A stretch of 31,092 nt of DNA from a virus, in IMG/VR virus record IMGVR_UViG_3300025769_000516, positions 1 through 31,092 of that record; one strand, 5' to 3'. The notes under the pieces were generated by a model that had not been told where the DNA came from, ran no database searches, and was given only the letters and a program-made list of their open reading frames with translations. Below are positions 1 through 31,092 of the stretch, piece by piece; the first letter of the stretch is position 1, and the number at the start of each line of letters is the position of its first letter. Both the position numbers and the translations under genes were made by a program.

Positions 1-3000
1 CCCGAGCTGTCGATTTGCATCCGCTTCTTCGGAGAAGACGACCCATCCGCCGTGGTGGAGAATATGAGGCGGCCTGCCATTGATGTACTGCTTGGTGTGC
101 CACCGTCCTGCTCGCAACGAATACCTGCACTACGAACAAATCCAGAAGATGTAGATCCTTGGAAACTAATTTCACCTAAGTTTTCACCGACCTGAACAGT
201 ACCCAAGCCCGTAGATCCACTTCTATTTTTGGCCAAAACAAGACTTGGACCTCTAGAGATACCTCCTTGGTTGCAGTGAGTAATTGCAAAGCTTGCTGTT
301 TCGTCAGTACCTAACCCAACTAGCTGTTGCTGAGAGATTCCCGTCGCGGAATTAGTAGTAAAATTAAATCCACTAGACGTACCAACTAAGAGCCTGCCCG
401 AGCTGTCAATATTTACATCACCGTTTGCAAACGTACCCGACCCATCAGCATTCAGCTCGATGTTCGGGACGGAAGGTAATGTTCCGCCAATTTTGACGTT
501 ACCGGCACTTTCCACCAAAAACGTATTTACGTTGCTGGTGCTTTGCCCAATGAAGTAATAGCCAGTGTCTTGCTTAGCTCTAAATCCAGCCTTAGCTTGA
601 ACATAGTTGTTGAAATTAGCCCACCCATCCGCATTCAGCGTGATGTTCGGCGTTTCTCCCCCTGGTAGGGCACCCATGGAACCGCCAATATAGAAGTCTC
701 CAGCAGGGGTTATACGAGTCTTAACGGCACCGAGTAATGCAGTGTCGATGTATCCCGAACCTGAGTTTCCGCCATCCAGGAGAAGCCGATTAGACGTAGA
801 CGCATAAATACCTGCATTAATAATACCATCCGCATTCAGCGTGATGTTGGGTGCTGAGGGGAGGGTGCCTCCGATGAGGACGTTGCCTGATGACTTAACA
901 CGAAGGCGTTCGGTCAAACCAGGGCTAACTACGAAATCACTGTTACTGAAACCTGCGAATGAGGTACCGACAGGGGTTACATATTCAATTACTGCATCAT
1001 TGGTTGAGGTATTTTCAACTTTCATGACGTTGGTTTGGGCTGACACAACGTCAAGTCTTCTCTGTGGTACAGAGGTGCCGATGCCCATATTTCCGAGAAA
1101 GAAGGACGACCCATTCGCATTCAGCGTGATGTTGGGGGCGGAAGGTAATGATCCGCCGAACAACAGTGACCCAGTTGAATCAATCCGTAGTTTCTCAGTA
1201 GAGCCTGCCGAGATGATGACGGTGTTATTTAAGGTCGAGTCACCGGCTACTCCTTTATAAGGACCAAGAATTGTATTGTTAGAGCCTTCAATGAAATAGC
1301 CAGCTTCATTTCCGATAGCTACATTTTTGGTTCCAGTGATGTTGTTATAAAGGGCGTAGTATCCGGTAGCAGTGTTGCTGTTTCCAGTGGTGTGGTTATA
1401 GAGGGAGTATGCTCCGGTAGCAGTGTTGCTGTTTCCAGTAGTGTTTTTTAAAAGGGCAAAGCTTCCGGTAGCAGTGTTGTAGTCACCTTCAGTGTTGCCA
1501 GAAAGGGCGTAGAGTCCGGTAGCACTGTTGTTTTCTCCAGTGGTGTTAGAGGAAAGGGCACTTGAACCGAGAGCTGTGTTGCTTATAAGGTCGCTGTTGC
1601 CACGACCAACAGTTATTGAGTTAATTGTGGCGTCTGCTGTTGCAATGATTTCACCGTTATTTTTCAGCGTAATGTTGGGGGCGCTGGGGAGGGTGCCTCC
1701 GATATCTAGATTGCCAATATTATCCAGCACCATTCTCTCGGTAGTGCCCGCAGAGAAATTAATCCCGTAATTCTCTCTAGCATTAATGTTTAAATATCCT
1801 GTGCTACTGCTGTGTTGAATAGTTGATCCATTTATTGAAGGTCCAAGGTTGATAGTAGCGTCTGTGCCGTCAAGCGATAAGTCGCCAGCCGCATTAATAC
1901 TACCGTCCGCATTCAACGCAATGTTTGGAGCTGTAGGGTGAATACCACCAATTAAGGTCTTGCCGTCTAAGTAAACACTAAAAACTTTGGTGCCGTTATT
2001 TTCAGTTTTAATTATTTGATCAGTGTTTGCACCTGCTGTTCTATTGAGGTACAGCGGAATGGTTGTGCTTTGGAATGAGCCAGAGCCGTCCGCATTCAGG
2101 TCGATGCCAGTCCCGATCTCGATGTTGCCACTGAATGTGCCGCCAGTAACAGGCACAGCTCCTACATCATCGGCATCTAAAACAACATCGCCGGTTTGAG
2201 TGTTGACACTAGTTACAGCATCTCCTGGAACTTGAGCGGCTGTGATGTAGCCGGCATCATTCACAAGGTCCGAAACGTTATCGCCAGGTTGAACAGCGCT
2301 ATCAGCAAGTGCTCCCTGTGCTGCGCTTGCGGCACCCACATCAGCGAAACCTAGTACCACATCACCAATCTGGGAGTTGATACTGGTAACAGCAGAACCA
2401 GGGACTGTGAAGGCTTCCCAGTTAGAAGCGAGGCTGGGATCAGCTCCAACGATGACATACCCAACAGCCTTGTCTGTACGCAAACACCAGTCACCAGGCT
2501 GACCTGCAAGAGCAAGCATGGCTGCTTCGCTCCCGACAGACCCCAGAAACTCGGTAATAGCAATGGCAGGAATTTGACTGGTGGGGATAACACCGCCAAC
2601 AAGATCAGCTTTTACGTCAAAGACCGCTTGCTGAGCTGTCGACACGGGCTTGTCCGCGTCTGAAGTATTATCTACGTTGTTCAGGCCTACGTCTGTCTTG
2701 GTGAGGACTACATCACCCGTCCTACCAGCTACTGAGGTAACGGTGTTGACCTGAGCGCCTGTTTCAATGTTATCTAGCTTGGCCTTATCTGCACCAGTAA
2801 TTAGACCTGAATCTCCAGAGGCTACAACTTCGGGCAGAGTGGTGTCAGCCCCTGTTGACGAAGCCAGTACACGAGTGGAAGAGGTGTACGACAAGTCAGT
2901 ACCAGGAGCCCCAGCCGCTGTGATATAGCCTGCGTCATTAGCCAGCTCGCTAACGTTGTCTCCAGGCTGAATGGCGCTATCAGCAGTTGTACCTTGTGCT

Positions 3001-3350
3001 GAAGTGGCATAATCAGCGTCGGAAAAGTCGGTAATATCAGCCTTAACCAGGGTTACGTCGCCCGTCCTGCCAGCAACAGACTGAACAGGAGCGCCAGCAG
3101 AGGTGATGTAATTAGCATCATTAGTCAACGTGGAGACATTATCCCCAGGCTGTACCGCGCTATCAGCAAGCGCCCCTTGGTCCTTGCTAGCACCAGCAGG
3201 GACTAGTACCCCGTTCTCTTTCTGGTAATATTGATCCTTATCGAACGCATAGCAAATCTCCCCCTCCAAGATGCTGGCTATGTTTGCCTGTAGCGTAGCG
3301 ATGTCACCGCGAACAGGGAGGATCTTATTACGAGGAGAGGGAACTGGCAT
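1..3350 (-). CDS. Large modular tail fibre protein, 3' end outside window
   Basis: The frame stays open from an ATG at 3350 to the left edge, giving about 1116 residues without the C-terminus. The N-terminus (MPVPSPRNKILPVRGDIATL) resembles that of the 410-residue adhesin at 18155-19387. Then come three copies of a module reading ADSAVQPGDNVSxLxNDAxYIT (near 3180, 2990 and 2310) and several TGDVVL modules, both common in phage fibres. Residues 579-680 are a 17-residue tandem repeat like the heads of trimeric autotransporter adhesins. A spacer motif, LPSAPNITLNADG, recurs about seven times. The visible end (RLIFSTTADG, QIDSSG) is typical of cyanophage fibres. Role: host recognition or virion decoration by a trimeric fibre, by family resemblance. 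It follows the 408-residue gene by 30 bases with a promoter-like element between them. The fibre call is secure; receptor specificity cannot be read. Confidence 0.85.
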   Translation of the reverse strand, partial: MPVPSPRNKILPVRGDIATLQANIASILEGEICYAFDKDQYYQKENGVLVPAGASKDQGALADSAVQPGDNVSTLTNDANYITSAGAPVQSVAGRTGDVTLVKADITDFSDADYATSAQGTTADSAIQPGDNVSELANDAGYITAAGAPGTDLSYTSSTRVLASSTGADTTLPEVVASGDSGLITGADKAKLDNIETGAQVNTVTSVAGRTGDVVLTKTDVGLNNVDNTSDADKPVSTAQQAVFDVKADLVGGVIPTSQIPAIAITEFLGSVGSEAAMLALAGQPGDWCLRTDKAVGYVIVGADPSLASNWEAFTVPGSAVTSINSQIGDVVLGFADVGAASAAQGALADSAVQPGDNVSDLVNDAGYITAAQVPGDAVTSVNTQTGDVVLDADDVGAVPVTGGTFSGNIEIGTGIDLNADGSGSFQSTTIPLYLNRTAGANTDQIIKTENNGTKVFSVYLDGKTLIGGIHPTAPNIALNADGSINAAGDLSLDGTDATINLGPSINGSTIQHSSSTGYLNINARENYGINFSAGTTERMVLDNIGNLDIGGTLPSAPNITLKNNGEIIATADATINSITVGRGNSDLISNTALGSSALSSNTTGENNSATGLYALSGNTEGDYNTATGSFALLKNTTGNSNTATGAYSLYNHTTGNSNTATGYYALYNNITGTKNVAIGNEAGYFIEGSNNTILGPYKGVAGDSTLNNTVIISAGSTEKLRIDSTGSLLFGGSLPSAPNITLNANGSSFFLGNMGIGTSVPQRRLDVVSAQTNVMKVENTSTNDAVIEYVTPVGTSFAGFSNSDFVVSPGLTERLRVKSSGNVLIGGTLPSAPNITLNADGIINAGIYASTSNRLLLDGGNSGSGYIDTALLGAVKTRITPAGDFYIGGSMGALPGGETPNITLNADGWANFNNYVQAKAGFRAKQDTGYYFIGQSTSNVNTFLVESAGNVKIGGTLPSVPNIELNADGSGTFANGDVNIDSSGRLLVGTSSGFNFTTNSATGISQQQLVGLGTDETASFAITHCNQGGISRGPSLVLAKNRSGSTGLGTVQVGENLGEISFQGSTSSGFVRSAGIRCEQDGGTPSSTSMAGRLIFSTTADGSSSPKKRMQIDSS
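450..2125 (-). repeat. Dispersed LPSAPNI-LNADG module boundary repeat in tail fibre
   Basis: About seven interspersed copies of a 35-45 base segment (plus-strand core gcattcagcgtgatgtt) occur near 450, 631, 831, 1115, 1661, 1911 and 2089. Each codes GG(T/S)LPSAPNI(T/E)LNADG or a variant and separates fibre modules of roughly 55-180 residues. The copies are similar enough in DNA to allow in-frame recombination between modules; that use is inference. Confidence 0.75.
1311..1616 (-). repeat. 51-base tandem repeat coding a 17-residue YadA-head-like repeat
   Basis: Six consecutive 51-base units start at 1311, 1362, 1413, 1464, 1515 and 1566; the shared core on the plus strand is tccggtagcagtgtt. 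The minus strand codes units of the form YALxxNTTGxxNTATG. The four central units are most alike; the two outer ones are diverged. Such left-handed beta-roll repeats form the heads of trimeric adhesins. Unit number could vary by slippage or recombination. Confidence 0.85.
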
Positions 3351-3368
3351 CGCGAAACCTAAGTCTGA

Positions 3369-3378
3369 CTAGGATTCC
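3369..3378 (-). promoter_or_regulatory. GGNATNCTAG element before tail fibre gene
   Basis: Exact match, GGAATCCTAG on the minus strand, 18 bases before the ATG at 3350 and just after the stop of the 408-residue gene. See the finding on the motif family; promoter function is inferred. Confidence 0.5.
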
Positions 3379-3380
3379 GA

Positions 3381-4607
3381 TTAAGTAATAACGCCACCGT
3401 CCACAACTGTATCACCGCCAGTAGAGATACCTGTCTCAAGATCACCGCCGTCAATCGCCTTGTCATCGATGGCGTATAGGGCGTCCGTAAGATTTATCCA
3501 TTGCCCATTTTGGCGGACGTAGTAGCCGCCGTCCTGAGGAGCTTCTGGAATACCACCAGTAACACTGGCCGATGGCAGGAAGAAAAAGCTGTAGTTGTGG
3601 TTGGGGTTGAAGCTGGGTTCAGGCCCAGGTGTGTCTATGTGGTTAACGCTTATCTCAAACCCGCTGGTGGTTTCGACATAGCCCGACACCTCGTACAAAT
3701 GAGCCTGAGAGGGATCATCCTCGCTTGCGACGTAAAGCTGACCAGTTAGTGGCAGTAGAGCGTCAAGCAACAGCTCTACGTCATTACCAGCCTCATTGAT
3801 TTTGCTGACATGAAAAAGGGTAACTTGATCGGCCTGATCTTCGCCGTGCGTGTGAAACTTGCGGTTATGAGGCTCCCCAGTTTCTTCATGGTATTGCCAG
3901 ATGATTGTTGAACCCATTTGGCCTGTGACCACTGTGGTTGATCCACCACCGCCGCCGCCAGACAGGACTGAAGTCTCTCGGGTAAAGCGATTAGCCCACC
4001 TAACCCCATCGTACATCAAGACCTGTCCCCTCTCAAGGGGCAGCACAGAGCCAACTTCTACGTCTTTGAGGTCGTCAAGATTGGCATTCGTGGCTAGAAA
4101 GTCTTTTCCGTCACGACCAGCAGCTCCTTGAGGACCAGTCTTTCCAGGGGCTCCGTCTCGGCCAGGCTTGCCTGAGTTAACAAGCAACATCCTGTCTTGT
4201 ATGTCCTCCGCAATGCTTTCAAACCTCCTTTCAATTGACTCCATCCATCCAGTCGGAGGCATTAAAGGTGGAGCCTCTTTCGTATCTGGGCGAATCTCGG
4301 TTTTATTGGTCTTAAACTCTTTGACGGTCGCCTCAATGATCAAGCCCAGGTTAAAACTAAAGCCTGGCAAAAGACGACGCATCTCCTCGAATAATAGGTC
4401 GTCAGGTTCTGATCCGTCAGACTCGACCCAGATCTTCCAGGTCGCCTCGAACTCGTCAACCGTTGGATATCTTTCCACGTAAACGTAAAACCCTTCCCTT
4501 CCTGAAGCGACAGGCTTCTTGTCGACAATACGAACTTCAGAAAGCGATAGACGAAGGACCCCGCTGTCATTCAGAATTTCTACGATGTCAGCAGAGCTTA
4601 GGATCAT
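3381..4607 (-). CDS. Collagen-like virion/fibre-associated protein, 408 aa
   Basis: ATG start at 4607. Residues 1-100 form a mixed alpha/beta N-terminal domain that I do not recognise. Residues 146-169 are eight consecutive Gly-X-Y triplets (GKPGRDGAPGKTGPQGAAGR and on), a short collagen-like stalk that usually drives trimerisation in phage fibres. Next comes a fibre module LDDLKDVEVGSVLPLERGQV ending in MYDGVRWAN, then a six-glycine linker and a beta-rich C-terminal half with repeated YYVRQNGQWINL-type sequence. Role: probable structural tail fibre or adhesin, cooperating with the large fibre coded immediately downstream (30-base gap). No enzymatic motif was seen. Related modules occur in the proteins at 17056-18126 and 18155-19387. 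Confidence 0.7.
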   Translation of the reverse strand: MILSSADIVEILNDSGVLRLSLSEVRIVDKKPVASGREGFYVYVERYPTVDEFEATWKIWVESDGSEPDDLLFEEMRRLLPGFSFNLGLIIEATVKEFKTNKTEIRPDTKEAPPLMPPTGWMESIERRFESIAEDIQDRMLLVNSGKPGRDGAPGKTGPQGAAGRDGKDFLATNANLDDLKDVEVGSVLPLERGQVLMYDGVRWANRFTRETSVLSGGGGGGSTTVVTGQMGSTIIWQYHEETGEPHNRKFHTHGEDQADQVTLFHVSKINEAGNDVELLLDALLPLTGQLYVASEDDPSQAHLYEVSGYVETTSGFEISVNHIDTPGPEPSFNPNHNYSFFFLPSASVTGGIPEAPQDGGYYVRQNGQWINLTDALYAIDDKAIDGGDLETGISTGGDTVVDGGVIT

Positions 4608-4624
4608 GGCGTCACTGTCTCCAG

Positions 4625-4634
4625 CTAGGATTCC
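4625..4634 (-). promoter_or_regulatory. GGNATNCTAG element before 408-aa gene
   Basis: Exact match, GGAATCCTAG, 17 bases before the ATG at 4607, in the divergent intergenic region. A TATAAT hexamer lies about ten bases further upstream on the same strand (4649-4644), without a convincing -35 box. Confidence 0.5.
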
Positions 4635-4671
4635 GACGTAGGTATTATAGGGCAGAATTCTTCAAATCACT

Positions 4672-4821
4672 GTGGAAGTAACCGTCATCCTGGGCCTTGC
4701 GCTCTTCATTGCATCAGAAATCCTGCCATTTACGCCTCTGGCTGGCAACGGCTTGGTCGACGCCATTATCAAGGCGCTTCGCGTCGCTTTCCCTCACGCT
4801 TCCCACACCGACAAGAAGTGA
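4672..4821 (+). CDS. Small one-pass membrane protein, 49 aa
   Basis: This short frame opens with GTG at 4672, begins MEVTVILGLALFIASEILPF and ends HTDKK. One hydrophobic segment covers about residues 3-20, followed by an amphipathic stretch (NGLVDAIIKALRVAFPH). Small hydrophobic proteins of this style are frequent in cyanophages, but the function is unknown to me; a membrane or holin-like role is only a guess. Its stop overlaps the next start (GTGA at 4818-4821), which points to translational coupling. The frame has a stop codon (TAG) just upstream at 4648-4650, so GTG is the first usual start; no clear Shine-Dalgarno site is seen. Confidence 0.6.
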   Translation: MEVTVILGLALFIASEILPFTPLAGNGLVDAIIKALRVAFPHASHTDKK

Positions 4822-5129
4822 TCTACCAAGGTCTTGTAGTTGAAATCATCAAGATCCTTTGGGATCATGGGTACTATCGCGACAACCCGTGGCTTAACAG
4901 GGTCTACGATAACTGGTTTTCTTACTGGGTCGACTACAAGACTAAACAATCAATGGACGAAGTGGATCGACAGATTGAAGAGCTGAACCCTGACCCTGTT
5001 GAACTGACTAAGCCGATATACTGGGAAGAAGAAAAGGGTGAAACGCCCCTGGGAGGTCCTATTGGCATCAGCTCCACCTACACTGACAATGCACCAGGCG
5101 GTGCAGATCCTTTACAGGGGCCAGAATAA
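4818..5129 (+). CDS. Hypothetical protein, 103 aa, coupled plus-strand gene
   Basis: GTG start at 4818, overlapping the upstream stop by four bases. The N-terminal part is helical and rich in aromatic residues (KILWDHGYYRDNPWLNRVYD, WFSYWVDY). The middle is acidic and the C-terminal 30 residues are Gly/Pro-rich and probably disordered. I recognise no family. Its 3' end overlaps the following small gene. Position in a plus-strand run of four tiny overlapping genes suggests they are expressed together. Confidence 0.6.
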   Translation: MIYQGLVVEIIKILWDHGYYRDNPWLNRVYDNWFSYWVDYKTKQSMDEVDRQIEELNPDPVELTKPIYWEEEKGETPLGGPIGISSTYTDNAPGGADPLQGPE

Positions 5130-5265
5130 CGTCCTGCTAATGGCTCGCGAGCTAGGAATTACTCTAGAAGAGATGAAGCAAGCCTTGCGAGAGTATGTAG
5201 CCAAAACACCTTTGGATGAAGACGACTGGCAAGGTGATGTCCACCCGTCATGGCCATACGCATGA
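5089..5265 (+). CDS. Small helical, possibly HTH-like protein, 58 aa
   Basis: The sequence MHQAVQILYRGQNNVLLMAR followed by ELGITLEEMKQALREYV looks like a short three-helix or helix-turn-helix unit (helix, turn, 'ARELGITLEEM' recognition-like helix). The tail, DEDDWQGDVHPSWPYA, is acidic. The start is uncertain: ATG at 5089 or GTG at 5038, which would add 17 residues and enlarge the overlap with the upstream gene from 41 to 92 bases. Its stop overlaps the next start as ATGA (5262-5265). DNA binding is a guess from the fold-like pattern only. Confidence 0.6.
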   Translation: MHQAVQILYRGQNNVLLMARELGITLEEMKQALREYVAKTPLDEDDWQGDVHPSWPYA

Positions 5266-5498
5266 AGTATCAAACTGACTGGCGTGATAACCTGCGCCAC
5301 CTAGCCAATATCTGTTTTATTGGCACCTATCTGTTCTTTGACAGAGGAATGGTACTACAAGGAGCCTGTTGCACTGTTGTAGGGGAGTTGCTTCTTTTTC
5401 CAAGCGCAATTAAACATCGAAGCTGGAGCACTGTTATCGTGGGAGGTATATTCCTATTTCTTGCCCTTGGAACAATTACAAGATCCCTTCTTAGTTGA
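5262..5498 (+). CDS. Small multi-pass membrane protein, 78 aa
   Basis: I place the start at the ATG of 5262, which overlaps the preceding stop as ATGA; an in-frame ATG at 5250 would add four residues. Hydrophobic segments cover about residues 15-25, 29-47 and 54-73 (TVIVGGIFLFLALGTITRS), so two or three membrane passes. There is no recognised family. Small multi-pass proteins near virion genes can be holins, but no lysis enzyme is visible in this window, so that remains weak. The last 45 bases overlap the end of the opposing gene at 5454-5567. Confidence 0.6.
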   Translation: MKYQTDWRDNLRHLANICFIGTYLFFDRGMVLQGACCTVVGELLLFPSAIKHRSWSTVIVGGIFLFLALGTITRSLLS

Positions 5499-5567
5499 TT
5501 TCTTAGCTCCCTTCTTGGGGGCTTTCTTTTTGCTTGTAGCTCTAGCCGTTGAGAGTGGTAAAGGCAT
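5454..5567 (-). CDS. Lysine-rich 37-aa basic peptide
   Basis: ATG at 5567, two bases after the stop of the 76-residue gene. Product MPLPLSTARATSKKKAPKKG and on to CNCSKGKK: 13 of 37 residues are Lys or Arg, with a C-N-C pair near the end. It resembles the other lysine-rich proteins of this cluster (5788-7088) and could bind nucleic acid, by charge alone. Its 3' end is antisense to the last 45 bases of the plus-strand gene ending at 5498. Length makes it easy to miss, but it fits the gene spacing of the cluster. Confidence 0.6.
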   Translation of the reverse strand: MPLPLSTARATSKKKAPKKGAKKSTKKGSCNCSKGKK

Positions 5568-5569
5568 GA

Positions 5570-5800
5570 TTACTTACCGTTGATTGGAGCCATTAAGGCT
5601 AGTATGATTGCAATGTATGTTTCGGCTGCTCTTTGAAGTATGCCTGTGCTATTACTGCATTGCTCAGGTATGCTTTGCTCACCCCTAAGGATAAGAGTTC
5701 TACAGCCAGCAGCTCCCAGGCCCAGGAATGAAAGATGGAATACCATCAAAAAGGCAAGCATTCCAAAGGCCCAAGTAGCTTTGTTCTTCAACATTTCCAT
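5570..5800 (-). CDS. Small two-pass membrane protein, 76 aa
   Basis: ATG at 5800, inside the end of the upstream gene (13-base overlap). Hydrophobic segments at about residues 9-30 (AFGMLAFLMVFHLSFLGLG) and 58-72 (TYIAIILALMAP) flank a polar loop with two cysteines (C33, C48), which may pair if the loop is on the oxidising side. The family is unknown to me. Size, two passes and phage context would allow a holin, but nothing specific shows it. Followed after two bases by the 37-residue basic peptide. Confidence 0.65.
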   Translation of the reverse strand: MEMLKNKATWAFGMLAFLMVFHLSFLGLGAAGCRTLILRGEQSIPEQCSNSTGILQRAAETYIAIILALMAPINGK

Positions 5801-6045
5801 CTACGGCGAGCAGCTTTACCACGCTCACCAGTCCAGCTCCTGCTTCTAGAGCAGAAAGACTTGCGACGCTTGGCATCCTTGCTTCCAGGCTTGACGCGAC
5901 CCGTAACTGGAGCCTTCAGGTTAGATCCTGTTTTGGCGTTGATACGCTTACGACCCTTAGCAGTAAGCCCTCCAGCCTTAGACTTGCAGCCGTTCTTGAC
6001 GCCGCAGCCTTTCATGCTGCCAGTTTTCTTCTTGGCTGCCGCCAT
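5788..6045 (-). CDS. Basic Cys-containing phage protein (DUF6321-like), 85 aa
   Basis: ATG at 6045 with GGGAAGG a few bases upstream. Basic throughout; it has a GGLTAKGRKR motif, a GSNLKAPVTG stretch and a C-terminal segment RRKSFCSRSRSW ending RRRWKC. That pattern (GGLxxKGR, then KRRKSFCxR, then KW.C at the end) matches my memory of a domain of unknown function found in many marine phages (DUF6321); the name should be checked. Function unknown; nucleic-acid binding is plausible from charge. It is preceded by an exact GGNATNCTAG element 20 bases upstream, which contains the stop codon of the HNH gene. Confidence 0.75.
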   Translation of the reverse strand: MAAAKKKTGSMKGCGVKNGCKSKAGGLTAKGRKRINAKTGSNLKAPVTGRVKPGSKDAKRRKSFCSRSRSWTGERGKAARRRWKC

Positions 6046-6065
6046 TGGCCTTCCCGAGAACTATT

Positions 6066-6075
6066 CTAGGATGCC
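6066..6075 (-). promoter_or_regulatory. GGNATNCTAG element before DUF6321-like gene
   Basis: Exact match, GGCATCCTAG, 20 bases before the ATG at 6045. Its TAG is the stop codon of the HNH endonuclease gene, so the element lies within the coding end of the upstream gene. Confidence 0.5.
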
Positions 6076-6527
6076 AGTTTTACTGCCTCAATCGCTTCGG
6101 CTTCAGTCCTAAACCTGCCAAGGTAAATCTTCTTGCCTCCAATCCTTGGCTGTGCCTGCCACTTGCCGTCCTTAAGTCTAGTGACACCCATGCCGTTCAG
6201 GCCGCGAGCCTTAAGAGATCTCTGCAAGTTTTCACGATGACTGACGTCCTGAAGGCCGTGAAACACATTGCTCTTAGTAGAAGCTCCCTCTTGTCCAACG
6301 TGATCAATTTCGCCAACTGGGTCGCGCCCTGTCACCCACTTCCAGACCAGTCTGTGCGCCAAGTACTTCGTCTTGTCTATTGCCGCCATGCGGTACCCGT
6401 CTGGGTTTATGTAGCCAGCCACTGCGCCAGCCTTGACGCCTTTGCGTGGCAGGTGATGAAGCTCGCCTGTCAGTGGATTGTAAGCAAAGCGGCTCCAGAG
6501 AAGCTCGGTAGAGGGCAGTTGTTTCAT
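6066..6527 (-). CDS. HNH homing endonuclease with C-terminal AP2-like domain, 153 aa
   Basis: I chose the ATG at 6527 (MKQLPSTELLWSRF) because the longer upstream frame overlaps the neighbouring gene and lacks family features. Residues 12-60 hold the usual N-terminal strands (YNPLTGELHHL, GYINPDGYRMAAI) leading to AHRLVW. The HNH core is residues 58-100: H58, the D75-H76 pair (GEIDHVG) and N100 in DVSHRENLQR. Residues 113-153 form an AP2-like DNA-binding segment (GVTRLKDGKWQAQPRIGGKK, YLGRFRTEAEAIEA). Such proteins cut specific DNA sites and spread as selfish free-standing genes in phages. The D-H and final N are present, so it may be active. It sits between two small basic-protein genes. Confidence 0.85.
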   Translation of the reverse strand: MKQLPSTELLWSRFAYNPLTGELHHLPRKGVKAGAVAGYINPDGYRMAAIDKTKYLAHRLVWKWVTGRDPVGEIDHVGQEGASTKSNVFHGLQDVSHRENLQRSLKARGLNGMGVTRLKDGKWQAQPRIGGKKIYLGRFRTEAEAIEAVKLAS

Positions 6528-6531
6528 GCCC

Positions 6532-6541
6532 TTAGTATACC
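6532..6541 (-). promoter_or_regulatory. GGNATNCTA variant just before HNH gene
   Basis: GGTATACTAA lies only four bases before the ATG at 6527 and includes a good -10-like TATACT. Its distance to the start differs from the 17-21 bases seen elsewhere; the adjoining AAGGG may simply be the ribosome binding site. Low confidence as a promoter. Confidence 0.25.
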
Positions 6542-6552
6542 GCAACCGATAC

Positions 6553-6762
6553 CTACTTCCTTTTCTTTTTAAGGAAAGCAGGCATCTTCTTGTCGCCTTT
6601 TTTAGTAGCGGGCTTTTTGCCAGCGGGCTTTTTAGCTGTCTTAGCAGCTTTCTTGAATGCAGAAGCCTTAGGAGCGCCTTTAGCACCAGGCTTACGCATT
6701 TCTTCTTTGGAGCCAGAAGCGATACGCTTTTTCTTGGCGTTGATGTTTTTGTAGAGTGACAT
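6553..6762 (-). CDS. Lysine-rich conserved phage protein, 69 aa
   Basis: ATG at 6762, sharing one base with the stop of the upstream gene (TAATG). The N-terminal part, SLYKNINAKKKRIASGSKEE followed by MRKPGAKGAPKASAFKKAAK, has the look of a small protein conserved across many tailed phages; the C-terminal half is a low-complexity Lys/Ala/Pro tail. 26 of 69 residues are Lys or Arg. Function unknown; internal DNA-binding virion protein or nucleic-acid chaperone would fit the charge. Coupled to the 108-residue basic protein upstream. Confidence 0.75.
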   Translation of the reverse strand: MSLYKNINAKKKRIASGSKEEMRKPGAKGAPKASAFKKAAKTAKKPAGKKPATKKGDKKMPAFLKKKRK

Positions 6763-7088
6763 TAGCTTTTCTTTTTGGAACGAGGCTTGTAGCCTGGCTT
6801 AGACTTCCGTTTTGCTCCACCTTCAGCTAGTCGACCGTTCTTACCGTGTCCGTTCCTAGCCCTGTTCTTGCTGGCATTCTCCAACTTGAATTTTCCACCC
6901 TTTGCATGACTGACATCAGGGCCGCCTTTGCCCATGATACCCCGAGCCCGTCGCTCTTTCGCTAGCTCAGCACGGTACTTTTTGCGACCAGGTTTTGCGT
7001 TACGCTTCTTGTCGTAAGCAAGTTTTTTCTTGTAAGCTTCGGGATTGCTTGCGTAAAAACTAGCAGTGCTCCTCTTCTTGGCGGCCAT
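6762..7088 (-). CDS. Basic protein with DxSH/NASKNR motif, 108 aa
   Basis: ATG at 7088 (MAAKKRSTASFYASNPEAYK). Residues 18-50 are a basic helix; residues 57-80 read PDVSHAKGGKFKLENASKNR followed by ARNG; the tail is Lys/Gly/Ser-rich. The motif D58-x-S-H61 with N71 and N75 is spaced somewhat like an HNH core but lacks the rest of the domain. This kind of protein recurs in marine phages with unknown role. First gene of the basic cluster; a promoter-like element lies 19 bases upstream, in the divergent region shared with the plus-strand gene at 7154. Confidence 0.7.
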   Translation of the reverse strand: MAAKKRSTASFYASNPEAYKKKLAYDKKRNAKPGRKKYRAELAKERRARGIMGKGGPDVSHAKGGKFKLENASKNRARNGHGKNGRLAEGGAKRKSKPGYKPRSKKKS

Positions 7089-7107
7089 AATTTTACGTCG
7101 TGACTTT

Positions 7108-7117
7108 TTAGGTTGCC
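7108..7117 (-). promoter_or_regulatory. GGNANNCTAA variant before 108-aa basic gene
   Basis: GGCAACCTAA, 19 bases before the ATG at 7088. It is a looser match than most, but the distance to the start agrees with the other copies. Confidence 0.35.
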
Positions 7118-7141
7118 ATTTTCAGTAGACTATCGTATAGG
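7113..7141 (+). promoter_or_regulatory. Possible sigma70-type promoter for 209-aa gene
   Basis: TTGCCA (7113-7118) and TATAGG (7136-7141) are separated by 17 bases and precede the ATG at 7154. The -10 box is imperfect and the leader would be very short, so this is tentative. Confidence 0.25.
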
Positions 7142-7153
7142 TAGCAGCTTAAA

Positions 7154-7783
7154 ATGCTCAACAACAACAACAACAACAAGCCCAAGGTGTTCAAGCCTGC
7201 TGTTAACTGGAAGTCTCAGGTAGCATCCGCCTATCTTAAGGTCCCTAAGTCATGGAGGGAAGGGATCTGGCGCGTATGCATAGGACTTACCGCGATAAGC
7301 TCGCTAATGCTTGGCTTCGTTATATGGCAAAGGCCTGAACTCTTAATGGGGCTACCCAGAGACAGGAGAAGTCCTGTAGAGGTGATGAGTATACACCCAG
7401 AGGTAAAGGAACAGTTATACGAACTGATGCAAAAATATTTTTACAGGAATAGGCCTTATGGGCTTATGTTTGTTTCCTGGGAAGAGATACAATCTTTCGT
7501 AGGATTATGGGTGCGGCCAGCTGATCAGTTTCCAGGCAAGTCAGGGCTCCATAGCATTACAGCAGACATGAGAGTCCTTGGAGGGCCTTTTCTCTTTGGC
7601 GAGTGCGCTTACACCGAGTCAATGGCAATGCCTGGCAGGATCATGGTCGCCTGCCCAGTTATTAACGAATACGACGTATGGGGATATGTTGCAGCTATCG
7701 TAGAGGATGACCCAGAAGTGATATCAGAAACGCTGAGGTTACTTAGCTTCTTGGCTCACAGGGCGACCGAGATCATCTACTAA
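7154..7783 (+). CDS. Single-pass membrane protein with soluble C-domain, 209 aa
   Basis: ATG at 7154 followed by six AAC codons (MLNNNNNNKPK), a simple-sequence tract. A basic stretch leads to one membrane helix at about residues 42-60 (GLTAISSLMLGFVIWQ). Residues 75-209 form a folded domain: a helical part (HPEVKEQLYELMQKYFYRNR), then strands with GGPFLFGECAYTESMAMPGR and MVACPVINEYDVWGYVAAIV. The alternation and the VWGYVAAI strand are reminiscent of a small GAF/PAS-like sensor fold, but I do not recognise the family. It is an isolated plus-strand gene whose last 45 bases are antisense to the end of the minus-strand gene at 7739. Function unknown. Confidence 0.65.
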   Translation: MLNNNNNNKPKVFKPAVNWKSQVASAYLKVPKSWREGIWRVCIGLTAISSLMLGFVIWQRPELLMGLPRDRRSPVEVMSIHPEVKEQLYELMQKYFYRNRPYGLMFVSWEEIQSFVGLWVRPADQFPGKSGLHSITADMRVLGGPFLFGECAYTESMAMPGRIMVACPVINEYDVWGYVAAIVEDDPEVISETLRLLSFLAHRATEIIY

Positions 7784-7912
7784 GTGGTAGTTAGAGGGGT
7801 CGTTTACAAAGTTTTCGTAACTGGCGTCTCCGCCAAACCTTTCAACAGCTCCTGTCAAGCTACCGACGAGCAGACAGCTTGCAACGACACATGCGGCAAT
7901 AGGGGCGTTCAT
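7739..7912 (-). CDS. Small protein with signal-like N-terminus, 57 aa
   Basis: ATG at 7912, overlapping the stop of the upstream 58-residue frame by one base (TGATG). It begins MNAPIAACVVASCLLVGSLT, a hydrophobic segment that could be a signal peptide or membrane anchor; VASCLLVGSLTGAV could contain a lipobox-like C13 but is not a good match. The rest (RFGGDASYENFVNDPSNYHL) is polar. Its last 45 bases are antisense to the end of the plus-strand gene ending at 7783. Function unknown; a spanin-like lipoprotein is a remote possibility. Confidence 0.5.
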   Translation of the reverse strand: MNAPIAACVVASCLLVGSLTGAVERFGGDASYENFVNDPSNYHLVDDLGRPVSQEAK

Positions 7913-8088
7913 CACAGGTCACCTCCATCTCTGTTCTTTTGGCCAGGTTCGTAGCCGACTCCACCGATCCCGGTAACAGGATCTGCAATTCCCTGTTGAG
8001 TTATCGTAACGGGAATGCTGGCGTTGACGTCCGCATCAATGTTGACACCATCGATGAATCGAGGGCCGGTTGTGTAGGTAACTTCCAT
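7912..8088 (-). CDS. Hypothetical protein, 58 aa
   Basis: ATG at 8088 (MEVTYTTGPRFIDGVNIDAD). Beta-rich, then a Gly-rich tail (TGIGGVGYEPGQKNRDGGDL). The GVGYEPG stretch is a short version of the GxGYxPGD motif found in the beta-rich virion proteins of this genome, so it may be a small structural protein. It is coupled to the next gene through TGATG. A loose promoter-like sequence (GGAACTCTAA, 8122-8131) lies 33 bases upstream. Confidence 0.5.
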   Translation of the reverse strand: MEVTYTTGPRFIDGVNIDADVNASIPVTITQQGIADPVTGIGGVGYEPGQKNRDGGDL

Positions 8089-8174
8089 GGTTGGTTAGTA
8101 AACGGTTAGCCCTCTTATACCTTAGAGTTCCCTGAGAAAAACGAAAACACTAGGAAAAAGGGCATCGGTTGTAA

Positions 8175-8528
8175 CTAATTAGACAATTCAATCTCTTTAC
8201 AGAGGCTGAGAATCTCTGCTTTAGGGAGAGCATTCTTCAGGTCATGCCCCAAATCGAGCGCCCAGTCAAGAAGCTCAGCTTTTGTCATGCCATCAAGGTC
8301 TCCGTTTTCGGCTTGAGGTTCTTGCAGGGCATCCGTAGAATCGTAGGCAGTAGTACCAGCCTCGACGATGATCTCAGGCTGCCTTTCGATTGGCTTGCGA
8401 GCTTCAGCCCTTGCACCTTCTTCAACAAAACCAGCTTCACGAAGCTCTCTTGCTTGAATAGTGTAGTATGCAGCACGACGCTTATCGCCCTTGACGAAGT
8501 AAGTCGGCAGCTTCTTAAGGTGTGCCAT
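8175..8528 (-). CDS. Small helical protein with C-terminal SAP/Rho-N-like helix pair, 117 aa
   Basis: ATG at 8528 (MAHLKKLPTYFVKGDKRRAA). Residues 10-45 are charged helices (YTIQARELREAGFVEEGARA), followed by an acidic linker. Residues 80-114, MTKAELLDWALDLGHDLKNA to SLCKEIE, form a two-helix unit like SAP, LEM or Rho-N domains, which bind nucleic acid. It follows the virion genes, so a head-associated role is possible; none is proven. Unusually, a strong intrinsic terminator ends directly at its start codon, leaving no room for a Shine-Dalgarno site (see finding). Confidence 0.65.
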   Translation of the reverse strand: MAHLKKLPTYFVKGDKRRAAYYTIQARELREAGFVEEGARAEARKPIERQPEIIVEAGTTAYDSTDALQEPQAENGDLDGMTKAELLDWALDLGHDLKNALPKAEILSLCKEIELSN

Positions 8529-8558
8529 AAAAAAAAAAGGGGCCTATACAGACCCCTT
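8529..8558 (-). terminator. Intrinsic terminator after 939-aa gene
   Basis: The minus strand reads AAGGGGTC, a short loop, GGCCCCTT and then an uninterrupted T run to 8529. The stem is about eight pairs with one wobble. The T run touches the ATG of the next gene at 8528. Confidence 0.85.
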
Positions 8559-8582
8559 AGTTTGCCAATGGTTAAGAAATCA

Positions 8583-11402
8583 TCAGCGTGGGAACTTCTG
8601 CAGGTGGGTCTGCAATAGTGTGATCAGTTCGGCGACAACCGCGGTTTCGCCCAAGGCGTCTGCGGGGGAAGCTGGAGCAACCGCGTCGAATGCAATGCTG
8701 ATGACAGGGGTCATAGCGATGTTAGCAGCCTTGTCTGCCAAGGACTCGCGCTCAGAGGCGCTGGTTGTGGAGGGCTGGTAGTGGATGTAGTTGTACTGAG
8801 AGCTGGCGCTGTATTCTGCAGCCGCGTCAAGTGTATGCACACCCTCCCAGCTGTAGGAGCTGCCATCAGTGCAACCCAGGGTTATCGTGCGGTCCTGGGA
8901 GCGCCAAGCGTTGAAACTGGCACTATCCTTAAAGTGAACCGTAATAAAGCTGGAGCTGATCTCAACCTGGTCGATACCATAGGTATCGTAGAACGAATCT
9001 CCGCTGTAGTAGTTCTCGTAGCTGTTGTCGTAGCTAGAGCCCTGGAACACGTAGTTGGGATCGTAAGCAACAGTACCAGACGATGCTGGAGTAGGGATGG
9101 TCAACGACTGCAAGGCACCGAGGCAAACCTCGACGGAGCCAGCAGTGGCCGCAGCCAGTGCATCAGCGTAAAGGTTCATCTTTTCCTGGATCTCCGCAAT
9201 GTTCAGGTCAAGACTGTGGAAGTATCCACGAGCCAAGTACTCAACGCGATTTAATCCAGCTTCGTCTTGCTTGACAATAGGGTAGGTTGCGTCTGCTCGC
9301 TCCGACAGCGTCATACCAGAGTAGTCGGTAAACACGCGGGCGTAACGAGCCGCGCCAGCCTCGCTGGAGGTCAGTTCTACGTTGTAGCCAGTGCCAGAAG
9401 CTTCGGTGTCGGAATACAGGGAGAAGCCACCGCCAGAAGCAAGGAGTGTAGCCTCTGGACGAGTTGGAGCGGCATCGCTCATGTAGTACTTGGCACCAGT
9501 TGCGTTAGGAGCCGTGCCACCAACAAAGTTAGCGCCGTTTCCTGTGGGCTGCTCAAATACGCGACCCGTGTTGCCGTAGATTGTGTAGTACAGATCCACG
9601 CCATTCGTTGGAACGTTGAGGGTCCTGACGAAGTAGGTTCCATCGATGTACATCTCGATGTGGTAATCGTCGTTGACGCGGAACGTGATAGGCAGTTCGC
9701 CAGCGTTACCAGTGTAACCATAGCCCGTTGAGTTCCTGGCGGATGTCAGGTTGTAGCCGTAGGTGGTGCCACCCCAGTAGGGCTCCATGTAGGCAGTGTA
9801 GAACTCGACCAGATCGCGATCAGCCGCTTCAGTCATCATCCAGGTAGTGCCGGAGGAAGGCTGGCCGGCTACTTTCCAGGAAAGGGAGTCAGCGTCGGTA
9901 CCGGCGGTCAGGCCGATGATGGTGTAACGGCCGTAGGCACCGCTGTGGTACGAGGTCTGGACAGTAACCTCGTCGCCGGGATTCTTGAGGGTTGCGAACT
10001 TGACGCGACGGCCAAGAATGTCACTAGAGCCACCGGTTGCCTGAAGCTTGCCATCAGGGGTGTTCTGCCAGCTACTAGCAGGGAAGGCGTTTTCGAAGCC
10101 GTAACCAGATCCATCGAGGGAGCTATAAACGTACTGGAAGGGGTAGTCGTTGACAGCAGAGGTAGGAGCTGCGGCCTCGGTGCCAGTCTTGACCCAGGTG
10201 CCGCCTTCGGCGTCCCAGACGTACATCTTGTCTTCACCCGTCTCGATCAGCCATTCGTCGAGATGTCCCGTTTCAGGGAAATTAGCGGTTCCAGCAAAGG
10301 CACCACGATAGTACGTCGAGTAGGAAGGAGGCAGGGTAGGAACACTCGCCAGGTCGTAGGCATTGATATAAGCACCCAGCTTGATGCCGACCTTCTCAAT
10401 GGTAAAATCGTTGGTGCCCTCGGGATAACCGCTGGAGGTGCTCAAAGCCATCAGCCACAGCTCTTCGCCAGCGACCTGTGGGCCTGCATTGGTGGGTCCA
10501 CCAGTCGGAAGGGTTAGGCGAGGCAGTGTTGGTTCAATGCCAGTAACATCGAAGCCAGCGGTGTGGAACAAGTACCTGCCAGCTGCCAGAGCTGCGGAAC
10601 CAGCCTCGTCAACGTAGTTGAGCCGAGACTTGAACCAAGAAGCATCACCAGTACCAGTAGGCTTGGTGTAGACAGTCCAGTAGGGCATGGCGCCCACGGT
10701 CTTAATGTCGATGACAAAGTAGGTCCCGCCAAAATCACCCAGAGTGTAGTCGGTGGTCGGGGTATCGCCGTAAAAATACCAGTTAATCTTGTTGCCAGCC
10801 GTGTTACGATAGTACCAGCCAGCAGCACCGCCAGGGTCAGGTGTAGCGAATTCGCCGTCAGCAAAAACGGTCTCATCGCTATTCAGAAGCACGGTTCTGG
10901 TGTTAGCATCCACAATGGTTGTGGACGACACTTTGTCCCAGGTCGCTCCATTCCAAATAATACGATCGCCGCGACGCCAAAGGCTTGTGCCGTCAATGGA
11001 TGTGGTGCCAGGCTCTGTAACGATGTAGAAATCTCCGGCGAGACCAGAGTGGGAGCCGCTTGCGATGGAAGGAGTATTACTAGCAGCGTTCCAGACGCCC
11101 TGATAGGTGGGATTAGCAGGGGTTAGCGAAACATTGCCTTGTGCCGTGATATACGCGGCGGCATCTGCTGCGCTAGCAAAAGGATTGCTTTCAGCGTCAA
11201 TAAATTCGGTGTACTCGATTTGGTAAAACTCATACACGACGGAACCACTTTGGGCGGTGGAAATATCGTTGATAATGTTTACCTTGTCGGGAAACTGGGC
11301 ATCAACCTCGGCCGAAAGACAGGCGTTCCAGTATACTGGGTTGCTCGTCCCCTCGAAGGTGATGCAATTTCCGTCTGTGTTGCGAAGAATGCGAATAGAC
11401 AT
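8583..11402 (-). CDS. Large modular virion protein, 939 aa
   Basis: ATG at 11402, five bases after the stop of the 372-residue gene. The N-terminus (MSIRILRNTDGNCITFEGTS) is followed, at about residues 100-165, by the module YQGVWNAASNTP, GLAGDFYIVTEPGTT, IIWNGATWDKV, which is typical of phage fibre and decoration proteins. A related element (HLDEWLIETGEDKMYVWDAE) occurs at about residues 385-410. Middle and C-terminal parts are beta-rich, with many Tyr, Gly and Ser, consistent with lectin- or jelly-roll-like domains. The end, residues 700-760, is helical (SLDLNIAEIQEKMNLYADAL). Its place next to capsid genes suggests a head fibre or a large decoration protein; the tail is the alternative. 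It ends in a strong terminator. Confidence 0.7.
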   Translation of the reverse strand: MSIRILRNTDGNCITFEGTSNPVYWNACLSAEVDAQFPDKVNIINDISTAQSGSVVYEFYQIEYTEFIDAESNPFASAADAAAYITAQGNVSLTPANPTYQGVWNAASNTPSIASGSHSGLAGDFYIVTEPGTTSIDGTSLWRRGDRIIWNGATWDKVSSTTIVDANTRTVLLNSDETVFADGEFATPDPGGAAGWYYRNTAGNKINWYFYGDTPTTDYTLGDFGGTYFVIDIKTVGAMPYWTVYTKPTGTGDASWFKSRLNYVDEAGSAALAAGRYLFHTAGFDVTGIEPTLPRLTLPTGGPTNAGPQVAGEELWLMALSTSSGYPEGTNDFTIEKVGIKLGAYINAYDLASVPTLPPSYSTYYRGAFAGTANFPETGHLDEWLIETGEDKMYVWDAEGGTWVKTGTEAAAPTSAVNDYPFQYVYSSLDGSGYGFENAFPASSWQNTPDGKLQATGGSSDILGRRVKFATLKNPGDEVTVQTSYHSGAYGRYTIIGLTAGTDADSLSWKVAGQPSSGTTWMMTEAADRDLVEFYTAYMEPYWGGTTYGYNLTSARNSTGYGYTGNAGELPITFRVNDDYHIEMYIDGTYFVRTLNVPTNGVDLYYTIYGNTGRVFEQPTGNGANFVGGTAPNATGAKYYMSDAAPTRPEATLLASGGGFSLYSDTEASGTGYNVELTSSEAGAARYARVFTDYSGMTLSERADATYPIVKQDEAGLNRVEYLARGYFHSLDLNIAEIQEKMNLYADALAAATAGSVEVCLGALQSLTIPTPASSGTVAYDPNYVFQGSSYDNSYENYYSGDSFYDTYGIDQVEISSSFITVHFKDSASFNAWRSQDRTITLGCTDGSSYSWEGVHTLDAAAEYSASSQYNYIHYQPSTTSASERESLADKAANIAMTPVISIAFDAVAPASPADALGETAVVAELITLLQTHLQKFPR

Positions 11403-11407
11403 AATAA

Positions 11408-12526
11408 TCAGCGGTTAATGGCGCAGAGGGTGGTCAGGGGCTGGAGCTGGACTGGGTTATCGGATCGGACCGCCAGCAGGGCCTTGGCATTAACGTCCTC
11501 ATGGGAGGCGATGTAGGCGCTAACCAGTGGACGGTTCAGGAAGGTCTTACCAACCGTTCCCTGGCCATAGAAAATGGGCTGAGTGGTGAGCGGGAAGGTT
11601 GCGGTGGGCAGCCCTAGGTTGCTCTGGGTCTGCCAGATAAGGCCAACCTCAATCGTGGTGTTAGCAAACTGCGGGACCACGTTGAAGTCAAAGCGAACCA
11701 AGACCAGGTCGCCAGGTTTGCAATCAGAAATCTCAAAGGAGCCATCTGCAGCAGTGTACTGCAAGTCTCCCTCCGTCACAGCTGCACTGTATCCTGTTGG
11801 GTTGCTGTAGGAGAAATCAAAAAGATTTTCTACGCCGTCAGGCAGGAACTGACCACCGAAAAGCCCCTTAGAGTTGTCATAGTCTGTACCCGTGGTTAAG
11901 TAGGTGACATCTTTAACCTGCCTGGCTGCTTCACTGAATCCAAAACGAAGCCAGCGACCATTGTCGGCCATTTCCTGGGTGTAGAGGACGTTGGTGGAGA
12001 GACTGTCAGAGAAGCCGCCGGTAAATTCGTAACCACCCTGAGATGTTAGAGGCTCGCTCAGGCGTCCGACATAACGCGGCTGCCCCGCCTTTACTGCTAC
12101 ATGCAGATAAGAGACGATGTTCGCATACTGGCCTTGATCTAGCTCCTTGGTCTCCGCGAGCATCTCACTGCCAGTGGTGCCTTCACTAATGCCTTCGATC
12201 TCGGTGTAGCCAATTTTAGCTAGGGCTCTAAATGCTTTCTCCTTCGTAAAACCGTCGGCATCTGAATTAGCTACGAAGTACAGGTGAACTTTAGAATAGC
12301 GGCGGATGCGGTTGTCGGCGAGAAACTCGTCGTAGTAGTCGACCTGGTCGCCGACGATCAAGTCAACACCGAAAGGGGTCCTTGGTGTGTTTCTGTCCCT
12401 GACGGATTCCAGCGTGTAGATTTGTCTAACATCGTCCTCAAGTCCAGAGACCTGCTTTTTTGCCTCAAACAAAGCAGCTAGATCCCTGGGTTGAGACTGA
12501 TGGATGCCGTAAGTACGGTCTGCCAT
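11408..12526 (-). CDS. Virion structural protein, 372 aa
   Basis: ATG at 12526 (MADRTYGIHQSQPRDLAALF). The first 60 residues include a predicted helical segment (KKQVSGLEDDVRQIYTLES) that could mediate assembly; the rest is mainly beta-rich (YTAADGSFEISDCKPGDLVL, VRFDFNVVPQF). No enzyme motif was seen. It is coded with the 939-residue protein five bases downstream, so the two may form one appendage, with this protein as base. Upstream lie a terminator and a promoter-like element, making 12526-8583 a separate transcription unit. I do not recognise a named family. Confidence 0.65.
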   Translation of the reverse strand: MADRTYGIHQSQPRDLAALFEAKKQVSGLEDDVRQIYTLESVRDRNTPRTPFGVDLIVGDQVDYYDEFLADNRIRRYSKVHLYFVANSDADGFTKEKAFRALAKIGYTEIEGISEGTTGSEMLAETKELDQGQYANIVSYLHVAVKAGQPRYVGRLSEPLTSQGGYEFTGGFSDSLSTNVLYTQEMADNGRWLRFGFSEAARQVKDVTYLTTGTDYDNSKGLFGGQFLPDGVENLFDFSYSNPTGYSAAVTEGDLQYTAADGSFEISDCKPGDLVLVRFDFNVVPQFANTTIEVGLIWQTQSNLGLPTATFPLTTQPIFYGQGTVGKTFLNRPLVSAYIASHEDVNAKALLAVRSDNPVQLQPLTTLCAINR

Positions 12527-12551
12527 GTGAGCCTTTGCAAGGGGGTACCTT

Positions 12552-12561
12552 ATAGGCTGCC
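12552..12561 (-). promoter_or_regulatory. GGNANNCTA variant before 372-aa gene
   Basis: GGCAGCCTAT, 25 bases before the ATG at 12526 and directly after the terminator at 12565-12588. A loose match whose position after a terminator favours a promoter. Confidence 0.35.
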
Positions 12562-12564
12562 ATG

Positions 12565-12588
12565 AAAAAGGACCCCGCAGGGTCCTTA
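12565..12588 (-). terminator. Intrinsic terminator after small head protein gene
   Basis: The minus strand reads AAGGACCC, a four-base loop, GGGTCCTT and then TTT: an eight-pair perfect stem followed by a short U tract, 27 bases after the stop at 12616. Confidence 0.9.
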
Positions 12589-12615
12589 GTCCTATTCAGT
12601 TTAGAGGGCTAGTGA

Positions 12616-12951
12616 CTACCGACGAGGGCCGTCGACCAGCTCGAAGAACACACCGCCAACGGTGCCAGCGCTCAGGGCGTAGGACACGTTGTTGTCAGCG
12701 TCACAGAGGGCGCCACGGATGTGAGCGATGCCCACGCCGTTTTGGTCGAGGTCGGTTGCTTCAGCGATCACGACGGACTGGCCGCCAACGGTGATTGTTG
12801 CGTCACCACCGGCCAAGCCGATGACGATCAAACGGATGGTCTTGGCGTGAGCCAGGGTTACAGCTGCGGCTGTAGGGGTTACGGTGATTTCGCACTCAGC
12901 GTCAAGGTTAAAACCTTCGCGAGGGAACATTCCGGTTGAACGTGCTGCCAT
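12616..12951 (-). CDS. Small head protein, probable capsid decoration, 111 aa
   Basis: ATG at 12951 with a good AGGAG ten bases upstream. Product is a compact, beta-rich protein (EITVTPTAAAVTLAHAKTIR, TITVGGQSVVIAEATDLD, YALSAGTVGGVFFELVDG). Size, position directly after the major capsid gene and its own terminator on both sides, giving a monocistronic and presumably abundant message, suggest a capsid decoration or stabilising protein. No named family is recognised; a head-tail joining protein is the alternative. Confidence 0.6.
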   Translation of the reverse strand: MAARSTGMFPREGFNLDAECEITVTPTAAAVTLAHAKTIRLIVIGLAGGDATITVGGQSVVIAEATDLDQNGVGIAHIRGALCDADNNVSYALSAGTVGGVFFELVDGPRR

Positions 12952-13017
12952 GATTAAACTCCTAGAGTGTAGAGAAGTAGGACTTGATAGACCTTACCAG
13001 AGCGAGGTCTTAACATA

Positions 13018-13027
13018 CTATATTACC
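13018..13027 (-). promoter_or_regulatory. Possible promoter of small head protein
   Basis: GGTAATATAG, one mismatch from the loose motif, lies right after the terminator of the capsid gene and 66 bases before the ATG at 12951. TATAGT is also a fair -10 box. Confidence 0.25.
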
Positions 13028-13035
13028 TAATAATA

Positions 13036-13058
13036 AGAAAAGGGGCTCGATGGCCCCC
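13036..13058 (-). terminator. Intrinsic terminator after capsid gene
   Basis: The minus strand reads GGGGC, six-base loop CATCGA, GCCCC and then TTTTCTT. The five-pair stem is short but GC-only, 28 bases after the capsid stop. Confidence 0.7.
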
Positions 13059-13085
13059 GTTCTCTATTCAGTTTGTCAGGCTAGA

Positions 13086-13979
13086 TCAAGCAGGGTCAAC
13101 AGAAGCGTTGACGTTAGCGATACGTGCAGCTGCTCTTCCATTGATCAGAGCAAGTCCGCAATACCATTCAACTCTCGTGATGAGCTGAGGCTGTGAGTGG
13201 CTCTCGCCCAGTTCGCGAACATTCACGCCACCGTTCTGGATGCCGGTGAGGTGGTCGTTACCGAAGGAAACAACGTAGATGTCCTGGACGGTAGGATCGC
13301 TGTCAAGAATAGCAACGTTCTTGTGGTCGCGGTCAAGCTCAAGAACAGGAACGCCAGCGTAGACAAGCTGCTGATAGCCAAACTCGTTACGAGCGATTTC
13401 GATCTGAGTATTGGTACGTGCTTGACGGCTCAAGGCGCGACGAGCAGACTTTGACATGACCAGGTACTTCTTGCCGCCCTGTGCGTCAACGTTATCGATA
13501 GCTTCGTCCATGACACCAAGGTCAAGAGCGCCGCCGCCGTTAGCGAAATACTGTGAAGAGTCAGCCTGGATGCGAGCAGCAAGGCCGTCGAACTCAGAAG
13601 GAGACTGGTTGGAATCGCCGTTGATGAACAGAGCTTCCCAAGCCAAACGCATTGCGCGAACGCGGCTCTGGATCTGATAAGCCTTGGCCTCAGCGCCTTC
13701 CATGTCAACGATAGCGCGATCAACCTTGATGTCGCCACCGAAGAGCTTCAGGCTCTCAGACTGCTGCGAAACTTCAGCGTAGCTCTCAGCAAGAGCGCCG
13801 TTGTAGTTACGGAATCCCACGTCGGGAAGAGTTTCTTCACGCTTCCAGAAAAGGCCGTTGCCTTCGATGGTGCGGAAAGGAAGTGCGGAAAGAAGCTGAC
13901 CAGCTGCCAACTCAGTTACCACGGCCAGCTCCTGAGGAGTCTTGGCGTGCTTTTGTGCTTCGAGAAGAGTAAGTGCCAT
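13086..13979 (-). CDS. Major capsid protein, HK97 fold, 297 aa
   Basis: I take the ATG at 13979 (MALTLLEAQKHAKTPQELAV); a longer in-frame start at 14072 adds an implausible basic leader. Length about 300 residues, N-terminal helix, then FRTIEGNGLFWKREETLPDV, VDRAIVDMEGAE and LAWEALFINGDSNQSPSEFD GL, and a C-terminal YCGLALINGRAAARI, all as in phage capsid proteins of the HK97 group. It assembles the icosahedral head shell with the scaffold coded just upstream. Terminators on both sides (14136-14159 and 13036-13058) make it a single-gene message; a GGTATTCTAC element follows the upstream terminator, leaving a long leader of about 127 bases. A strong call on fold; family name not assigned. Confidence 0.88.
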   Translation of the reverse strand: MALTLLEAQKHAKTPQELAVVTELAAGQLLSALPFRTIEGNGLFWKREETLPDVGFRNYNGALAESYAEVSQQSESLKLFGGDIKVDRAIVDMEGAEAKAYQIQSRVRAMRLAWEALFINGDSNQSPSEFDGLAARIQADSSQYFANGGGALDLGVMDEAIDNVDAQGGKKYLVMSKSARRALSRQARTNTQIEIARNEFGYQQLVYAGVPVLELDRDHKNVAILDSDPTVQDIYVVSFGNDHLTGIQNGGVNVRELGESHSQPQLITRVEWYCGLALINGRAAARIANVNASVDPA

Positions 13980-14106
13980 TTTAAATAAAAACCTTTTTGA
14001 GATAGGTGAAAAGGATGGATGTTTAAGTTTCCAGGCATCGCGCCCTTGACTTGACACCCGCCTAAAGCACACCGTCTCAGTGCCCGATGATTGGGTATCT
14101 CTAAAA

Positions 14107-14116
14107 GTAGAATACC
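14107..14116 (-). promoter_or_regulatory. GGNATNCTAC element, candidate capsid promoter
   Basis: GGTATTCTAC lies 20 bases after the terminator of the scaffold gene and 127 bases before the capsid ATG. With a terminator directly upstream, the capsid gene needs its own promoter, and this is the best candidate. Confidence 0.5.
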
Positions 14117-14135
14117 TATACCGACAATTCGCATT

Positions 14136-14159
14136 AAAAAAGCCCCCCGAAGGAGGCTG
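14136..14159 (-). terminator. Intrinsic terminator after scaffold gene
   Basis: The minus strand reads AGCCTCC, loop TTC, GGGGGGCT and then TTTTTT. Strong stem with a good U tract, about 20 bases after the scaffold stop. Confidence 0.9.
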
Positions 14160-14177
14160 GGATATTAAAAGTACTAA

Positions 14178-14906
14178 TTAAGAACCAAAAGCACGTTGGA
14201 ATAACTGCTCCGAAGTCATCGAAGACATGTCCTCTGTGACCATTCCATTTGCGTCAGTTCCACCGTATCCGATACCAGCTCCTGCTCCTTTGGCGCCCTT
14301 GAAGAAAGTACCATAAATAGGATGAACCTTGTAGCTTGCAATGAAGTCCTGGGCGTTAATACGCTTGCCGGACTCTGGGTCAAGAACAGGGTCGCCGCCG
14401 GAATCGACAACCGTCAAAGAACCATCTGCTTCATGGCGGAAGCTACCACCCACTTGCTGTGAAAGCATGTCAAAGAATGATACTCCGTCAGCTGAGTCCG
14501 TGCGACCACCTGCCGCAAAGAAGACCTTCTCCAGTGCGTACTTCTTCTGATACTCTGCAAGGGCTTTCTTCGCAGAGGCGGCCTCGCTAGCAGCTTCTTC
14601 AGCTTGCCGTGAGTACTTCTGCTCGATAAGCTCACGCTGCTCTCCAAACTGAGCTTGAATGCGAGCGGCTTCAGCAGCTTCTGCTTGCAGCTTCGTATAC
14701 TCGTCTGGATTAATCTCGGCAAAGCGCTCAAGGTTTGTTTTTGTTTCCTTGAGTTCGCGCTCGTACTGCTTACGCGCATCTCGCTCTGCCTTAAGAGCTT
14801 TGAGGAGATTCTCAGCTTCGGAACGAGGCATCATCTCCTCGCTAGCGGAAGAAGTTGGAGCGGTCGGAGTAACTTCCGTCTCGGGAGTCATGTTCTCTTC
14901 AGCCAT
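14178..14906 (-). CDS. Capsid scaffolding protein, 242 aa
   Basis: ATG at 14906 (MAEENMTPETEVTPTAPTSS). The first 25 residues are acidic and disordered; residues 28-145 are a long charged coiled coil (LLKALKAERDARKQYERELK, ASEAASAKKALAEYQKKYAL). The C-terminal part contains short Gly-rich and ordered segments, ending SSMTSEQLFQRAFGS. This acidic, helical plan directly upstream of the capsid gene is that of phage scaffolds, which guide shell assembly and then leave. No protease is visible here. The leader holds a perfect six-pair hairpin (14914-14928) between a promoter-like element and the start. Confidence 0.82.
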   Translation of the reverse strand: MAEENMTPETEVTPTAPTSSASEEMMPRSEAENLLKALKAERDARKQYERELKETKTNLERFAEINPDEYTKLQAEAAEAARIQAQFGEQRELIEQKYSRQAEEAASEAASAKKALAEYQKKYALEKVFFAAGGRTDSADGVSFFDMLSQQVGGSFRHEADGSLTVVDSGGDPVLDPESGKRINAQDFIASYKVHPIYGTFFKGAKGAGAGIGYGGTDANGMVTEDMSSMTSEQLFQRAFGS

Positions 14907-14913
14907 GTTAAAT

Positions 14914-14928
14914 CAGGCGTCACGCCTG
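14914..14928 (-). other. Leader hairpin before scaffold gene
   Basis: CAGGCG, loop TGA, CGCCTG: a perfect six-pair inverted repeat ending seven bases before the ATG at 14906. No U tract follows, so it is not a terminator. It may affect translation or message stability. Confidence 0.5.
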
Positions 14929-14943
14929 TTTGAATGTTACGCG

Positions 14944-14953
14944 GTAGTATGCC
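14944..14953 (-). promoter_or_regulatory. GGNATNCTAC element before scaffold gene
   Basis: GGCATACTAC, 37 bases before the ATG at 14906; its first G is the last base of the upstream stop codon. The extra distance relative to other copies roughly equals the inserted leader hairpin. Confidence 0.45.
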
Positions 14954-15555
14954 TAAGGGCAAACAATCCTGTCCGTTGCAGTATTGACAGCTGAGGCGAC
15001 TAGAGTGAAGCAAGAAGGGATGCTAGATACGCCTTCACTTTGACGAGCACTGGCCGCAGGAGCAACACAACCTTGAGGAAGAGGGCTTGGGGCTACATAC
15101 ACGTCAGCTCTCAAAGGTTGGATATCAGTTCCGTTGGACTGGGCGACAGACTGGGTCCTGAGGACATTGTCAGGTGTGTTGTCGCAAAGAGTAGGGAATC
15201 TATACTCTAGCAGGGCTCCTCGTGTTCTTGTCCCGCAACTAGACGGACTGTAGAAGAGTTTCACGCTGACATCCTGTGGATCAAGTCCTGTAAGCGACGG
15301 GCTTCCACACAGGATAAGGGGGTCGCTGCAATACTCGCTGCTGCAAGGGATTCCGTTGGTAACGACTTTTCCGTCCACCATGGTGACTACCATGTAGAGG
15401 GAGACACAACCCTGTTCGCAATCACAGGTGCTCGCATTAAAGTCTCCGGCACCGCAGCAGGGATCTTGAGGGTTGTAAGCCAGGCCCTCGTTAGGACCGA
15501 AGAGACACTTATTTTTTTTGTCGCAAGTCTTCATGTCGGCAGCGCAGATACCCAT
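14953..15555 (-). CDS. Cysteine-rich virion-type protein, 200 aa
   Basis: ATG at 15555, directly abutting the stop of the 129-residue gene. Sixteen cysteines, mostly in the first 85 residues (MGICAADMKTCDKKNKCLFG, DPCCGAGDFNASTCDCEQGC), then a more ordinary beta-rich part (DVSVKLFYSPSSCGTRTRGA). It recalls the 553-residue cysteine-rich protein at 19747 in style and in the CxxC and CC patterns. Metal binding or disulphide bonding outside the cell would both explain the cysteines. Role unknown; virion location is inferred from the neighbours. Confidence 0.6.
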   Translation of the reverse strand: MGICAADMKTCDKKNKCLFGPNEGLAYNPQDPCCGAGDFNASTCDCEQGCVSLYMVVTMVDGKVVTNGIPCSSEYCSDPLILCGSPSLTGLDPQDVSVKLFYSPSSCGTRTRGALLEYRFPTLCDNTPDNVLRTQSVAQSNGTDIQPLRADVYVAPSPLPQGCVAPAASARQSEGVSSIPSCFTLVASAVNTATDRIVCP

Positions 15556-15945
15556 TTAGCGACTCCATTTCCTCTGAGGGCACAGCTGGTCAGGATCTCC
15601 ACCAACCCAAGTTTTTGCTTCCATAAAGCAGCCACAGTCGTTACAGCGCTTAGACTCAGGGTTAAACAAAGGACACGCCCTGCAAGTGGCGTAGCGCTCG
15701 TTACGGACCTCTTCGGAAACCTTCCCGTGTCTGACGGCCTGCCCAGCGGTCTTGAACAAACCACGTGCCATCTTGCCCGCAGAAGGTCCGACCTTTTTGT
15801 TGGTGAATCTCGGGTCAGCATAGATTGCCTTAGACTTGGAAGTCTCAGCCTGCGCCATCAAGGCTGCGTTCCTTTCTTCTGGCCACGCTGAGCATGGGCC
15901 GGTCGGGTAAGTTCCCGCCGACTTTAGTTCTTCCCTGAGATCCAT
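15556..15945 (-). CDS. Zinc-ribbon-like cysteine-cluster protein, 129 aa
   Basis: ATG at 15945 (MDLREELKSAGTYPTGPCSA). The C-terminal 45 residues carry the cluster: ATCRACPLFNPESKRCNDCG followed by CF, a basic stretch and LCPQRKW. The spacing CxxC-x9-CxxCxC with a late C is a typical small zinc-binding knuckle found in many phage and bacterial proteins of unknown function. The N-terminal part has a helical basic section (KMARGLFKTAGQAVRHGKVS). It could bind nucleic acid or be an assembly factor; nothing decides. Tightly linked to the cysteine-rich 200-residue protein. Confidence 0.65.
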   Translation of the reverse strand: MDLREELKSAGTYPTGPCSAWPEERNAALMAQAETSKSKAIYADPRFTNKKVGPSAGKMARGLFKTAGQAVRHGKVSEEVRNERYATCRACPLFNPESKRCNDCGCFMEAKTWVGGDPDQLCPQRKWSR

Positions 15946-15963
15946 GCTTAACCGAAAGCTGGA

Positions 15964-15973
15964 CTAGTATGCC
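15964..15973 (-). promoter_or_regulatory. GGNATNCTAG element before zinc-ribbon gene
   Basis: Exact match, GGCATACTAG, 18 bases before the ATG at 15945; its first G is the last base of the upstream stop codon. Confidence 0.5.
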
Positions 15974-16230
15974 TAACCTTCTCCTCGCGGGTAAACAAGC
16001 CCACTGGAAGGACGTGTCGAACCGCCAGACGGGATAACTATTACATTTCTATCTGCGTCGGTAGTGAAGACGGGTCCGAATATCGGGTTAACTGACCAGG
16101 GCCCATGGTATGTAGTACCAACAACAGTCCCCAAATAACCACTTAGGTCGTAGTTGGGGTCAGACAAGACAAGAGTCGTTGTTACGCCTGGCTCGAAGGG
16201 GTTGTCTGCTGGTAGCGGAAGGAAAGTCAT
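15973..16230 (-). CDS. Small beta-rich structural protein, 85 aa
   Basis: ATG at 16230, two bases after the upstream stop. MTFLPLPADNPFEPGVTTTL, then PNYDLSGYLGTVVGTTYHGP: short, proline- and glycine-rich, with beta strands and no helix. It looks like a small accessory to the adhesin coded just upstream. No family recognised. Confidence 0.6.
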   Translation of the reverse strand: MTFLPLPADNPFEPGVTTTLVLSDPNYDLSGYLGTVVGTTYHGPWSVNPIFGPVFTTDADRNVIVIPSGGSTRPSSGLVYPRGEG

Positions 16231-16232
16231 GA

Positions 16233-17024
16233 TTAACCTAAGACGACGATTGGACCGTAGTAAGCAGTTATATAGGCGGAGTAACTCCCGTCTGCAAAAT
16301 AGGATCCGGTAGCACCGGTTTTAGGTCCCAGAAGCCTCGGATTAGCGCTGGTAAACCTAGCACCACCTCCGATGCCAATTTCGCCAAGACTACTCGTGAG
16401 AATGCTGTAATAGGAGCCTGTTTCTACATTAGTACTGACGGCACTTCCACTCTTGTCTGAGTACCACAGTATATGATTAGTACTAGAATCGTTAAAGAAG
16501 CTGCCCCAGGTTCCGTCCGTACCTCTTACAAATAGAACTATGTTATCTTGGACGCTTGTGCCAACTTCATCCCAGTAGCCAGCAGTGAAAAACTCCTGCG
16601 TATCTGTTGTGTCGTAGGCAAGGAAAATTCCGTTCGCTCTGCCAGTCACGGTCCAGCCGGTAGTTTCAGTATCACTGGTCCCGCTAAAGCTTCCGTACCC
16701 ACCTTCTGAACCACTGTCGGTCCAGGCTGATGCGTGCTTACGACTGCGAGATGTCGTTGAAGTGCTATAAGAACCCATGTAGATCGAAGGGTTAGTAGGA
16801 TGAGGCAATTCTACTGTAAACCCCATGTAATTTGCGCTTGTCGAGTCAGCGTATCCCTTCTTCTTGATCGGCAGATAGCCAGTCATGCTGGCATTGCCGC
16901 TAATAGCTGTAATCCAGGCGTCAAGCTCCGCCTCCAGGGCTGGCCAGAAGTCACTAGCTGTAGTCCCTAGTGTATTGGAGTCAACGGCGCTCCAGTACTT
17001 ATACTTTCCAACTGGATTAACCAT
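16233..17024 (-). CDS. Putative adhesin/tail protein, 263 aa
   Basis: ATG at 17024 (MVNPVGKYKYWSAVDSNTLG). A short helical N-terminus is followed by a beta-rich body, strongly enriched in Ser, Thr, Gly and Tyr (YMGSYSTSTTSRSRKHASAW, GWTVTGRANGIFLAYDTTDT). That composition, the size, and its place after two modular fibres suggest a carbohydrate-binding or decoration domain on the virion. No catalytic motif or named family is recognised. It is coupled to the 85-residue protein downstream. Confidence 0.55.
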   Translation of the reverse strand: MVNPVGKYKYWSAVDSNTLGTTASDFWPALEAELDAWITAISGNASMTGYLPIKKKGYADSTSANYMGFTVELPHPTNPSIYMGSYSTSTTSRSRKHASAWTDSGSEGGYGSFSGTSDTETTGWTVTGRANGIFLAYDTTDTQEFFTAGYWDEVGTSVQDNIVLFVRGTDGTWGSFFNDSSTNHILWYSDKSGSAVSTNVETGSYYSILTSSLGEIGIGGGARFTSANPRLLGPKTGATGSYFADGSYSAYITAYYGPIVVLG

Positions 17025-17043
17025 AGTCGATTGCCGAGACGGA

Positions 17044-17053
17044 CTAGGATACC
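17044..17053 (-). promoter_or_regulatory. GGNATNCTAG element before 263-aa gene
   Basis: Exact match, GGTATCCTAG, 19 bases before the ATG at 17024, between it and the stop of the 356-residue gene. Confidence 0.5.
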
Positions 17054-17055
17054 GA

Positions 17056-18126
17056 TCAGGCCTCCACGGCAGATACTGTTAATGTCACATTAATGGCCTG
17101 GGTTGAACCAGATTTATTTACGACTTTGAGGTAAAGCTCGCTTACTGGAGTGGTTTCATCATTGAAATAGTTGATGCACGGAGTAATTGAGACCCTTTCG
17201 CTACCACTCGTGATAACCTCGGCGATGACACCCGAACCAGGCGCTGGATCAGTCGTCTCGGAACGACCGCTGTCAGACGTCCTGGCGGCTTGGGACACGT
17301 AGAGCGTCACCCAGGCAGCCTGATCAGTCTCGATGGCCAACAATTGGCCAGACTTGCCAGTGCTGGAAACGGTCACGTTCTCGCTTGCTCCATCCGCAAT
17401 AATTGAGGTGGTCGCTCCGGGCGTAGTCCTTCCGCCAGGTGTGGCAGGCTCCCATTGACTGTTAGCATCAACCCACGTCAGTACTTGGCCGTCGGCAGGA
17501 CCGGTACTCGGAACGGTTACAGTGGTGGTAAAGTAAAGAGAGCCTTGACCAGTGGGGACAATAGTCCGGTTGTCCATGTTGAACTTGACCCAGGTCACGG
17601 CTGGTGTCATCGACCCGGAGCTCGCACTGTTGCTGACGTAATTGAATATATAGTCTGTGTAACCGCTGCCGCTAGTACTGGATACACGAAGCGAGCCGCT
17701 CGTACCGCCGTTTCCGAACGTGAAGCCGTCGGGGAACATTGCATCAAAATCGTCACCGTTGGCATCAGTCCTATACAGGACTAGACCTTTATTACTGGAG
17801 GTGTATTCGTAAATGGAATAGTTACCAGTTTCCGTCTCTGCGCCAGTAGGGTGTGTGCCCTCGTTGTAGTATCTTTCCCCCGTGTCGATAGTATAGGTGT
17901 CATCCAGATCGTCAAGGCCCAAGACAACTACGCCCGTCTCACCGTTGACGCTGTCTACCGCACCACCACCAGAAATTGTTACAACGCTTCCGTCAGTATG
18001 TTTTGTGAACAGCTTCCCGTCAGCAGTATTAACAGCCAGCTCTGCGACTTCAAGATCAGACGCTTGAGGCTCTTCCGCAGCAGTCGCTGAAGCTTTAGCA
18101 ATAATACGTGCGTTAAGTTCAGCCAT
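17056..18126 (-). CDS. Modular tail fibre/adhesin, 356 aa
   Basis: ATG at 18126 (MAELNARIIAKASATAAEEP). Residues 20-55 are a short module (ADGKLFTKHTDGSVVTISGG) shared with the N-termini of the 96- and 410-residue proteins. Residues 58-75 (VDSVNGETGVVVLGLDDLDD) are a common phage-fibre element. A beta-rich central part follows, then ADGQVLTWVDANSQWEP at about 211-227. Residues 238-356 form a C-terminal domain (GQLLAIETDQAAWVTLYVSQ, GSGVIAEVITS, INYFNDETTPVSELYLKVVN) clearly related to that of the 410-residue protein. Probable virion adhesin; receptor unknown. Confidence 0.7.
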   Translation of the reverse strand: MAELNARIIAKASATAAEEPQASDLEVAELAVNTADGKLFTKHTDGSVVTISGGGAVDSVNGETGVVVLGLDDLDDTYTIDTGERYYNEGTHPTGAETETGNYSIYEYTSSNKGLVLYRTDANGDDFDAMFPDGFTFGNGGTSGSLRVSSTSGSGYTDYIFNYVSNSASSGSMTPAVTWVKFNMDNRTIVPTGQGSLYFTTTVTVPSTGPADGQVLTWVDANSQWEPATPGGRTTPGATTSIIADGASENVTVSSTGKSGQLLAIETDQAAWVTLYVSQAARTSDSGRSETTDPAPGSGVIAEVITSGSERVSITPCINYFNDETTPVSELYLKVVNKSGSTQAINVTLTVSAVEA

Positions 18127-18145
18127 TTTGCAGAATCAATCTCTG

Positions 18146-18155
18146 CTAGTATTCC
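18146..18155 (-). promoter_or_regulatory. GGNATNCTAG element before 356-aa gene
   Basis: Exact match, GGAATACTAG, 19 bases before the ATG at 18126; its first G is the last base of the stop codon of the 410-residue gene. Confidence 0.5.
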
Positions 18156-19387
18156 TAGATGCCACTGCCAAAGGTTCCACCAGAGACTGAACTAATAGCC
18201 TGGTTCCCGTAAGCTACTATAGTCACCTCTGAGTTGACATCAGCACCTGCTTGATCCCTGACGGCAGCATAGACAGCCTCTGTGACAGAAGTGTCATTAT
18301 TGAAGTACGTGGTACCTGGAGTGGCCAGGACAGTAGTGCCAGCTGTGATGTAGAACTCGGCTAAGACTCCTGAGCCTGAAGCTGGGTCAGTATTGTAAGC
18401 CCTGCCATTGTCAGCCGTTCTGCTGGCTGCAGAGTCATACAGGACGATCCAGGTATCCAGGGAAGAGGTGACCTCCACGAGAGTACCAGAGTGCCCAATC
18501 CCCACAAAGGTAGCAACTCCGCTGGCTGCAGTCTGAGCTTCAGTCAGTCTCGCGGCAGAAGAGCCACCCCCGCCTCCACCGCCTGTAGCCGTCACGGTCA
18601 CGTCGCCAGTCGCCTGGTCGACAGAGATACCAGCGCCAGCAATAATACTTGTGACACCACCACTCTGATCAGCTGGAACCCAGCTAGCGCCGTTCCATGC
18701 CAGGACTTGATTGTTCGTTGGAGCTGCTGTGGTCGTGTCAACGTCCTGCAAGGCATCGATACTTGTGGTACCCAAGTCAGTAGCCACGTTGCCAGGGACC
18801 CACTCGGAATTGACGTTGTCCCACACAAGAGCCTGCCCGTCTGTGGGGGCTGCAGTCGTGGTGTCAACATCAGTTAGATCATTGATCGAGCCTACGGTAC
18901 TAGGAGTCGTCCATGACATCACTCCCGAGCCATCGGTAGTCAGCGCTTGGCCACTTGTGCCTGTATCGTTTGGGAAGACGAGAGTGTAGCTAGCGGCTGC
19001 GCTGTGAGGAGGCGACTTGAGTTTAATGCCGTGCGTATTTGCCTCGCAGTTGAGTTGAATGGCAGCATCGTTACCCGTATTTCCCATCACTTCCAAGACC
19101 CCAGTAGTGTCTGGAGCTATCTGGATGTTACCTGCAGCCGTGCTTATAATCTGAAAACTGTTAACATCTAGGTTTCCACCAAGCTGCGGTGCTGTGTCGT
19201 TAACAATCTCAATACCAGTGAGGTCAACCGTAGCAGACGTCAGAACTCCGCCTTCTATGACGTAAAGAGCGTTTTCGTCAGTTGCGTAACAAAGCTCACC
19301 TTCTTGCAGGTCCGACAGCCCTGCCGTAAGTGCAGCCAGCGTACCCCTAGCAACTCGTACTGGTACGCGGTAAGAGGGGACTGGCAT
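18155..19387 (-). CDS. Modular tail fibre/adhesin, 410 aa
   Basis: ATG at 19387 (MPVPSYRVPVRVARGTLAAL). The N-terminal 50 residues, with LQEGELCYATDENALYVIEG, resemble the start of the large fibre at 1-3350. Residues 100-160 (AAIQLNCEANTHGIKLKSPP, SGQALTTDGSGVMSWTT) are a cyanophage-style fibre domain. Two copies of a DVDTTTAAPTxxQ(A/V)L-W module follow (167-199 and 209-239), then a glycine linker. The C-terminal domain (281-398) is homologous to that of the 356-residue protein: WIVLYDSAASRTADNGRAYN, GSGVLAEFYI, YFNNDTSVTEAVYAAVRD. Virion adhesin by family resemblance; binding target not readable. Confidence 0.72.
   Translation of the reverse strand: MPVPSYRVPVRVARGTLAALTAGLSDLQEGELCYATDENALYVIEGGVLTSATVDLTGIEIVNDTAPQLGGNLDVNSFQIISTAAGNIQIAPDTTGVLEVMGNTGNDAAIQLNCEANTHGIKLKSPPHSAAASYTLVFPNDTGTSGQALTTDGSGVMSWTTPSTVGSINDLTDVDTTTAAPTDGQALVWDNVNSEWVPGNVATDLGTTSIDALQDVDTTTAAPTNNQVLAWNGASWVPADQSGGVTSIIAGAGISVDQATGDVTVTATGGGGGGGSSAARLTEAQTAASGVATFVGIGHSGTLVEVTSSLDTWIVLYDSAASRTADNGRAYNTDPASGSGVLAEFYITAGTTVLATPGTTYFNNDTSVTEAVYAAVRDQAGADVNSEVTIVAYGNQAISSVSGGTFGSGI
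18671..18889 (-). repeat. Two direct copies of a ~31-33-residue fibre module
   Basis: Residues 167-199 and 209-239 of the 410-residue adhesin share DVDTTTAAPT, then a Q-x-L-(V/A)-W core and a WVP end. The two DNA copies (18791-18889 and 18671-18763) are clearly similar and lie in tandem, about 126 bases apart. Confidence 0.75.
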
Positions 19388-19405
19388 AGCACGATTCTGT
19401 CTGGA

Positions 19406-19415
19406 CTAGAATGCC
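19406..19415 (-). promoter_or_regulatory. GGNATNCTAG element before 410-aa gene
   Basis: Exact match, GGCATTCTAG, 18 bases before the ATG at 19387, just after the stop of the 96-residue gene. Confidence 0.5.
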
Positions 19416-19420
19416 GAAGA

Positions 19421-19711
19421 CTATACTGTGAACTCTCCACCGTCAGGAGCTTCTCCATCTGAAACACCAGTAGTGAAGTCTCCTCCACCCCAGAAGACTA
19501 AGCCGCCACTACCGCCACTACCCGAGCCGCTGATGGTAACGATCGCGCCCAAAGCGTCTTTGGTAAACAGTGCCGCCGCTCCATCAGAGAGTCCCAGAAC
19601 GATCTCCCCCTGAGTAATGGCGCTGACGCCACCAGTTTCGATTTCGGCAATAATTGTAGCCTCGTCGTCTGTCGAGTTCTTTAAGACTATACGATCAGGG
19701 AAAACTGCCAC
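19421..19711 (-). CDS. Short adhesin-family protein, 96 aa
   Basis: GTG start at 19711 (MAVFPDRIVLKNSTDDEATI). Residues 30-62 (ITQGEIVLGLSDGAAALFTK, DALGAIVTISGSG) are the same N-terminal module seen in the 356- and 410-residue adhesins; a glycine-rich tail follows, and no receptor domain is attached. It may be a minimal anchor subunit or the remnant of a longer fibre that lost its C-terminus. The shared module suggests attachment to the same virion site. Confidence 0.65.
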   Translation of the reverse strand: MAVFPDRIVLKNSTDDEATIIAEIETGGVSAITQGEIVLGLSDGAAALFTKDALGAIVTISGSGSGGSGGLVFWGGGDFTTGVSDGEAPDGGEFTV

Positions 19712-19731
19712 GACGAGGTTTCTAAGCTAGA

Positions 19732-19741
19732 CTAGGGTGCC
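19732..19741 (-). promoter_or_regulatory. GGNANNCTAG variant before 96-aa gene
   Basis: GGCACCCTAG (one mismatch from the strict form), 20 bases before the GTG at 19711. Confidence 0.4.
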
Positions 19742-19746
19742 TAGCT

Positions 19747-21408
19747 CTAACAGCAATGGGTCTCGAACAAGGTGGTGTCAAGAAGGACAGGATCGAAAGG
19801 ACCGTCATTCCAATTGCAACTAGGGTCTTGGTAAGGGAAACATCGAACTGTCCCTCCGTCGCAAGGATCGTCTCCAGTGCCGTAATAGTTCGCGATAAGC
19901 AGGCGGGATCGCGCAGCGGGGTCTGTACAGGCGACCGGTTGGCCACTACAGTCACTCCCAGTGGCGCCGCACTCGCACGGACCGACTAGCGACATCTGCG
20001 CAGGTCCTCCAATAGAGAGGAAGGAACTAACTGAACTTGGGCCCATCCTGACTTCATTAATGTAGATGTCTACCAGCTTTTTACCACTTTCGCAGCAAGC
20101 TTGACCATCTTGGTCAGGGGCTGGTCTATAACAGGTCTCACCTGAATCGCAACAGCCGCCAGAAGCTTGAGGGCATATCGGGCCGTCACAGTCAGGGCAG
20201 GCGGGATCTGGTACGCATTCGCCCGAAGCGCTACATATCTCGCAGTTCTTGCAGTCGCTATCACAATGGCAGTCACATTCTCCGCACTCTGGAGGCACGT
20301 TCGTTTTGTCGCAGACCGTCCTGATGTAACAGGTCCTGCCGCCTGCACTAATGCTGCCATTGTCGGTACAAGAAGCGCCGTCAGGGCAAGGAGGTAGTGG
20401 CCCGTCGCAGAAGTGTTCCCCATAGCATTCGCCAACGCATGGATCAATGGGCTCGTCGTCGTCGTCAGGCGGAGTGCAGGCCGCATAGCAATTCTGCCAA
20501 GCCTTATCTAGGCAAGCCCGCCTCCCTGCAGTGGTTATACAGCCTGGCTCGCAGCACTTTGTCGTGTTTATAGCGCAGCCGCAATTGACGTTAACAGTGT
20601 AACAAGCTTGGCAGTTCTCACAGTCTTTTCTCCACTCTCCTGTGCCCATGCACTTCTGGCATTCCTCTGGCGGATCATTAATGCTCTGAGGGCACCAGCA
20701 ATTGGCATCTTCAGGCTCAAGAGGCACACACTCTCTAGGCTGGAAGCTTTCCACGAGCCTACATGCCTCGCACTGAGTGCAGGTATTCTCTTCAGTGCAT
20801 CCCATAGTACGCCGCCCATAGGCGGCATAGAAGGCCGCACAGAAAGCGTCGCAATTCACCTTTGGCGGAGGGCATGGACCGCACGTGCAGCGGACGAATC
20901 CGTCATCCCCTCGCTGGCAGCACTTCTGCTTATTGCAACAAGTGTCATCACCTGGATTGCCCCCGGATTCGCCGCAAGTGCTTTTGGTACAGTCCCCGGT
21001 ACCGCATTTATCGCCGTTATCCGCGTCATCCCCACAACCAGAGGTGCCTCCACCCGAGCCCGAGGCTCCTGCACTTGACTGAGCACATTTCCCCCCGATA
21101 CAAGACCACCCTGAAGCACAATTGTTGCTGTCGAAACAGTTCTGAATGTGTCGACCAGTATTCCACGTACTCCCATCCGAAGCGGTAAGAGAGATGCTCC
21201 CGTCCGACATGTTCCACCCGCCATTCGAGGCTCTGTTAATCGCGGTGATAGGGCTGCTGTTTCCTGCACCTCTGCTCGACGGATAGAGCATCGAAGAGGA
21301 GCTTGGAAGTGTTGGACCTCTCGACGAACTGGACGCTGCCGAACTTGTCGACGAACTGAGCGCTGCCGAATCTCGCTTTTTGTCTTTCCAGTAATCAGAG
21401 AGTCCCAT
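19747..21408 (-). CDS. Extremely cysteine-rich protein, 69 Cys in 553 aa
   Basis: ATG at 21408 (MGLSDYWKDKKRDSAALSSS). Residues 17-65 are a serine-rich disordered linker. From about residue 90 to the end I count 69 cysteines, in patterns such as NCASGWSCIGGKC, CCNKQKCCQRG, CTQCEACRLV, CGECDCHCDSDCKNCEIC and GGCCDSGETC. The spacing resembles eukaryote-like disulphide-rich modules (EGF-like or knottin-like repeats); zinc clusters are an alternative. A short cysteine-free insert at about 430-460 (KKLVDIYINEVRMGPSSVSS) is beta-rich. It is flanked by adhesin genes and its own promoter-like element. Probably an exposed virion protein; no known family assigned. No frameshift or stop interrupts it. 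Confidence 0.7.
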   Translation of the reverse strand: MGLSDYWKDKKRDSAALSSSTSSAASSSSRGPTLPSSSSMLYPSSRGAGNSSPITAINRASNGGWNMSDGSISLTASDGSTWNTGRHIQNCFDSNNCASGWSCIGGKCAQSSAGASGSGGGTSGCGDDADNGDKCGTGDCTKSTCGESGGNPGDDTCCNKQKCCQRGDDGFVRCTCGPCPPPKVNCDAFCAAFYAAYGRRTMGCTEENTCTQCEACRLVESFQPRECVPLEPEDANCWCPQSINDPPEECQKCMGTGEWRKDCENCQACYTVNVNCGCAINTTKCCEPGCITTAGRRACLDKAWQNCYAACTPPDDDDEPIDPCVGECYGEHFCDGPLPPCPDGASCTDNGSISAGGRTCYIRTVCDKTNVPPECGECDCHCDSDCKNCEICSASGECVPDPACPDCDGPICPQASGGCCDSGETCYRPAPDQDGQACCESGKKLVDIYINEVRMGPSSVSSFLSIGGPAQMSLVGPCECGATGSDCSGQPVACTDPAARSRLLIANYYGTGDDPCDGGTVRCFPYQDPSCNWNDGPFDPVLLDTTLFETHCC

Positions 21409-21426
21409 CTTAGCCGCCAGTCTTGG

Positions 21427-21436
21427 CTAGGATGCC
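21427..21436 (-). promoter_or_regulatory. GGNATNCTAG element before cysteine-rich gene
   Basis: Exact match, GGCATCCTAG, 18 bases before the ATG at 21408. Its TAG is the stop codon of the 114-residue gene. Confidence 0.5.
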
Positions 21437-21771
21437 GACGGGAAGTAAAGGTCATAAGCTGGATCTTTCTCTTTCTCTGTTCGCGGGTCTTCGTAGGTAA
21501 TGCCCGTCCCAACCTCCTTCCACTCAAAGAAATTAGCAGAGGTCTCGATAGCGATATACACTATAATGTTTGTAGTTCCTGTCGGCACGGTGAAAATCAT
21601 CTGACCCTCCCATTGAGGGTTGTAATACACTATTTCAAGGACTCCGTCGACGGAGGTAACCTCGTAAAGCGGAGGAGGTCCTTGTGTCTCTATAATAGGA
21701 CACGCGACAAAAGGAGTATCAGCCTTCCTGATAGTCGGGCCCGCATCGATAATGGGGTTGTTTATTGCCAT
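21427..21771 (-). CDS. Small beta-rich tail-region protein, 114 aa
   Basis: ATG at 21771, sharing a base with the upstream stop (TGATG). MAINNPIIDAGPTIRKADTP, then beta strands (YEVTSVDGVLEIVYYNPQWE, MIFTVPTGTTNIIVYIAIET) and a charged end. The N-terminus echoes that of the 70-residue neighbour (MAIN). Probably a small virion subunit; no family recognised. Its stop lies within the promoter-like element of the next gene. Confidence 0.6.
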   Translation of the reverse strand: MAINNPIIDAGPTIRKADTPFVACPIIETQGPPPLYEVTSVDGVLEIVYYNPQWEGQMIFTVPTGTTNIIVYIAIETSANFFEWKEVGTGITYEDPRTEKEKDPAYDLYFPSAS

Positions 21772-21983
21772 CAGACTGGGAGGAATCTAAGTCCAGAAGC
21801 TGAAACGACGTAAAGACTTACCTGATCTGTCGCCGCATTGTAGTAGGCGTACAGCTTCCCGGGTGGAAGCGCTACGTCAAGAACCTTGTCAGGCCCTGGC
21901 GGCCTTTGTACTAGGATCTCTACAGTCGTATCGGTATTCTCTGTGACCGATTTCCCTCCGAGAGATGATCTATTGATAGCCAT
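21771..21983 (-). CDS. Small beta-rich protein, 70 aa
   Basis: ATG at 21983, two bases after the upstream stop. MAINRSSLGGKSVTENTDTT, then VEILVQRPPG and LYAYYNAATDQVSLYVVSAS: short beta-rich domain, no membrane helix. Part of a tightly packed four-gene run (22992-21427). Function unknown; a small tail or fibre accessory is likely from context. Confidence 0.6.
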   Translation of the reverse strand: MAINRSSLGGKSVTENTDTTVEILVQRPPGPDKVLDVALPPGKLYAYYNAATDQVSLYVVSASGLRFLPV

Positions 21984-21985
21984 GA

Positions 21986-22249
21986 TTAGAATTTGCTGTA
22001 GTAAATGCCGTTAGCGAAACTGAGCTCAACCTCGGTTCCTGCGGGGATGGAAATAAAACCAATCGGCTTCGTGTTGTAGTCCTTGTTGTTGTATCTGACG
22101 ACACCTTCTCCGCTATCCCCAAGCCTAACCCAGCTCCCCGTAACGCTGCCGACGAAGTCCCCTTTAACAGTTGTGTCAGATGCCCTGAACTCAAGGTCCA
22201 CTAGCCTGTTGGAGGTGCTTATAGCTTTAAGCTGATCCTGCATGGCCAT
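21986..22249 (-). CDS. Small beta-rich protein, 87 aa
   Basis: I choose the ATG at 22249 (MAMQDQLKAISTSNRLVDLE), two bases after the stop of the upstream gene; the longer in-frame start would run back through that gene. The body is beta-rich (KGDFVGSVTGSWVRLGDSGE, GFISIPAGTEVELSFANGIY). The VRYNNKDYNTKPIG stretch suggests a small barrel. A second in-frame ATG lies at 22243. Function unknown. Confidence 0.6.
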   Translation of the reverse strand: MAMQDQLKAISTSNRLVDLEFRASDTTVKGDFVGSVTGSWVRLGDSGEGVVRYNNKDYNTKPIGFISIPAGTEVELSFANGIYYSKF

Positions 22250-22251
22250 GA

Positions 22252-22992
22252 TCAATTCCCAGTAAAGAATCCGAACTGCTTGAGGTTCCAATAGAAGACA
22301 GCCTCGTTGCCACCTGACAAGACGACAGGAGAGGTTGTTGCAGCTACGCACAAGATCTGCCCTGCGTTCGACGGAGCGTAAGTGGTGCCTACCGTAAAGC
22401 CGAGACCACCCGCGCCAGCAGTAACAGCCCCTAAACCAGCCAAGACACCTTCAGAAATTCCTAACGTATCCCCTGGAGCGTAGTTGTATCCAGACCTTCC
22501 TAAGGTAAGAGCATAGTCAGTGCTAGTAGCGCCGCTATTGCTGATCGTTAAGTCTGCAGTCAAGCCTACGCCACTGCCGCTGGTGATGTCGATAGGGATA
22601 TTGGTATAGGTCCCGTCGACCCCGGCTGTCGGAGCGGACCCAACGGAACCCAGTGTCAGTACGTTTCCAGTACTCCAGACGACAACAGCATGAGAGAAAT
22701 CCATCTGGGTCGCTCCTCCATCATGAGCGAAGATGGTAGCCTTTTGCTCCAGCCCCACCCCGTCGTCAGCGTAAGTACTTACGTCGCCTGAGATATAGTT
22801 AAAAGTCTGTCGCTGGTAACCAGCAGTACCTGCAACCACCTCGAAGGATAGGAAGTTGGCATCATCGGTGAAACCTGGTTCGTAGACCGTGCCTGGCGCG
22901 TTGATCAGGCGACCCTCAAAATATTGATCGACAAAACGATTGGTGACCTGAGCGGTCACTTCATCGCTCGAGATATGGGCGGTGATTGCCAT
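22252..22992 (-). CDS. Beta-rich virion protein with GYxxGD domain, 246 aa
   Basis: The ATG at 22992 (MAITAHISSDEVTAQVTNRF) is preferred to the in-frame ATG at 23013, because it restores the usual distance to the promoter-like element. The central part is beta-rich (YTNIPIDITSGSGVGLTADL) and contains TLGRSGYNYAPGDTLGIS at about residues 165-182, the GxGYxxGD motif of a domain common in cyanophage structural proteins. The same domain type appears in the open stretch after the tail tube stop. Likely a tail or baseplate decoration protein. Confidence 0.65.
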   Translation of the reverse strand: MAITAHISSDEVTAQVTNRFVDQYFEGRLINAPGTVYEPGFTDDANFLSFEVVAGTAGYQRQTFNYISGDVSTYADDGVGLEQKATIFAHDGGATQMDFSHAVVVWSTGNVLTLGSVGSAPTAGVDGTYTNIPIDITSGSGVGLTADLTISNSGATSTDYALTLGRSGYNYAPGDTLGISEGVLAGLGAVTAGAGGLGFTVGTTYAPSNAGQILCVAATTSPVVLSGGNEAVFYWNLKQFGFFTGN

Positions 22993-23013
22993 TTGTGGTT
23001 TCTCAGAATCCAC

Positions 23014-23023
23014 GTAGGATTCC
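23014..23023 (-). promoter_or_regulatory. GGNATNCTAC element before 246-aa gene
   Basis: GGAATCCTAC, 21 bases before the ATG at 22992, just after the stop of the 756-residue gene. It lies within a near-palindrome, TAGGAATCCTA. Confidence 0.45.
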
Positions 23024-23031
23024 TATCGGTG

Positions 23032-25302
23032 TTAAGCAAACAGGTCTTCTGTTACAATGGTCGCGCCGACGACAATGAGGTTGCCGTTATCCTCCAGGGG
23101 AACACTGCCGTTGCTTTCCGTCTCCAGCAGATCCCCCGGCCCGACGACAACGCCTGTGACCATAATGCCAGTCATAAGCTGAGGCGTCTCGTTGTAAGAG
23201 GCGGGAAGGGAGGGGATCACCCCGTCATTGCCAAAGGTCACTGCGTTTACCGCTGTACCAAAATGAACGTCCACTTTCCAGGCAAATGCCCCGCTGTCGA
23301 CGGAAGTCTCGCCGTCAATGGCTGGAGGCACTACATCTGTAGCTGGTCCTCCGCCACTCCCCATGTCAGGTCGAGAATCCCCCCGAAGGTTTTTGGGTAG
23401 CGTTACGGATCCATTAGAGGCCCCAAGCCAAATTCCATTAGTAACAAAGGCACTCTCGTCTGTCCCTACGCCCCAGGTCGTGGCATCCATCCTCATCGCG
23501 AGAACCCTGTTCTTGGAAGCGTCGTAGTAACGGAAGGGCATTCCTGGACGCCAGTTGGTCGAGACGTCACTCCTCAGGCCTTCTGCTATCTGCAGTCCAA
23601 AACTGTCTCCCTTAATAAAACGCTCAAGGTAGTTACTGTAAGCAGCCACAGTGGAATCGATCTCGGACTGGTCGGAGAAAAGCAGTGGAACAGGGATCTG
23701 CTCTTGGGCGATGTAAGGGCCAGTCTCGGAGGGAGTGCTCGTGTATCTGCCTGAAAACAGTACGATGCTAGTGCTTTTCTCCTCTGTCGAGGTGGTAGCA
23801 CTATTGACTCGGTCGGGAGCGATCTCAACAGTAGCACTTGTAGTAGACCTCCTGATCTGAGTAGTTACGATACCATTTAGAGCGTCGATGTTACCAGACA
23901 GTCCAGTACCTCTCGCGGTAGCAACGCTTTGATAAGTGACGTCTTTTTGTACGTTGGAGGATCCTTCCTGATAGTAGGTAGTATCTACCCTGCTAACCCT
24001 AAACAATTGATTTGGAGAAAGGCGCTGAAAATCCTGAGGCACGCCGTTCCTCATGCCAGAGCGCCAGTCACTGGGTTGCGCCGCCGAGAGAGTCGTAGAA
24101 TAGGTGTCGGTGACTGTTCTGATAAGCTCGTTTGCGCTGCCGTAATAGTTAACCACAGTTGAATAGCCAAGGAGCACCCTCTCCAGTCCTTCCATGGGGC
24201 AGTTGCCGTCAGGAAGGCACCTAACAGCATTGATCGATCGGCAGTAAGCGTAACGGTCGGCGTAGTGCTGTCCATTCGCCTCGATGGCTGGACCGTAGAA
24301 CGCTTGGAACTGTCTAGATACCTGGGCACCAGGCCCGTCGTAGGTAGTGGTCGCAATTTGCTGGCTCGTGACAGGAACGTATGCATTCTCTTGAACTGTG
24401 TCCCAATTCTCCAAGCAAACAAGCGTCCAGTAACCACTCTCGTCTGCTGTCGGAGGCGGCTGATTCCCGCAACCAACAGAGCTGCTTGGCTGTGGTTTTG
24501 TTTTTAGAGTTTCGACCCATACGGGAGTCTTGTATCCGATCTCGCCAGTAAGAACGTTGGTTGTATACCCGTTCCTCCTGAACCTCATGGCAGGATATCT
24601 TGTAAAATAGTAAGAGTCCGTCGTAACAGTATCGACACGACCTTTGCTATCCTCATTCAATCCGTCGGCTGGAACCTGGTAAGAAAGCTCGATAATATCA
24701 GGAACAGCACCTGAGCCCTGAAGAGGGGCTACCGAAGTCGCGGTAACACCCAGGATTGAAATCCACTCCCCAGGAGCAACGCCATCGTATCCGTCTCCGC
24801 TGAAGAATTCTCCAGTAGTTAGAGCCCCTGTGTTGTCCTGGAAGACGTACATACCCTTGGAGGCAAATGCCGCCGAACAGTTAGAGTAGGTCGTCTGGGC
24901 GATATCAAGACTTATAGGCGTTATCGCCACCAGTTCATCAATCTCCTCCGTCAGTGCCATCAGAACCAGCCTGCAGCCCAGCTCGACCTGCAGCTGCTCG
25001 CTCTCGATATCGTAGGACGTCGTGATCACATGAAGATAGCCCCTTGGGTGTCTGTAAGGGGCTCCACCGGGCTCTGTGACGTCTAGAGTTACAACCGTAC
25101 CACGACGAAAATGATCCCTGTCGTAGTCTTCTGTGATCGCTCCTCCTGGCCGAGAGCCGAGTATTAGCGTCCCCGACGTCTGAATACAGCCGTTCTTCAT
25201 GGCTGATTCGTCGGAGACAGTCCACTCCACCATCGAGGAGGTATAATCGATGCCACCTATAGCAAGGGAAGCGACTCTTGTCTGACTAACTAAATACGAC
25301 AT
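23032..25302 (-). CDS. Tail hub/tail-tip protein, 756 aa
   Basis: ATG at 25302, sharing the region next to the stop of the 133-residue gene. Residues 1-130 (RVASLAIGGIDYTSSMVEWT, TSGTLILGSRPG, GTVVTLDVTEPGGAPYRHPR, GYLHVITTSYDIESEQLQVE) have the strand pattern of tail hub proteins, with a small beta-barrel. The middle is long and mixed; residues 560-640 include a helical stretch (DSTVAAYSNYLERFIKGDSF) followed by RPGMPFRYYDASKNRVLAMR. Position after the tape measure and a small distal-tail-like protein supports a hub at the tip of the tail shaft. No peptidase or lysozyme motif was seen. The family name is not assigned. Confidence 0.7.
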   Translation of the reverse strand: MSYLVSQTRVASLAIGGIDYTSSMVEWTVSDESAMKNGCIQTSGTLILGSRPGGAITEDYDRDHFRRGTVVTLDVTEPGGAPYRHPRGYLHVITTSYDIESEQLQVELGCRLVLMALTEEIDELVAITPISLDIAQTTYSNCSAAFASKGMYVFQDNTGALTTGEFFSGDGYDGVAPGEWISILGVTATSVAPLQGSGAVPDIIELSYQVPADGLNEDSKGRVDTVTTDSYYFTRYPAMRFRRNGYTTNVLTGEIGYKTPVWVETLKTKPQPSSSVGCGNQPPPTADESGYWTLVCLENWDTVQENAYVPVTSQQIATTTYDGPGAQVSRQFQAFYGPAIEANGQHYADRYAYCRSINAVRCLPDGNCPMEGLERVLLGYSTVVNYYGSANELIRTVTDTYSTTLSAAQPSDWRSGMRNGVPQDFQRLSPNQLFRVSRVDTTYYQEGSSNVQKDVTYQSVATARGTGLSGNIDALNGIVTTQIRRSTTSATVEIAPDRVNSATTSTEEKSTSIVLFSGRYTSTPSETGPYIAQEQIPVPLLFSDQSEIDSTVAAYSNYLERFIKGDSFGLQIAEGLRSDVSTNWRPGMPFRYYDASKNRVLAMRMDATTWGVGTDESAFVTNGIWLGASNGSVTLPKNLRGDSRPDMGSGGGPATDVVPPAIDGETSVDSGAFAWKVDVHFGTAVNAVTFGNDGVIPSLPASYNETPQLMTGIMVTGVVVGPGDLLETESNGSVPLEDNGNLIVVGATIVTEDLFA

Positions 25303-25303
25303 A

Positions 25304-25705
25304 TCAAACCTCTGTTAGAGCAAAAGAAACAAGCATGAGCTGTGGGCCCATTCTGACGTAAGACGGAGGAGTCGTAATTACCCCGCTAGCTAAAACGGAA
25401 GGCCCAAAAGTATTATCAACAATACCCAAGGCAGCGGGCAGGCCAAGAGCTCTATCAGCATCCCACGCCTGAAACATTTCATCGAAAGAGGCGGCCTCTG
25501 CTTTTGTTACGATGGACGATATTACCCACAGGTACTTCTGCCTGAAAGCTGGTCCGCCAATAATGGAGGTGCCATTCGCAGACTGAGCAAAGAAAGCGCC
25601 CTCTTGATAGGTTCTTGGAAGTGCGTTGTCCCCAAAATTGTCGAATACAAAGTTATAAACGGGTGACCCACCTGAAGGTGTGTATGATACTCCGATCTGG
25701 GACAT
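25304..25705 (-). CDS. Distal-tail-like protein, 133 aa
   Basis: ATG at 25705 (MSQIGVSYTPSGGSPVYNFV). Beta-rich, with QKYLWVISSIVTKAEAASFD and a C-terminal PQLMLVSFALTEV. Size and position between tape measure and hub fit a small distal-tail or hub-linking subunit. One base separates its stop from the start of the hub gene, so the two are probably translated together. No named family recognised. Confidence 0.6.
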   Translation of the reverse strand: MSQIGVSYTPSGGSPVYNFVFDNFGDNALPRTYQEGAFFAQSANGTSIIGGPAFRQKYLWVISSIVTKAEAASFDEMFQAWDADRALGLPAALGIVDNTFGPSVLASGVITTPPSYVRMGPQLMLVSFALTEV

Positions 25706-25724
25706 CTCAGGGGCCTAGCTGGTG

Positions 25725-25734
25725 CTAGGATTCC
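25725..25734 (-). promoter_or_regulatory. GGNATNCTAG element before distal-tail-like gene
   Basis: Exact match, GGAATCCTAG, 19 bases before the ATG at 25705. Its TAG is the stop codon of the 118-residue gene. Confidence 0.5.
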
Positions 25735-26081
25735 GAAGCCCTTAGCCCAGCAAGTCTTTCGTACTTATCCCTGTGCTCCGACTGTGGTCCCAGGACTATC
25801 CTGTGCGCACCCGTCTTCACGGCGTCCCTGAATTCCTCAGAGATCGATGCGAGAGCCTCAAATACCTCGTCATACTGAGACACGAGAATATCTAGCACAT
25901 CCTGGCTAACCTCGTCCAGGATAGCCTCTCTTACCGTGAGATAAAGGTAGGCGAAAGCATTCTCTAGGTCTTCCCCCTCCATCTCATCCCAGTGGCAGTC
26001 AGGGAGGCCAGGCCCAGCCAGGGTTAAAGCATTCTTCCAGAGCAATTCTGCGGTATCCTCTGGTCTCCCAAATTCAAACAT
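25725..26081 (-). CDS. Helical acidic protein following tape measure, 118 aa
   Basis: ATG at 26081 (MFEFGRPEDTAELLWKNALT). Mostly helical and acidic (ENAFAYLYLTVREAILDEVS, QYDEVFEALASISEEFRDAV). Tail assembly chaperones are small, acidic and helical, but usually lie before the tape measure and often involve a frameshift; this gene lies after it and I see no slippery site that links it to a neighbour. A displaced chaperone is possible; otherwise unknown. It follows the tape measure by 17 bases without a terminator. Confidence 0.6.
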   Translation of the reverse strand: MFEFGRPEDTAELLWKNALTLAGPGLPDCHWDEMEGEDLENAFAYLYLTVREAILDEVSQDVLDILVSQYDEVFEALASISEEFRDAVKTGAHRIVLGPQSEHRDKYERLAGLRASES

Positions 26082-26098
26082 AACCTTGTTCTATCTGA

Positions 26099-29000
26099 TC
26101 AATTGTACCGAAGGCGCTTGAGCTTGGCAAGCTGAACCATCATGTCACCAGCTGCCTGCGTGGGATTAATAGCTTGAATGGTTACAGAGTTTTGGACGTG
26201 ATCACCTGTACTATTGTTGATTGTACTGATGGCACGAGCGACTGCATTTCCAGGGCTGACACTGCGAGGCATGTTAACCTCAGTGTTTTGACTCGCCTTG
26301 AGCCCCTTCCAGACGTGAGCAGGAATAACGCTACCGCTAGAAGGGGCCTTCCAACTTCCGAACGCAGGCGCTTTAATCTCTGACATCTTGCCAGAAGCAC
26401 TCAAGAATCCCTCTTTGCCTAGTTCGTTGACGGTATAGGTGGAACCACCAGAAACAGGGCCACCGGCAAAGCGAGCGCCGACTGTACTTGTATTAGATGC
26501 AGTTCTATTGGCCGCATTCGCCATCTCCTGCTTGATCCTAAGGACTTTTTGCAATTGACGGTCCAAGGCACCATTCGTGACAGCGTCAACCGCCCTGCCA
26601 ATCTCCCTCTGCGTGCCGATCTGCTTACTCATTTCCCATTCAATATCTTCGATTTTTTGACGCTCTTTTTCATGAGCCCTTACTAGCTTGTCAATACCTG
26701 CCTCTGCTTTTTTGGTTGCCGCTTCACGCTTAGCCTCTTCATCATCGATCATCCGATCTACCTCGTCCTGGGCCGATTTCTTAGCATCCTGCAGGGCTTG
26801 AACGTCATCCTTCTCGTCCTGAGCGGCTTGTTTCTTCTGTCCAGCAAGTGCTTCAACGGCATCTCTAATTCTATCGAGGGCCGTTTGCTGAGCCTGTTGC
26901 AGCTCTTCGACACGCGCTTTTTCCTCCTCGTCCAGTTTCTTCTTTTCCTCCGCCTGTTTTTTTTCCAGCTGCCTCTTCTCTTCTAGAGCTTTCTTCATCC
27001 GAGCCTGCTGTTGTTTCTCCAGAATTTCCCTCCGCTCCGCCAGCTGCATATTCTCAAGCTCAGCTTTTAGCTCTTGCTTCCTATATGAGTCTGATGTCCT
27101 AGCAATCTGCTTCTTCAACTGCTGTATCTTCATCAGCCTGAGTTCTTCGTTCTCCGGCCCGCTATCAAGGCTGCTCATTTGGGCACTTTGAGATTCCTTT
27201 AGCCTGGATATCTTTTCATCCATCTGCGCCATTTCCTTGCCATGAGCAGCGTCCATCTCGGACTTTAGCTTAGCGTAATAAGATTTGACGTTTGCCAGTT
27301 GAGCCTTATAGAAATCTTTGACCGCAGTCTTTTGCTTGTTCAAAGCATCGATAGATTCCTGAATAGCGCGTTTTTCAGCTTCAGCAGCTCGCTTAACAGC
27401 TTCGATCTTCTGGTCATACACCTGGTCAATGGCGTCTTTTTGACCTTCAAGAGCTTGAATCGACTGATCAATAGCGGCAACTTCCGCATCTTTAGCCGCA
27501 TTGATTTTTTCAATCTTGCGGTCCATCAATTGCTTGTCACGATCAAGTTGTGCCTCCCTGGCTTCTATCATTTTATTCATTTTATCCTGTTCGATAGCTA
27601 GCTCTTTCTCAGCATTCTTCCTCGCGGCTTCGACCTGTCTTGCTAGGATCTCTTCTTTTTTCTTGGCGTATTGTTCTTGCGTTATCTCTCCCTTCTTAAA
27701 TTGAGCGTCTAAGTTTGCTAGCTCATCAGTGTATTTCGCTAGCTCAGACGTAGCTCCAATCGTTTCATCGCTTAGCTTACTCATGCCGTCAATACCTGAG
27801 TCAAAGTTGGCGTTCAACTTTTTAGCCATCTCTTCCAGGCCGTCCAACATGGCTCCAATGCCAGGTATGTTCTTCAGTGCATCATACAGAAACATAATAC
27901 CTTTCACAAGTTGGTCGATAGCTTCCATCAACGCCCCAAACAGGTAGAGTACTGTATTAAGAGCAACCTTAAGAACAACGCCGATAATATGACCCAAGAA
28001 TTTGAAAAGCGCTGCAACCCCAGGCATCTCCGTAGCGACCTTTGTGAACACTTGGACGAAGGCCGCGTAGATCTTCATCAACTCTTTACCAAGAGGGGCC
28101 AGTGCTTTGCCTACCGATTCCAGGCCAATAGACGTCAGCGTCTGCAATTTAGCGTTCAACTGGTTCAGCGTCATTCCACCTTTTTGACCCATCTCCTCGA
28201 TAGCTTTCTGAGTATCACCAATAGAACGCAAGAACTTTACACGAATTTCTTCGTTAATCGCTTCAAATGCTTCCAGGAAAATACCAGAGGTGATCTCACC
28301 TTTCTTCATAGCGCCTTCAAAGTCGGTGATACCCTTGTTTGCGGCAAGCCAGTTCTTTAGTTGACCCCGCAAACCACCGTCAAGTTCAGAGAACTGCTGG
28401 TTAAGTTCTTCTGACTGCAGTTTCCCTTTACCCATGACCTGGGCAAAAGCTTCAATGTATCGACCAGCTTGCTCGGTATTCAAGCCAAGCATGGTAGTTC
28501 TAGCTGAGATCGACTTGATCGCACCTTCTGTGTCCTTTAAACTGCCACCGGACTCAAGGATAGCAGGACCCAGGCGGCGGAAAGCTCCTTCAACTTTGCG
28601 GAGAGAGACGCCATAACTTAGCGCAATATTTCTGGCGGATCCTAGGATAGCGTTTTGAGCTTCAACGCTCTGCCCTAGGCCATCAAAGGTTAGCTTAAGT
28701 GCTTGGATATCTTTGACACGGCCAGTAAGCATGCCGATAGAGCCAGCCAGTGCCGTTATCCCTGCAATGATGGCAGTGACTGCACCAAAAGCACTCTGTA
28801 TAGACTGCCCCAAGCCCTTAATCTTAGCCCCGAATCCCTTTGTGGCATTTCCTGCAGCATGTACTTGCTGGCCCAACCCTGCAACAACGTCTTTTTGCGC
28901 CACCCATTCTTTGTTGACAACTGCAACCATCTTCCCTTGTTTGTCCAGCTCCATGTTGTACTGGCTCATCATAGAAAGCTTTTGGCTTTCATCACGCAGC

Positions 29001-29521
29001 TGGCCTTTAAGGGAGGACAGGGTGCTTACTCTTGCTAGAACACCTTCAAGCCTTTTCGCCTCCTCCGTATGACCTCTCTGGAGTTCTATATTCTTCTTGT
29101 AAGCTGCTGAGTTCTTTGTGAGAATTGAACTCTGCTGTTTAAGCTGATTGATCTTGTCCCTGTGAACAGCCAGCTCTTTCTTAACGGCCAAGGCGGACTG
29201 GCCTTGAATCTTAACCATTTTATTATAGTCGCCGATCATCCCCTTCAAGGCACCGTCAGCCGCCTTTTTTACTTCCCTGAAGCCACCGGAAGCACTGCTT
29301 GTCTCGTAAGTAACCTTAACATCAACGTCTTTATTGGCTTTCTTCAGCTCAGCATCCATCTTCTTGCTGAGGGTGTTAAAGAGGGCGTTGTTGCCTTCCT
29401 TGACAGCTTTTGCCCCCTGCTTGACAAGAGCCTCAATAGCAGCCTCTGCTTGAGTCGCAGACTGGCGATCAACGGTAGGGACTATGACGAAATTGGAGCC
29501 CTTAATAACATCACCAGCCAT
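26099..29521 (-). CDS. Tail tape measure protein, 1140 aa
   Basis: ATG at 29521 (MAGDVIKGSNFVIVPTVDRQ). Residues 100-200 are helical; 228-265 are hydrophobic (GAVTAIIAGITALAGSIGML); 300-390 carry the tape-measure signature, with TMLGLNTEQAGRYIEAFAQV then MGKGKLQSEELNQQF and LRGQL. A second hydrophobic region is at about 500-550 (FKFLGHIIGVVLKVALNTVL). Residues 600-1000 are a very long charged coiled coil rich in Lys, Glu and Gln. The C-terminus is Gly/Ser-rich. It sets tail length and is threaded through the tail tube; at roughly 0.15 nm per residue the tail would be about 170 nm, suiting a long non-contractile tail. It is set apart from the tail tube gene by a terminator. Confidence 0.92.
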   Translation of the reverse strand: MAGDVIKGSNFVIVPTVDRQSATQAEAAIEALVKQGAKAVKEGNNALFNTLSKKMDAELKKANKDVDVKVTYETSSASGGFREVKKAADGALKGMIGDYNKMVKIQGQSALAVKKELAVHRDKINQLKQQSSILTKNSAAYKKNIELQRGHTEEAKRLEGVLARVSTLSSLKGQLRDESQKLSMMSQYNMELDKQGKMVAVVNKEWVAQKDVVAGLGQQVHAAGNATKGFGAKIKGLGQSIQSAFGAVTAIIAGITALAGSIGMLTGRVKDIQALKLTFDGLGQSVEAQNAILGSARNIALSYGVSLRKVEGAFRRLGPAILESGGSLKDTEGAIKSISARTTMLGLNTEQAGRYIEAFAQVMGKGKLQSEELNQQFSELDGGLRGQLKNWLAANKGITDFEGAMKKGEITSGIFLEAFEAINEEIRVKFLRSIGDTQKAIEEMGQKGGMTLNQLNAKLQTLTSIGLESVGKALAPLGKELMKIYAAFVQVFTKVATEMPGVAALFKFLGHIIGVVLKVALNTVLYLFGALMEAIDQLVKGIMFLYDALKNIPGIGAMLDGLEEMAKKLNANFDSGIDGMSKLSDETIGATSELAKYTDELANLDAQFKKGEITQEQYAKKKEEILARQVEAARKNAEKELAIEQDKMNKMIEAREAQLDRDKQLMDRKIEKINAAKDAEVAAIDQSIQALEGQKDAIDQVYDQKIEAVKRAAEAEKRAIQESIDALNKQKTAVKDFYKAQLANVKSYYAKLKSEMDAAHGKEMAQMDEKISRLKESQSAQMSSLDSGPENEELRLMKIQQLKKQIARTSDSYRKQELKAELENMQLAERREILEKQQQARMKKALEEKRQLEKKQAEEKKKLDEEEKARVEELQQAQQTALDRIRDAVEALAGQKKQAAQDEKDDVQALQDAKKSAQDEVDRMIDDEEAKREAATKKAEAGIDKLVRAHEKERQKIEDIEWEMSKQIGTQREIGRAVDAVTNGALDRQLQKVLRIKQEMANAANRTASNTSTVGARFAGGPVSGGSTYTVNELGKEGFLSASGKMSEIKAPAFGSWKAPSSGSVIPAHVWKGLKASQNTEVNMPRSVSPGNAVARAISTINNSTGDHVQNSVTIQAINPTQAAGDMMVQLAKLKRLRYN

Positions 29522-29544
29522 TTTGTTAAGTATCCTCGCTGGCT

Positions 29545-29554
29545 TTAGCTTTCC
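29545..29554 (-). promoter_or_regulatory. GGNANNCTAA variant before tape measure gene
   Basis: GGAAAGCTAA, 23 bases before the ATG at 29521 and directly after the terminator at 29557-29580. Loose match; placement after a terminator is supportive. Confidence 0.3.
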
Positions 29555-29556
29555 AT

Positions 29557-29580
29557 AAAAAAAGGGCTTGTAAGGCCCTT
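29557..29580 (-). terminator. Intrinsic terminator after tail tube unit
   Basis: The minus strand reads AAGGGC, loop, GCCCTT and then TTTTT: a six-pair stem with a good U tract. A T run also follows on the plus strand (29585-29591), so it may work both ways. It lies 37 bases beyond the end of the in-frame stretch after the tail tube stop, which agrees with that stretch being part of the message. Confidence 0.88.
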
Positions 29581-29616
29581 GGTGTTTTTTTGCCGTAAGT
29601 ATCGCGGTTACGGGCT

Positions 29617-29880
29617 TTAGGTAATGGAAAGGACTCTGAAGTGTCCAATTCCCTGTCCTCCGTCCTCGGTGACCTCCACGATGTCGTCAACAGCGAAGCC
29701 AGAACCTCCATCGGTGATTTCGACGGAATCGAGAAGACCAGCGGCTGAAGTAATCGTGGCGGTAGCACCCGAACCATTGCTATCATTGCCAGGGTTGAGT
29801 GTTACCGCGATTCCTGAACCGCGACCATCGAAGGGGTTGTCCGTATTAAACGGATCAACCGTTGCGATGCTTCCAGTCAG
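29617..29880 (-). other. In-frame 87-codon extension after tail tube amber stop
   Basis: From the TAG of the tail tube gene (29883-29881) the same frame continues open for 87 codons to a TAA at 29619-29617. There is no ATG, GTG or TTG in the first 67 codons, so a separate gene is unlikely. The product would begin LTGSIATVDPFNTDNPFDGR, with GSGIAVTLNP and SVEITDGGSGFAVDDIVEVT: a beta-rich domain of the GxGxxxxD type also seen in the 246-residue virion protein. A readthrough of the stop would add this domain to some tube subunits. Nonsense mutation of a formerly longer gene or a sequencing error are the alternatives. Confidence 0.6.
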
Positions 29881-30447
29881 CTAACTAGCAAGAGTCAGGT
29901 GATAAGGGCCGTATCCGGTAAGTGTGCATTCCCAGGACACGATGCTCGTAACTTCGTTAGACTCGGTGTAGCCGGTCAGGGTGCCGTAGCCCTCAACAGT
30001 TTCAGTGGTGCCAGTAGGGCCAACACGCTTAAAAGCAACACGTAAGCCATCAGCCACAGTGTTCTGCTCAGTCAGGCGAAGGATTTTATAAGCGGCATCG
30101 TTGAAGTCAGCAATACCGGAAAGAGAGATGCTGAAGCTCTTGGTGGTTGCTACAGCCTGGGAGTAGCCCTTGGTATCGTCGTCGTAGGTGTAGACCTCTT
30201 CAGAACCGGTGTCAGTCTCAAGAGCAGCGTTCGTCAAGCTAGCCAGACGGATACCAGGGTCAGTGCCGTCCATTGCATAAGGAGTGGAGGCTACAGTGAA
30301 GATGCCGTTGCTGTAGGAAACGGTAGCGTCGGAAGCTGGAGGGGTGGTGCTGTCCAGTGCTGGGTTGGTCGCGAAATCGGTGATCAGCGAGTTCTGAACA
30401 GGGACAATGTAAAAGTCGTAGCCGAATGCGGCTGAAAAGTTTGCCAT
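29881..30447 (-). CDS. Major tail tube protein, 188 aa
   Basis: ATG at 30447 (MANFSAAFGYDFYIVPVQNS). Beta-rich, with the pattern of phage tail tube subunits: KSFSISLSGIADFNDAAYKI, LRVAFKRVGPTGTTETVEGY, GTLTGYTESNEVTSIVSWEC. It stacks in rings around the tape measure to form the tail shaft. The gene ends in TAG and the frame stays open beyond it (see the extension entry). A terminator follows and the leader contains an imperfect hairpin, so the message is separate and probably abundant. There is no usual Shine-Dalgarno site: the leader just before the ATG reads TTTCTCCT. Confidence 0.85.
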   Translation of the reverse strand: MANFSAAFGYDFYIVPVQNSLITDFATNPALDSTTPPASDATVSYSNGIFTVASTPYAMDGTDPGIRLASLTNAALETDTGSEEVYTYDDDTKGYSQAVATTKSFSISLSGIADFNDAAYKILRLTEQNTVADGLRVAFKRVGPTGTTETVEGYGTLTGYTESNEVTSIVSWECTLTGYGPYHLTLAS

Positions 30448-30484
30448 AGGAGAAACGGGCGAAAACCCGCATGAAGGTACCTCA

Positions 30485-30499
30485 GACCCTCATGGGGTC
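30485..30499 (-). other. Hairpin between tail completion and tail tube genes
   Basis: GACCC-CATGA-GGGTC, a five-pair stem in the leader region. No U tract follows on either strand, so it is not a clear terminator; it may be a processing or stability element. Confidence 0.35.
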
Positions 30500-30505
30500 G
30501 TTGCC

Positions 30506-30515
30506 TTAGATTGCC
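30506..30515 (-). promoter_or_regulatory. GGNANNCTAA variant before tail tube gene
   Basis: GGCAATCTAA, 58 bases before the ATG at 30447. Loose match, similar in form to that at 7108; distance differs from most copies, as for the capsid gene. Confidence 0.3.
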
Positions 30516-30523
30516 AAACCTCT

Positions 30524-30958
30524 TTATTCTGCCAAGATTGGCATATCCCCTTTGATCACCAGCATTGTCTGAACCTGTGCCCCAATACCGTCAGCCACTG
30601 CAACGGTTTCAAAGCTCAAAGAACCAGCAAAACGTTGCATAGCACGAGCGACTGCAGCTGTCAATTGTAAGCCAGTAGAAGGCTCCCAGCAGATAAAGAA
30701 GACCTTCCAATCAATGTATATGTCGGATCCTGACGTCAGGTAATCGCGACGCTTTACATCTGCAGCATCATGAATGACGACCTCGACACCGCTGATTGAC
30801 TTGATAGCAGGCAAGTCTTGGCCTGGAGTGACGATTGACATGGCAGGGCCTGTTTGACCAGCCCTGAAGGTATACTCGCCAATCAAAAGAGGGAAGCTAG
30901 AATCAGCGGCCAAGGTGTCGTAAATAACCTGTGCTGAAGTAGGAAATTGTTGTGCCAC
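30524..30958 (-). CDS. Tail completion/terminator-like protein, 144 aa
   Basis: GTG start at 30958 (MAQQFPTSAQVIYDTLAADS). Mixed alpha/beta: an N-terminal helix, strands (SISGVEVVIHDAADVKRRDY, WKVFFICWEPSTG), a helix (QLTAAVARAMQRFAG) and a final strand pair. That order, the length and the position just before the tail tube gene match the tail completion or tail terminator proteins of long-tailed phages, which cap the tube. No family name is assigned with certainty. Confidence 0.65.
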   Translation of the reverse strand: MAQQFPTSAQVIYDTLAADSSFPLLIGEYTFRAGQTGPAMSIVTPGQDLPAIKSISGVEVVIHDAADVKRRDYLTSGSDIYIDWKVFFICWEPSTGLQLTAAVARAMQRFAGSLSFETVAVADGIGAQVQTMLVIKGDMPILAE

Positions 30959-30976
30959 AGGCTTAAAAACGCTATT

Positions 30977-30986
30977 CTAGTGTACC
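30977..30986 (-). promoter_or_regulatory. GGNANNCTAG variant before tail-completion gene
   Basis: GGTACACTAG (one mismatch from the strict form), 18 bases before the GTG at 30958. Confidence 0.4.
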
Positions 30987-30999
30987 TTCGTCGGTAGAC

Positions 31000-31092
31000 T
31001 TAGGTCAAGACATACCACCCGGAGGCCAAGCGCTGATGAAAGAACACTTCTCCAGTGGTGCCGTCTTTACTGATATCTGAGATGCACCGATC
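31000..31092 (-). CDS. C-terminal end of an unidentified gene
   Basis: The frame is open from the right edge to a TAA at 31002-31000 and codes 30 residues (DRCISDISKDGTTGEVFFHQ, then RLASGWYVLT). The stretch looks coding, with the usual 41-base gap and promoter-like element before the next gene. The start lies outside the window and nothing can be said about function; a head-tail connector would be usual at this position. Confidence 0.5.
   Translation of the reverse strand, partial: DRCISDISKDGTTGEVFFHQRLASGWYVLT

Follow-up and report, generated by a model that had tools for sequence, protein, structure and literature searches.

Phage tail fibres are usually stabilised by β-helices and coiled coils, and to our knowledge dozens of disulphides are rare in proteins of the bacterial cytoplasm. 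A disulphide network has nevertheless been found in the virion of Agrobacterium phage Milano (PMC10811340), and disulphides are likewise present in the virion of coliphage T1 (PMC11945409); virion proteins made in the cytoplasm can thus end up disulphide-bonded. Cysteine (Cys) residues that hold an iron-sulphur cluster are known from tail-tip proteins, namely lambda gpL and the hub of roseophage R4C (PMC10721106, PMC10276861). A further point of reference is the Prochlorococcus siphovirus P-SS2, whose gp084 (L011:10658-18496) is composed of 2612 residues including 282 Cys (10.8%). Proteomics of purified P-SS2 particles yielded an average of 43 gp084 peptides in three replicates (Sullivan 2009, PMC2784084), a value equal to that of the hub counterpart gp079 (43) and close to that of gp092 (43.5), which places gp084 among the better-detected P-SS2 proteins. 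Its neighbours from the hub through gp083 were all detected in virions, and gp085 gave no peptides (PMC2784084). The word “cysteine” does not occur in that report and the samples were treated with DTT and iodoacetamide (PMC2784084); because they were thereby reduced and alkylated, the proteomic data are silent on disulphides in gp084.

The stretch of DNA analysed here, referred to as the window, is a virus record of 31,092 bases. Its capsid and tail genes mark it as part of the genome of a Synechococcus siphovirus akin to S-CBS2 and S-CRES1-3: the capsid gene is ca. 80% identical at the DNA level to those of the Synechococcus siphoviruses S-CRES1-3 and S-CBS2, and for the tail genes, too, the matches lie in these phages and, at a greater distance, in P-SS2. 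An open reading frame with an ATG start on the minus strand (19747-21408) encodes a protein of 553 residues, 69 of which are Cys (12.5%). The first-pass annotation had described one Cys in eight residues, arranged in CC, CxC and CxxC patterns behind a serine-rich linker. Count and coordinates proved exact, the Cys-Cys spacings include 6 CC, 6 CxC and 10 CxxC, and a Ser-rich stretch at about residues 14–60 indeed precedes the first Cys at position 91. In the 27 likely genes that make up the rest of the window, Cys accounts for only 55 of 7457 residues (0.74%), and chance cannot explain the excess (binomial log10 P = −59.6 for at least 69 Cys in 553 residues, with the other window genes as background). 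The only other Cys-rich genes of the window are found at 14953-15555, at 15556-15945 and in a short ORF at 5788-6045 (4 Cys in 85 residues).

The gene, termed CYS, is embedded in the following tail module.

23032..25302, minus strand: tail hub-like protein, used as syntenic marker
22252..23013, minus strand: tail-module protein homologous to the P-SS2 virion protein gp081
21986..22246, minus strand: small tail-module protein in the position of P-SS2 gp082
21771..21983, minus strand: small tail-module protein in the position of P-SS2 gp083
21427..21771, minus strand: small tail-module protein directly upstream of the CYS gene, present in a subset of relatives only
19747..21408, minus strand: CYS gene, putative Cys-rich tail-tip protein of 553 residues with 69 Cys (from the ORF, its translation and same-slot homologues)
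18155..19387, minus strand: downstream tail-fibre gene (PHROGs phrog_9627, phrog_677 baseplate wedge tail fibre connector; synteny)
17056..18126, minus strand: second downstream fibre gene (PHROGs, synteny)

The overall gene order is hub, three to four small tail genes, CYS gene, fibres, Zn-ribbon gene, second Cys gene, scaffold and major capsid protein (MCP). The succession hub, small tail genes, CYS, fibres, scaffold and MCP is kept in S-CBS2, S-CRES1-3 and the IMG/VR loci, and P-SS2 retains the tail portion of the hub-CYS-fibre order. A CYS gene lies 3′ of the hub in nearly all hub-bearing loci that are complete enough, the match in L030 comprising 41 residues only. The hub itself is 45–66% identical across relatives and 29–44% identical in the diverged loci L010, L023, L024 and L030 and in P-SS2 gp079.

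Further observations concern the remainder of the window. The Zn-ribbon-like gene (15556-15945, minus strand; phrog_13558, 129 residues, 7 Cys) adjoins the fibre genes in most relatives and has a distant homologue in P-SS2 gp085, the protein devoid of virion peptides. The second Cys gene (14953-15555, minus strand; 200 residues, 16 Cys) combines a conserved N-terminal module of ca. 47 residues (CLFGPNEGxAYNPxDPCCGxGxFNASxCDC) with a C-terminal part that differs among most relatives, one type being common to L015 and L025; as in CYS, the Cys module is fixed while the end can be exchanged. A 408-residue protein with collagen-like GXX repeats is encoded at 3381-4607 (minus strand), and a series of small, very Lys-rich ORFs, some with sequence of the type KKKTGSMKGCGVKNGCKSKAGG, extends over 5788-7088 (minus strand).

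Homologues of the CYS gene, 18 in number and 336–576 residues long, were found in S-CBS2, S-CRES1-3 and at least 13 IMG/VR contigs. The counterparts by slot and sequence in the named phages are S-CBS2 gp029, S-CRES1 gp85, S-CRES2 gp91 and S-CRES3 gp92, all annotated as “hypothetical protein”. Most members align with the window protein at 24–49% identity (blastp, E down to 2e-88), and the S-CRES3 gene is matched with an E-value of 7e-30 (tblastn). The window protein shares with the family, defined here after the S-CBS2 gp029 type, the homologous Cys core, the slot between hub and fibres and the N-terminal module. These homologues in the same slot, together with the synonymous excess between S-CRES1 and S-CRES2 (62 synonymous versus 42 non-synonymous codon changes, with 0 of 53 Cys altered), identify the ORF as a real gene, and by homology and position CYS is a conserved, unnamed tail-module gene of cyanosiphoviruses. 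A parity rule for the number of Cys, which ranges from 41 to 69, was dropped because odd (69, 61, 59, 53) and even totals (54, 52, 50, 48) both occur. The relatives in viral contigs were found with the profiles A1/A2; a scan of the contigs for close relatives with the window protein alone as query gave no match. Profile A2 returned 33 pattern stretches and no relative from 84,980 bacterial and archaeal genomes, a scan whose one-motif pattern could miss distant ones. Within cyanosiphovirus tails the family seems to be old and to evolve rapidly.

Database and fold searches did not connect the family to any described protein class. A Pfam search with 12 members, the window protein among them, gave no match at E ≤ 1, and no PHROGs or NCBIfam model covers the window protein; the CYS family is without a database name. 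A sequence search of the PDB with the window protein gave no match, and a fold search of the PDB with a low-confidence model no clear match (best Z 3.3). The eukaryotic EGF- or knottin-type repeats, which the first-pass annotation considered the closest look-alikes, were not recovered with Pfam profiles or PDB sequences, nor did the low-confidence model show a clear fold match, and the question of a eukaryotic EGF origin raised with them finds no support there. Among viral models (BFVD) one strong match emerged, F4YCL0 (500 residues, E 4e-18), which, taken from its length, appears to be the S-CBS2 homologue gp029. A literature search for Cys-rich tail proteins of phages, including cyanophages, turned up no work on the CYS family, and as far as these searches show a Cys-based fibre architecture is undescribed.

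The protein can be divided into the following parts.

21142..21408, minus strand, residues 1–89: N-terminal part without Cys, proposed virion anchor (from alignments)
21085..21138, minus strand, residues 91–108: module CFDSNNCASGWSCIGGKC, present once in 19 of 19 members, with 4 invariant Cys
20197..21138, minus strand, residues 91–404: conserved Cys core with 53 Cys; among 17 aligned members, 36 of the 53 columns conserved in at least 80% are Cys columns
19750..20196, minus strand, residues 405–553: C-terminal domain of class A, judged exchangeable from tail comparison and core tree, 149 residues with 16 Cys

The N-terminus starts with a Trp-containing segment (MGLSDYW in the window protein, MGLNAYW in S-CRES1/2 and similar in others), and the Ser-rich spacer behind it is peculiar to the window phage. 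The adjacent module follows the pattern C-x5-C-[AG]-x-G-[WYF]-x-C-x4-C in all 19 members and is predicted to form two short strands. It is succeeded by a Gly-rich linker and the long Cys core, which closes with a motif like CDCHCDSDCKNCEICSASGECVPDPAC. AlphaFold provided a poor model of the whole protein (mean pLDDT 52) and a better one of the core (15 sequences; mean pLDDT 69.7, ca. 85–94 at residues 265–309 and 327–367), consisting of short two-stranded hairpins and one confident β-α-β region at residues ~265–367. The structure prediction advised by the first-pass annotation delivered hairpins and a β-α-β region within a low-confidence model, which had no clear counterpart among solved structures.

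For a protein with so many Cys the first-pass annotation had left a choice between stabilising disulphides and a metal-loaded domain, and the pattern of Cys substitution indirectly supports the former. Among the variable Cys columns of the core, coupling at phi ≥ 0.8 links 7 of 300 column pairs, whereas for nine other residues it links 17 of 8044 (Fisher P 1.5e-5); this coupling may partly reflect ancestry and gaps, and some pairs show single exceptions. In several lineages both Cys of the pair 163/179 or 246/259 have been substituted jointly. Positions 328/366 and 334/360, likewise coupled, conform to one antiparallel register, as both pairs sum to 694, and fall on the predicted strands 327–334 and 358–367. 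Such paired gain and loss, together with the constancy of Cys between S-CRES1 and S-CRES2, fits disulphides better than four-ligand clusters, and disulphides rather than metal are likely in the window protein. Coordination of Zn or Fe-S clusters, which would turn the protein into a metal-loaded part of the tail tip comparable to the [4Fe-4S] domain of lambda gpL, has the precedent of the Fe-S tail-tip proteins mentioned above, the abundance of CxxC and CxC and the reducing nature of the cytoplasm in which the protein folds in its favour. We nevertheless consider it unlikely, because proteins of the gpL/R4C type possess four Cys and not 41–69, Cys are lost mostly in twos and not in fours, and His is scarce (0–8 per family protein) and absent from conserved columns. 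Moreover, a cluster load of this size would presumably be costly in iron-poor seawater. Nor did a known intracellular metal-binding family emerge, the outcome which the first-pass annotation had set against its own reading; Zn-ribbon, metallothionein and ferredoxin profiles gave no significant match to the window protein.

The C-terminal domain follows a different course from the core. The type found in the window protein recurs only in L013 (39% identity, E 4e-26) and S-CRES3 (35%), whereas L012, nearest to the window protein in the core, carries another domain common to L006 and S-CRES1/2; L025, L014, L017 and others lack a C-terminal domain altogether. Mapped onto the core tree, the domain classes require 9 changes, and shuffling the labels does not raise this number. 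The well-supported branches by themselves impose a minimum of three changes on either of the two main classes and of five on the absence of the domain. Judged from these sequence comparisons, the domain has been exchanged, acquired or dropped in conflict with the core tree. Exchange of this kind is expected of host-contact or receptor-binding tips, and we infer that the C-terminal domain might mediate receptor contact. The domain is also a candidate for determining host range in phages that infect abundant marine cyanobacteria. An exposed fibre or adhesin, as proposed in the first-pass annotation, would agree with such an exchangeable domain.

The location of the window protein in the virion, surmised in the first-pass annotation from its genomic region, is well supported through the P-SS2 counterpart: in relatives the gene lies between tail-tip and fibre genes, and the P-SS2 protein in the matching slot, gp084, is a virion component. 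Both proteins contain more than 10% Cys. Alignment of gp084 with the CYS family is insignificant by hhalign (E 0.007, probability 5%), and the module HMM scores 4.6 bits, a level attained by 4 of 200 shuffles; as homology is unproven by sequence, the virion evidence rests on the slot, the Cys richness and similar short motifs. A relative of gp084 in the environmental contig L035, reached through the P-SS2 hub, keeps 247 of 247 alignable Cys at 62% identity of the other residues. The first 1281 residues of gp084 retrieved by tblastn only gp084 itself from phages and nothing from viral contigs. Its sole Pfam contact is DUF7107 (PF23416), a short Cys-rich repeat found on 7 stretches (24.9 bits versus a cut-off of 24.6); at E ≤ 1 this family matches neither the window protein nor 11 relatives. 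NCBIfam yielded coiled-coil look-alikes in its C-terminus only. A non-structural protein encoded among tail genes, e.g. an assembly chaperone or a released effector, would be compatible with the confinement of virion proteomics to P-SS2, the “hypothetical” annotation of S-CBS2 gp029 and the peptide-free neighbour gp085. Given the 43 peptides of gp084 from purified virions and the detection of the hub-to-gp083 neighbours, we regard this alternative as highly improbable.

On balance, we consider it reasonably probable that the CYS protein is a structural protein of the tail tip, namely an N-terminally held accessory fibre whose shaft is stapled by disulphides and which in many phages bears an exchangeable host-contact domain at its tip, and that it becomes oxidised after lysis. 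According to this proposal the window protein would form a short fibre on the siphovirus tail tip, to which its N-terminus might serve as anchor. The shaft would be a chain of small β-hairpin modules stapled by perhaps 25–30 disulphide bonds, and the C-terminal domain, where present, would touch the host surface. Synthesis in the host cytoplasm would yield the reduced form; after assembly onto the tail, oxidation would follow once lysis frees the virion into oxygenated water, resulting in a fibre that resists unfolding and proteases. The exposed, disulphide-stabilised fibre suggested by the first-pass annotation thus stands as the best available reading, in which we infer both the disulphides and the exposure.

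The bonds might also act as a redox trigger, i.e. disulphides of the tip lock the free virion until reduction at the host surface releases a conformational change for DNA ejection. The disulphides in the Milano sheath and baseplate must be reduced for contraction (PMC10811340), a precedent for bonds that gate infection. Redox genes would also agree with the idea: S-CRES2, S-CBS2 and S-CRES3 (records L002, L003 and L004) have ORFs that exceed the Pfam cut-off as glutaredoxin-like, and P-SS2 has a thioredoxin-like one. However, such genes are common in phages and nothing connects them with the CYS protein, siphovirus tails do not contract, and stability alone explains the conserved Cys pattern, so that we deem a trigger quite unlikely. 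As a speculation of which we are similarly doubtful, cyanosiphoviruses might possess an entire class of disulphide-stapled virion fibres, with ca. 50 to just under 300 Cys per chain, that fold through oxidation solely after burst and serve as a redox-dependent device, being stiff and resistant to proteases in oxygenated water and loosened by reductants where they meet the photosynthesising host. Irrespective of such extensions of the accessory-fibre proposal, a conserved protein with 41–69 Cys and a virion counterpart with 282 point to another mode of building tail fibres and raise the question of when and how the bonds form, for which cultured phages exist in S-CBS2, P-SS2 and S-CRES1-3.

Compared with known systems, the window protein is closest to S-CBS2 gp029, S-CRES3 gp92, S-CRES1 gp85 and S-CRES2 gp91, which are known from sequence and share its slot, N-terminal Cys module and core but possess a different or divergent C-terminal domain. 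P-SS2 gp084 resembles it in its slot after the hub and the small tail genes, its very high Cys content and the lack of a database name; it deviates in the missing significant sequence match to the window family, a fivefold length, at least 24 short repeats C-x(3-5)-D-C-x-C-x-C and a long C-terminal coiled coil. Milano and T1 offer disulphides in virion parts made in the bacterial cytoplasm, as proposed for the window protein, but the bonds are low in number and for the most part connect subunits in the sheath, baseplate or tube, and neither phage has a Cys-rich fibre. Lambda gpL, RcGTA gp13 and the R4C hub are, like the window protein, Cys-bearing proteins of the tail tip, whereas their four Cys hold one [4Fe-4S] cluster.
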